Source: Paragyromitra xinjiangensis (Eukaryota; Ascomycota; Pezizomycetes; Pezizales; Discinaceae). Taken from it: 64,000 nucleotides of DNA. Positions 1-64,000 of this stretch are shown here, piece after piece. The notes beneath the pieces are model-generated. The model made no database searches. It had not been told where the DNA came from and saw nothing but the letters and a program-made list of their open reading frames with translations. Position 1 is the first letter of the stretch; the number at the start of each line of letters is the position of its first letter. The position numbers were made by a program, and so were the translations under genes. The stretch covers positions 124,001-188,000 of the forward strand of contig JBCAMK010000004.1 of assembly GCA_038503065.1 (NCBI GenBank), read 5' to 3'.

Positions 1-910
1 CATGGGAGCCAGCGCCGGCGCCGGAAGCATAATGCACCACCTGACCGCCTACGGCGGCCACACACGTCCCCTCTTCCAGCGCGCAATCCCACTCGGCCCC
101 GGGTTCTTCCTCGAGGGCGGCCACGCCGCCGCCGAAGCCGGATACACCGCTGTCGAAACGGCCACCGGCTGCACCGGCAAAGGCGTGGAATGCATCCGCT
201 CCATCAACACCACCACCCTCCAGGCCATCAACGAGGACCTCATATTCGGCGCCAAAGCCCCGGCAATCGGATACGGCCCGGTGATAGACGGTGACTACGT
301 CCCGGATTCCCCGGCGTACCTGCTTGCGTTGGGACGCCACGTGAAGGGGGTGGATGTACTCGTTGCCGATGATAGTAATGAGGGGTTTGTGTTTACGGAT
401 CAGACGCTGAATTTAACGGGGGCTGCGGGGGTCACGAGTATTTACCCTGTGTTGTCGAATGCGACGATCGCGGCGTTGTTGGGGTTTTTCCCGCCTCCGG
501 GGAATGGAACGGGGTATACGAGTGTTGCGGGGTTGAGGACGGAGTTGACGGGGGAGGTTGGGTTTAATTGTAATAGGTGGTCGATGTCGCAGGCGTTTAA
601 AGGGCGGGCGTGGAATTTGGTGACGAGTATTGCGCCGGGGTATCATGGGACGGGGGTTACGGTGCTGTTTAAGGGGGGTCCGACGACGCAGGTGGCGGGG
701 GAGGTGACGGAGGGGTTGAGGAGGGCGGGTATGAATTTTGTGGTTAGGGGGGATCCGAATGAGGTTGGGGGTGGGGTGTTGGGGGTGGAGTGGCCGGTTT
801 TTGAGGAGGGGGTGGGGTTGAGGGTTAGTGGGTGGAATGCTAGTGTGGTGGATGCGGCGGGGGATAGCGCGTTTTGTGAGTGGTGGGCGAAGGGGTTGGT
901 CTTGAGTTAG
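1..910 (+). CDS. Carboxylesterase type B, 3' part (5' end outside window)
   Basis: This is a serine hydrolase of the carboxylesterase/lipase type-B family, probably acting on carboxylic esters. The frame is open from the window edge, so the N-terminal third is missing. The fragment begins at the nucleophile elbow: G-A-S-A-G matches the family G-E-S-A-G pentapeptide with Glu replaced by Ala, followed by the usual A-G-S-I-M-H-H run. The catalytic His is probably in the motif P-G-Y-H-G-T-G near codon 216. The stop is TAG at 908-910. Codon choice changes within the gene: C-ending before about position 345, G-ending after it. No intron is visible in the visible part. The family call is confident; the substrate cannot be told. 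Confidence 0.85.
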   Translation, partial: MGASAGAGSIMHHLTAYGGHTRPLFQRAIPLGPGFFLEGGHAAAEAGYTAVETATGCTGKGVECIRSINTTTLQAINEDLIFGAKAPAIGYGPVIDGDYVPDSPAYLLALGRHVKGVDVLVADDSNEGFVFTDQTLNLTGAAGVTSIYPVLSNATIAALLGFFPPPGNGTGYTSVAGLRTELTGEVGFNCNRWSMSQAFKGRAWNLVTSIAPGYHGTGVTVLFKGGPTTQVAGEVTEGLRRAGMNFVVRGDPNEVGGGVLGVEWPVFEEGVGLRVSGWNASVVDAAGDSAFCEWWAKGLVLS

Positions 911-1746
911 GGGTGGAAATAATCGGTGTTTGGTTATAGTGGTTTGATTGGTGGATTAGTAGTGGTTATGTGGTGTTACGGTACTACTAGAATCTATTAT
1001 TGTTGTGGTACAGGGTTTGTAGTACAGAGTTTGTAGACAGATATCTGATTGGATGAGTAATAAACTCCCTTAGTAGCGTTCCTCCAATCAGAAGTTGTCC
1101 TCAGTCGAGTGACAGTGAGTGAGCCAAGAAGTGAGTGACGGGTAGAAGTGAGTGACAGGGTCAAAGTGAGTGACGGGGTAAAAGTGGTGAAACCCTAACC
1201 CGAGAACCGTCACAGCGGTCGGGTGTTGTCTCTTCTTCTCTTGTCTCCTCTTCTCTTCTTTTCTCTCCACTCTCTTCTTTACCATCTCTATTCCCTCCTC
1301 TCACCACCTTTATCTCCCCTCTCCTCTCACCACCTTTATCTCCCCTTCCCTCACTATCTTTATCTCCCCCTCTCTCCCCCCACTCACCATGTAACAGTAA
1401 GCATCCCACCCCCGCTCGCTGATGATCTATATACACTGAAAATCCTGATCACTCTGTGACTTGATTAAATCTCTGTTTCTGAGAGCCTTCCATCTTCTAT
1501 CCTCTGCATCCCTGCTATTCCTCCTGGACCATGCTGACACCGACAGTCCGTCTAACCGATGACTCTCAGCCGCAGATGCGTGACTCAGCGTGACAACGTG
1601 ACTCATCCCATGGATTTACATAAATAGGAGGACAGATTGCAGATGCTCGATAGACTCGACGGAAATCCTAAGGATACTCACCTGGATACTATACTTGATT
1701 ACAGGAATACAGATACAGATACAGGATACAGACACAGGATACAGAT
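911..1746. promoter_or_regulatory. Intergenic region and probable promoter of the RtcB gene
   Basis: No gene is seen here. The stretch holds three imperfect 17-18 bp tandem units built on GTGAGTGACRGGGT (1131-1183). A telomere-like box AAACCCTAACCC lies at 1190-1201. A polypyrimidine tract of CTCTC and CTTTATCTCCCC units follows at about 1223-1385. CT-rich tracts of this kind are common in filamentous-fungal promoters and leaders, so this is probably the upstream region of the gene starting at 1747. No start site can be fixed. Confidence 0.4.
1131..1183. repeat. Tandem repeat, about 17-18 bp x3
   Basis: Three imperfect consecutive copies of a unit GTGAGTGAC followed by RGGGT and A/C-rich bases. 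A degenerate fourth copy begins just upstream at about 1108. The repeat lies directly before the telomere-like box. Confidence 0.7.
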
Positions 1747-3159
1747 ATGTCTACTCGTCTCACCCTCGTCTCTAACGCCTCCCAAAACCTTCGCTGTCCC
1801 CTCCTCCTCTCCCCCTCCTCTGACCCTAGGTCCGCGGTCCTCGCTACTGCAAAATCTAAACTTCGCCTTAAAAAACCCACCCGCATCTTCCTCCCTGGTG
1901 GACAAGAACTCCTCACCTCCGCTGACATCCTCTCCCACATCACCAACGACCTCACCCTCCTCATCTCCACTGGAGAGTCCTACATTGGCAACACTACCCC
2001 CCCACCCCTTCCCACCACAATACACACCATAACCTCCACCCTTCCCCTCGACCCCCTCGCCATCACCCAACTACAAACCTGCTCCCGCCTCCCCGGCATG
2101 ATCTCCACCATCGGCCTTCCCGACCTCCACCCCGGCAACAAATACCCCATCGGCTGCGTCTTTCTCTCAACCCAAATCCACCCCCCTCTCATCGGCGGCG
2201 ACATCGGCTGCGGCATGAGCTGGTACCGCACCACCCTGAAACCCACCCACCTCTCCACCCCATCCCACCTAAAACGCATAGCCTCCACCCTGCACCTCGA
2301 AGGCCCCTGGTCCACCCCCGAAGCCCGTGCCTCCTGGCTCTCCCCCATCTCCACCCCATACGACACCCACATCGGAACCATCGGCTCCGGCAACCACTTC
2401 GCCGAACTCCAACTCGTAGAAGAAATAACCCCCTACACCTCCCCAACATCCACCTACACCCCACCTCTCACCCCCGGTGAAGTCATCCTCCTCGTCCACT
2501 CCGGTTCCCGCGGATTCGGCCAACACATTTTATCCCAACACCCCAACTCCCCGACCACCCCGGAGGAAGTCTCATCCTACCTCAACCTCCACGACACAGC
2601 CTGCACCTGGGCGCGTCGCAACCGCGATCTCATCGCTCTCCGCTTCCTCCAATGTATCGAGTCCGTCCCACCAACATCCTCACTCGAGGTACTAGATCGG
2701 AAGATCCTAGACATCACGCATAACAACGTGGCGCTAACGCCATGGCCGCCCTCCGCGCCCACAGGGGACGTCTACATCCACCGTAAGGGCGCTGCGCCGA
2801 TCGCGCCGTTCCTACCGTTGCCGGGGTCGCGCGGGACTCCGACGTTGGTGCTGCACCCGGTTGGCGACGGGGTGAGGAATGGGTTGAGTTTGGCGCATGG
2901 AGCGGGGAGGGCGATGAGTCGGGCGCGGGCGAAGGGGATTGAGGGACGGTATGGGGGGGATGTGGAGGTGGTTACGGGGATGAAGGGGGGGAGGATGCCC
3001 GGGTGGGTGGTTTGTGATGATAAGGAGTTGGTGTGGGAGGAGGCGGTCGAGGCGTATAAGGATGTTGAGGTCGTGGCGGGGGAGATGGTGGAGTGTGGGG
3101 TTGCGGTTGTGGTGGGGAGGTGTGGGCCGAGGGTTACGTATAAGGTTAGGAAGGAGTAG
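1747..3159 (+). CDS. RtcB-family RNA 3'-phosphate ligase-like protein, intronless
   Basis: A 470-residue protein of the RtcB family, the GTP/Mn-dependent ligases that join RNA 3'-phosphate (or 2',3'-cyclic phosphate) and 5'-OH ends. Family landmarks appear in order. D126-x-H128-P-G-x(4)-P-I-G carries metal-binding residues. G-D152-I-G-C155-G holds the metal Cys. G-N216-H217-F follows, then H251-S-G-S-R-G, T-H325-N-N, H-R-K347-G-A, and A-H384-G-A-G-R with the guanylated His. Length fits the family (about 400-500 residues). The ATG at 1747 starts a frame with no earlier in-frame ATG of better context. There is no intron, while neighbouring genes carry several. Budding yeast uses Trl1 instead of RtcB for tRNA splicing, so the fungal role could be RNA repair. 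Codon third positions switch from C to G near 2755. Confidence 0.88.
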   Translation: MSTRLTLVSNASQNLRCPLLLSPSSDPRSAVLATAKSKLRLKKPTRIFLPGGQELLTSADILSHITNDLTLLISTGESYIGNTTPPPLPTTIHTITSTLPLDPLAITQLQTCSRLPGMISTIGLPDLHPGNKYPIGCVFLSTQIHPPLIGGDIGCGMSWYRTTLKPTHLSTPSHLKRIASTLHLEGPWSTPEARASWLSPISTPYDTHIGTIGSGNHFAELQLVEEITPYTSPTSTYTPPLTPGEVILLVHSGSRGFGQHILSQHPNSPTTPEEVSSYLNLHDTACTWARRNRDLIALRFLQCIESVPPTSSLEVLDRKILDITHNNVALTPWPPSAPTGDVYIHRKGAAPIAPFLPLPGSRGTPTLVLHPVGDGVRNGLSLAHGAGRAMSRARAKGIEGRYGGDVEVVTGMKGGRMPGWVVCDDKELVWEEAVEAYKDVEVVAGEMVECGVAVVVGRCGPRVTYKVRKE

Positions 3160-4712
3160 GGGGGGAATGGGGAAGGGGAAGGGGAAGGGGGAAGAGGGGG
3201 GAGGAGAGAGACTAACCTGGCCTAGTTAATGAGAAGCGTTTTATCCGTTTGGAGTGGCACTGTGAATGGACGTGATTTTGGTGAACCTTAGCGTGGAGCA
3301 GCTACAATCAATGCACTAAGAAATAAAGGGGTGGACAGCGATCTGATTATTTCCTCAACATAGCAGACCCAGCAATTTCCACCAAACTACATTATCTTTT
3401 GACGTATAGCGACGATTCGAGGGGCAGTCTAGCTCGAGACTCGGATTCACGTGGTGCTGGGTGGTTGGTAATGGCGGCTGGAGGATGGGTTCGAGTAGTT
3501 GGCTGGTTTGACTTGAGTGATGTTTGTGGGATCTGGAGGCGTTTCTGGGAGCTGGGGGTGGGGATTGTTGTTTGGGGTTGGCTCTGGAGGTTCGGTTGAA
3601 TTGGGCCTGGGGGTAACTTTGTGGGGGTTGGGTTTGGTTGTGGTTGAGGAGGCGATGTGCGTGGTGATATGTGGGACTGGGTTGGAGGGTGGGTGGTGGT
3701 TGTGGTGAGCTTTGTGGGTGTTGGAGGTATCGACCTATAGGCTTTTGATTGGCGAGTATTTAGGGCGCGGGGCGGTGGGACTTTGGGCTCTTTTGCTGGC
3801 TGAACACAGGCGAAGGCTTAGCGGGTAAGCGAGCTCGATTGAGATCATTGCGCGAGATTATTCCTACAAGGCTTCAAGTGAGAAGTGATCACGATCGCTG
3901 CCACGGAAGGCTTGATATGGAGGGTATAGGGGGAAGAACGGGGAGACAGACAACCCTGCTAATCAGCTAATTGGACGTCTTCCATATGGCTCGCCGGTTA
4001 AAACTTGTAATACGGAATAGTAAGGAACCAACAACCAAGACCACTACAATGAAACGGGTTTGAAACGGGCTAGAGAACGGTAAGCAGAGAGAGCATGGAT
4101 ATGAACAATGACATACTAAATGAGGTGTTACCGCTTTATATGGTCTTTTGCAGCTGCAGCCCAATCCGCCGGTGGTAAGCTTAGTGGTGATGGGTGTAAG
4201 GATTCGGGACGTGGCTGTAGAATGGAGTTATATGCGCGAAAAGAAGCAAATATCTACGGGCTGTTCGAGTAGGTTTACTAATCGGGTATTGACAGTAGAC
4301 CTAGTGGGAGGGCATTGGAAGCCCCGAAGGTTGATTAGGCTTAACTGCAGTAGAGTAGAGCTAATCAAGGAAGTCCTCTACCCTCACATCTTGATTCCTA
4401 TCCTTTCAGCATGGGCTGTTGGAGATACTACTACCGTGACGTAGTATCAGCTTCCTAATACTGGTTTCCCTACGTGCCTCTACTGTCTCAGTTATTTCAT
4501 AAGCTCATGTTTATTTGGCGGGTATGCAGAACTGCTCTGGGAGGCCAGCCAATCATTTGGTGGAGCTCTTTCTATTGGCTAGATACCTGTATATACAGAG
4601 GCTTTCGCCTCTAGCAAACTATCGAGCGATCTCTACAATACACTCGAGATTATTCTTTCATGGGCTAGGTTGGTGTTCGAGTGATGGATGGTGTTGGGGT
4701 TGTGCATGGGGT

Positions 4713-4733
4713 ATCACTCGGGGAGCGAGTGAT
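4713..4733. repeat. Small hairpin, copy 1
   Basis: A perfect 8-bp inverted repeat, ATCACTCG and CGAGTGAT, around a 5-base loop. Related hairpins lie at 5744-5763 and 6990-7010. A CTTCCTAAT string follows about 20 bp downstream. Confidence 0.6.
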
Positions 4734-4802
4734 TCTCTATGTTGGATATTACTTCCTAATATGTACGGACTCCGTGACTTGGTTCGGAGGTCTTGGAGCG
4801 AA

Positions 4803-4838
4803 GCTCGGGCAGAGGCTCGGGCAGAGGCTCGGGCAGAG
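4803..4838. repeat. Tandem repeat, 12 bp x3
   Basis: Three exact consecutive copies of GCTCGGGCAGAG. The repeat lies inside gene-free DNA just after hairpin copy 1. Confidence 0.85.
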
Positions 4839-5743
4839 CACTCGTGGTCGAGCGCTCGGCGGAGCCTCGGGAATGGGAATAGTATGTGGACCTTTGTGGG
4901 TACGAGATCGTGGTATATAGGGGGCAGGCGCAGCCTGCTCTAGCAAGCAATCAATCGAGCTTTTACAACACTCTATGTTGTAAAATATGGGAATCGGGAG
5001 ACAGAGAACTTAATCGCTTAAGGGTGGCTCTAGCACAAGCCTGAATATATAGACTCCTTTCTCTCAGCCGCGCTTGCTAGAACCTTTTAATGTCTGAGCT
5101 CGTCTTCTAGGAGACTGTTTCGCATGAGATTAGGATGCTATCTAACACTCTGTTGGAACTGGAACATGGGTTTTCGCTGCTGGTGTTTTGTTTGTTTGGC
5201 TTGCTCGGTAGGTCGGATGAGCGTTAAAGTGGCGAATCTAGAGGAGGTTGAGGGGAGTCTTGGGGGGTGCTGTAGAGGATATCTGTTGTCGAGTAGTTGT
5301 GTGTTCTTGCCGGAAGTAGGCTTGATCGTACATCGATAGACTCTAGTAGAACCAGGCTTTGGAGTTGTGTAGGGGTTCTAGCACTAGTATGCGCATGCAC
5401 GAGCTATAAATCTAAGTCTGTAGAGTACGACTCTTAATCAAGTCTACCTCCCGATTCTGTTCTGCCGTGCTGTGTCGAAATAATAGGTATGCTAGTCATT
5501 ATCCATCCTTGACCCTGGTGGCGTTTGAGGTGGTCTAGCTTGAGGCTGGATCTGGGCGTCTGGTTAGTACAGCTCGTCTGCTCGTCTGGCATGGTTAATA
5601 GGTCGTGGTTGGTGGTTGGTGGGATCATTGCTTGGGTGTTATTGCTGCTCTGGGAGTTCGTTACTTGGTGGGTGAGGAGCTTGTTTGTGGGTGGGGCTGA
5701 GGGGTTTAGGAGGTAGGCTCTGGTTACGTTATATGCACAGGAT

Positions 5744-5763
5744 GTCACTTGGAGATCGAGTGA
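5744..5763. repeat. Small hairpin, copy 2 (degenerate)
   Basis: TCACTTG pairs imperfectly with CGAGTGA across a short loop. It has the same layout as the hairpins at 4713 and 6990 and is followed by CTTCCTAAT. Confidence 0.45.
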
Positions 5764-6989
5764 TATGTCGTGTTGGAGATAGGCTTCCTAATGTCGGAAA
5801 CGAGAGCGCTTGGTACACGGGTTCTCAGGGGTTACTATACGAGTATAGAGATAGAAATAAGCTGCTGGTTTTCAAAGTAGGTGGGACCGATCCCGTTCCC
5901 ACCTCCTAATAAGTATTTTTAATAGTTTATGCTGGGTCGATGAGGTTCTTAGTCAGGGATCGATACAGTACTCTAGTGGGATATCGTGAGCTCCAATGTC
6001 GTGGGGATTCTCTGGTACTATGTGTGCTGTCTATAAGCTCAAGCCTATAGGGTAAAATTTAATCAAGCCTGCCTCCTGATCCTATTGAGGTTAAATAACA
6101 CGTCAGGTACTCTATGAACTATCAATAACGGGTGATCGCGTACGAAGGTGGAGTTGCCTTCTCTGGTAAGATGGCTCCGGTTTCTCCTCTTTTCTGGCCG
6201 CTTCTCAAGAGAAGGGAATTTGGACACTGTGGGAGCATCCGCTGTAGACAGTTAACACGGCAGTGGGACTTTTAGCCTACAGGCTTGTGGCACAAGCACT
6301 TCCGCAGGCGATATGATCTGCTCTCTCCTTGTAGGTTGCTCTCAACAGTCTGTGCGGTAAAACATACCATGATCTCATTTCATCTATATCCTTGTCGAAG
6401 CTCAACCAAAGCTAGAATAGAACTCCAATAAAGTGTGGCTTTTACTCTTGCGATAGGAAAAAGGCCCTGGACGATGATAAGATGGATTATGATAAGCTCC
6501 ACTGTCTCTCACGAGCCCCTACGGTGTTAGAGAAAATTTCCCGCATATCCTTTCGAGCTACAGGTGGCAGGGGTTTGGGTCTTACCCGATGCCATTTTTT
6601 TCGGCGGGCGTTAACCGTAGTATGAGACTAATATTATAGAACTACTTACTACTCGATTGCCGTCTTTGAAGTCTAGCTATACGGTTTTATTGTAGCGGTA
6701 GATCATGTTCCGTTCCCCGTAAACTCGTTTTTTGGCCTACTATTCACCCTCCCTAATCAGCAGCTATTCGTTCAACTTGATGTTAATCTTTTTGGAATCA
6801 ACCTTCATGTGCGTGCGTGCTCGTGAATGACGGCGGGTTTAATACTGCAGTCTCCCGAGGGTCCCTGTTTTACATCTTCAAGAGTAGACATATAGAAACC
6901 TGAGTACGTGCATACTATTCTCCACTACCGATGTTGGTTTATCGCGTGAAGTACGTTAGCTATCAACGAGCCATATTTAAACATGGAGT

Positions 6990-7010
6990 ATCACTCGGTG
7001 GGCGAGTGAT
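6990..7010. repeat. Small hairpin, copy 3
   Basis: A perfect 8-bp inverted repeat ATCACTCG/CGAGTGAT with a 5-base loop GTGGG. Stem and loop length are identical to the copy at 4713. Confidence 0.6.
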
Positions 7011-7180
7011 GTCTTATGACAATGTTTCCTTGGGGCGTTTTATCATTGAATAGTTTTAGGTGATATCTCCATACTAACAAGCAGCCGGATTATCCAAGAA
7101 TTCTAGGGTTATAGCATCTGTGGTTTGTTATAGTGAGACAGCCTCAATATGGCTGAGCGAAGCGTTCTAGAGTGTACTAA

Positions 7181-7402
7181 CTATGTGCATGATGAAATGT
7201 ACCAAGGGGAGATTTGTGCCGTGTCTACATGTAGTTCTTGATGCATATCCGAGACCCCGAACTTGGCAGAAAAAATCTCAGGAGGGTGGGCGATGGGGAT
7301 ATCATGGAGCGAAGGCTTAATATAAGTAAAAACTGCCCCTCGTAGGGCGCTGTTGGCTAGTGAGTCCTTATCTAGTAAGATTGATGAAAAGAAGGGTTGC
7401 AT
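7181..7402 (-). CDS. Small hypothetical ORF, 73 codons
   Basis: An open frame starting at an ATG in good context (purine at -3). Its codons prefer C in third position, like the 5' parts of the real genes here. No family is recognised and no signal peptide, membrane segment or Cys pattern is seen. It may be a remnant exon of a decayed gene. Confidence 0.25.
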   Translation of the reverse strand: MQPFFSSILLDKDSLANSALRGAVFTYIKPSLHDIPIAHPPEIFSAKFGVSDMHQELHVDTAQISPWYISSCT

Positions 7403-8323
7403 CTTGGTGGAGGCTAGTGGGAGAGGTATGATAATCGATTGAAATGACAGTTGGTTAGCTTATGTCCTCCCCCGTGCTGCTGCCTACCCCGGTACGGGTT
7501 CGCTCAGTCACAACCTCTTAGCTGCTTCACATGCTTGACGCTCTTGATCGACGGAGCCGGAGATTGCACGAGTCATAGACTTAAAAGATACTAAGGAGAA
7601 GGGATTAGGAGATTTGATTAAGTATTTGTTTAGGAGTTATCGCTATAGTCCGTTACTGGAATTACTATCACTTGGGAATATAACGAGGCCCTGCACTATA
7701 GCTATAGAGAATTGCTGCTGGTGTTGAGTATTTGATAAGGCGGAGGCGAAACAAGGGCGAACACTCCTTCTATGAACGGTATTTCGACTAGTAAGAGGAA
7801 ACTCAATATCAATTTGCTATAGGCTAGAAGCGACTGCTGTGTGCACTTGTGTAGATGTTTTTGTCGCTGACAGCCAATCATCCCTTAACCTTCTAAGAGA
7901 CTGCGAAGTAATTCGTGCAAACCACACAAAAAATAACACTACGATCTAGGCCCCTGTAAGAGACCAGATGGATATGAGGCGAAATAAGGATCTGGGCGAT
8001 TTTGGCTCCTCTTGGGTTCACTATTTGCTAAGTCCCAGATAAAATAGTTCATACAATAACTTCAACAGCCCGTAGATTGCTCCCAGCTAATATAGGTAGC
8101 CACTAGAATGAATATGAAAGAAAGGGATGTGGTTTAAATGAGAGATCCAACAAATTCTGTAGAGTCGAAATGCAGCAAAAGAAGCGAATGTGTTAAGGGA
8201 AGTCAAGAAAAACATAAACCGAATCAAACGTAATAAGAAACGAGAAACTTTGAAATTGAAACTTAAGGGAATTAAGAAAGACCGTCGATCAAGAGTAGAT
8301 TTAGAGAAAGTAGAGAAATCTGA

Positions 8324-9016
8324 TCATTGCCCATTTCTCGCGACTAACAGGATTGAGGGAGTTGAAATCGATCGAGTTGAGATGAAACGAGGAATGAATA
8401 CCCACCTAGTCGCAAACAATGAAGGGAACATGAAAGCGAGAAGTAGAGCGACAAAAAGTGCTAATAAGAAAATGATAAGATTTCTGGACAAGTAGTGAGA
8501 ATATGGGAGAACGGGGAAAATAAGATAGCAAAAATAAGATCCCTGAACCTCAGCCGTCTGCTGGTCTATGATATGGCTGGATGGAGAGGGTTTACCAGTA
8601 CCAGGATCCGGATCCACTATATAAGTTTTTTGGTATTTGGTAGGACTTTGCTCTGGCAACGGAATTTTATGGGATATAGCGTGGTGAACTAGTAATTTTA
8701 CTAGGTTATCGTGACAGCAGGTGCGGGCATAATCCAGTGCTGTTTTTCCGTGTTTGTCTATGGCCAAAAAGCTTACGCCACTATCTAGGAGTAACTGTGT
8801 TCCGTCCTCCTCCTTCCCCCGGGTGAGGTTCATACCATCCCACCATGTGCCACCAGAACGAAACCTCTGAGAAACTAGATGTAACACTGTTTGCTCATCA
8901 TTGTTTACAACAGATATATCTGCGCCGTTCTGAAGTAGTAGCGAAGTCAACTCTTTGCAACCGGCTACCGCAGCATTGTATAGTGCTGTTTCTCCGCGCT
9001 TGTCTCGAGCTCGGAG
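8324..9016 (-). pseudogene. Detached C-terminal ankyrin part of the NLR gene
   Basis: A minus-strand coding remnant that begins directly at the outer end of transposon A and has no start of its own. It encodes at least two ankyrin repeats, shown by a T-A-L-Y-N-A-A helix, L-L-L-Q-N-G-A-D-I, and D-K-H-G-K-T-A-L-D-Y. A Pro/Ser-rich linker follows. A hydrophobic run of about 20 residues near codons 160-180 of the 208-codon frame could be a membrane span or an unrecognised intron. Its first codons continue exactly in frame from the last codons of the gene part ending at 17801 once the transposon and one target-site copy are removed. It is the missing 3' end of the NLR, separated by inversion and no longer expressed from that gene's promoter. 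Confidence 0.75.
9011..9016. repeat. Target-site hexamer left of transposon A (TCGGAG)
   Basis: TCGGAG is the reverse complement of CTCCGA, which lies directly left of transposon B at 17796-17801. It does not match the hexamer on A's own right side. The matched pair is therefore split between the two copies. Confidence 0.85.
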
Positions 9017-12000
9017 TACGGGGGCACGTAGCTACCAAAGTCTAATCTGCGGTTTGGCAGCAACCGAACTCTCAGCGCAGCGCAGCAACCACAACTGCGC
9101 GCCCAAGAGATGTATGAAAATAATTTCGCTTTACTAGAGGCTTCAGGAAATAGATTAATTGTACCTAGAGAAATATCTCACATAAAGACTTAATATATTA
9201 TAGGTCATCCTATTCTACCAAAACTTGAGCCTTATTCACTATCAGAATCCCTCTCTGCCCCACTTTCATCAGTTGTTACATCACCTTCTTCTTCCCCATA
9301 AAACTCTGCCTCGACCTCTACAATTGATTGCTGTCTCTTTCTTTTCTTAACACTAGGTTTGTGTTCTTTGGGTTTAGGAAGAAGCGAAAGTACAGGATTT
9401 TGATTTCCTTTACTGACATGCCTTCGCACATGAATTCTCAAAAAGCAATACATAGCAAAATGAGATTTCTGACCATCGGGCATACAATCTTCATAACTAA
9501 TATTAATAGGAAAGCCAGCTTAAACTAGTAAAGCATGACAGTAAGCCATCGTAGTGTCTGGTAGGTATATATTATGATCTTTAACATCAGTAAATTATAT
9601 TTTTTGAGTAAGTGTTAGATACATACCCCATATAACTCTCCAGTATCTATATTTTGCAACTTTTGTGCCTTAATTTCACTAATTCTTTCCAATGACGGTG
9701 GTTGACCATAATTTGATATGTTGTCAGGAGGGAAACTGTAGTTGTAGAATGGTTCACCAGTTGGAAGATTTGGTCAATTGCTTTGCTTCCTGATTTTATG
9801 GTTGTTCCATCTCTCAACAAAGATATGCAATTTTGCTCGTAATAGAGGGAGATATGTGTATAAAAGACTGATAGTATCTTCCATACTATCCTCATGAAAA
9901 AGATTGTCTTGTTGCAGCTTTCGAAAATGCCTCTATATATTTATTAGATAAACTATTTCTTCTAATCGCAGGGTGTGACAATCTTACCTTCCATTCAATT
10001 GTTGCTCCTTTAGTTAACTGCCCCCACCAGCTCTCAATTCTGACATTTCGTGTAGAAGTTCCATACCAGAATACCTCTGGGAAAGTCACATCAGGACTTT
10101 CTACTCTATGAAAGCTCCAAAATGATTCAGCAATCATCATAGTTTCAGTACCTCTATCTGCTCGTATATGAAGAGGTATACAGTTTTGAACTTTCGCTAC
10201 TTCTAAAAACTGACTCAGAACACTGATACCAGTTTTCGCAGATACTCCACAATAAAACCATGTTATGTAGCAAGAATAGGCATCAATGGCTGCATATATC
10301 TCAATTCCAAACATCTGTAGTTTGAGGTGACCATCGATAGACCAACACCAATTGGAGCCAGGACATGTGAACTGTGTATGATGTCGATTAACTCCTTTCC
10401 AACGATTCTCAACTCCCACTGGGTCCACAACTTTTAAGGCTCTTCTGATGCGCTCACTAATTTAAGTTAACATTGATATGTCACGAACCTCTATCGAGAC
10501 CTTCATTCATTTCGATTACATCACGAAAGGAACTAATGGAGGGAGAAACTACATCACGAGGAACTAATGGAGAGAGAAACTACATCATGTATTGTGTCAT
10601 GAAGATCATGACGAGGGGACGCGCAATGTATTACGCAGTTGGATTTCTTATGACATCATGTACTGAGTCATGACTACGCAATAGCTTGCGTAGGCATCAC
10701 ATCATAGCTAATGTACGCGTCAGAGACTACGCAATGGTATTGCGTAGTAGGAGTATAAAAAGTCATGTATCGACCTCTATATAAGAGAGGTCGAGTAGAT
10801 AGTTAGTTTAGTTCTGTACGCAATCTTCTAAGTTATAAATCGAAGCCTCTTCTCAACTATAACAACACTTGTATAATGTCTACACTAAAGACAACGACGA
10901 AGTGAGTTGAAACACGAGTTCGATTGACGCTTGAGTAACACATGTCATGCGAACACTACCGCCATATACTTGGCTCCGAGTCATGTTACCGTCACGAAGG
11001 GCGTGGCCGTTACATGATACTTAAAATCATTAAAATGAAGAACTTACTGTGATGCTAGAATACCCATGTTTCGTAAATGAACCCATACAGCTCGTCTACC
11101 AGATAATGTAATATTTCCTTTTTCTAATTCTGCTTCAATTACTTTTTGAAGCTTCCAATCAGCTTCTTCATTAATATTCTCTGAAGATTGCTGTCTAAAC
11201 ATCCCCATAGATTTCCGAATAAGTACCAAACGACGTTGTTCTATTTGGTATCCATGGCTTTGTAAAATCTTAATGATATTAGCTTTATTCCATCAATAAT
11301 CAATAAGTTAAATCATATTTACCCTTAAAATCTTTGTATCATTTAAACATCTTACCCAAAATAAGTATGCCAACTCTACTCGTAGTGATGGTGTATCCTC
11401 TGATTGCTTATTTTTGGTAAAACCCCATTCTTTCATTCTATTCATTAAAGTAGCACAAGAACACTTCAGTCCCAGCAACTGTAACATATTTAAAGTCTCT
11501 TGGATGGTTTTATTCTCCTCGATATAATGACTGTATATCAAGTATTTGTGCTGATGAATATGTTTGGAAACATGGAATTTTGACATGTTGCGAGGATAGA
11601 TATGATGATAAATCAAGTGATTTTTGATGAGATAAGTAGGTAGTGAGGTGGATAGGTAGTGAGGGTAGATAATGAGGTAACAGATGAGGTAGCAAGGTAC
11701 AAGAAAATAGCAAAGGTGTTGGGAGAAGAATACAAGATACTATGCTGTTATAGTATTTGTTGTTCACTGTTTAGTAGTCAACTGCCGTGGATACCCACTT
11801 GTACCCTATCTTTTTAGTATAAGGACACCTATTGTTGTACTCTAGCTTTACTCTTATCGTGCACATTTATCTACTAGTAATGCATTGGTGTTGGATTATG
11901 CTAGGCATGTAGGGTTTTTAGCTCTATTTCATGCAGTCAAGTTGACTAGCAGCATACAGTGCTGGTGCAATTAGGGGACTGCAGGATGACCAGGCAGATA

Positions 12001-12183
12001 AATAGAACATATGTGGAATTTTTTCATCTATATATAAATAATCTATTCCCTAAGACAGCTAGTAAAGCGAAATTATTTTCATACATCTCTTTATTTGTGG
12101 GCGCGCAGTTGTGGTTGCGCTGTGCTGAGAGCTCGGTTGCTGCCAAATCGCAGATTAGACTTTGGTAGCTACGTGCCCCCGTA
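9017..12183 (-). mobile_element. Transposon copy A, DDE element with 6-bp target duplication
   Basis: A 3167-bp DNA transposon whose ends read TACGGGGGCACG and its complement. Terminal inverted repeats of about 120 bp lie at 9017-9136 and 12060-12183 and are imperfect only at indels and a few bases. It carries a minus-strand transposase remnant. Copy B (3168 bp) is nearly identical and in opposite orientation. TAC...GTA ends, 6-bp duplications and an integrase-type catalytic core fit, from memory, the eukaryotic IS3-like superfamily IS3EU; I could not check this against a repeat library. The flanking hexamers differ (TCGGAG left, CATACG right) because of the inversion described in the findings. 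Confidence 0.88.
9232..11586 (-). pseudogene. Transposase remnant of copy A (HTH plus DDE integrase core)
   Basis: Read on the minus strand, the order is as follows. First comes an N-terminal helix-turn-helix resembling the fungal Clr5 DNA-binding domain (Y-x-E-x-N-K-T-I-Q-E-T-L, then W-G-F-x-K). A second helical segment follows. Then comes the integrase core with W-S-I-D-G-H (first Asp), I-R-A-D-R-G-T-E-T (second Asp) and R-I-E-S-W-W (Glu), with about 40 residues between the last two. The C-terminal part ends in an acidic tail. Several in-frame stops interrupt the frame (as in copy B) and a long intron lies at about 10451-11045. Copy A keeps the N-terminal frame open where copy B has a 1-bp shift. 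It differs by at least one C-to-T change (Arg to Cys, in D-A-Y-S-C-Y). Confidence 0.8.
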
Positions 12184-12189
12184 CATACG
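12184..12189. repeat. Target-site hexamer right of transposon A (CATACG)
   Basis: CATACG is the reverse complement of CGTATG, found directly right of copy B at 20970-20975. Together they form the second split target-site duplication. Confidence 0.85.
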
Positions 12190-13462
12190 TCAGCTGCCGA
12201 GAGAAGCCTATGAGATCAAGACCGGCGGGGGCGGTATCTAATAAAAATCATGCTTTTTTGCATAGCTTCGCCCCTATTTTCGTTTAAGATTCATGTATAA
12301 TGAAGCGGTATGAGAACCTTCAGCTGTAGGGCAATACCAGAATAGGGCGGTTATTTCGGGTAGACTGTCACACAATACTAAATATTGAGTTTTGCGCATA
12401 AAATAATATGTACGTATCCTTCCTTGTGCCAATTCAACTTGTTATGAGGAGAATTTCTTGTAGCTACGTAGCCCTCCACACACAGCGAAGCACACTGAAC
12501 GATACCCTTCTTATAATCGGACTTAAGGTGATGCACGGGGTGGATTTCGTCTTGGCATAAACGGGAGTTTTTTACGGAAATTTCAACGCCTTGTGCTTCT
12601 TGGGGCGATAGAGAAGGTCTACTGCAGCTCTATGACGGGTATAGCGTACCTAAGCCAACAGCCATGATGCTCAGGCCGGAACCAGAGTGTATATTTTGAA
12701 TAGGTCGGCACTAGCTGCGTATGTCTCGGAAACAGGGCTCTATGCATGTACGTGTTTCTATATTGGGATTATTTTTGAGCAGAAATTGTTGTGATGTGCT
12801 TCTGTGTACGTGGTGGTTTACTTAGTTGGCCTGGAGTAAGACGCTAGTGGCGAGCTCGAGGTAATTCTGCGTTCGTGTTGCTCTTGCTTTACAATCATCG
12901 TCAAATTAACTGCAAACGTCCATCTCAGCAGAGATATCAAAGGGTCTGAATTTATGAAGACAGTTACATGTGTTTTTCCTTGTTCTCGGAGAATGGGAGG
13001 CTCGAGAGGTGGCACGAGGTGAGTTCGGGCTCTGCGAATCGGACATGCTACACCAATAAGCACAGCCAGAGCAAAAATAGAAAGAGAACGGATTGCTGCA
13101 GACGATTTTGATTCAAGCTATTAGTTGTCATTCCGGGTGCTAAAGGCGATAATATAACGAGAACTGCTCAAGACTCGTTTCAGCTGGAGCCTTCATTCTC
13201 CTGTTCGATTTTTCGAGGCCCCAGCGGAAAATTTCTCGAAGAACAGCGAATACTCAATCTCCAAACTCTATTTCTCTCAGAATTATTGCCCGCCGGGTAC
13301 GCCGTTGCCTACACTATTCTCGGACCAGACATCGCCGGGTTTCAGCTAAGGGATTTGACGAACGACGAATACTGAAAGCCTCAACTAATTGACCCCCGCA
13401 ATCAAGTACCATCACCACTGAAATTTCAAGTTTTCTACGTACTAGCCAATACTAATTTCAAG
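12190..13462. promoter_or_regulatory. Upstream region of the NLR gene, inside the inverted segment
   Basis: No coding region is recognised. This DNA lies between copy A and the NLR start codon. It presumably holds the NLR promoter and 5' leader. It has been inverted together with the gene, so its original neighbour was the sequence now to the right of copy B. Confidence 0.4.
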
Positions 13463-16094
13463 ATGGTGAAGCAACCAATGGAGGCTTTAGGTGTTGTGTC
13501 TAGCATCATCGCACTCTTGGAACTGTCCAAAAAAACATACGACTTCATTGATAAGGTGGCCCGAGCACCCGAAGAATGTCTGGCGCTTGGACGTGAACTC
13601 AGAGATTTCAGAGAGGTGCTCATCGCTCTGAAGGAATGTGTGGATACGAACCCGCAATCAGAAGTATTGCAGAGGCTCAGTGTTCCCGAAGGGGCTATTA
13701 AACCCCTTACAAAACTTCTGTTAGAGCTGACCGGAGAAGAGGAAAAGCTGGAGAGCTTCTGTCGTTTTAAGTGGCCTTTCAAAAAGGGAGAAATTTCGAG
13801 GTATATCACGGAGATTGAGAGGCATAAGAGCAATTTCACAATCGCTATAACCACTACAAATCTATAAGTCTAGTACGATGTTCGAGAACTTTCATTGTAC
13901 GACGCTAACTTAAGAACGTCATGATCAAGGGCCATCACAAAGTGCACGGAGGATACTGTCCGCAAAATCTATACAACACAGTGCTCCCAGAGGCAAGCAG
14001 GAGATTCCCATCATACCGGTAAGTACGGACACACTATTCTCACCTTGGAGAAGGAAACTAATTAGGCGATATATATTCCCTAGGGACGAAACGTGAGGTG
14101 GTCCTTGACCGGCTGTACCCTGCACGGTTCGACACAAAGCATATAGAAATTCAAAACAAAAGGCAAGAAACTACCGGTGAATGGTTTTTGGAGGCACCAG
14201 AGTTCAAAGGTTGGGAGAAGGAGCAGCCTGATTGTCATCTCCTCTATGGGCATGGAATTCGTATGTACTAATTTATATCGGATGGAGTGGAATAATCACT
14301 GACCTTTTTTCCATTATAGCGGGCACTGGTAAAACGGTCCTAAGGTATGCTACTTGGTATGGGGGTTTGTATTATTACTAAAAATATCTCAAACAGTTCT
14401 CTTGTGGTCGACCATTTCGAAGATCGCGCAAAAACGGAGAATATCGGTGTGGCCTATATATATTTTGACCATGGGGAACAAGATCAGCAGAAGGACGTCC
14501 ATGTACTAGCTTGTCTCATTAAGCAACTGGCCTACCAAATACCCGAGGTGCCCCAAGAAATTGAGAACATCTATACTCGTTTTAATAGCCAACAGAAAAC
14601 GCCTACCTTTAAGGACCTAGAGCCTCCTTTACTTTCCATCGCCAAACGGTTCGCTCGAGTGTTTTTTATCTTGGATGCATTAGACGAATGTCACCCAGAG
14701 TATGGGCGGAAGAAGCTGCTTCCATCATTTAAGAGAATGGCAGCCAACGGAATCAGTCTTTTCTTAACAAGTCGTCCTTACCCCGAAGATATCCAATTAG
14801 CTCTAAGTAGAGCACCCTCTATCAAAATCTTGGCCGCTGAAAAGGATATCGAGACATATATTGCGAAAGAACTTGATGAGAATCCTCGTGCTCAAAATCT
14901 TCTACAAGACAAGAGACTGAAGGACAGAATAATTTCTGTGCTCAAGACTCACGCAAAAGGAATGTGAGTAGCTCTTTTGTCATCTTTCTGAATAATTGTT
15001 CTAACCTTTGATTTGACACAGATTTTTATTCGTCCATTTATTCATCAACTATATTTGCAAAAGAACCTCCGCCGAAAAGGTCTCGAACGATTTGGATGAT
15101 CTCGAAAATGGGTGCAATAAGTCCAGGCTCTTGGAATCTATGTATGAGGAAGCTATGGATCTTGTGCGAGGCCGAGGCGAAGACGATAGGGACTTGGCGG
15201 TCAAAATCTTTTCGTGGCTTACGAAATCTAGGCGGCCCCTTACAGTTGACGAAATTCGGGTAGCAGTTGCTATAAAGCCGGGGAAATATCAGCTTGAAGA
15301 GGCAGCACTACCAGATAAGGCGGTTTTGCTTAGTGTTTGTGCCGGCCTGGTTACAATCGATGATGACACAAATATAATACGGCTTATACACTTTACTGCA
15401 CACGAGTATCTTATGAAGCAGCCCATGATTACGAAGAACGCAGACTTCAATTTAACTATGGCCTGTGTCGCCTACCTTACGTTCGACGCTTTCAGATCTC
15501 CCGTTCACTCGAAAGAATTGTTGAGTGAGCAACGTCTATCATACCCACTTCTGGACTATGCTATCCATCATCACCGCTTTCATTTGAGAAACTGTGACGA
15601 GGACCTAACGGCAGATATGTTTTTCAAATTCGCCACAAGCCCAGGCAATATTACCTCTTTTCAAGAACACGCTCTTATCCCTAGATGCCACCCATCCAGG
15701 CTAACCCCAGAAAGGGATATAAGTGTTGCAGTTTCAGCTAGGTACACCTATCCATTATATATAGCGGTGAGTGCAGGACATGTTGCGGTAGTTCAACGAT
15801 TACTTAAGGACGAAACCGACATCGATATACTGGACTGCAGGGAAACGCCATTGCAGACCGCCTCAATTCACGGCCACAGCCGAAATTTTACTCGAGAATG
15901 GCGCAAACCCCTCCGCAGCTCACAAGCTTGACCTCAAATGGACCCATCGCGTAAACTATGCAAGCACAACTCCACTGCAAATAGCAGCGTACAAAGGGCA
16001 CGAAGAACTAGCTCGAATACTCCTCGAGAACGGTGCGGACGTTTTGGCCCAATCGATCTTAGGTGAAAGTGCGCTACACTTTGCTGCAGCGAGG

Positions 16095-16543
16095 CCAACC
16101 GTCTGGTCCGACTACAGTCGACCGCAGTCGACTGTGGCCAAGCCAGACCGTCTGGACTGCCAAGTATGCAGTCTTTTTTTCCAAGCCAGTCCGTCCAAAA
16201 AATAGACGGACTGCCAAGAAACCTGAATACAGTATTGTTTAAACCCAGCTTCAAGCAAAGAAAAAAACTATATTATAGTAGAGGGGTAGAGGATAGAGGG
16301 TATAGCAAAGCTTGAGTAACAAATCAAGCATTTTTCTACAAAATAGAGACTAGTTTGTTAACCAAGGCCGCCAAGCCTCGTTATAACTTCTACCTCAGTT
16401 GCTCTATTTCCTGAAGCAAAAAAGCGGGTTGTGACTTGAGCCTCCGAAAAAATGATTCAGTCTCTAACTAGTCGACTAGGACCAGACTGCGCCAAGCTAG
16501 TCCAGTCCGTCCTATCCAGTTTTTGGTCGGACCGGACGATTGG
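16095..16543. mobile_element. Palindrome-rich insertion in the NLR ankyrin region (MITE-like)
   Basis: A non-coding insert interrupting the ankyrin frame. Its ends are inverted: CCAACCGTCTGGTCC on the left matches the complement of the right end (CCAATCGTCCGGTCC) at 13 of 15 bases. The interior repeats CCGTC and CAGTCCGTCC strings and holds short palindromes such as CAGTCGACTG. The flanks (16071-16094 and 16546-16568) look like diverged copies of the same ankyrin-coding segment, so a target duplication longer than 10 bp is possible. No protein is encoded and the superfamily is unclear. Confidence 0.6.
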
Positions 16544-17795
16544 TTGCGCTGACTTTGCAGCACGCGGAGGCCATTGGGGAATTATAAATTTACTCCTTGA
16601 TAAAGGGGCTGGCATATCAGCTTTTTATGGCAATCGGTCGACGCCATTGCATATAGCGGCAGATTGTGGGCAGGTAAAAGCGTTTAGGTTGTTGTTAGAG
16701 AGAAACGCTGGTGTCTCACACGCAGATGATTGCGGGTTGACTATACTGTTGGCGATAGCTAGGTCCGGTAGCTGTCAAGATCGCTGTATATGGTTACCGA
16801 TGATAGAACTATTGCTTGAAAGATGGCCTGAGATACTAGCTCAGATAAAAGAAGAGAGTAGGGTGTTGTATTCCGTAGTCATTAGTGAGCGTTGGGAGCT
16901 CTGCCGACTACTGATTAACAAGGGTGCGAAAATTCCGTCTCTATCCACCAGTGGTAATTATGAAAACACAGCACTGCATATTGCGGCTGAACGCGCGCCA
17001 GAGGATATTTGTCGACTTCTACTGGAGAAGGGCTTAGAAATTTCAACCCCGGATAGCGATGGACGAACAGCGCTGCACTCAGTAGCTAGCAGGGGGCATG
17101 AGAATATTTGCCAGTTTCTACTCGAAAATGGTTTGGAGGTTTTTGTTTCAGACGAAGACGGGCAAACGCCACTACATGAGGCAGCATTAGCAGGGGAAGA
17201 TGGGGTATTTAGGCTGTTGCTCGAAAACGGTGCCGACTGTTGGGCCCTTGATAAGCATGGGCAAACACTACTTCATCTCGCAGCAACGGGACCCCACACA
17301 TCACCACGCCCTGTGGCTCCTTGGCGCTACTATACCAGAGAAAATGAGGAGCAGGCGAACCGTAAACAGGCGATAGTCTTGTGGCTGCTTAAAATGGGCC
17401 TCGGCATTGCGGCCCTTGATAAAGAAGGACAAACAGCACTCCATAAGGCGGCAGACGCAGGGTATGAGGGGCTAGTTTGTGTGTTGCTCGAGAATGGCGC
17501 AGACTCTTCAATTGTGGACAAAAGTGGAAAAACTGCGTTGCACGAAGCACTTATCAGCGGGCACACGGCGACAGCGAAATTGTTACTCGAAACAGGCGCC
17601 AATTTAACCCACGACAAGTATGAGGCAATTATCATCGAACACGCTATACGTTCACATAACGCGGACATGGTGAATCTCTTATCTGACAACAACGTGGATT
17701 TTTCGATTGGGTTTGGAGGCAGAAAAACTGCACTCCACCTAGTAGAGCACCCAAAAATTCTTCGGACTTTGCTTAAAAAGGGAGCGGACATCTCT

Positions 17796-17801
17796 CTCCG
17801 A
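17796..17801. repeat. Target-site hexamer left of transposon B (CTCCGA)
   Basis: Pairs with the reverse complement at 9011-9016, left of copy A. It does not pair with CGTATG on B's right side. Confidence 0.85.
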
Positions 17802-18398
17802 TACGGGGGCACGTAGCTACCAAAGTCTAATCTGCGATTTGGCAGCAACCGAGCTCTCAGCACAGCGCAACCACAACTGCGCGCCCACAAATAAAGAGAT
17901 GTATGAAAATAATTTCGCTTTACTAGCTGTCTTAGGGAATAGATTATTTATATATAGATGAAAAAATTCCACATATGTTCTATTTATCTGCCTGGTCATC
18001 CTGCAGTCCCCTAATTGCACCAGCACTGTATGCTGCTAGTCAACTTGACTGCATGAAATAGAGCTAAAAACCCTACATGCCTAGCATAATCCAACACCAA
18101 TGCATTACTAGTAGATAAATGTGCACGATAAGAGTAAAGCTAGAGTACAACAATAGGTGTCCTTATACTAAAAAGATAGGGTACAAGTGGGTATCCACGG
18201 CAGTTGACTACTAAACAGTGAACAACAAATACTATAACAGCATAGTATCTTGTATTCTTCTCCCAACACCTTTGCTATTTTCTTGTACCTTGCTACCTCA
18301 TCTGTTACCTCATTATCTACCCTCACTACCTATCCACCTCACTACCTACTTATCTCATCAAAAATCACTTGATTTATCATCATATCTATCCTCGCAAC

Positions 18399-20754
18399 AT
18401 GTCAAAATTCCATGTTTCCAAACATATTCATCAAAGACAAATACTTGATATACAGTCATTATATCGAGGAGAATAAAACCATCCAAGAGACTTTAAATAT
18501 GTTACAGTTGCTGGGACTGAAGTGTTCTTGTGCTACTTTAATGAATAGAATGAAAGAATGGGGTTTTACCAAAAATAAGCAATCAGAGGATACACCATCA
18601 CTACGAGTAGAGTTGGCATACTTATTTTGGGTAAGATGTTTAAATGATACAAAGATTTTAAGGGTAAATATGATTTAACTTATTGATTATTGATGGAATA
18701 AAGCTAATATCATTAAGATTTTACAAAGCCATGGATACCAAATAGAACAACGTCGTTTGGTACTTATTCGGAAATCTATGGGGATGTTTAGACAGCAATC
18801 TTCAGAGAATATTAATGAAGAAGCTGATTGGAAGCTTCAAAAAGTAATTGAAGCAGAATTAGAAAAAGGAAATATTACATTATCTGGTAGACGAGCTGTA
18901 TGGGTTCATTTACGAAACATGGGTATTCTAGCATCACAGTAAGTTCTTCATTTTAATGATTTTAAGTATCATGTAACGGCCACGCCCTTCGTGACGGTAA
19001 CATGACTCGGAGCCAAGTATATGGCGGTAGTGTTCGCATGACATGTGTTACTCAAGCGTCAATCGAACTCGTGTTTCAACTCACTTCGTCGTTGTCTTTA
19101 GTGTAGACATTATACAAGTGTTGTTATAGTTGAGAAGAGGCTTCGATTTATAACTTAGAAGATTGCGTACAGAACTAAACTAACTATCTACTCGACCTCT
19201 CTTATATAGAGGTCGATACATGACTTTTTATACTCCTACTACGCAATACCATTGCGTAGTCTCTGACGCGTACATTAGCTATGATGTGATGCCTACGCAA
19301 GCTATTGCGTAGTCATGACTCAGTACATGATGTCATAAGAAATCCAACTGCGTAATACATTGCGCGTCCCCTCGTCATGATCTTCATGACACAATACATG
19401 ATGTAGTTTCTCTCTCCATTAGTTCCTCGTGATGTAGTTTCTCCCTCCATTAGTTCCTTTCGTGATGTAATCGAAATGAATGAAGGTCTCGATAGAGGTT
19501 CGTGACATATCAATGTTAACTTAAATTAGTGAGCGCATCAGAAGAGCCTTAAAAGTTGTGGACCCAGTGGGAGTTGAGAATCGTTGGAAAGGAGTTAATC
19601 GACATCATACACAGTTCACATGTCCTGGCTCCAATTGGTGTTGGTCTATCGATGGTCACCTCAAACTACAGATGTTTGGAATTGAGATATATGCAGCCAT
19701 TGATGCCTATTCTCGCTACATAACATGGTTTTATTGTGGAGTATCTGCGAAAACTGGTATCAGTGTTCTGAGTCAGTTTTTAGAAGTAGCGAAAGTTCAA
19801 AACTGTATACCTCTTCATATACGAGCAGATAGAGGTACTGAAACTATGATGATTGCTGAATCATTTTGGAGCTTTCATAGAGTAGAAAGTCCTGATGTGA
19901 CTTTCCCAGAGGTATTCTGGTATGGAACTTCTACACGAAATGTCAGAATTGAGAGCTGGTGGGGGCAGTTAACTAAAGGAGCAACAATTGAATGGAAGGT
20001 AAGATTGTCACACCCTGCGATTAGAAGAAATAGTTTATCTAATAAATATATAGAGGCATTTTCGAAAGCTGCAACAAGACAATCTTTTTCATGAGGATAG
20101 TATGGAAGATACTATCAGTCTTTTATACACATATCTCCCTCTATTACGAGCAAAATTGCATATCTTTGTTGAGAGATGGAACAACCATAAAATCAGGAAG
20201 CAAAGCAATTGACCAAATCTTCCAACTGGTGAACCATTCTACAACTACAGTTTCCCTCCTGACAACATATCAAATTATGGTCAACCACCGTCATTGGAAA
20301 GAATTAGTGAAATTAAGGCACAAAAGTTGCAAAATATAGATACTGGAGAGTTATATGGGGTATGTATCTAACACTTACTCAAAAAATATAATTTACTGAT
20401 GTTAAAGATCATAATATATACCTACCAGACACTACGATGGCTTACTGTCATGCTTTACTAGTTTAAGCTGGCTTTCCTATTAATATTAGTTATGAAGATT
20501 GTATGCCCGATGGTCAGAAATCTCATTTTGCTATGTATTGCTTTTTGAGAATTCATGTGCGAAGGCATGTCAGTAAAGGAAATCAAAATCCTGTACTTTC
20601 GCTTCTTCCTAAACCCAAAGAACACAAACCTAGTGTTAAGAAAAGAAAGAGACAGCAATCAATTGTAGAGGTCGAGGCAGAGTTTTATGGGGAAGAAGAA
20701 GGTGATGTAACAACTGATGAAAGTGGGGCAGAGAGGGATTCTGATAGTGAATAA
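18399..20754 (+). pseudogene. Transposase remnant of copy B
   Basis: Same plan as copy A: Clr5-like helix-turn-helix, second helical part, DDE integrase core (about 19530-19998), C-terminal segment and acidic tail. Inferred introns are 18939-19529 (GTAAGT...TTAG, 591 bp), 19999-20053, and one starting at 20360. Four in-frame stops remain: TAA 18676, TGA 18691, TGA 20210 and TAA 20464. Each can be explained by one C-to-T change from CAA or CGA, and the corresponding stops are present in copy A. Copy B also has a 1-bp frameshift near 18441. The encoded protein is therefore unlikely to be functional as read. Confidence 0.8.
18939..19529 (+). other. 591-bp intron-like segment inside the transposase of copy B
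   Basis: Bounded by GTAAGT and TTAG; removing it joins the reading frames across G-I-L-A-S-H-E-R-I-R-R in one phase. It is about ten times longer than other introns in the window. It holds a 23-bp palindrome at 19238-19260 (ACTACGCAAT arms), another ACGCAA...TTGCGT arrangement near 19295, and two direct copies of GATGTAGTTTCTC near 19400 and 19431. It may contain an older nested element. The same segment is in copy A. Confidence 0.6.
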
Positions 20755-20969
20755 GGCTCAAGTTTTGGTAGAATAGGATGACCTATAATATATTAAGTCT
20801 TTATGTGAGATATTTCTCTAGGTACAATTAATCTATTTCCTGAAGCCTCTAGTAAAGCGAAATTATTTTCATACATCTCTTGGGCGCGCAGTTGTGGTTG
20901 CTGCGCTGCGCTGAGAGTTCGGTTGCTGCCAAACCGCAGATTAGACTTTGGTAGCTACGTGCCCCCGTA

Positions 20970-20975
20970 CGTATG
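20970..20975. repeat. Target-site hexamer right of transposon B (CGTATG)
   Basis: Its matching partner is the reverse complement CATACG at 12184-12189, on the right side of copy A. Confidence 0.85.
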
Positions 20976-23238
20976 GGAACCTGTTAACCTAGCTACCGGC
21001 TCAGACCCTTTGGGGCAATTTAGATTTTTTTTCCATCCTGTACATAAACCGTTCTGAATCTACTCCTCTCAACAGAACCTCATCGATTGTCCCCCTACAG
21101 ATCAATCGCAAAAAAAATGGCAAAGCCGCGAAAATTTCCGTTAAAAGTATAGAAGTCCCAGCTCATGAATTCACAAAATGGTTGATTTCAATAACACGAC
21201 CATAAGCAGAGCGCGAGGTGGTACAAGGGCCAAGTTGCAAATAGACTCCTTTTTTCTACCCCCGATTTCAGAACACAGCTAGTACAGCTCATGTTGGATA
21301 CGGTACTACTTTGAGTTAATCAATTACCCAGCCACAATTGCATTCGAGTGATCTACACATACCAACACTCTATCCCCATCCAAATGTTTTTGTAGTACCA
21401 CTACTGTTGGATCTCAAGGGGGATCCAAAGCATAAGTTCCCAAGAGGTGACAGTCTTCCCTCCTCAAGCAGTTTATCCCCAGAAATAAATGCGGAATAAG
21501 CGAGTGGCTATCGCATTGGGGTTTGATTATTGAATCTTCTCCGGGTATTCGTTTCTGTAATGGAAATGTTATGAACGTTATTCAGGTTTTAGTATATAAT
21601 CCCGTTGCATGACTTGGAAATCTGAGGATGATACCTAAACATTCCCGACTGACGGTTTTGTGCCTTCCCCTATTGTGACACCCGCTTAGCGTCTCTTAAC
21701 TGATATTTCCGTGATTCTGCCATTTTTTCGAGATTGACCTGTAGGAGGATCGATGAGGTTCTAGCGTGAAAACGTTACACGCAGAGGGGGAGGTTGGCAC
21801 CAGTATAAGTATCCAAGAACTAGAACTACCAGAGTCCCTTTGCGTACTACCAAGCACCGGTGCTGTGAGTCATACTAAATGATTTTGTTTCTCCCGGCAC
21901 AAAAGGCTTGCTCCCGTAAACCAGCCAGATCCCTGTACGCGATAAATACGCTGTTTGTTTGTTGCTCAGCTTTGTACCTACAGGGCCTAGATCCCCTTGT
22001 TAACTATCAACATGTACAGCCACCAGAAAATTTTACAGGTTCGGAAGTATCAACTCCCGACCATTGGATTCTACTGCCTTCTCCAGGGCTCCTAGTATCT
22101 GAGCCGAGTTTAATTTAATGTCAGTTCAGCTATGCTGTTATCCGATAAAGGCCTGAGAAGGATTTTCTTATGCGGGTGTCCGAGGGAAATCCTTCACGGG
22201 ATTACCATGGGCGATGACGCAGAGCCATGTGCTCGTTGATTGGTAGCTTGCGAGTGTTACTCCGGAATTTCTCTCCGTCTTGTTATGAGATAGTTGAGAT
22301 AGAGGATGAAGAGTAACTTGCGGGAGAACATAGCAGGGAGTCACGTCACGGGAAGAGGGGTTTCGCTGCTATTATAAGGTTATCCCCTTGGTAAACCACG
22401 TAGCAAAACTTACTTGATATCGACCATAAAAACAAGAAAACAGTGGGGGTAAGGCTTTGTGTTATGGAATCGCTCACAGAAATCAGCAAAAAAAAAGTTG
22501 TTTGGAGGCTTAAGCTTTCCCGCCTCCTATCCTTTACGCCATACTTCTCTCCAGCGACAAGTTCATAATCCCACATGCTGCGGAAAACGAACGCAATACC
22601 ACGTGCATAACTGCACAAGGCCTATAACTAGCACAACACGCGATTCTTTCACAAGAATGAGGAACGCTGCAGGTCTAGGATCAAGAGTACAAGATACAAT
22701 ACCCTTTCTCGGTAATATAATTTATTCCCGAAGCCGCACTTTCCGTAAACCCAAGCAGTCTAGATGCAGGGCGGTCACGTTGGTACACTGGCTATCGGTA
22801 CCCGACATATGTGCAATGGGATCGATAGAGTGGCCGACGATAGCTACCATAATGGGAAGTGCTCATAATATCTTATTGTTGTTGAAATATTAGGGAGGTT
22901 AGAGGAAGTAAACAGATCGATGCATGCTTATTTCAAACCTCGTTCAGTTAGCTCATGTAGTTGATTGTAGTTGACAACGCTTAATCTCAAAACAAAGACC
23001 TTAATTAACTCTAGACTAGTCTACCCAATCCAGTCTAACTTGGCCAAGTTATCCTGCCGTATCTTCAGTTGATAGACCTCTTTAATTTCCACTAGCTCGG
23101 GAGAAACATCTTTTTAAAAAAAAGCTGAGAATATCACTTCAAAAAACCGAAGCCCAGGCCAAAAGCCAAAATCACAATAGATATACACATACTGATACTT
23201 CTACAATCTATACACAAATTCTCGACTGTCCCATTAAC
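20976..23238. other. Intergenic region, no gene recognised
   Basis: I see no convincing gene in this 2.3-kb stretch. Frames are short and without family motifs. Its left edge was the original neighbour of position 12190 before the inversion. Confidence 0.4.
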
Positions 23239-24953
23239 CTACATTCTAAACCCCCTCCCTCCCATACTCCTCCCCGGAGCTCCTCCACGAGTCCTAATCG
23301 TCGTAACAACCACCGAAACCGAAGTACCCCTCGTAGCAGCAGAGGTAACAGTAGACGTAACGATCCTAGAGCTCACCAGCGTCGTAGGAACCTTCGTCGA
23401 AGCAGCAGCCCCCGTAGTAGAAACCGAGCTCTTCGCCAGAACAGCCGACGTCGCCGAAACAGTACCCGTAGCCATCACCCTCACACTACTCGCCCCACCC
23501 ACCGCTGCCGCCTCAATCCCCCACAACACAGCCGGTGTATAAACCGGTATAGAAACTGTAGTACCATACCCAGCAACCCCCCAAACAGGACTAGTAGGAA
23601 CCACATACCCCTCCATTGTAGTCGATATTGTAACCGTACTACTAAACGAAGTCGGCGTCACACCATCCGCAAGCTCCCTCGCACAATACCCCGCCCCATA
23701 AACATTCCTACACTGCAACACAACAGCACCCTTCGTAACCGTCCACATCGCGAAATCCACCAATGTGATATTCACCAACGGCACCACATCCGACCCACGA
23801 ATAACAATCGGTCCCCGAGCAACCCCATTATCCACGGTACCAGTCCAATTCCTAAACACCAAATCCGAGATCTTAATAGCACCCGTATTCGGCGTGGTGT
23901 GCTCATACCAATACTGATCGGTATCAAGCGCATACGTAGTATCATACGCCCAAAAGTCCTCAAACACCGAGTTCCTCACATACCCTACAGCGCCGGTCCC
24001 ACCAGGCCAGGTCTTGATCATGAGCATTTGAGTGCACTGATAAACATAAATGCGACGCATATGGATGTATTCGATTTCAGCACCAGATGATGCGTCGAGA
24101 GATCCGATACTCATCCCGCCGGATTGGTTGCAGTATATATCTTCGATGAGAACGTTCTTACTGGGGGTTTTAACGGAGATGCATTCGTCACGGTTTGTGA
24201 CTTCGATGTGGTGGAGGTGACAATTGGAGAGACAGGTGAGGCCAACGCCGTCGAGGCCGCCTTTGTTGCCCCCGCGGATTGTGATTTGGTAGCAGGAGAG
24301 GTTTGTCGCGTCGTTGTGAATTAGGTGGAAGGTTGGGGAGTCGACCTGATGAGGAAGGTTAGTGGGAGTGTATGGGAGTGGGAGTGAGAGGATGGGCGGG
24401 CACCAAGATCAAGTCGTGGACAGAGTAGTTAGTACAGGTCATGAATCTCAGCAGCCTTGCGTTCTGGGTAGACCCAGATATCCTCTGCTCATACCCATTC
24501 CCTTGAATCGCACCCTTTCCATTACTGCTATACATCTCAAAGTCACTCGCCCTCTTCACAACAATCGCATTCCCGCTAAAGCTCCCAGTGGCTGACAACG
24601 TAATAAGCCCATCAAGCCGAAAGGCCCATTTCGACCCAGCGTTTAACACCACTCCAGTCTCCACTACTGCCATTAGTACAACTCCCCCAATACGACATGG
24701 AACACATACTCAGATAGTTCCCCTCGGGGATATACAGTGTAGCACCCGTACTCGCACTCGTAACACAAGCAAACGCTTTTGTGATGGCAGGACTAATATC
24801 GGTTGTGCCATCTGCTACACCGCCGTAGTCAAGAACATTACAAATTCTAGTTTTGGCAGAGAGGGCAGTTGTGGGGCCTACTGCTATCCCTTCAAGGAGC
24901 TGGCCGAAGACCACAGAGATGGTAGTAAGCGCTACTGCTAGTAGGAGACGCAT
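23239..24953 (-). CDS. Secreted GH28 glycoside hydrolase, rhamnogalacturonan hydrolase-like
   Basis: A pectin-backbone hydrolase of family GH28, most like fungal rhamnogalacturonan hydrolases. There are three exons: 24710-24953, 24404-24666 and 23239-24345 (introns of 43 and 58 bp), giving 537 residues. A signal peptide of about 17 residues (M-R-L-L-L-A-V-A-L) is followed by the right-handed beta-helix. Landmarks are W-A-F-R-L-D-G-L-I, D-S-P-T-F-H, G-G-L-D-G-V-G, V-T-N-R-D-E-C-I-S-V-K-T-P and C-N-Q-S-G-G-M-S-I-G-S. The last two patterns are the rhamnogalacturonase variants of the polygalacturonase DD and GHG sites. A Ser/Thr/Val-rich C-terminal tail of about 100 residues goes beyond the catalytic fold and is probably O-glycosylated. 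The coding strand is C-rich upstream and G-rich in the tail. Confidence 0.88.
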
Positions 24954-27747
24954 TTTGGAGTAGAAGGTTAAAGAGAGTATGACACTGCGCTGCAGGTCGA
25001 ATTAAACGAATGTATAGGGCGAAGAGAAATGATGGAAAGAAGACAATCCAGTTGCTACAGCTAAAGAATGAGCAAACAAAACAGAACTATGGACATCACA
25101 GCTTTTTATTCCACCCCACAACCCCAGTGCTGAACAAGATGTTAATATAGCTGCGACGTGGAATAAGATACTAATTAATTGAGGACTGAGGTCGGACCTT
25201 GCATTAGGGTAGTAGGACGCGTCCCGGGATGTTTGCTCCTGATCTACAACTAGGATTCGGAGGGCTTCATGTAGAAGGGTTTGGTTCGGCTAGTAGCCGA
25301 TCTCTTGGCTTCTTGGATGAAACAGAAGATGGCGGCACGAGGGCGGGAAGTATTTCCCCGGAACCGAGATTGTGGAGGTGATGTTTGTGATAAGTTTGCT
25401 TGATCCCGAGATGAAGGATTCTGGGTTCTCAGTTTCGGCATATTCGGAAATTAATGTTGGTTGCTAAATTTGGTTGATCCCTAGGAGCGATCTGATAAGA
25501 TAGTTGGGAGATAACAGTAGCTTTCTTACTAAACCTAACCCTCGCCATCCATCTTCCATTCCTCCCTTGCTCATAACGATTCAAAGCCCATATTTCTCAC
25601 TCACCAGACTAAACAGCCAAAAATATATTCCTTTTAGGTGTCTTGTAATATTGGTACAAAGGGATGAATGGAAGACTCGATTGCTTAATTGCTAGCTAGG
25701 TGGGCAGCCCGAGTGCCCGAGTGCTCGGGTTCCTGTTTCTCAATCATTTCCAACTTCGAAGCCACGCCCGAGGGGGTACCCTTATTAGAAAGTATCTCCA
25801 ACAAAGTGGTGGTCAAAGCGAGACAAGTGACATACAGCGACCCCAGCAATTCAGAAATAGACGCCCCAGTACTTACAAGTACGCTTGTCCTGGTTTTCAA
25901 TCCCTATTAAAACTCGGCTGGAATTAACTTCCACTTTATGTATTCAGTATGTTTATCCTCTCGTTACAGCCGTCTCTCAACTCACGTCCTATATTAAAAA
26001 CTTTAGATCATAAACGCGTAACCGTAAGACACTGAGACTAGAATAAGGTGGTATCTAACGATCTAGGTGTGAGTTTAAATAGACCCATCGGATGACATAC
26101 AGTTGAAGTCCAAACCTTAAAGCACATTAAGATTAAAATTATTTAGGAAACCTCAGCAACTAGATTATTCACATGCCCCGCAATCAGCCTTGTCTACTAT
26201 ACCTAATATACTCCAATGGCTATACACAGCCATATTTTTATTTGCACTTTGGGTCTGCAGCAATATCTCCTAGAAAGCTTGCCTGCACTTCTTTGCCTGG
26301 AGATATCGCAGTATTGGGAATCGCCACGCTCCGGTCCTATTGGAAGGCTTACGTGATGTAGCGGATCGAATACGGGATCTATTGGTGTTCCTACCAAACA
26401 AAAAATCACAAAAGATATAGTTTATCAACCCTAGTACAACCTCACGGGCCTATCCCTACTGAGGTCAGGGATATGAAATTATACAGGTGTCGCATATTCC
26501 ATACGGCAATCTCGTAGGTGAGCCGCCGCTACGGTATTGATTACCTTTCTACACCATTTCCATATCCCTCCCTCCACCTGAGAATGCGATTATTCTTAAC
26601 GCGATTATTAACTATCGGCAAAGCCACTGATTAGGGCTTATGTTCGTACAGTTTCAACACGCCCTTACTCCCTGAACCCCTTACTCCACATCTGTCGGGT
26701 CCTCGTCTGTCGAATGGAGCATCACACCAACCCTCGTTATTCTCGGATATCCTCACTTAAGGATTTTCATTTCAGGTTAGGGTCTGATAGTTCACGCCAT
26801 ACCGAAGTCGGAGGTCCACACCAAGCAAAACCATTACTCCACCAAGAATCCCACCAACCGAAAGCTCCACTTAGACTCAAACTCGATTGGTAAACATCCC
26901 TGCGACCCACCGGGGCGGATCTCAGACTTGCACTTAAATCTTGTGAACAAAACAATCCAAAAGAGTCAACCGATCAATCGATTTTGGGGATTGCTGAGTC
27001 CTATGACGAATCATAGATATCACTCATCCAGGCAGCCTAGACCGACCGATTAAATCTCACTTCAAGATCTCTACAGCCGACACTCGACCAATAACCCAAC
27101 CAGTAGTCGTGATACTAGCACCCATAGTCTGTGTACGTTCTCCCAATGATATTTTGCCCTCTCTAAAATCTCGTATTGACAACTGATTATGATAGCAGAA
27201 ACCCAAATTAAGCTAAGAGATCTAGCTAAATCCCCTTCGTGTACTTAACACCACGCTAACGATTCTTGGCACCTCAGAAAATTCTCTGAGCGATCGGGAA
27301 ACCTCCCGCCCAGCTAGCTTTAGTCAACGAATCAAAACATCCCGAAAAGCGGGACGAGAGAATGACAGGAGCTTGGTTTTCTTAGCTCTTATCTCTTAGC
27401 GACTAAAAATTCAGTTTTCCCGCCTTACTACATGAGTTGTGGGAGTGGGGCGCACTAACAGCCTCTCCGCGGCTATTAGCTGGGTGTCCGTAAACTGAAA
27501 GGTGGATAAGCTGCATTTTACTAGTAATTCCACCAATTAAATCGAGAGAAACAATACTACCCTGATAGGCATAGTGCCACAAGTCGGGGTTACCGGAATT
27601 TAGTTGATCCGACCTAATCGGAAAACACGGACTGTAGATATTCAAATACGTCATCAATACAACATCGAATAGCAGCACCATAACACTCGGCGATGGCACT
27701 TTATCCCCCAAAATCATTTACAAAATCATTGAAACTACTACAAGACC
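24954..27747. other. Intergenic region between divergent genes
   Basis: The GH28 gene (minus) and the FMN oxidase gene (plus) are transcribed away from this 2.8-kb stretch, so it should carry both promoters. A frame at about 25689-25910 looks weakly protein-like but matches nothing I know. No repeats stand out. Confidence 0.4.
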
Positions 27748-29384
27748 ATGTCAGACGCAGATAACCAATGGAAAGACCGTCAGACACCACATTGGCATCT
27801 ATACCAACGAGATAATTTAACCGCAGCTGCGGATGGAGAGTTGCCGCCTTTCAATACACGTTTGCTCCTCCTTTCTCTCATTAATTCGAGCAAACAGCCA
27901 TAACAAATTCTATAGATCCGGCGAAACTCGAGGATCTTGCCAAAGAAAAGCTCTCACAAAACGGATGGCACGTCTTCAACACAGAATTCAAGCACAAAGA
28001 CTAACTAAGGATACCACAGGTACTACGCCTCCTCCAACGCCGGCCAATCTTGGACCCACCTTGCAAACCGCGAAGCCTTCTTCCGGCACCGCATAATCCC
28101 ACGCATGCTCGTAGACACGAACCAGCGGGAAACCTCAACGACACTTTTCGGGCACAAAATCCCAGCGCCAATCTGCTTCGCACCCATCGGTATCAGCGAG
28201 ATCTATCATCCACAGGGGGAGCTACCGGTTGCAAAAGTTGCTTCTGAACTCGGATTACCGTATTGCCTGAGTACTGCAGGGAGTAGAGGGATTGAAGATG
28301 TTGCGAGAGCGAGTGGTGGGCAGGATGAGATGACCGGGAGGGTGGAAGGTGGTGGTGTTAGGTTCTTTCAGCTGTATATGCCACATGATGATGAATTGAC
28401 ACTGAGTTTGCTGAATCGGGCTTGGGTATGTTTGTTCCTAGGCCTCCAAGTAGATGTACTAATCACTTCGCTTTTGAACAGAATTCGGGATATGATGTGC
28501 TTATCTTAACAGTGGATACTTGGCAATTAGGCTGGAGACACGACGACATCGCGACTGGAAACTATGGTAAACTCACCCAGTCACTCCCCACATTGAAGTC
28601 TTTGCAAACTCCCCTAACACTCCATCAGCATTCTACTACGGCCGCGGTGCCGAACTCGGTCTCACCGACCCCGTCTTCCAAAAACGTCTCAAAGAAGCCA
28701 ACATCGACCCCTTAAAAGACCCTAAAGCTGCCGGCCAAAAATGGATCGACAGCATCTGGCATGGCCGCCCCCACAGCTGGGAAAAGACACAGTGGGTGAT
28801 GGAGAAATGGAAAATTATCTCCGGAGGCCGCTCATTCGTTATTAAAGGGATCCAAAGCGTTAGCGATGCGAAGAAAGCGGTTGATATTGGATGTGATGGG
28901 ATCGTGGTTAGTAATCATGCTGGGAGACAAGTTGATGGTGCTGTGGCGAGTTTGGATGCGTTGGAGGAGATTGCGAAGGGTGTGTCTTCAAGCTGTCTTC
29001 CATGGGGGCTGATTGGATGTGGCTGACTTAGTATAGCTGTTGGGAATAAAACGACAATAATTTTCGACTCTGGGATCCGTTCTGGGAGCGATATTTTCAA
29101 GGCTCTTGCGTTAGGTGCTAATGCGGTGTTTGTGGGTCGATTGTGGATCTGGGGATTATCTATCCAAGGAGAACACGGTGTTCGGCATGTAATGAAAAGT
29201 CTTTTAGCTGAGTTCGATCTCACAATGGAGTTGGCAGGATATAACCATGTGGATGAAGTTGGAGGAGATTCTATAAGTCAGTTTCCCATCCCTTGGTATT
29301 CCTAATATTCATGGATACTGATGGATGAACGGTGTAGAAACAGCGGAAGGTGCAAGCCTGATTGCCGAAAAATCGAAGCTCTAA
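27748..29384 (+). CDS. FMN-dependent 2-hydroxyacid oxidase/dehydrogenase with peroxisomal signal
   Basis: A flavoenzyme of the glycolate/lactate oxidase family, oxidising an (S)-2-hydroxy acid to the 2-oxo acid. Seven exons: 27748-27859, 27898-27967, 28020-28425, 28482-28566, 28629-28979, 29037-29276 and 29338-29384. The sum is 1311 nt, 436 residues, with phase kept throughout. Intron 2 (27968-28019) fits only as a GC-AG intron. FMN and active-site motifs are present: A-P-I-G, L-S-T-A-G-S, F-Q-L-Y, T-V-D-T-W, V-I-K-G-I, S-N-H-A-G-R-Q-V-D-G with the catalytic His, and D-S-G-I-R-S-G-x-D followed by G-R. There is no cytochrome b5 domain, unlike yeast lactate dehydrogenase. The last three residues are S-K-L, a type 1 peroxisomal import signal. 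Confidence 0.88.
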
Positions 29385-32300
29385 CGGTGGATAGGATATG
29401 GTTTAGAAATCTTGTAGTTGAATACGATTTCACCAGTTCGTTCTGCCATCAGTTATAATGCAACTCCGGAATTGATTGTTACGACCCTTCCTTTCAGTGA
29501 TTCGTTTAGTGACTCGTAACGCTTCGAGTCGATATTGAACGAGCGAAGTTGAATCAAGCGAAAATTCCGGTAGTAAATGTAGGATATTTTCAAGACGGGC
29601 CAGCCAGAATTTATCCCACAGTGGATGCTTCGGGTTTCAAATCAATCAAGAACTCAGCGTTAACCGCATGCAAGTCCCTTCCCAAAGAAGCAGAAGTCAT
29701 TTCCGTGATCTGCAGCCAGAAGTCGTTTCAGAACTTATTTCTAATCTAAGTAATTAAGTGAGTTTAAGGCAACAAGGCAGTATATAAGGCAAGCAGATGG
29801 CGAACACCATTTAGCACCCCTCCCCAAAGTAATCGCAATCGTAGTGTAGTGCCTTACCTCATCACTTTTCCGCAATCATCGAGTCTTCCGTCCTGCATGA
29901 AAGCACATCCAGGAGTATCACAGCCACAAACCTTACAAAAGCACAGCCAGACCTAACCGCCTTGTGACCTGTCTAGTTGTATCCCCTCCTTGCACGAGAT
30001 TCCTAGTAACCGTTATACCTTAGTTTGATGTGACCAAATGCATTGCCACAGGCTCCCAGAGAAGATTGCGAGCATGGAGCCAGATTTATACCTGGAGTAG
30101 AGGCGGGTTAGTTTCAAGCCGCATCCTATTTGAGCAAGCGATGGCCCTACCAGTATCGACTTCCGATATTGACTTGGCACGTCTGTGGCTTACCCGACCA
30201 ATTCCAAATATTTGAGACTCGCATCCTCAAGATTTCTTAGCTTTCCCCAAGCAGTAATACACCACATTTCGACGTTAAGGACTTGAGGGTCGAATAATAA
30301 GAGAATCCCAAAGCAGCTAGCCACCCCGTTATAAGTGCTGTACATATCTTGCAGTTATGGCAAAATCACTGCTTTCCCCCAACACGTCCTTACTTTCTAC
30401 CCGAGTGATTTATTGTGACACGGACTAAATCCTTAAACTCTCTTCACGATACAGAAGGCAACTGACCAGGAAAAGGCCTGGATATTAAAAAACTAACATC
30501 GCATGTTAAATCCCCTAACTGAAACTCATAACCTGTAACGATCTAGTTAGAACCCAAAGAATGTTGGATCGGTGGACGGCACGTATCGGACACTACTATT
30601 GGCTTACTAGGTAAGATCCTCACAGCTTTTCCTTCCCACCACAATCGCGTTTTGCTTTTGCAAACTCGCTTGCTGCTAGGATGTGATCGATTACTGGTCC
30701 ACCTTGCGGCATAGTCAGTGCGTTTATGGTTTGTTCTTTACGTTTCACTTAGGACATTATCACTAATAGCTACCCCTAGATTTCCTGAGGAATGGGAGCG
30801 AGACCTTTGTAGAATTATTCTCTCACATCTAATACCTGCCGGTTCACCATTGGCTACATACGCGCATGCGTTTTATCTGACAACTCCCGCTCTCAACTTG
30901 CCACATCCTTGCAACCAAATGAGATATAATTGGAGCAGAAAGTTTATTGGGCCGCACTCTCCTTTATCCAGAGGGTTGATGAAGCATAAGACGGAATATC
31001 TTAACTATCACTAAGACGTTAGGATAAGGTGTGGCGGCTGAGAGTCTAGACGGGTTTCACTCAAAATCTTCTCATTGGTGCTGGCGAGTATTTTGAATAG
31101 GTCTACTGTAATGTGAAATCAGTATTTGTTATCGACCCAAGCATAATTCCAAGAACAAGCTTCAGGCCTGAGCGATAGTGTTTAAAATACGACCTAGCTT
31201 TTCTCCAGACTAGGCTTGGTATGGTACTGAATATGGCAAGACGAACCCAAGCCACGAAATCTCTAATGGGACGACTGCATGGTAATTGAGTCTAAATCAA
31301 TGGACGGGAGCATAACGAAGATTACTACCGAATCGAGGTCGAACTTGACAGCCTTACTAGATGCACGCTTGCTGCTCCTTATGGTAATCATCTTGGTTAG
31401 TTAAACTCGTAGCAACATATCGTAACTAAGTTTTCTATCTAAAACATTAGTTTCAGCGAGTAACATGACTAAATCCCAGATACGATTTCCAATTATTACT
31501 TGGGTAGAACCATAAGAACCGGAAAACAAGGGGTGTGGTTTCGTATGCTACGGAATAGCGCACAGATGTCGTCACATAGAAAGCCACACACCCTATGTTT
31601 TCCGGTTCTTATGGTTCTACCCAAGTACTCATAACTATGTACTAAAGTGGCATGTTCACATCACCCCACATCACTCGGAAAGGCAAATGGCGTTGCACGA
31701 CTAAAATTTTAACTTTGATCTCATCCCACTTCCTTACTTGCTTCAGATTTACCGCCAGCACAGTTGGTGGTGCATTTGGTTGACATTTTCTATTCATCTA
31801 TTCTTACTCTCCTGACGTTGACCATGGTAAGATCCAGCGCCAAGAATTTTATGTTTCGGGAAAAACAAGATTTGATGAATTTCCCCCAACACGCACCGTC
31901 ACCATATAGATCGTTCCGTCATTGATTATCCTACGAGGTATATCTATTCAGCTCCCAATTTTTTCCGCCCTGCCCACGCCTCGAACCCAAGCTTTGGACG
32001 GCGCTCAGGTGCGGGTCTTGGCGGAGTTCCCGCGGAGCCCCCCCGCTACACGGAACAGACTTTGTCCGTGCTCCACCGCGGAAATACAGATGGAAAAACT
32101 GTACTCCAGGGGAAGTTGAGACCTCGGCCGATATCCGGTTGCCACCGAGTGGCCTTCGGCAGCGTGGCGTTGACTGAGCTCGAGGAAGGGAATGATCTGC
32201 ATTCAGATCAGGATCATGGGAAAATCGACAACGTGGGTTGTGGGAAATGGGGAAAGGAATACCATACTCACTAAGAAGCACATCAAGACAAGCATGTGGC

Positions 32301-32804
32301 GATTAAGCCACGGCTAATCTCGTTTTGCATCTTACAAATCACTACTTTACTAGTAACAAGGGGTTGTGTAATCGCGGCAGGATCATGGTCCCTGGGAAAT
32401 CGCCACCATTTGAAAGAAAAAGCTGTGGTGCAGCTGTAGCTCCACACGTGCCGTGTTTATTTGTACTCTAAAAAATTACCTGGTACGTTCGCAGACCCTG
32501 GAGAACTTCGTTCGGAAGAATCCGATACCTCCCCCCTTCCTTACTCTTGCCACAGCGCCTTGGGAAATTTTCGTCGGAAGCCGGGCAAACAATCAAGTGC
32601 ATTAATTGGTTAACTAAAAGTCCAAGGAACATGGTGGGCCAAACTTTCTAACTGTTTTCTGCCCGTGGCGGTGCTCAACTTCAACTACACAAGGTCCCTC
32701 GCGCCGGAACAAGGGACAGACAGATGCTCAACTCCACTTCAACTCGCCACTATCAACCAAACCCCCTACCCGTACTACCATAAGAAATCAAACAGTACGT
32801 AACC
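29385..32804. other. Gene-poor region with one MITE and a possible orphan exon
   Basis: No complete gene is recognised in 3.4 kb. On the minus strand at 29858-29952 a 95-nt open stretch between TTAG and GTAAGG encodes seven cysteines and may be a real exon of an unrecognised gene. A 131-bp hairpin MITE sits at 31497-31627. Around 31970-32200 GC content rises but no frame is convincing. Confidence 0.4.
31497..31627. mobile_element. Hairpin MITE family 1, copy 1 (131 bp)
   Basis: Near-complete palindrome flanked by TA. The arms start CTTGGGTAGAACCATAAG and run through GAACCGGAAAACA and GGGTGTG before a short central spacer. A second copy of the same length lies at 36942-37072. TA target duplications point to the Tc1/mariner group, and no protein is encoded. 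Confidence 0.8.
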
Positions 32805-33037
32805 CTACACAGGTATGGGCGGTGTCGCCGAACAGTTCAAATCTCTTATCTGAACTTCCGATTTGAGCGTCGCCGATGGATATCGAATGGATGTCGACCG
32901 GGAGAAAGATCCGTTCGAGAGGTACCCAGAAGGGCTAGAATCAAGGGAAGCCGCATAATACGATGAGCGACGCGTTGTGTGAGAGTAGCCCGTGTTCATG
33001 TCAATAGAACATGGCTTTTGCAAATGGTAAGTCTAAA
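32805..33037 (-). CDS. Ser/Tyr-rich hypothetical ORF, possible exon
   Basis: An open frame of about 77 codons counted from the acceptor-like TTTTTTAG just upstream (72 codons from its first start-like codon). It is rich in Ser, Tyr and Arg and matches no family known to me. It lies 220 bp downstream of the minus-strand ORF at 33257-33718 and might be its last exon, though I found no good donor joining them. Confidence 0.22.
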
Positions 33038-33256
33038 AAATATGCTAGCTTCACTAAGCAATGCGATCAGTCTAACAGAACAAAAACTCCAATTTTGAAT
33101 AGGTAAACCTCATTCCATCGATAACTCATTAGATTACCCCCCTCGAGTATCGCATGCAGATTTTGGAGTCGCCAGAAAAGTACGGCTACCAACCCTCTAT
33201 TTCATCTAGAAAACACCAGCGAAGATGCTTATTGCCCCCAAAGGAAAACAGATAGT

Positions 33257-33718
33257 TTATCCTTGTCCATCCACTTCTCCATCTTCTCCATCTCTTCGTG
33301 AACCCCCACTTCTTTGTACCCGCCGTTCCTCCATTTCTTTTCCCCACAGATCCAAGACAGCCTCCTTATTCCTATCTCTCAATGCCCGTCGTATCTCTCC
33401 TGTCAGCTCTTCAAGCCCGTCATATATTTCGCTCTTCCGACTTTCCCACTGTTCTTCTTCCTCTCTATCTCCGTCCACATCCCAAGAATCCTTCCTTCGT
33501 GCCATTTCGTCCTTAAGCGCGAGCGTCAATTCTTTCGTTAACATCTCTATGCGATCGTAACGACTCTTCCTCTCCTCTTTGCTCAAGCGTCTCAGTCTGG
33601 GGACTGGCACTCTCCGCGAGGCTCCATCGATGGAGGATACGAGCCCACCGGATGTGTGTGAATTCGAAGAACCTTCTCTGGGCGGAACAGTGTAGCGACC
33701 TGGGGGAAGAGTGTCCAT
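33257..33718 (-). CDS. Hypothetical charged coiled-coil protein, 153 residues
   Basis: ATG at 33718, stop at 33257, single open frame. The N-terminal 40 residues are Gly/Pro/Ser-rich. From about residue 45 on it is strongly helical and charged, with K-E-E-R-K, E-L-T-L-A-L-K-D-E, E-E-E-E-Q-W and G-E-I-R-R-A-L heptad-like spacing, consistent with a coiled coil. No catalytic motif, signal peptide or membrane segment is seen. Composition looks coding, but no homologue is recognised. Confidence 0.45.
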   Translation of the reverse strand: MDTLPPGRYTVPPREGSSNSHTSGGLVSSIDGASRRVPVPRLRRLSKEERKSRYDRIEMLTKELTLALKDEMARRKDSWDVDGDREEEEQWESRKSEIYDGLEELTGEIRRALRDRNKEAVLDLWGKEMEERRVQRSGGSRRDGEDGEVDGQG

Positions 33719-36700
33719 AGGAAATCAACATCGATCTCAATATTCAAAAGTGAACGCAGAAGAAACCCAGATCCGTGATAAACAAGGAATCTGTGCCGGA
33801 GGTTGTGGATGGGAAGCTAACTCCGTTGGTGTTCGTTGGCTTGGGGGGAGGGGTTTTGTGAAGTACACGTATCACTACGTTTGGACAGAGGTAGCGAGCG
33901 AGGGTGACCGGTGGACTCGATGAATCTGGGGCCGCCAAACCGAGCATTCGAAGGACTCCGAGAGTCTTATATCCCGTGAGGATCGCCTTGCCTGCCCGTG
34001 GGGGATCCTAAGGACGCGAAAGGCAATTTAAGAGGGAAAAAACTGACCGGGGTTCTCGATAGTTCTGCAGCTCCGTCCCTAGACACAACCCGCCAGCTTA
34101 TTGATGGGGTATTCCCCCCCAGTCCCGCCACTGCTGATTGGCCGGAATCTCACTCCGAGGCCAACTTTGCTTGAATATCTTATTCGCCACTTTACCCGGC
34201 CGATTTCTAACCCTTTTCTCCCCTTTTCGCATGCCCTGCTTCCTAAATCGGACCTAGAAACAGCATATTATCTTTGGGGGACCCCACACGTGGCATTGAA
34301 AACCCGCCGGATAACCTGAGTTAAAAGGCAGAAAGGTTTCGGCGAAAGATCTTGGCATATATCATCCCTAGAAAGGATTGGCCTTGCTCTGGAATTACCT
34401 TTGTCATTGGTCATCAACCCAGTAAACCACATTCCGCCACAATGCGCGAAAGAGTCCCCCAGTGGAAAACCCTCAACCGCCTAGCGTTGCCAGGGTTCGT
34501 ATCCATCCAATGCGCAAGAGCCTAGTTACAAGCTGGAAGCATTCAAACCAGGCCCCGTAAACCACGCTGGATCAGAGTTCCGCCGTTTACGTTGAATGGT
34601 TTCTTCAGCAGACACGAACGCACCCCAACGCTGAGACATACGTTGCTCGAAGCTACGTGTGCTAATAATTAACCCGCTATAATTCCCTGTTACATCGTCC
34701 GCGGCTGAAGCTTCGGGATATGGTTGTTCCATCGGTTGTTTCTAGCTCTGGCGCACTTTACGCAAAACCAACCCGGTAAAGCGGGGGGAAACAAATGGAT
34801 ATGTATTTAGACTAATGAAATACTATATTTTAGTGCTGACGCTTGTAATATTTCAGTCCCACTTCACTATCAGCTATAGCGTAACTGCTATTACCCTACT
34901 AACTCAGCCACAACTTCGCTCCGCGAAAAGTGCCAGAAATATCATTTCACACTTACCACTCTCGATCCCAAGCCACAGACGTGTCAAATTGTATAACAGC
35001 TTATGTGCGATGACCTAACTCAGCAAGGCGGAATTACGGGGCTCTAGAATACCAACTCCGCCCTACCCGACGCTTATGCAGGGAAAAGAGACATGGCGCG
35101 GAATTCGATTCCTATTGCCCTACTCTCTTAGTCTTTCCCCCAACTTGAAATTTCAAATGACAGACGATGGCGCATCTCCCACCAACACACGCACGTAATA
35201 TGGCCACCAGTTCCAGGTTTACTTCCCCATGCCATGGCGCATTGTAGACGCCAGATACCTTTCCTGGGTTCGAGTGAGGGATCATGACTCGGTAATAGCC
35301 GATGATACAAGTACCGATTGATCGACATGTTCCTTACTAGATATGATGTTTCCAACCTCCCAACTCGAGCACCGGCAACCATTTTAACTTCTGCAAAAAC
35401 GACCAGGTAATCAATCGCTCTGAAGAGCGGGGTAAATAAGAGGTTCGGTTCATAATACTCGGAGCCTATCTCCCCATCCCTAGGGAGGGCAGCAATCAGC
35501 CTGTACAAGTTCGGCCGCCGGTCCTAGGTTCAATGTAAGATGACGAAGACCGTAAGTATAACTTGGTAATTCAGATAGTACCAGTCTTTTCAATCACAGT
35601 AAAAATAACCACAAACGATGCGGAAAATTCAGCAGCCTTGAATTGAACATGCAGGAAATAGCTAACCGACAAGCCTCATCAATTGGTTTAGTTGATCATG
35701 TGAACAGATCACTCCGAAAACTATTTCCAAGTTTAAGCCGATGCCGATTTCAGGTCGTACGGATGGTGCGCGGCAAAAAAAAGAAAAGGTTGATTGGACT
35801 TCAGCTCTCCAGCTAGGTGTGAATATCGCCAATATCACATTCATGTACGGTACAAGGCTCAGGCATAAAATCACCGAAAGGTAGGGGTCGGCATGCAGGA
35901 CTAGATAGCATAAGGCCGATAATAGTGAACAGTTGCAATCATAATTTTCTGTTGAGACCTGCAGATCTTGAGCCATAAGTGGCACGGTGACTTTGCCTTC
36001 GTGGCCGAGTCACTCAACCACAGTAAGCACTTTGAGATTAGCCAAAGGATAATCACAACAAAAGGATGAAAATTGTAGCCTTTTTCCCTGCTTCCCTCTA
36101 AGCCCATCCATGCTATACTTATACTAAACAGTAAGTTTTCTATCGATTCTTTCATGGCCAGACGGCATTGGGGTGTGGAAGGAGCCTCTTGACTCGTTCT
36201 ACCTGATGTTTCCAATTGGTGAGTTAAGATCACCCTCGCCTACTTTTGCTGCGGGCCCATGCCCGTTCGCTCACTTCACACCTAAGCCTTGTACAGCAAC
36301 CTCGATCAAATTGCATCACAGCATCAACTACTATTAAGAGAATTAGCTCATCAATCCGCGGACTCGACCAAAGGAAACCCGGAATCCGAAGAGAAAAAGT
36401 ATCTACCGCATGGTACCAACTCGAATTGGAAGCCTCAAGACTAGTCGATATCGACTCCCTTGCTTGGAGCGTAGCGGCATCTCTATTCCTTGCTCACGGT
36501 GAGTTGTCAATCCAGGAATCAAAGCTCCGATAAAGCTCTCGTCCAAACAATGGACATCCGGTAGGTTCCAGCATGCATATGTAGACAACCCGCATGCAAT
36601 TCCCAAAACCTAGGCTTGTCCTCATTTGCCGTGGGAGGTACGTAGTAAAAGCGCAAGGTATCAAAACCATGATTTCAGAAGTGCCATGATACCAAGGAAC

Positions 36701-36941
36701 AGTATTTGTGACAGTTCTCCTCATAGTCATTTGTAGGCGAAGCCAACGTGATCTGAATGCGCATGCAGGGCGTATTCGCATTTATGCAGAGCCAGTGTCT
36801 CATACCGCTGTCTATTAAGACAAATGACCGGGGGGTTGTATTGGCAGCTGCGCGGGGAACGAAAGAAATAATATTTCAGGCGCCGTGCTGCGCCACCACA
36901 ACTTAGTGGCTGCCAAATGGCTCATTACTCGCGAATTTATT

Positions 36942-37072
36942 TACTTGTCCTCCAGCATATGAACCGGAAAACAGGGGGTGTGGCTTTGTATGTTAGGAAG
37001 TCTGAGCACAATCCTGTAGCATACAAAGCCACACCCTCCCTATTTTCCGGTTCATATGCTGGAGGACAAGTA
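36942..37072. mobile_element. Hairpin MITE family 1, copy 2 (131 bp)
   Basis: Same length and core as the copy at 31497 (GAACCGGAAAACA, GGGTGTGG), with perfect inverted arms. The outer 17 bases of the arms read CTTGTCCTCCAGCATAT, quite unlike copy 1, yet remain mutually complementary. Its right TA is also the left TA of the next element. Confidence 0.8.
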
Positions 37073-37244
37073 CAGTGCCAAAAAGGGGGATGCGATTGGT
37101 ACAGCATTTTTACAGTATTCTAAGAAATGCTGTATTAATTCCGCAGTGCTACGGGATTTATCAGTAAATGCAGCAGCACTCCAGAATTAATACAGCATTT
37201 ACTAGAAATACGGTAGTAGATCCACCCCATTTTTTGGTACTGTA
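37071..37244. mobile_element. MITE family 2, copy 1 (174 bp)
   Basis: Flanked by TA, with mariner-like ends: CAGTGCCAAAAAGG on the left, and CAGTACCAAAAAATGG reading inward from the right. The interior has further inverted segments around AATGCTGTATTAATT. A second copy of exactly the same length is at 52468-52641. Non-coding, so non-autonomous. Confidence 0.85.
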
Positions 37245-37754
37245 GTATCAAGCAAGCCGAAACCCTAACCCACAGCGATGAAAATGAACTGATGCATCTA
37301 AGTTTAGCAATTGTAGTCCAAACAACTTGGAAATGTGCGCAAATGAAAGATAAGGGGTTAAATAAACACTTATCTGTCTTAAAAATAAACCACAATTTTT
37401 TTTGGACGCGAATGGGATACGCACCCAGCGTGGGTTAGGGTTCCGGTTCGCTCGATACTTTTTAAATTCACGAGTACGTGAGATAGTGGCACAGCAACAC
37501 TCTAATAATAGAACACAGCGATTGGGACAGTACTGGCCGAAACCCTAATTCAGAACCGTTTTCAATTCTCTCAAAGCTTATCCCAACGTACATGCATAAC
37601 CTGGTACCCGATCATTACCCATATTACGCTGAATTATGTAAAACCCAGAAAACAAGAAAAAAGAAAACCCGAATAATACTCCTTAGCCAAACATTACCAG
37701 CAACCCCACATAGCACAAGTTAACTCCCCGTCCAACCCCCAGCTCATCCTATCA

Positions 37755-40700
37755 CTAAGCCTTATAGTTTTCGACCACATGCTCGATATGATCCTGGACA
37801 CGGGGGTAGACATCTCTATAGGCGGTCTTTCCCATCCAGTTGTCCAAATGACCTCTATCTTGGCTGCACAACCAGTCAGTCAAAACCCATAAAGGATTGT
37901 CCAAGGACTACTCACAAGACTTCACGTTGATAATCATCCACACCAAACGCCTCACGGAACAAGTTATACGAGATGTTCGTGCTTTCCGGGGTATACACAG
38001 CATTCACGCCACCCGATATAAACAATATCGGAACACCCCTGAGACGCTCAACATTCGCCTCCGAGACCAGAGACTTACCCTCATTATCCATAACATATCC
38101 GTTATTCCCCATCTGCATCAGCTGCGTGAGAGCCTTCATACTAACACCACCGACGAAATTCGCCAGATTCGTATGCGTAGCTGCATTAAGCTGTTTATGC
38201 TGCCAGAGCCTCCCAAACACGAGCTCGCTGCGATGACACACTGTAGAATTACAGATCTCCACCTTATTCCCCACCGGATAGAACCGTAGTACCTGGTCCA
38301 GGAACTTCTGCACCAAACGGTCGTCAGGGCTGGATAAAACCGGGAACCAAGGTCCGGCAACAGTCTTGTAGATGTTGTTTAATGGAAGTCTGGCTTTGAT
38401 CGCGTTGATGGTGGCCCATTTGGGGTTAGAGAACACCTGCGAGGCTGTCATGCCTCTGATCCAGCTTGCGGGGATCGTGCCATCGAGTAATCCACATGCC
38501 ATGGCTATAGACCCTGCGCAGTGAACAACGCAGTACACTCTTTCGGTGGTGTCTTTCCGGATGTGGTCTAGGGCGGCCTTAACATCTAGACGGGCGTCGA
38601 ATGTAGTGTAGCCTTGTTCGGCAACCTTTGTCTTACCGACGCGAAGCGTAGGGATGTAGATGGTATATCCTTGAGCAAGGAAAAAGGACACACAATCGTT
38701 CGGGATGGTTGGTAGTGCGTAAATCTTCCATAGTTAGCATTAAGCCCAAAGAAACCAGACTCTGACTAACCTGCTGATCTACTGCTGCCCCTGGAACGAA
38801 AAGAAGCGGTGGCTTCCCAGATGTAACCGCCGTCCTAGAACGACTCCTCAAGATCCCACCCCTTGAACTCTGCGGACGCCAGACATGCAACATAACCTTG
38901 ACTCCATCCGCCGCCGTCAGTGTCACCACCTCTGCAGGAGGAGTCTTAGGATAATATCCAGTAGCTGATATCGCCGGATACTGCAACACCCGGAAAGGCG
39001 AGAAGAAAAACCCTAGAGTCTGTCCCATAAACCAGCTAACGAAATGAGTAGCAGCCCCAAGTCTCCCTAGGACAGTAGTGCCAGAACCCCCAAAGCTGAG
39101 CATCTCGGATTTGAAATTCCTTAACGAGATAGTAAGGATTCCACGACCGACTACGCTACCGTTGGGACGGGTGAGTGTTACATAGAGGGTTGTAGTAGCT
39201 TTCCATGTTGTGGAGACGGAGAATGCAATGCTTGAATCAATCACCTTGTAACCGTTGAAATGCAATAGTTGACCGTCTGTCCCCATGAGATCCATCTTGT
39301 ATGCGAGGTTCTTGGTGTCCGGGGAGTTTATGTCTTGGCTGAAGAACTGAACCTCCCCGCGGAGTACCATGAATGGATCTTTGCTTAGTGCACCGCAAGA
39401 AAACGTCCCGGTGGCCATTGCAGCGTGATCCGAACGTTCAATAACTAGATGTGTTAACCTACTATCCCACCCTGTAACGCCATAGCAGTGAAACTCCACT
39501 TACGATTCTGAGTACTATAACTATCAACCGACAAGAAGAACCTCGCCGCACTAGACGACCCAGCGGCGACATCCGCAGCAACCTGGAAGTCTTCAATATC
39601 GCTACCGATATAAATATGACCATCCATAACCTCACTAAACCGCGTCCCACTCTTCCCAGCCGCATCCGTAATAGCTTTCTGCGCGGTCTTCATCTCCGAC
39701 GTCAAAGGGATAGACCTCTCCGGTTTCCCAAAAAGATTCAACCGCCCTATCACCATCAGCACCATCCTTCAAAACCCATAACCAAAACTCACCATTCCTC
39801 GTCTCATAATCCACCACCACCCCCTTCTTCCGCGCAACAGCCTCCACACTCCGTTCCGCCAACGCCGTAATAGTAGCAAACGGATTAACCCCCAGCGCAC
39901 ACGGGATGACACTCCCATCAACAACAACTAGCCCATCATGAACCTCCGTCCCATCACCCACAAACACCTCACCAACATGGTTCGTCGCCCCGCTCTCCCC
40001 AGTCCCATCACTCGACATACTCGCCCCGCCGATCGGGTGAACCGTGATCTCCTCCTGTCCCCCGAGCGCAAAGAAAGGCGAATTAACCAGCGTCCCACCA
40101 ATCTTCGAGGTTGCATCCGCAAGAACTCTATTCAGCTCTTTAACATGCTCAGTCCTACCAACCCCGAGAAAGCGCAGATACGGCTTTCCGTTCTCGAGCG
40201 TTAGTGTAGCCTCGTTGTTATCGTGAGACATGATCAGATAGATCTGAGTCCTGTTCGTGGAGCTACCAGGACTATACGGTCCTTTAAAACGAGTCTCGGT
40301 GCGGGAGAGAAAATGCCGTAACCGCTCTTTCACGCCGAATTTCTCAGGATAGATCTTCCCGGGCATAACCTCCAACATAGCCTGGAGGAGCGACGCGAGA
40401 GCCTCAGGAACTGCTCCCTCCTCGAGGACATACCCATCTAGGATATCCGGCTGGTCTCTCATATCGATGACGCCGTTGATAGTAGGGCCAACGGGACGAT
40501 CAGCAGGGACGTGTTCTCTCCCGACGGCGTTCGCGATATCATCCGTGTTGTACCCGAATGAGAGGATGTCTCCATTACCGCTCATTCCCCGACCAACCAT
40601 ATCGCTGGTCTTCAGACCGCACTCTCTACTCCGTAGGAGAATCTCAGTAGTCCCTAGAGTCCCGGCTCCAAGGAATACGAGTTCTCGAGCTTTAACCCAC

Positions 40701-42005
40701 ATCAGCTCTTTATGGAAGAGATCTTTAAACTCCGCACGTCCCCCACTATCTCCATGCCACGCGTAGAAAACCAGCCACCCACTCCCGGACGGATCTCGCT
40801 TGATATATCTCACCTCGCACTCACAGAAACTACCCCCGTCAGCACAGCCCCACTATAAGACTAAGCGAAACTCACATCTCCGCACCCCAGTTCCACGCGT
40901 CAGGGAGGTAATTCATCAACACGCTGTTCTTACTCCCATCGTTCACACCGGTACAATCCTGTCCCGATAGCGTCGACGCCTTCATCTCAACACCCATACT
41001 GTTTAGTCCGTCTTTAAAGAACGTCGTCTGCGGTGCTCTCGAGAATTTCTCCGGGACTCCGAGAAGCGCTGCTTGTTTTTGAAGAAGCGAGAGCTTCGGT
41101 AGCTCTGGGTAGTCTTCTGGGTATGGACATGGCTGTAATACCTCGCTGGCGCGTTGGTAGTCTGGGTTAGGGTTTAGTACGAGTGATAGTACGTGATTAA
41201 CGGGGGGGGGGGGATTACATTTATGAAGTGATTTAGGGTTCTTGGCGATCTCGTCTGGCCAGTAATCGAGCTGGAGAGTCCGTTCATCGGCTTCTAGGAA
41301 GATGTTGGCGTTTAAGAGTGATGTTCCACCGAGACCTGCGATTGGTTAGTAGACATCACACAAGAGAAGAAACCCCTACCATTAGCCACAAACGCATTCT
41401 GTCCCTCTCCAAGGATCAAATGATAAAGCCCCGTAGGCTCCCCCAAAGTAGCATCAACCACATCCTCCCCATCCCTGCCGATATTCCCAGAAACATGCAC
41501 CTCCGGTGCCGCCTCCGCAAGAGTAACCGGATACTCACCGGCTGCGAACATCAGCACTATCCAACGTACATAAGGAAGAGCACTCACGCCATCTCTCCTT
41601 CCCTAACTCAAGTACACAAACCTCCTTCCCTGCTCTCGCCATCCTACTCGCCGCTACCCCACCACCATACCCACTGCCCACCACAACAACATCATACACG
41701 GTCCTCATCATCGCCACCGGCTTCGCAATCCGCGGGTACTTCGCCTCCTCGGCTGCCGTGGTGTCGTCCGAACATGCGACGTAGTCGCTAGAGGGTAGAC
41801 GCGCTCCTCCTTCTGTATAGGCTGACGGGTCAGCGTGGAGGATCTCGCGAGGGAAGGACCCATCTACAGATTGGGTTGGATCGCGGATTGGTGTTGTTGG
41901 GGCGGAGGAGCCGGGGGTGCTATGGTAGGAGGGGGTTTTCGGGGAGTTGCTTGCGCTGCTGAGGTTTAGGGAGGCGGGACGGGGTGAGAGGTAGTTCGAC
42001 GCCAT
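37755..42005 (-). CDS. Fusion of GMC/cholesterol-oxidase-like FAD oxidoreductase and alpha/beta hydrolase
   Basis: A 1296-residue two-enzyme protein from nine exons: 41588-42005, 41380-41541, 41219-41335, 40876-41161, 39716-40829, 39504-39678, 38771-39471, 37916-38724 and 37755-37863. Introns are 32-57 bp. The Ser-rich N-terminus is followed by the FAD-binding motif V-V-V-G-S-G-Y-G-G-G. The GMC C-terminal signatures are H-P-I-G-G-A and G-V-N-P-F-A-T-I-T-A-L-A-E-R, as in cholesterol oxidases. After a middle domain (about residues 760-990) comes an alpha/beta hydrolase: L-L-F-V-P-G-A-A, nucleophile elbow V-H-C-A-G-S, late acid region, and D-R-G-H-L-D-N-W-M-G with the catalytic His. The elbow has Cys where Ser is usual. 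The substrate could be a sterol or other hydrophobic alcohol whose oxidised product is then hydrolysed; this is inference. Confidence 0.87.
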
Positions 42006-45000
42006 GGTTGTTGTAGTGTAGGATTCTGTATTAGATCCTGTGGAGGGCTATCCAGCAGATGGGATGGAATGTTTCCTCTCTGCCCGCGGGGAAAAACCCT
42101 CATTTAAAAGATATCGAGCGATAATCTAACTTCAGCCCTGGAGGGGAAACAGATCAGCTGTTTCCTTGTGACTCCGTCTCGCTATTCTCAGCTTTAAACC
42201 CTTGCACGACGTAATAAGGCTGAGAATCATCCAATAGCTGACCGGAGGACGGGGGAGGGGTGTTTTCGTGCGACTGTCGCGCCGGATTCAACCAAAATCG
42301 ACCGCGGGAAAAATATTAAATTATTTGAAAGGGGGGTGGATTGTCTCGGGTGGGTGAGAGAAACTGTATTTTTTTTATTTCTATTTTTTATTGTATTCTG
42401 AAGAGTTGGTTTTATTCTAGGTATGAGATGGGGGAGGTTCATCACATTCAGTGATGGTTCTAGGTATAATACCGAGACCAACGGGATAATCCAGATGAGA
42501 ACCGCAAGGCTTGATGCTTACGGTAGTACAAGACACGGATCGAATCACTGGAGGACGGAAATGGAAATCGTAAGCAACCAAACAACCGAGAATAAAGAAT
42601 AATACCATATATCTCCCCCTTTGATGCTCAGCCCTAGCTGAGCTGACGATAGCAATCTTCTCCCCTTTATGTCAATCCCCAAACTCAATGATGCGACCGT
42701 CTTCTGCTAAGGGTTTATCAATTGAAGGATGTCTTATCGCCAAACAGGAATTGCTTTTTCTTCGAGGCTGAGTAGTTAGAGCAGCGGTTCCCCTCGGTTC
42801 AAAAGAGGTTTCTTACGAAACATAGCTCAGATGACATGTGATATCAAAGACCCGCGATCGAGATGGAGTAATGACATGTAAGTAAGAGAAAACAAAAATA
42901 AATAAAAATAAATCAAGAGATTCGAGCCTCACCGTATAGCTTCGCCCTCCCCACCACTACAATCCCATGTCGAACCTCCCGCAAACACCCAAGATCCAAC
43001 TCCTTATCTTATCACTCCCTCCAACCCATCCCCTTCCGGCAACTCCAGGCAAAACCCCACCAAAAATAACCCACCCCTAACCCTACCACAATAGACGCGG
43101 CAACACCCGGACTCAAAGAAAGCCAACGCTAGCCAACACAACCCCCAATTCATCTCAGGAGGTGAGGAGTTTGGTGATCGCGATCGTCGCCGAGTTTGGG
43201 GATTGCCCCGACGGGACGGTAACCGCAGAGCCGCACGACGGTTCCGTGGTGTTCGCCGAGGTTGTTCGTTATTCGCGCATTGATGGTAGTCGTGATTGAT
43301 CCTTCGTTCGTAAGCTGTGGGTTATCGTGCGGTTGGCAGTTGTGGGGTTAACGATTCTAAATCCACCGTGTAGATGTCTTGGCATCCGGGTTTGCGCGAG
43401 AAATCGACAAAGTCTCCTAGTATATTAGTGGTCGCGTGCCGTAGGCGAAGGGGAAACAACCTTTCTATTTCATTAAATGTAGATACGATACCTACTATAT
43501 GTACTCTGAAGAACTAGAATAGACAATTATAAGATACACAGAACAACACAGCAGTGTTTCGAGCGACTTGACCGTAATTGGGAGAAACGTGCAGCAGCGG
43601 GTGGTGTCGGACCAATACAGCGAGTCGTTGCGAATTCCTGCAAGTGCATGCAGAGCGACCGTGCGTGCGAATTAATAAGCTTGTTTACTATCCAGGATCT
43701 GGGGTTATGTCTCGGGGGGTTTTTTTTCCGGGACGGAGAGGTTGTTCCGCGCCACAGGTATGGCTGGTAATGGGATATTTGAAATGAGGTTTACAATTGT
43801 TTACTGGGGTTTCTTGGCAATGAATAATAGAGTTCGGGGGAGGGAACCCCGACGGACCGGTTCGTCTACTGAGTGTTGGTCCCCCCACGAAAAGTATAAC
43901 ACCTCACGATATAACGAACGGCATTTGTGGGAAGGAAAAATTTTCTCTCGCAAAACTCAAAAAGCATGGGAGGCAGCAAAACTAAACATGAGAAGTGAGG
44001 TTGTAAAACAATTTGCATGGACAGCAAAGAGGTTTCCCCCATCACCGGGTTGATCGGGCGTTGCCAGTTGGCGGATGAACGATGGTTTACGGTTTAGCTC
44101 GTTTCCTACGTTGCAGACGCCTCATCTCGACGGACGACGTGAGTGGGCACCAACGCACGCGTTGGTGCATTGCAGGGAGAGAAAAAGAAAAGGAAGGAAT
44201 AACGATGGGTATCGGGGTTCCAATTACTATGAGGCTTCACTTTTGATGTAACGGGTTTATTTGGATTGGAGACTCCAATTGAGATTCTTGAGATCTGGTC
44301 TGGCTCTTATGCACATAATGAATCATCATATGGTGAATCCAATTGACGCGATAATCGCCAATTCCCGGCTTCTCGGAGTGAAGATGGACGTTACGGCATT
44401 CCAAAGCGTGTCGTAATCTTGTGCTTCGTGATGGCGGCCATCACTCTGGGTTACGAGGACACGACCTCTGTCTGACAACCGATGGTGATGATGAGATGGT
44501 TGTGAAACAATGGCTACGAAATGGCCAACGAAGACACTGGGGGAATGGGTTCTCTGTAAAGACCCGACGCGACAGTGCCGAGTGTCTAGGCATTCTTTTA
44601 CGAGAGAAGGCAGTGTGGGTGTGATGATGATGATGACCGGGAATAGTTACAGTATCATACAGACGCCAGGGGAAAGTGATGTTTGATAGGAGAAGAGTGG
44701 GTTCGGAATAGAAACGGAGGCCAACCAGAGGATGGATGGGTGTGGCTAGAGCACTGACAACAAAACATGCAGGGATTAGACAGGGGACGATCATCCATCC
44801 AGACCCTTGAGATGCTTCCTGGGTCACCACGTCTTCGAGTCTTGCACTCTCCACACCGCCGAGGTTGAACCCTTTTTTTGCCCATTGACCGAAACCCAGC
44901 CAATTGTAGAGAGCTCTGTCTGCCTGTTGCTCACAGTCACTGCCTCCAGCACTGCTACAGCGCTGCTACTAAGTCTAGATTAAACCCCCGATTGACCTAT

Positions 45001-45279
45001 TTCCTCCCTTCACATGCCTTTTTCCGCCGTCCTCTTGCTGCCTGCTTCTTCGTTCTCTTCCCTGACTGCTCCCGTGTCGCTTCCCCCTGCTCTACCGTTT
45101 GGTTCGTGCATGCAGCAGGTTTGGGCCGAATCGCTTCCTATACCGTCCACACGATAGGCTGTCAACGCTGCCACTCGCAGAAGGTGTGTCTACGTGTTCG
45201 CCTGTACGAGTCTCGCTTGCTGCCAGCGGTAGACGTCCACGCTACAGACCTGCACTCGAGCAGTCTGTAGCCAGTAGTC
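42006..45279. other. Intergenic region between divergent genes
   Basis: This 3.3-kb stretch should hold the promoter of the GMC fusion gene near its left end. Some frames of 60-130 codons exist (for example 43742-44053 plus and 44441-44854 minus) but show no motif, and they overlap each other on both strands. One CCCTAACCCT string lies near 43075. I see nothing else. Confidence 0.4.
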
Positions 45280-46069
45280 TTTGCAACCCCCCAATCGAGA
45301 ATTACTCGCCCAATCCAATCCCGGCATATTCCTTTTCCTGCTTGAGCTTTCTTTGCTTTTTCTGCCTCAGTCTGCGTGCTGTGCGGTACGCACTTTTTTG
45401 GGGGCTTCGGAGGTAACTTCTGGTCTGGAGCTACTAGGAAACCACCAGGAGAGGTACATCATACCTTACGCCTTGAGTGAGGGAGGAGAGGAAAGAAGAA
45501 AAGAAAGAATTCTTTCTTCTCTCTCGTGCTTCTCACGCTCACTCACTCACTCACGGCGACTGCCAATTGTTTTCATCTCCCAGCGTCCATCCAGATCGCG
45601 CGGTGTGCTGACGTCGTCGTTCTCTCGTCGCCCCCCGTTTGAGCGAACCACGTCGTCAATCGATCAGCCTACTCGCTCTCTTTCTCTCGCAATTGACACA
45701 TCCCACTCCGCTTTCCCATTTCGGTGCAAAGTGTTATATATCCTCGCCGGCGTTTCGACTTTCCCTTCCCTCGTCAAAGAAGAAAGAGGAGTCCACCCTC
45801 TCCCCGCTATTCCTGCCAGAGATAACTGTGTTTCTCGGCCCCCATCACCATCCATCACCCACAGCCAGCATACCCGTTACACATCTATCATCAACATTCA
45901 TCTATAATCAACGTCTGCTGCTGTCACATCTTCTCTCTCATACTCAGTCTTCCGTTTCATCTTCCTGTTACATCTATCCCCCGTTCCTTTTGACTTATTC
46001 CACCCCGTATTCATCTTCATCCATCCTCTCAACAGGATTATCCCCTACCCCCCACCCCACCTTTCCACC
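45280..46069 (+). promoter_or_regulatory. Pyrimidine-rich leader/promoter of the 1000-residue gene
   Basis: About 790 bp dominated by C and T, with runs of TCTCTC, CACTCACTCAC and CATC. Fungal core promoters and long 5' leaders of highly expressed or growth-controlled genes often look like this. It ends in CCACC directly before the ATG, an excellent translation context. Short upstream frames occur in it, and none looks like a protein. Confidence 0.45.
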
Positions 46070-49000
46070 ATGTTCGATCAGCTCTTCTCGCGATCGAGAA
46101 CTGCCGACACAGGTGTTGGTTCAGTTCATGGAGATGGTTCCTCTGACTTGCCCATAAGCAACTGCATTTCAGGCGAGCTGGGAGGCGTTGGAATGTCCAT
46201 TGGGTATTGCACATCTTCTTCCCCGAGTGTTCCTACAATCATAACAATCGTGACACCGGCTAAAACGATTTATGAGGATTCTCCGAGCGACAGCTTGATC
46301 TCCGTTGTTCCGACCAGATCGGAACCAGAAGAGGAGGCTTCCTCCACCCAGACGCCCACTCGCACCTTCACTGCGAGTGGCTTCCTGGCCGCCATCTTCG
46401 GCATCGGCATTGCACTATCGTTCTGGACCCCGAAGAACTTGTGGGTTTTCATGGGAGGTTTCGGTTTCCGAAGGGAGAAGAGACGGCAGAAGAATAAGCA
46501 GGCTCAGCGATCGGTCGAGGTTCCTGAAGCGGTTGCGGTTGAGGGAAAGAAATTGACAAATGGCCAGAGAGATAAGGGTAAGGCACGGGCCTTCGACAAT
46601 GAAATCGAAGGAGAGAGTTCGTCTTCAGCTTCGAACGAGCGAACGGCTCTCCTCGTCGGTGAACCAACAACTTACTCCTCCGGTATCGACCTCGATACTC
46701 CACCTCATGACTCTGGCGTCGATCTTACCAACGGTGAAGAAGCTAAAGCGACTCGCCCGGAAGATATGCCGGTACACTATGAGCCTAAACAGGCACCGGT
46801 ATCGGAGCCAGAGCTTACCGAGGAGGATATGCTCAAGACGATTGATGAAGAGGAGGAGATCATCGATTCACCCATTAATGAGAGTTGGACCTTCGCAGAT
46901 CGTCACATGTCACCTATTTACAGCCAGACCGAAGTACCGGTTTCTCGCGTTGAGTTTGAATCAAGGGAGCTTCCTCCGCGGGTAGAGCCGATGGCGGAAC
47001 CTTCGGTGGGATCGTGTCCGTATGAGAACAGGAAGAACGCTTCCGAACCGCTGTCCTCGTCTATCGTTGTTGTTGACCTACCAGTCACCGAGGAAGAGGA
47101 GCCGAGGCAGTCTGAAGCACCTTATACTCTTAACAAGTCGGCTCCAGTCGAGACCGAATTACCCATTCCCCCGGTCGTAGAGACAGTCCCGGAGCCGGTG
47201 GAGAAGGTTGAAGAGGTGAAGGTCGAGGAGGTGCCGGTGAAGGTTGAGGAGAAGGTTGAAGTTGAGGCCGGTCCTTCAGTTTCTAGGGAGGTCCCCGTTC
47301 TTGAGGAGGTTGAGGTACCGAAGGCTTTGGAAGTTGAGACCCCGAAGGTCGAGAAGGTCGAAGCTCCCAAGGAAATCGAAATTCCCAAGGTTGAAGCTCC
47401 GAAAGTCGAAGCTCCCAAAGAGGTCGAGACTCCAAAGGTCGAGACTCCTAAGGTCGAGCACGTCGAGTCTCCCAAGGTTGAAGTCGAGGTTCCCAAAGCT
47501 AAGGAAGTTGAAGCCCCCAAGGTCGAAGAGGTCGAAGCTCCCAGGGTTGAGCTCGTTGCAGTTCCCGTGGTTGAGGTCGAGACTCCCAAGCCAAAGGAGG
47601 TTGAGACTCCGAAGGTCGAAACTCCCAAGATCGAAGCCCCCAAGGTCGAAGCTCCTAAGCCCGAACCTCCTAAGGTTGAAGCTCCTAAGCCTGAACCTCC
47701 CAAGGTTGAAGCCCCCAAGGTAGAGGCTGTTATCGAGCAGCCGAAGGAAGTCAAGAGAGAAGAAATCAAATCCACCCCAGTGTCCCTCCCCGTTTCCACT
47801 ACCCCACAAATCGAACTCATCCCCCCTACTCCTGCTTTCAACAGCGGATTCTCTGAAGAGGCTGAGGCGTTCTTGAAGGAGCGTGCTGAAGAGACAGTTA
47901 TTGAATCTCCCCTTCCTAAAGTCAAGGAGGAGGATGAGCCAGCGTCTCCTACTAGGGCAATTTCTAGGTCTAGGACTCCAGAGCCGGCAAAGACTACCTC
48001 TGGTTCTTTGACTGTGGACTACAAAGAGAAGGAAAAGGAAGATGATGATCTCTCCATTGTTGACCACCCGATGACACACTCCCCCGACCAACTCTCTCTC
48101 AGTGGGGACGACAAGAAGGATGAGGAACCGGCTGCTACTGAAGAAGTTCGTCCTTCGTCCGCCAAACCCCCAAGCACCATCGGAGATGACGGCAAGTCTA
48201 CCAAGTCTACCCGCAGAAATTCCTTCCGCCGCATGGCTAGCCTCGGCAGTCATAGCAGGAATGCCTCTATTGACTCCACAAAGAGAGAGAAGTCTCTGAG
48301 GAGATCGATGACTGGTATCCTGCCTGGTGGAAAGAAATCGAAGAAAGAGAATTCTGCGCCCGCGTCTGCCTCAACCTCGCAGGTCAAGTTAGGTGAGCTC
48401 ACGCCCCCACCTACTCCCCCGGAGACGGATGTTGCCAGGCCAGAATCGAGACGCTCCGAGAAAGAGAAATCCTCCATTTCCCGAGCCATGAGCTGGAGCC
48501 ATGGAATCAACAAGATATCCTCCAAGGACAAACGGGACCAAGTGGCTAAGAAAAATTCAGACCATGAAGCCGAAGCCACCGAAGACGCTGAGCCTGCTGA
48601 AGCTGCTGGGCCCGCTGAAGTCATAAAGCCCTCGAGCGCATCAATCATTTCGAACAAGGATAGACCCACCACCTCCGACAGTGAGAAGCCAAGCAAGCTT
48701 CCCCGAAGAACTAGCTGGTTCACCAGGAAGAAGTCTACCAGCAACTTGAGTGTCGCCGATGTCGTCAAGTCTGCAAGTAACGCCAACCTTGCCCCTGCGA
48801 AGGAAGAACCCTCTGTACCCGCCGTTGAGGCCGCTGAGGCTTCGCCGCTCGACAAGGGCAAGGGAGTTGACAGAAGCCTACCGGTCGAAGCTCCTAAGGA
48901 GGTCCAAATCATCGAAGCACCTCCTCCACCCCCAACTGAAGAGCAGAAGGTGGCCGCTGAAACCGCTGCCGCTGCTAAGGAGGTTGTAGCTGCTGCTGCT

Positions 49001-49072
49001 GAGAAGGCCCAACCAAGGCCACAGTTGAAGAGCAAAGTTTCGGCGTGGATGGCTTTGCGTAGGAAGAAATAG
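46070..49072 (+). CDS. Single-pass membrane protein with PKVE repeats and disordered Ser-rich tail
   Basis: A 1000-residue intronless protein of unknown function. Residues 1-100 are Ser/Thr-rich. A hydrophobic span at about 102-133 is followed by a basic stop-transfer stretch (F-R-R-E-K-R-R), so the remaining 870 residues should be cytosolic. Acidic disordered sequence follows. At about 370-560 there are repeated P-K-V-E and P-K-E-V-E units (DNA 47180-47740). The last third is Ser-rich with basophilic kinase-type sites: R-R-N-S-F, R-R-M-A-S, L-R-R-S, R-R-T-S-W. It ends in an Ala/Lys-rich segment. Such proteins may tether membranes or scaffold signalling, but I recognise no family. The ATG at 46070 is chosen for its strong context and for placing the span near the N-terminus. 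Confidence 0.8.
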   Translation: MFDQLFSRSRTADTGVGSVHGDGSSDLPISNCISGELGGVGMSIGYCTSSSPSVPTIITIVTPAKTIYEDSPSDSLISVVPTRSEPEEEASSTQTPTRTFTASGFLAAIFGIGIALSFWTPKNLWVFMGGFGFRREKRRQKNKQAQRSVEVPEAVAVEGKKLTNGQRDKGKARAFDNEIEGESSSSASNERTALLVGEPTTYSSGIDLDTPPHDSGVDLTNGEEAKATRPEDMPVHYEPKQAPVSEPELTEEDMLKTIDEEEEIIDSPINESWTFADRHMSPIYSQTEVPVSRVEFESRELPPRVEPMAEPSVGSCPYENRKNASEPLSSSIVVVDLPVTEEEEPRQSEAPYTLNKSAPVETELPIPPVVETVPEPVEKVEEVKVEEVPVKVEEKVEVEAGPSVSREVPVLEEVEVPKALEVETPKVEKVEAPKEIEIPKVEAPKVEAPKEVETPKVETPKVEHVESPKVEVEVPKAKEVEAPKVEEVEAPRVELVAVPVVEVETPKPKEVETPKVETPKIEAPKVEAPKPEPPKVEAPKPEPPKVEAPKVEAVIEQPKEVKREEIKSTPVSLPVSTTPQIELIPPTPAFNSGFSEEAEAFLKERAEETVIESPLPKVKEEDEPASPTRAISRSRTPEPAKTTSGSLTVDYKEKEKEDDDLSIVDHPMTHSPDQLSLSGDDKKDEEPAATEEVRPSSAKPPSTIGDDGKSTKSTRRNSFRRMASLGSHSRNASIDSTKREKSLRRSMTGILPGGKKSKKENSAPASASTSQVKLGELTPPPTPPETDVARPESRRSEKEKSSISRAMSWSHGINKISSKDKRDQVAKKNSDHEAEATEDAEPAEAAGPAEVIKPSSASIISNKDRPTTSDSEKPSKLPRRTSWFTRKKSTSNLSVADVVKSASNANLAPAKEEPSVPAVEAAEASPLDKGKGVDRSLPVEAPKEVQIIEAPPPPPTEEQKVAAETAAAAKEVVAAAAEKAQPRPQLKSKVSAWMALRRKK
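47180..47740 (+). repeat. Degenerate in-frame repeat encoding P-K-V-E units
   Basis: Many imperfect 9-15 bp units of CCCAAGGTCGAA and related codons. They keep the frame and create long spurious open frames on the opposite strand. They probably expand and contract by slippage or unequal exchange. Confidence 0.8.
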
Positions 49073-51877
49073 ACGGTGATTTAGGGACTAGTCATTGAAA
49101 TTGCGACCGTTTTCGAGAATTTTTTGGTGTACAGTATTTGCGTCTCATTTTTGTTTATTTCTGGTCCATTTTTAACATATGCATGGGGATGTGCTGAGGA
49201 CACGATAACATGGTTGTTTATTTCTTTTTCATTGGATATCTTGGATTTTTTTTTTTGATTTTCAGCGTTTGCATTCGCTTAGCATTTTGGAGTTTTTTTT
49301 TCTTTTCTACCTTTTTTATATTTCTTTTGTCTACTTACGCTCGTCACGGCAGACATTTCTTTAACGAGGGACGATATCGAAGAGATACGAGCTCGGGATT
49401 TATTTATTTTTTTGGGTTACTTTAGGGATTGAGATTGGAGACTTTTTTTTATTTTTTTTTTAACTTCAAGTTTTCATATATGTATGAGAATGGAATCTGA
49501 AATTTAAGATTTAAATTATTGTTCACTGGAATGTGGAATGTAGGGGGGGATGGGGGGAGGGGATGGTAGGGTGATTGAGACGGGATATGATCAGGAATCG
49601 ACATCGCATCGTTGTAGTCGATCGGTGAAGGGGGAGTTCGGTTAGAAGGCGGGGTAATGGGGGATTGGATGCAGGGACTGGTGTGGGGGTTGGTTGGGTG
49701 GGCGAGTGATTGGGGGTGATGGGGGTTGGAGGTTGGGGGGTGTAGATGAAATGGAATTGGTGTTTTATAAGTGTAGTTTATCTCGTTCCTAGCCTGTTTT
49801 TTTATTCTGTGCTTTGTGTTTCCGGAGGAGGCTGTAGGGCGAGTTAGGTGTCCTCAGGGAGTAAGTTAATATAGATTTAAGATGGTGATTACTCTACTCT
49901 TTACGAACAGTAAGGCGACAGGATTATCGTTTGGTGCGCAGTTCAAGCCCGGTTCACGGGGGATCACTCGGTTGGAGCGGGGCGATGGTGGGTTAGTGGT
50001 GCGAAGGGGCGGAAAGAGTAGAAGACTCAGAGGGGGGGACTCTACTCTAGGTGGAAGTATCCTCAGGTGCTCGGAATACTCGGCTGGACGCTGACCGATA
50101 GGTTAATCCAATGAAGAGCAGACCTACCAGCGCTACATGTATTCCGACAACACGATACGTCCAAGACAGTTGAATCAACCATCGGAGATAGTAGATAAAA
50201 CGTGACCGTGATAGAAACTCTTCACCGACACCCCATCTCCCGAGACGTGCCGATTGGCTGGCTCGTTTGATCAGGTGAGGGTCTGCAGTTCGATCTTCCG
50301 TTGTCGAGCGAATCATCGGGTTCCGATTGTTTGGGTGGTATCGTGCGGGTTTGGGTGTTGGGTCTCGTGATGGTCTTATGTTTGTGGGGCGAGGGTGTAG
50401 TTTGTTAGATGGGGGCTGTTGGGGTTGCTTTCCCTGGGAGGTGGTTCTCGCCGTGTCGCCCGATGTAGCTGTAAGGTTGGCGTCTGCGTGTTGCGCTGAG
50501 TGGGGTTGGGATATTGCTGGGAGATGGAGATTCTGCTCTTTTCTGCGTGAGGCTTTGTGGTTCGTTCTTGCTGAAGTGGGCTTCCTAATCGGGTATCCTG
50601 GGCTCTAGTGGGGAGGGCGTCGGAGTCCTGAAGGCTGGTGGGTTTTCATGTACGGTGTGCGTACTCTAGGTTCGGGTATGTCACAGTTGAGAGTTAATCG
50701 AGTCTCGATCTCTACTTTCGACGCTCGCCAGTGGAATTTCGAGTGATATCGTGTGATGTATAGGCGGATGGGTTCTTTGTTAGGTACTGGTGGGCGGACT
50801 AGGCATTAGTTTTATGGGGTGATTGCGCTTTATAGAACTACTGAAAAAGTGTAACGTTATAAATCTCTTGCATCTGCGCTGTGCTCTCGGAGCGGAATTA
50901 TTGGCTAGGCTCCTTTGATGGTCCCGACGGGGAAACCCTACAGTGTCGCTCAACTCTCAGCATACCTGGGCGCTTCTATTTAACGAAGGTTAGAGAAATA
51001 AGTAGTATCTGAGGGTCCCGTGGGGTCTAACATAAGTCTATCATGTCACTGAATATTGCACGCATCATCCCAAGGAACCGGTTTGCGTAATCTTGAATAT
51101 TCAGCCACTCTGTTTGAGTGACTAACCGGCCAACGTACTAAGATGTATTCAACCACTAGCTACCCTGTTTCTCCGGTATTCGACTCGGGGTTTATACGCA
51201 AGTGTGGGACGGTCGATCCAACTTACTTGCAGAATTGAAGCTTCCAAACTCTGGGATGGCAACCGTCAGGTCTTGCGAAGAGTGATAGGATCTTTGATAG
51301 TGTGAAGGTTCAGGTATTCCCGCGGCCTATGATTTCTAGAGCTGGATGGAGAGAGGAAAATTAGGTAAGCTCGGCGGAATAAACTGGCGCATGGTCTTAA
51401 ATACTAGTGGAAGGATACCCTGTGAATTGCTACTGCTGCTTGGGGGATTGAGTAACCTGCGGAAATTGTTGAAAAATCGATTGGTACGCGGTGGACTCTT
51501 ATATGAGCAAAGTTCATACATACTACATGTACTTATGGAGAGATGGTGGGGAACGGAGCCTCTGATACTATGTTCGTCGCTGCCAGTAACTGCTTCAGGA
51601 ATTTAGTTGTAGGAGTGAAATTTGTTTGGTTTGTTTTTTGAATTAGAAGTATATATTGAAAATGTGTAATCAAGGGTTGTATTGCCTCAAGTGATCATCG
51701 GGAAATTCGTTAGGTGGCAGGCTGCGACCAATGGCAGCTCTTGGTTACTCGTAATCTTTTATCGGAAATCTCGAGAATCAAGGCCTACCCGTAAGCGGAG
51801 TCAGTTGCTGGAATCTTTTGAGGGTAATGTCTTCTTCGGAGGCATTTTGATAGTTAGCACCTAAGATAAAACGACCA
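49073..51877. other. Intergenic region, no gene recognised
   Basis: Just after the stop come T-rich runs (49240-49460) that fit a 3' untranslated region and transcript end. Beyond that the plus strand is G/T-rich to about 49760. Short frames (49882, 50327 and 51346 plus) show no family motif. Confidence 0.4.
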
Positions 51878-52312
51878 TCAGTAATTGCTCCTTGGTCTGG
51901 AACAACATAGTATATCCTGGATGCTTTGTGGCTTCACTAGTGGCACTTGTCTAGGTACTGGTATTCCCCGACGTGATATCAAAGATATAGGTACGAAGAT
52001 CAATATTATAGAGGGCTGGTCATGGTTGTAGTTGGTTTCATACAACTGTAGCGTGACTCGCTGGATACGGCAGAGGATAGGTGGTGCCATAAGCAGCGAA
52101 CATCGCAGCCCTAAAAGAAGATGTCCTAGGTTGGACCATAAGTTTAGAAATGTATCCCCGAAACGGTGTTTCGTTGTCTGTGCCTCATCGATGAGAAAGA
52201 TGGTCGGTGATCCTGCAGTTGAGCTGTCCAATGGTGTTTCCGAAAGCTGCTTGGTGTATTTCTGGCTTTGGGATTCATCCATGGCTTCTAGACACATTTC
52301 CGGGGAGACCAC
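51878..52312 (-). pseudogene. Fragment of a P-loop NTPase/Crinkler-like protein
   Basis: A 144-codon frame containing T-I-F-L-I-D-E-A-Q-T-T, the Walker B-type motif found in the fungal and oomycete P-loop proteins often fused to Crinkler modules. It is followed at the right distance by G-L-R-C-S-L-L-M-A, where relatives have a conserved beta strand. No Walker A, N-terminal domain or C-terminal part is visible nearby, so this looks like an isolated piece of a decayed gene. The call rests on motif memory. Confidence 0.4.
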
Positions 52313-52467
52313 CTTTATGTATTAATAATTAAACGGGGGTTCGAGTACGATAGACCTAACAGCAAAAAAATTTCTATTTGCTTGTTTCTCCAACGCAAAT
52401 GGTTTTATGTGATAGCAGATGATAGGTAAGGTTGGGCGTTATGGTGTTCTCGTTGACTAATCTGACT

Positions 52468-52641
52468 TACAGTGCCAAAAAGGGGTATGCGAATGGTACA
52501 GCATTTTCACGGTATTCTAAAAAATGCTGGATTAATTCTGCAGTGCTACGGGATTTATCAGCAAATGTAGTAGCGCTCTAGAATTAATACAGCATTTTCT
52601 AAAAATACGGTAGTAGACCCACCCCATTTTTTAGTACTGTA
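52468..52641. mobile_element. MITE family 2, copy 2 (174 bp)
   Basis: Same length and colinear with the copy at 37071-37244, with TA on both sides and CAGTGCCAAAAAGGGG at the left end. About a dozen point differences separate the copies. It has no coding capacity. Confidence 0.85.
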
Positions 52642-55169
52642 GTTAGCAAGTCATTCAACTAAACCATTATCATCATCATCGCCACAATCATCACCATCAC
52701 CATCAAAACACTCACGTTTATTAATTATCGGTTTTTGGAGTTCTGCTTCTAGCGGCGCAGCCGAATCCCCGCTGCATTCTCAGCGGAGGTGTAGTGACAC
52801 CTGCTGTAACGGGTATCATCAATGGGCCTTCATCAATGGACCTCTAGTGGACGGGGACTAACCCTAAGGATACTGGCAGAATGCTATTGCTTTGTAGTCC
52901 CACACATGCAGCTTGCTGATCTAGAGCAACAGAATCCCGGGGCTAGACCGAAGGCTCTGGAAAGGCCGGATTTTCTGTGCTTGATGAGATTTCTTTTCTG
53001 CGGAGGTATAAACAATTGTATGGGGTCGCCTTAAAAAGCCGTATATTAATTTAGTCCTGGCGCAATACCCAAAAATTCGGAATTTTTTTGCTCCCCGCAG
53101 ATCCCCGATAGTACAACCCTCCCTTTGTATGGAACTTCGCCCTCGAAATCCTCCGGAGCTTTAAAGATACTAAAAAGTCTCAAGGAAGAATTGGCTCATC
53201 TCAGACCACTTCTTGCTCTAACGCTACGGTGCCCAGTAATCTTTGACAGTGGAGCCGGAAGTCGTAGCATCTCAACGATGAGAGTTGGAACGATTGAAGC
53301 TTGAGGGTAGTTTGATACCTATAGATGTAGTTGACTGCGATAAGCCGTGTTCAGTACCCACAGCTATCTAGGGTACTGTTTATAAGTTACCTCGAGAGCC
53401 TCAGGATGGTCAATGGGGGGTTTTTTCGTGTTGTAGGATGGGATTAAGGTACACAGCAAGCTGTGCTAGGCGCGGGGCTAGGGATAGGTGGTGCGTGCTA
53501 GTGGAGAAACAGAGAAAGCATCTCTTATCCGGTCTTCTCCACTCATCCCCAATCCATTACACTCCTTCCTCGTCTTCATCTAGACATTCAACCCCATGCT
53601 TCTCAATACCCCCCACCCTCCCCTCTTTCTTCTAGACCTCCTTGTTATGTACACAGAGGATGCTAATAATAAAGTATACGAATTTGACGGGAAGGGAACT
53701 CTGCTTTTATTCACAGCCTTTGTGGCTGCATCGGGGCAAGATCGGCGGAACTCAAAACGCTGAAATAGGTAGATGGTTGAAAAACTACGTTTTTCTAGAC
53801 GATACCTGAAGAGTCTCCGATTCACTTTTCGTGAAACAACTGATGTATTGGCTATCAAAACAATATCTGGGCTAGATCACGAAGCCGTCGGGACAGAATT
53901 CAATCAGTTTCTGCTAGCAAACATGGATCACACTACGTCTAGGGCATTAGCTGGCACGGGATCCATAGTATATAGTTTTGCTCTGCTATGCAAAAGAGCT
54001 AAACATAAACTACAAGCGTAGTAGATCCTTAAAAACTGACTGGCCTCCATGGTTGTGGAGGTAGCTGTTGGCGGCCACTCATAGAAATAGTCGTTTGTGG
54101 ATCAACGGCGTTGGCCACGGGCTCATCGCAGAAGGGGAAACCATCCGAGGAGATATATGGAGTATTTAGGTATACAGCGCTTGCGCGGTTGAGCCATGGT
54201 TTATGAGATCGGCAAACTACCACCTAGGTGGTTGGATGTACCTAATTAATTATCTACATGTATCTATGTGGGAAGGTCGAAGACTTGAAACTACAAACAC
54301 AACTAAGGATGTGGGCCGTGGTGGGGAGTTCATGGGAGATACGCCGCCATTTCTTCCCTGCTTCTTTTTTCTACGGAGAGAGAGGCTCAGAGAGCACAAA
54401 ACTGAGGTTCTTACTAGTGGCGGAACCCTACGACTGTTTTGATGATTACTACCGAATCACAGAAAGGTATGGTTTATGTGTTGATAAAGGGACTCGTGCA
54501 GTATACTTTGTGGCTCGGCTCGCCCCATATGGGGGTATGTCTGTGCGAGATTACCCCAAATTCCGAACAGTTCCTCATCATCTTGCAGAAGGTTCAGTAT
54601 TCTAAACCAACCAGAGCTCAAATGCAGCAATGTTGAACGGAAAGATATATCTAATGGGATGGGGGGCGGGTTATGCGAAGGTTTCATTTGGGATATATTC
54701 CGCCGCATCTGGAGCTACGGAAGTAAAGGAATAGGGGGAACAGTGGGAGTTTTTGAAGCAGGCTGGGTCGCGGGTTCACAGTGTCCATAGCCGACGACAT
54801 TGCTCACCTTCTCCTAACTTCTTTGGTAACTCGCAGGCATACCTGTAACTTAATCTTTTGCCTCGTTTTAGCTATCGTTATTCCACTGACTCGGGGTATT
54901 CAAAAACAGAATGGCACAGGCAACAACCATGAATATAAATTTCTAGTGAACGATTTATTTTCTCTTCTAGGACTATGATCTCCTATGCTACCCATATCCA
55001 CTTTACGTTCTTTCTCACGAAACTCAACTATCCATACCAGAATCTATCATCGAAAAGCACAAATAGGCGTGTTTCAAAGCCGCAAAATCATCCCATTCCA
55101 ACTCGACGAAATCAAACAGTTATATTCCCGTTTCCCTGTATAGCTCTGTTCCGTCGGAAGATAACCTAC
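52642..55169. other. Intergenic region, no gene recognised
   Basis: About 2.5 kb without a supported gene. An open stretch at 53102-53307 (plus, no ATG) and frames at 53773-54021 and 54258-54605 look weakly protein-like but carry no known motif. Confidence 0.35.
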
Positions 55170-55467
55170 GTCAATCTACCTAAATCTGAGTTGAAAGGGA
55201 GAAGACTTACGCCCCAAAGCTTAGCTCGCGGCGGGCAATTACTTTTTTGATCTTCAATTATGATAAGAGAAGACTCGACAGGAGGGGTATTCGCGCAGGG
55301 AGAACAGATGCACCATTCGTCTCTGGGGATGGCATCCATTACTGTAGCGATATGGTGTCCGCGGCCGCGGCAGGATTTTTTCGCTGTAGTGTGGTTGGGT
55401 TGGATAAGCGTGAGATTGGATAGGGAATAGAGAACGGACAAGTTGGGCAGATCGCTGCTTTGCACAT
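55170..55467 (-). CDS. Small Cys/His protein of a conserved fungal type, possibly degenerate
   Basis: From an ATG at 55467 the first exon encodes M-C-K-A-A-I-C-P-T. After an inferred 56-bp intron ending in ACAG, the frame continues R-G-H-H-I-A-T-V-M-D-A-I-P and E-W-C-I-C. I recall a widespread small fungal protein of the form M-C-K-A-x-C-x-T-C ... W-x-G-C-G-x-H-x-x-x-V-M-D-x-I-P ... C-T-C. Here the second Cys, the Trp and the G-C-G Cys are all replaced, so it may be a decaying copy. The 3' end is uncertain: a GTAAGT lies at about 55212. A telomere-like box is 139 bp upstream. Confidence 0.4.
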
Positions 55468-56018
55468 TGCGGTTTTGGTACCACGATGGAAATGTGATAT
55501 GTTGGAGTTGAAGTTTGGAGCTGTTCACAACCTCAGAAGATTGCTGGTTGGTGTTGAGCAGCCTCGTGCATTGTAGACGTATGTAAGGGTACTAATTACC
55601 GATGAGGGTTAGGGTTATTCTGCATTTCTACTCAAAGCGATTTAAGCCATGGAGGGATTTTGATTTGGAAGATATATCCCGGGTTAAAATAGATAGATTT
55701 GGTTCCATGCCTGGTGGTTCAATTCATCGTTGCTTGGCTTTCATCCTATTAGGTACGAGGCTTGCAATGCAGGTGGGATAGGCTATATGCAACACGGGGT
55801 TTGTACGTATAACTACATGTAAATATCTTGGTGTATTTATAATGTAATGTGAACATTTAGTCCTAAAAAATGGAAAGAAATTCGAATATCTGCGTCTTCT
55901 ACTTTTCAATCTGACAGCTAACCTTCACCTTACTTGATTTAACGTAGCCTAGCTTGAAATTGGGGAAAAGGCATTCATCCTTCGGGCAGGCTCCTCAACC
56001 TACACTCGAAGGCGCGGG

Positions 56019-56678
56019 CTAGTAGTTGTCCTTGCCGTATTTATTGTATTTCTCGTGCAAATTCTACCCGTCCTCGTTAGTCTAGTCTTCATAGACACCA
56101 TTTTCAACCGCCAAGGTTCAAAGACAGTAGGCGATAACGAACCCTTGGAAGCGTAACATTCGGAATAATCACTGAATGCAACGCACTTGGTGCACGCTTC
56201 GGAGGCTGCCTGTAATCACCATTCGGATAATATTTATACCTGGAGAATTGACCTTTAGCACCCGTTTCTTCCCTACAAATTCTGTTTGGATAAAAGCGGT
56301 AGATATGGGTGTGTGGGTATAATACTTATAGTTACGATCCTCCGGATCCTCCGGATTCACGTCATTCCAAGGAGCAGAATGTTTAACAACGTTGATACGT
56401 CCTTCTTCAGCGCTGGCCGTAGTCGGCTTTCGACCTGTGTTCTGTCAGGCTATGTATTTCTTCCGCCTATTATTGATAAGAGCTATGAACCGAAATAGAA
56501 TCCAACTAGTCCAAACGCTCCCATCATGACTCCGAATAGGACCTGTATAAAATATTTAGTGTCCGGGCTCCTTCTTCAATATGTAGGCGTAAGCGGTGTG
56601 ACATACATAGAGCTCTGGATCTCTCCTAGCTCCTCGCCGGAGCCCTTCTTTCCCTGCGGCACCTCCAATGGCGGACAT
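56019..56678 (-). CDS. MLRQ/B12D-like small mitochondrial membrane protein, five exons
   Basis: A 124-residue protein resembling the fungal B12D/NADH-ubiquinone reductase MLRQ-subunit family. Exons 56607-56678, 56491-56542, 56326-56434, 56143-56239 and 56019-56063 sum to 375 nt, with canonical GT-AG introns of 64, 56, 86 and 79 bp. The family start R-R-D-P-E-L-Y-V-L-F-G leads into one membrane span (G-V-M-M-G-A-F-G-L-V-G-F-Y-F-G-R-K-P). Next come P-W-N-D-V-N-P, A-P-S-A-L-H-S-V-I-I-P-N-V-T-L-P and the tail H-E-K-Y-N-K-Y-G-K. These patterns match fungal relatives along the whole length. It should sit in the inner mitochondrial membrane. No exon exceeds 109 nt, so a simple ORF search misses the gene. 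Confidence 0.85.
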
Positions 56679-57942
56679 GTTGTTTGATTTGTTCTATGGT
56701 GTTAAAGTGAATTGGTTTGGGGACTCAAAGGTTTCTTGGTATATTTTTGATGGTGAAAGGTGAATACTGGGGGAGCGATGAGGGGTTATGGGTTTCCCCA
56801 CGCGGAGGCAATGACTATTATAGACGTCATGGTCACAGATGAGCCGCTTGCTCAAGACCTTAGAGCTAGGTGTCTAATAGTTCGGGCTATATAGCTAGAA
56901 TCTTGGGCCAACAGGCCGATAACTGGTGGTTAATCAAGCAGTTACGGATATTTTCTCTGCAAGAACAATTAGTTGGGAATAACTAGGCTGAAGCTAGAGA
57001 TGATTGAGTTTGGCCCGCGGACCAGATTGTTACGTTGCTGGAAGTCGTAAATATTAGTGAGGTACGTACCCTTTACCGCAGACCACGGGTAAGACAGCAA
57101 TCCACGGGGAACAACACCATGAAGTATTGAATCCAATACGAGAAATGGTAAGTAGGTCTAATATTTACGCGGTTATAAGCAGGGTGCTTTGACCAGGGCC
57201 CCTAAAATTACAATTTACAGTGTGTTGAAGGGAGCCTACCACCGAAAACCTACCGTCGAATAGAAACCCCCGAAGAGCTTTGCTTGAAGGCTATGATGTC
57301 AGGTCACATCTACCAATCGCTACAGTTTCGGGTCTACGAATAAAACTACGATGCAAAACAGTTACCTTCTGAATGGGCGATACAGCTTACCCATTGGAGT
57401 CCTCAGAAATATGGTCGAAGGCTATGCTCAAATAAAACCTATATGTTCTTAATCAGATAGAAGGACCCATTGCCGTGAGTTAATTCTCCGTGGCCGGGCA
57501 CGGAGTCTTATATTGCTGCTTCCTCCCACAAAGTCTCATCTTCTCTGAGAAGAGAGTGCAGAATCTACGAATGCGAGCATGAAATAAAACACCCCAAGTA
57601 AATTCGATAGATGCTGAATTACAGTTTGGGTCAGCCTTTCGAGATAAGAGCGAGCCCAAAACCTCTCTTATCTGGGGCTTACCGTTATGTTTGCTTTTTG
57701 AGGTAACCTGATCAACGAACGCCCAGAGTACTGGTATAAAAAATATTTTCCCGAACGCCTTTCCTTGACAATAACGAGAGTCCTATCCATCTAATGCCGA
57801 CTAAAAGAAATCTCAGCGACCTCGGCCGAGAAACAGATACTCAAAGAAAAGAAGATAGAGTGGAAAGTACCCCCCACATACCTACGCCCTTCCATAGTAA
57901 TAATATATGCCCTAAATTGCAGCTTTTAACTCCTACCCTTCA
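56679..57942. other. Intergenic region
   Basis: Contains the promoter side of the MLRQ-like gene and the 3' flank of the PIP-box gene. No frame, repeat or RNA gene is recognised in 1.26 kb. Confidence 0.4.
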
Positions 57943-59079
57943 TCATTCGAGGTCGAGATCCGAATCCGAATCCTCCCGGTAGTTTACAGTTTCTCTTGAT
58001 TTCACCGTCACCTCTCGAGAACTTTTTCTGGTTCCGGCTCTTGATAGCCGTACTGGTGGTGGTGTTGTGCTTTTTCTCACCACAACAACTTCTTCTGTTG
58101 CTTTTGCAGCTACGTCTTTCTTTTTCACACCCCCGCTACCTACCCCTCCTCCGCCAAAAATCGGCGTTGTCTTTGGGATAGTATGACTAACAATGGGGTT
58201 CTCAGATTTTACCGTTACACTATCCTCTATCTTCATGCCCGTGCCCGTGCCCATCGGAGGGATGGGTTTCGTGAAGAATGAAAACAGAGTTGGTTGGCTT
58301 TGGCCCTTTTTCAGTGGCAGAGAAGCCCTCGGTTTCGCAATTTTCGAGGGCTTAGGCATCAGCGTTGGGGGTAATGGTGCCGATTTCTCTTGCAGTTTCG
58401 GCAATTTCGCTATTGGTGTTGATGTTGGTGTTGCATGTATGGGTGGTGACGAATTTTCCTGCAATTTTTCGGTTGTTCCTCCACCCGCACTCCCTGCGGT
58501 TCCTGCTGCAGGTATGATGATATTCGCGCTCGCTTTCTGTGGTTCCAGCGCTGCGATTTTCGCCATTTTTGCTTGTTCCGGGGACTTGCTCCGTTTCTTC
58601 TCTGGACGTGGTGGTATCGCTACGCTGATATCCTGCACGTGAATGCAGTCTTCCTCATCCGGCTTACTCGGGCCCAACAGATCCCCCCCATCAATTTTTA
58701 TCAGGGTTGTCGCCACCGCTGTTGTCGCCGGTGCAGGCGAAATGCTCCTTGTTCTCTTCTGTCCTGCTCTCCGCCGCAGACCTCTCGTCCTCCCGGGGGC
58801 GGCACCACCATTTTCGGCCGATGACGCACGCTCAGGGGTGCTGTTTACCGATGCTGACGCTGAGCCGTCGTCTACCTTGAGCGTTTCCAGCGCGTGCTCG
58901 AAGGGCTCGATTAGTCGCTGAATGAGGATTTCCCGGTTCTCCCAGCAAATCTTGCATTGGATGTCGCGGTCTAAGGAGAAGTCGAGAAAAGACCTGTCGT
59001 GGCCGCAGTCGGAAAGTTGTGGTTGTTGTTGTGCTGAGGCTATGCTGCTCCGAGTTCGGAGTCTCCGGCCTGAGGCCAT
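57943..59079 (-). CDS. Nuclear-type basic protein with a consensus PCNA-binding (PIP) box
   Basis: A 378-residue intronless protein, mostly disordered and rich in Ser, Pro and Lys. Residues 262-269 read Q-P-T-L-F-S-F-F, an exact PIP box (Q-x-x-hydrophobic-x-x-aromatic-aromatic), and basic residues lie before it. PIP boxes bind the sliding clamp PCNA during DNA replication and repair. Near the N-terminus, C25-x-H27 and C42-x-x-C45 could bind one zinc ion. Basic R/K clusters at 100-111 and 161-165 resemble nuclear localisation signals. The C-terminus is acidic (D-S-D-S-D-L-D-L-E). No enzymatic domain is present. I infer an adaptor in replication or repair and recognise no named orthologue. Confidence 0.75.
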   Translation of the reverse strand: MASGRRLRTRSSIASAQQQPQLSDCGHDRSFLDFSLDRDIQCKICWENREILIQRLIEPFEHALETLKVDDGSASASVNSTPERASSAENGGAAPGRTRGLRRRAGQKRTRSISPAPATTAVATTLIKIDGGDLLGPSKPDEEDCIHVQDISVAIPPRPEKKRSKSPEQAKMAKIAALEPQKASANIIIPAAGTAGSAGGGTTEKLQENSSPPIHATPTSTPIAKLPKLQEKSAPLPPTLMPKPSKIAKPRASLPLKKGQSQPTLFSFFTKPIPPMGTGTGMKIEDSVTVKSENPIVSHTIPKTTPIFGGGGVGSGGVKKKDVAAKATEEVVVVRKSTTPPPVRLSRAGTRKSSREVTVKSRETVNYREDSDSDLDLE

Positions 59080-60306
59080 GGCTGCAGATGCCTCTGGGAG
59101 GATTGTTGTTTTTGTTGTGATTTTTCCCGCGTGCGAGGGGCAGCGGGTGGTAGAAATTTTTCCTTCTTGGTTGGAGAGCTGTTAAGGTTCAGCTATCCGT
59201 CCTTCTTGCTGCTTGAGGGGTGTTTCGACCCCTCGTCATTCGGGGTCATCGCAGATTTCTCGTCTGTCTGAGAAGCTCACCGGAATAAAGGAGGTGTGTC
59301 GCAGATTCTACACTGTCGCTCTCTCCGCTGCGGCTGCTCCTTTGCTGTTGATGATCTAGGAAACCATGTCAGCTGTTTAATCACTAGATTGTAGAAAAAT
59401 CAAAGGAGTCGCTCACAGCAAGAATTCGTATAATCAGAAGTATAGTATAACCGTATTGTCTTTATCACGTTTTCGTCGTAGGCCTTGTCCACGTAGGTAT
59501 CGTGGGTGTGTTGTAAGAGAAAAGGAAGGTTGGATTGCTGCCGGCAGTGTTCAATGCAGGAAAGGCAAGAAAGCAAGCAGGGAAGTTCAGGTCGCCTCGT
59601 TAGGTTCTCCAACCACCTTATTTATACCAGAGACTGCTTTTCGCTGCGTGTACCACAAGCAACAGGATTGGCTGTCAGAGAAAACTCGAGGTCACATACA
59701 CACGATATACCCTGCAGATTCCCACACCATTGGAAGGGAAGCCGTTATGTGTTGAACTTTTGTTTTTTTGGGAAGCTTGCCTTAAACGAGGTTTCTGAGA
59801 GGTTTCGTATATTGGGGGATCTGCGACCTACTTGCCCTGCTTGTTTGTTCGTCACAATAATCTTTCCCCAAAATACATGCACAAATAAAAGGCTCGGGAA
59901 AAATGAAACGAAGCAATAACTGAGCGCCACGGCTCTCCCGTGTTCACCGCTGCATATCTCTGGTCAAGTTCCGAATCCTGGAGGGCTCAGGGTTAGGGTT
60001 TATGGGCGGTGGCGAATTTCGCGAAACATGACAAGACTTGCGAAGACAGGAGTAATAGGGTAGATAGTGTCTCAAGGGCCTATTCCTGGCCTCCGATCCG
60101 TATTCCGGGGGTTGACGTTGAACAATATGTACTTGCGGAAAAATTCCAGCTCGGCCGGGCCGAGCTCCAACTTTATCCTCGCATCTGTCCTGGAAATCAA
60201 GAAACGAACAGCCGAATAAAACACCCTCTGGAATTATGTAAATCCTCGAATACATTTTAGTTCTGCCTCGAGCCCTGTTTGTATGCCCGCGGACTCTCAC
60301 GTCCAA
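59080..60306. other. Intergenic region
   Basis: Carries the promoter side of the PIP-box gene and the 3' flank of the ECM15-like gene. Overlapping short frames on both strands (59400-60300) show no motifs. One telomere-like box GGGTTAGGGTT lies at about 59990. Confidence 0.4.
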
Positions 60307-61014
60307 TCATTTGCCATCCTCAGCCAACTGTCTTTCCACAGAAGTCACTTTGTCTCTGAAATTCTCCGTTTTATCCGTTCTGTTCCCGCTCATCAGCCCT
60401 GAGTCATACAAAGAGAAAAAAAGAAAGGTCCTGTGGAAAAGAGCTACTCACCTACTCCCGATACGGATATCGGTGTGGACTCTAACGATGCCTTGCTCGT
60501 GAAGCATGGAGTGGGCTTGGCCGATCACCCTAGTGACTTCGTCCCAAGTACCCTCTTAAACCCGAGAATCAGCTCTGAAGATAATTGAAGCGGAGGCCTA
60601 ATACAGCTTTGCCTGAACAAATTCCTAATTCAATGAAAATAGCACAGCCAATAGAATGCGCCCGAAAGATTGAGGCTGTATTTTTCAGTGGTAAAGGACG
60701 GGGGAGACATGCATCATCTACAAGCTAGACGAACGTCTTCTTCGAGTTTTGGGGATCAATTACCAACAGTCGTTCCAGCACTATGCATGGTGTAATTGAG
60801 CCCGCTACTTTTCATAAGTCGTTGGACATCTGCAATCTGCTTCGAAACAGACGGTGAGGACGTTCCGACCTACTGCCGTTGTCAGTATTCGGTTCAGGGA
60901 CACCCTAGGGCGATTTCAATGTGCGGGGTCGCAACTGACCGGGAGCAGACAAAAATCGGCGGTGGCCCGAATGGGGGTGCCAATGGTCAGGGTTGACTTC
61001 GAAGTAGATGCCAT
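60307..61014 (-). CDS. ECM15: ECM15/UPF0045 (MTH1187-YkoF type) thiamine-binding-fold protein, four exons
   Basis: A 118-residue protein of the MTH1187/YkoF-like family (UPF0045), which includes yeast Ecm15; members form ferredoxin-like tetramers and some bind thiamine. Exons 60940-61014, 60764-60869, 60452-60554 and 60307-60379 total 357 nt. All three introns are GT-AG (70, 209 and 72 bp). Conserved strings in order are [63 protein letters not shown] and D-K-V-T-S-V-E. These follow the family end to end. It is probably cytosolic. The gene is invisible without splicing. Confidence 0.88.
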
Positions 61015-64000
61015 GGCTGAATGGTATCGATGATGATAATGGTGTTGGACGATGTTGGGTGATAGTCGACGACGATACATAGTGGGGTGATATCGTTTTC
61101 GTAGGAAGACGTCACATCGCATCCGCGGGGCAATTTTTGGCGCGTACAACATTTTTACTCGATGATTTTATCTGCCGAACCACCCAGAACTCGTTGGTCC
61201 GATGGGGGTCCTTAATCTATAGCAGTTTTTTGAATCAGAATATTCAATTCCATCTTGTGGAAGCTTGTGGAGCTTCACAAGAGAGATCTGCGATAATACC
61301 GGCAAGTCCCGTGGGCCTGGACACGGGCGAGTGGCTTGTAGTTAGAGCTAGCTGGATATGATGGGGTGTCGGTGGCTTGTTTCTTCTCTGCACAAGCCAC
61401 ATATCGGTCTCATAGTGAGCGAATAGTTCCTGAGGATCTATGCATTTTCTTTAATCCCCGATGCGTAGCAGTCTTTTGCGAGCTAGGTACTGCAAAGATG
61501 CTTTGCATGATATCCAGGTGCTAAGTGGACGTTCTTACAATCCTAGGATCAATAACCCGTGACGGCATAGCCATATGCATGGGTTAGGGGTTTTCCCATT
61601 GCGCCAACCACACCCCGGAATTCAACGCTTTTTGTGCCACCGACCCATGTCTCATGGCCCGTGAATTGTGCGTAATCCTGATGCCTGAAAGCGATGCTGC
61701 TTCACATTGTGCGTGTAGCATTTCTAAAGAGCACCGTGCCAATTCCTAATAACTTCTGCATAAATGACTCGAATTCAAATACCGTATCTGGTGATGATAC
61801 TAGCCTCTTGCGCTTCTAGCCCCGCTTCCTATTTTCATTTTGTTGTTGCTCGTGATATTCTATCCCGGGGTCAGACGGCCTTGAAGCGGTTCACCTTGAC
61901 CGAAAGGCGGTTTTTGGCAGTCCGGGGATCTCACCGGGGGCTTCTAGTTCGCTAGGCAGTTCTTTTACTTACCTAGTGTGTGAAAGCTGTGTAGCGTCTT
62001 GTATTTGATATCTGGGGCACCGATCGCCCTGGATTTTAATCACTCGGGTATTACTAGGAAGCTATAGAATAGCAACTGGTCAAGAAGAAGAAACCATTAT
62101 CAATCAATTCCTCCTAGATGGTGTTGTTGTTCCTCAGGTTACCTCAGGCCCAGTCTTCCTTGTATATACATGGTATCCACGTGATACCTGAGGGTTTCAA
62201 GGGAATTTTGCGCAGTAGGCCTCTATGTTTCTCTGAAGTGCGCAATTAACGCCGTGGCTCTTTTGAGGGTCGTTGGAACGCTCGGAGAATGCATCAGGAC
62301 TGCCGGCCATGATGTGGATGGAGAAAGATACTTTCCGGCATTGCCCTGACACTTATTCTCAGACAATGCCTTGGGCGATAACAAAAATGCTTTGAGACTT
62401 CCTGAGTATATGAGTTAGCATAACGCTCACCTCCGCCTAGCTCTTGCCATTATCATCCTTTCCATCTTCCTTTTTGTCCTCGTCGCCAAGGAATTGGTTC
62501 CGGTGCCTTAATGTCGATGGTGGCCTATCAAATACCACACAGCGCTAGGGTGTTATCCCTGATCTGTTTACAGGATTAGCAAGCCTCAAGATCCGCGAGT
62601 CGAGGCGTAATAAGAGCCCCTGATTTTAATCTTGTTCCGTCTGATCACCATATCCTGTTGAGATATGCGTGGGCTTCTTTGTTCCCGGATGTAGATTTTA
62701 CCGGGTGCAGAAGCCTGAGTTTGGTGTGCAGAAAGCTTATCTGTCGTAAGCTCGGGTGCCTGGTTGGATAACCAGCAAGGTAGGAATCTGTTTCTTTGCA
62801 GATGGAGCATGTGATGGTTCTGCTAGCTGTTTCTATCTCAAGGGTGGATAACGACGGAAATGGTGAAGTGGGGTTCACAGTTCCTGCATGTTAGATGGCC
62901 ATCAGCCAATGAGGAAGAGGGAGAAATTGTGTTCCCGCGAGGTCGTCTGTGCCAAGGCCCTAAGATAGATGCTATGCCAAATGTAGTTACGTTAGGAGCT
63001 TAGTCGGTCATTTACTTGCATTGGACCCAACCAGAAGCGTATCAGCTTGTTGGTTGTTCAGAATGGCAGCGAGTTGAGAATGTTGATAAGTCTTCCAGGC
63101 CTAGATGTTCGGTAAACGCTGGAAATTTTGCTGCTTCAGGTGATATTGGCTGCGCCTGCGCTCGGACCTAGGCGAGTCATATTTAAAAGGGCTCTGGTAG
63201 ATATCAACATCGGTCAAGACCAGTCTCACGTGGCAAGACATGTCTGGCAAGCCTGATGGCGGGAGTGGTCCGCAAGGATGGATATACCAAACTATACGCA
63301 ATTGGCAGCACAGGCTTGCGTGGGATGTGGATTGGGGAGGAACGTGTCAGTGTATCTCCTCGGACTTGTAAGACATGTTGAAGGCGTGCGGGGTGTAGGT
63401 GCTGAAATACATGTCAGCCCTGGGATAACTGTGACTTACTAAGGTCTGAGAGAAGATTTGTTTCCCAGCTGAAGCAACTTTTTGCGAGAGGCGACCCTTT
63501 CAGGGTGTTTCGGTGGGATTCGTGATGGACGCTGCTTCCTGTGCGAAAAAGTTGGAGACTCACTGGTGAGACATAGTATTCGTCATTGTATAGACTTTGG
63601 TGAAGGGGGTCTAGGTTTCCCGATGGAAATATACTGCATAAGGGATGAGAGAGTATCACCTGAGATCCTAGCGGTTGAGGTACGGGACTTTTGACGGGAG
63701 GGTGGTATCAGGAGTTCAATTTCATCTAGTAACTAAAAGAGAGAAAGATGGCTTTGTCACCATTCCGAAAAGGATGTGGGATGACGAATGAGAATAGCTC
63801 ATAGCTTTTCGGGTGATGGGAATGCTTTACCTTTATCCTAGTTCCTCGATTGTATAGGTACTCGGTAGGATACCACAGCCAAATTCGAACAGATGTTGGT
63901 CTCGTGGGATGAGCATAAAAATTGGTTAAGTCGGTGTCAGATTGGGGTGAAATTATAGGAAACGCCTTGTAATGGTGGGACTGTCTCTACTCGTAGGTAG
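61015..64000. other. Right end of window, no gene recognised
   Basis: Three kilobases without a supported gene. A Cys-rich plus-strand frame near 61590-61750 and a minus-strand frame at about 62645-62878 (T-I-T-C-S-I-C) are open, but they have no recognisable family and no clear splice partners. No repeats or MITEs were noticed. Confidence 0.35.

Follow-up and report, generated by a model that had tools for sequence, protein, structure and literature searches.

Two nearly identical IS3EU-like transposon copies, A and B, lie in opposite orientation around a 5618-bp segment in the window, a 64,000-nucleotide stretch of the genome of Paragyromitra xinjiangensis, and their target-site duplications are swapped. 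This signature is true and well supported. The assembled order is supported as the ancestral order altered by one inversion that ends at both transposon copies, and the inversion leaves an NLR-like gene with ankyrin repeats in two pieces. The features of the locus, together with the target duplications of the other family copies, are collected in Table 1.

Table 1. Features of the inverted locus (window coordinates) and target duplications of other copies of the transposon family.
Feature	Position	Strand	Details
3′ part of the gene	8324-9016	-	Ankyrin repeats; hydrophobic stretch close to the C-terminus
TCGGAG, one copy of target duplication 1	9011-9016		Partner CTCCGA at 17796-17801
Transposon copy A, IS3EU-like	9017-12183	-	3167 bp; transposase on minus strand
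Left terminal inverted repeat of A	9017-9092		92% pairing with 12108-12183
Transposase catalytic-core ORF of A	9892-10428	-	Counterpart of the B ORF
Nested solo-LTR-like insertion in A	10479-11014		536 bp; TG...CA ends; duplication TGATA (5 bp)
Right terminal inverted repeat of A	12108-12183
Inverted segment	12184-17801		5618 bp
CATACG, one copy of target duplication 2	12184-12189		Partner CGTATG at 20970-20975
Likely 5′ part of the broken NLR-like gene	13463-17801	+
PigL_N	13463-13867		29.5 bits (cut-off 27.2)
NPHP3_N	14347-14967		72.8 bits (cut-off 24.8)
GPIID_WHD and ankyrin	15092-15931		GPIID_WHD 34 bits (cut-off 27)
Ankyrin repeats	16452-17801	+
CTCCGA, other copy of target duplication 1	17796-17801
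Transposon copy B	17802-20969	+	3168 bp; transposase on plus strand; inverted relative to A
Left terminal inverted repeat of B	17802-17877		92% pairing with 20894-20969
Nested solo-LTR-like insertion in B	18972-19507		536 bp; same insertion as in A
Transposase catalytic-core ORF of B	19558-20094	+	rva_4 (PF24764); D-58-D-40-E
Right terminal inverted repeat of B	20894-20969
CGTATG, other copy of target duplication 2	20970-20975
C21 copy			Target duplication GGTTAG (6 bp)
C2 copy			Target duplication CTGACC (6 bp)
C13 copy			Target duplication AAAGTC (6 bp)
C9 copy			Target duplication GCTATC (6 bp)
C14 copy			Target duplication CCCCGTG (7 bp); its flanking hexamers as such mismatch

Every hexamer bordering A or B has its exact reverse complement beside the opposite copy, and the four match crosswise only. 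On re-reading, the opposite orientation of the two copies and the coordinates given in a first-pass annotation of this DNA were found to be right, as were the four hexamers. When the inverted segment is flipped in silico, A becomes bordered on each side by TCGGAG (CTCCGA on the other strand) and B by CGTATG, so that two perfect 6-bp duplications appear at once. The annotation had judged this very unlikely to be due to chance; computed from the window's own hexamer composition, the probability of both crosswise matches is about 7.5e-8. The inverted segment is single-copy in the genome, except for a 466-bp repeat and short weak matches.

The plus-strand ORFs at 13463-17801 appear to belong to one NLR-like gene; matches to SesA and NACHT in this 5′ part fall under their cut-offs. 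An ankyrin ORF at 16452-17816 reads into B and meets a stop 15 bases inside the element, and a minus-strand ankyrin ORF at 8324-8950, on the other side of A, lies in a frame that stays open to 9016. After the flip, the frame of 16452-17801 passes through one hexamer copy into 9016-8324, in frame and stop-free. At this first breakpoint site the gene frame runs on through the single hexamer copy with no deletion or duplication. The second site lies outside any recognised gene: the ORFs to either side, 13435-13854 and 22459-22893, match nothing in Pfam with E values of 1 or below.

A stretch of 74 residues over the join gives a single Ank_2 match (residues 8-71, 38.4 bits) and a single Ank_5 match (residues 16-71, 29.3 bits, profile positions 1-55 of 56), compared with 29.4 and 22.3 bits for the right piece alone, while neither profile is reported for the left piece alone. 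The single-repeat Ank profile scores 45.1 bits at the join against 20.1 and 28.2 bits for the pieces, which is no gain because each piece holds about one repeat. The evidence for the join therefore consists of the open frame and the correct repeat spacing. As the flip that mends two duplications also mends the gene frame, the uninverted order is taken as ancestral.

The break in the gene falls where A inserted, and through the inversion the 5′ part now points the opposite way. A reversible gene switch was considered and argued against: the transposon lies inside the gene in either orientation, so flipping back alone would not make the gene whole. No intact paralogous locus was found in the genome with the inverted segment as query, which gave short matches elsewhere only (36 of 36 candidates scored), nor with 20976-23200 (short matches only, the one candidate scored) or 3200-9010 (short matches only, 40 of 150 candidates scored). 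The halves of the gene were queried separately for orthologues, and neither search gave a clear one: the N-side half had 6421 matches among 7988 scored candidates, the best 120 being ankyrin-repeat proteins with 22-39% identity, and the C-side half had five weak matches among 542 candidates.

The core ORF of B matches rva_4 at 61.9 bits (cut-off 26) and rve (PF00665) at 20.2 bits, under the cut-off of 32.6; the residues that give the D-58-D-40-E spacing were chosen by eye. Read base by base, both A and B begin with TACGGGGG and finish with CCCCCGTA. C14, C2 and C9 share these termini, as do the two outer ends of C21, and one end of C13 reads CTCCCGTA. The IS3EU superfamily is described, in passages of one account, as having TA..TA termini and target duplications that are usually 6 bp (PMC10045372), and passages on its rust-fungus IS3EU/GingerRoot members give TAYGG..CCRTA ends (PMC12730594). 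Judged by their TAC...GTA ends, long inverted repeats, 6-bp duplications and DDD/E core, A and B fit this superfamily. Termini, inverted repeats, duplication length and the D-58-D-40-E spacing are all points of likeness between the A/B family and IS3EU/GingerRoot; the family differs in having one 7-bp duplication (C14), and its A/B subfamily in holding a nested solo-LTR-like insertion. Among the best 120 of 156 protein relatives, the species named are Tuber magnatum, Morchella conica and Paracoccidioides brasiliensis, all of them fungal.

The nested 536-bp insertion is common to A, B, C14 and C21 and absent in C2, C13 and C9. Its site is interpreted as a short intron within the transposase gene. 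Since four copies have the insertion in common, the element evidently spread after acquiring it.

The assembly was searched for further copies (48.2 Mb in 22 contigs; 40 of 48 candidates scored, which makes the counts lower bounds), and at least seven align with both element ends, including A, B and the insertion-split C21 copy. All five of the other copies in which both ends were checked have matched duplications, four of 6 bp and one of 7 bp; a duplication of about 6 bp is thus usual for the family, and among the seven copies only A and B are mismatched. The C21 copy (C21:137868-143224) is interrupted by an insertion of about 2.2 kb with inverted-repeat ends of its own.

A and B are about 99.9% identical, with four differing aligned columns in two places. 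At position 10272, copy A has an A where B and the five other copies covering the site have G; the second place, 11550-11551, is variable among copies and uninformative. Chimerism of A and B was tried on these differences, and neither of the two places could be scored as a chimeric pattern. Compared with A, the element ends carry no substitutions in C14 (0/624 and 0/588, one indel) or in C21 (0/623 and 0/588, one indel). As independent copies also lack end substitutions relative to A, the identity of A and B at their ends needs no special cause. In the middle of the element (element positions 1155-2579), A differs from B at 3 of 1425 sites with one indel, from C14 at 37 of 1412 with 19 indels, and from C21 at 44 of 1401 with 16 indels. 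Should these middle differences be genuine rather than base-calling errors, A and B would be sister copies, and either a local hop or a one-step origin would be indicated.

The differences of C14 and C21 from A are mostly clusters of small indels and complex changes within 9641-11589 of A; as exceptions, C14 has an indel of 5 bp at 9072 and C21 one of 1 bp at 9518. An example of a complex change is AGC to AAAG, found at several sites and present in B and C13 too. Indels are contained in 29 of the 46 difference clusters that separate A from C14 and in 20 of the 35 that separate A from C21a, the larger of the two C21 pieces and the one used in this count. The corresponding figures are 15 of 131 for C2 and C9 and an intermediate 6 of 23 for C2 and C13, the differences of the last pair being spread over the whole element. 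Clusters touch G or C above chance for A and C14 (45/46, p 0.004) and for A and C21a (34/35, p 0.019); the counts are 118/131 (p 0.0025) for C2 and C9 and 20/23 (p 0.37) for C2 and C13. Since the enrichment is also found between C2 and C9, this comparison does not single out noisy copies. The middle differences look in part like sequencing errors, for which miscalled modified cytosines would be a plausible cause; they may also reflect a real mutational process. Nanopore consensus errors at Dcm sites have been described for a bacterium, in passages of PMC6591954.

On the whole, the probable origin of the inversion is homologous recombination between A and B after a probable local hop. Two copies of a low-copy IS3EU-like element would have ended up 5.6 kb from each other and oppositely oriented, one within the ankyrin part of the NLR-like gene and the other upstream of the gene, with the later of the two presumably arising by a local hop. 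A crossover between the near-identical 3.17-kb copies would then have inverted the 5618 bp between them, swapping the target duplications and leaving the gene as two oppositely facing pieces. A near-identical inverted sequence of 3.17 kb is ample substrate for recombination. If the seven copies were placed independently in 48.2 Mb, the chance that any of their 21 pairs would fall within 5.6 kb is about 0.5%, and for the four copies with the nested insertion it is about 0.14%, orientation being ignored in both. Two unlinked insertions at this distance are therefore unlikely given the low copy number; the likelier courses are recombination after a local hop and a one-step event. We infer the flip by homologous recombination, the local hop and the order of events, as well as the reality of the assembled order.

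The strongest competitor, with perhaps a modest share of the probability, is a one-step transposition that produced the inversion and the swapped duplications at the same time as the second copy. This could have involved a hybrid element, formed when ends from two sister copies at a single site are mobilised as if they were one transposon and insert close by, or a replicative event, in which the element stays where it is while a new copy of it enters a neighbouring site. Such an event predicts a near-identical pair whose duplications are swapped, which is what is observed, and it would account both for the proximity of two copies of so rare an element and for the likeness of A and B in the middle. 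Inversions more commonly arise by recombination between long inverted repeats, however, and mismatched duplications were found in none of the five other copies checked. A and B also differ at two places, which tells against a single step, although both differences could have arisen later or reflect miscalled bases. One-step events were not found reported for IS3EU elements in the passages returned by a narrow search of open-licence literature. Passages of a study on Galileo describe the outcome of hybrid insertion as strikingly like that of ectopic recombination except for chimerism (PMC2775673). As A and B are near-identical, no chimeric pattern is demonstrable between them, and insertion of a hybrid element predicts the same structure. 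The first-pass annotation had taken the swapped duplications as proof of one recombination event between copies already inserted. Its single inversion with ends at the copies stands, carried by the swapped and matched duplications and by the rejoined ankyrin frame; the recombination route is not proven by them, and to call the mechanism so was too strong.

An assembly artefact would be a less likely explanation again. The true order would then be the uninverted one, with the unique segment joined backwards between 3.2-kb inverted repeats, and since these repeats are about 99.9% identical, such a wrong flip would give exactly the observed pattern. The window lies, however, within a 2.69-Mb contig of a 48.2-Mb assembly in 22 contigs, and the large contig and small number of contigs suggest long reads able to span 3.2 kb. 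Comparison of the element loci yielded no resolved repeat of greater length as a yardstick for the assembly.

Replicative intramolecular transposition of the Shapiro type is the mode of Tn3- and Mu-like bacterial elements. That an IS3EU-like element made the inversion in this way in one step is improbable, and if true it would mean a replicative mode in a eukaryotic relative of IS3. Chance similarity of the hexamers with no inversion at all can be set aside as practically negligible, given a probability of about 7e-8 and the in-frame ankyrin join besides.

Inversion by a transposon pair is a known kind of event, to which the A/B locus adds a new case from an IS3EU-like element. In Drosophila buzzatii, Galileo generated the inversions 2j, 2q7 and 2z3, according to passages of PMC2775673. 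Like the A/B locus, 2z3 has two oppositely oriented DNA transposon copies at the inversion ends with exchanged duplications, while other copies of the element are matched; the same passages note that exchanged duplications do not rule out insertion of a hybrid element, and that chimeric copies decided the case. Galileo belongs to the P superfamily, has 7-bp duplications and is represented at 2z3 by chimeric copies, whereas the present inversion spans 5.6 kb, involves near-identical copies of an IS3EU-like element and splits a gene. Styx of Zymoseptoria resembles the A/B elements in being fungal with an IS3EU-related DDD/E transposase, and the title of the paper cites chromosomal rearrangements, although the word ‘inversion’ is absent from its text (PMC10853768). 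Alternative transposition of Ac/Ds in maize is similar in that inversions arise from transposon ends paired unusually, but it concerns a different element family, as passages of PMC8225341 describe.

A narrow search of open-licence literature found no report of an IS3EU inversion, and exact-phrase searches there for exchanged or swapped target duplications returned Drosophila only. The A/B locus offers a clean case, readable in a single genome, of an inversion that is bounded by two DNA transposons and leaves an NLR-like gene in two pieces. It also marks a limit of the swapped-duplication argument: with near-identical copies, recombination and one-step aberrant transposition are inseparable. 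Passages of the IS3EU literature do not describe how these elements transpose, and sister strains at the A/B locus could therefore be informative.

Further repeats occur at the locus. The 466-bp repeat within the inverted segment occupies 16086-16551 in the ankyrin-coding region and recurs at 98-99% identity on contigs C2, C1, C19 and C6; its interpretation as a solo LTR was dropped, as its ends are not TG...CA. Some 100 bp beyond the right border of B begins an inverted repeat pair (21074-21147 and 21693-21762, 78%) that may bound another small element.
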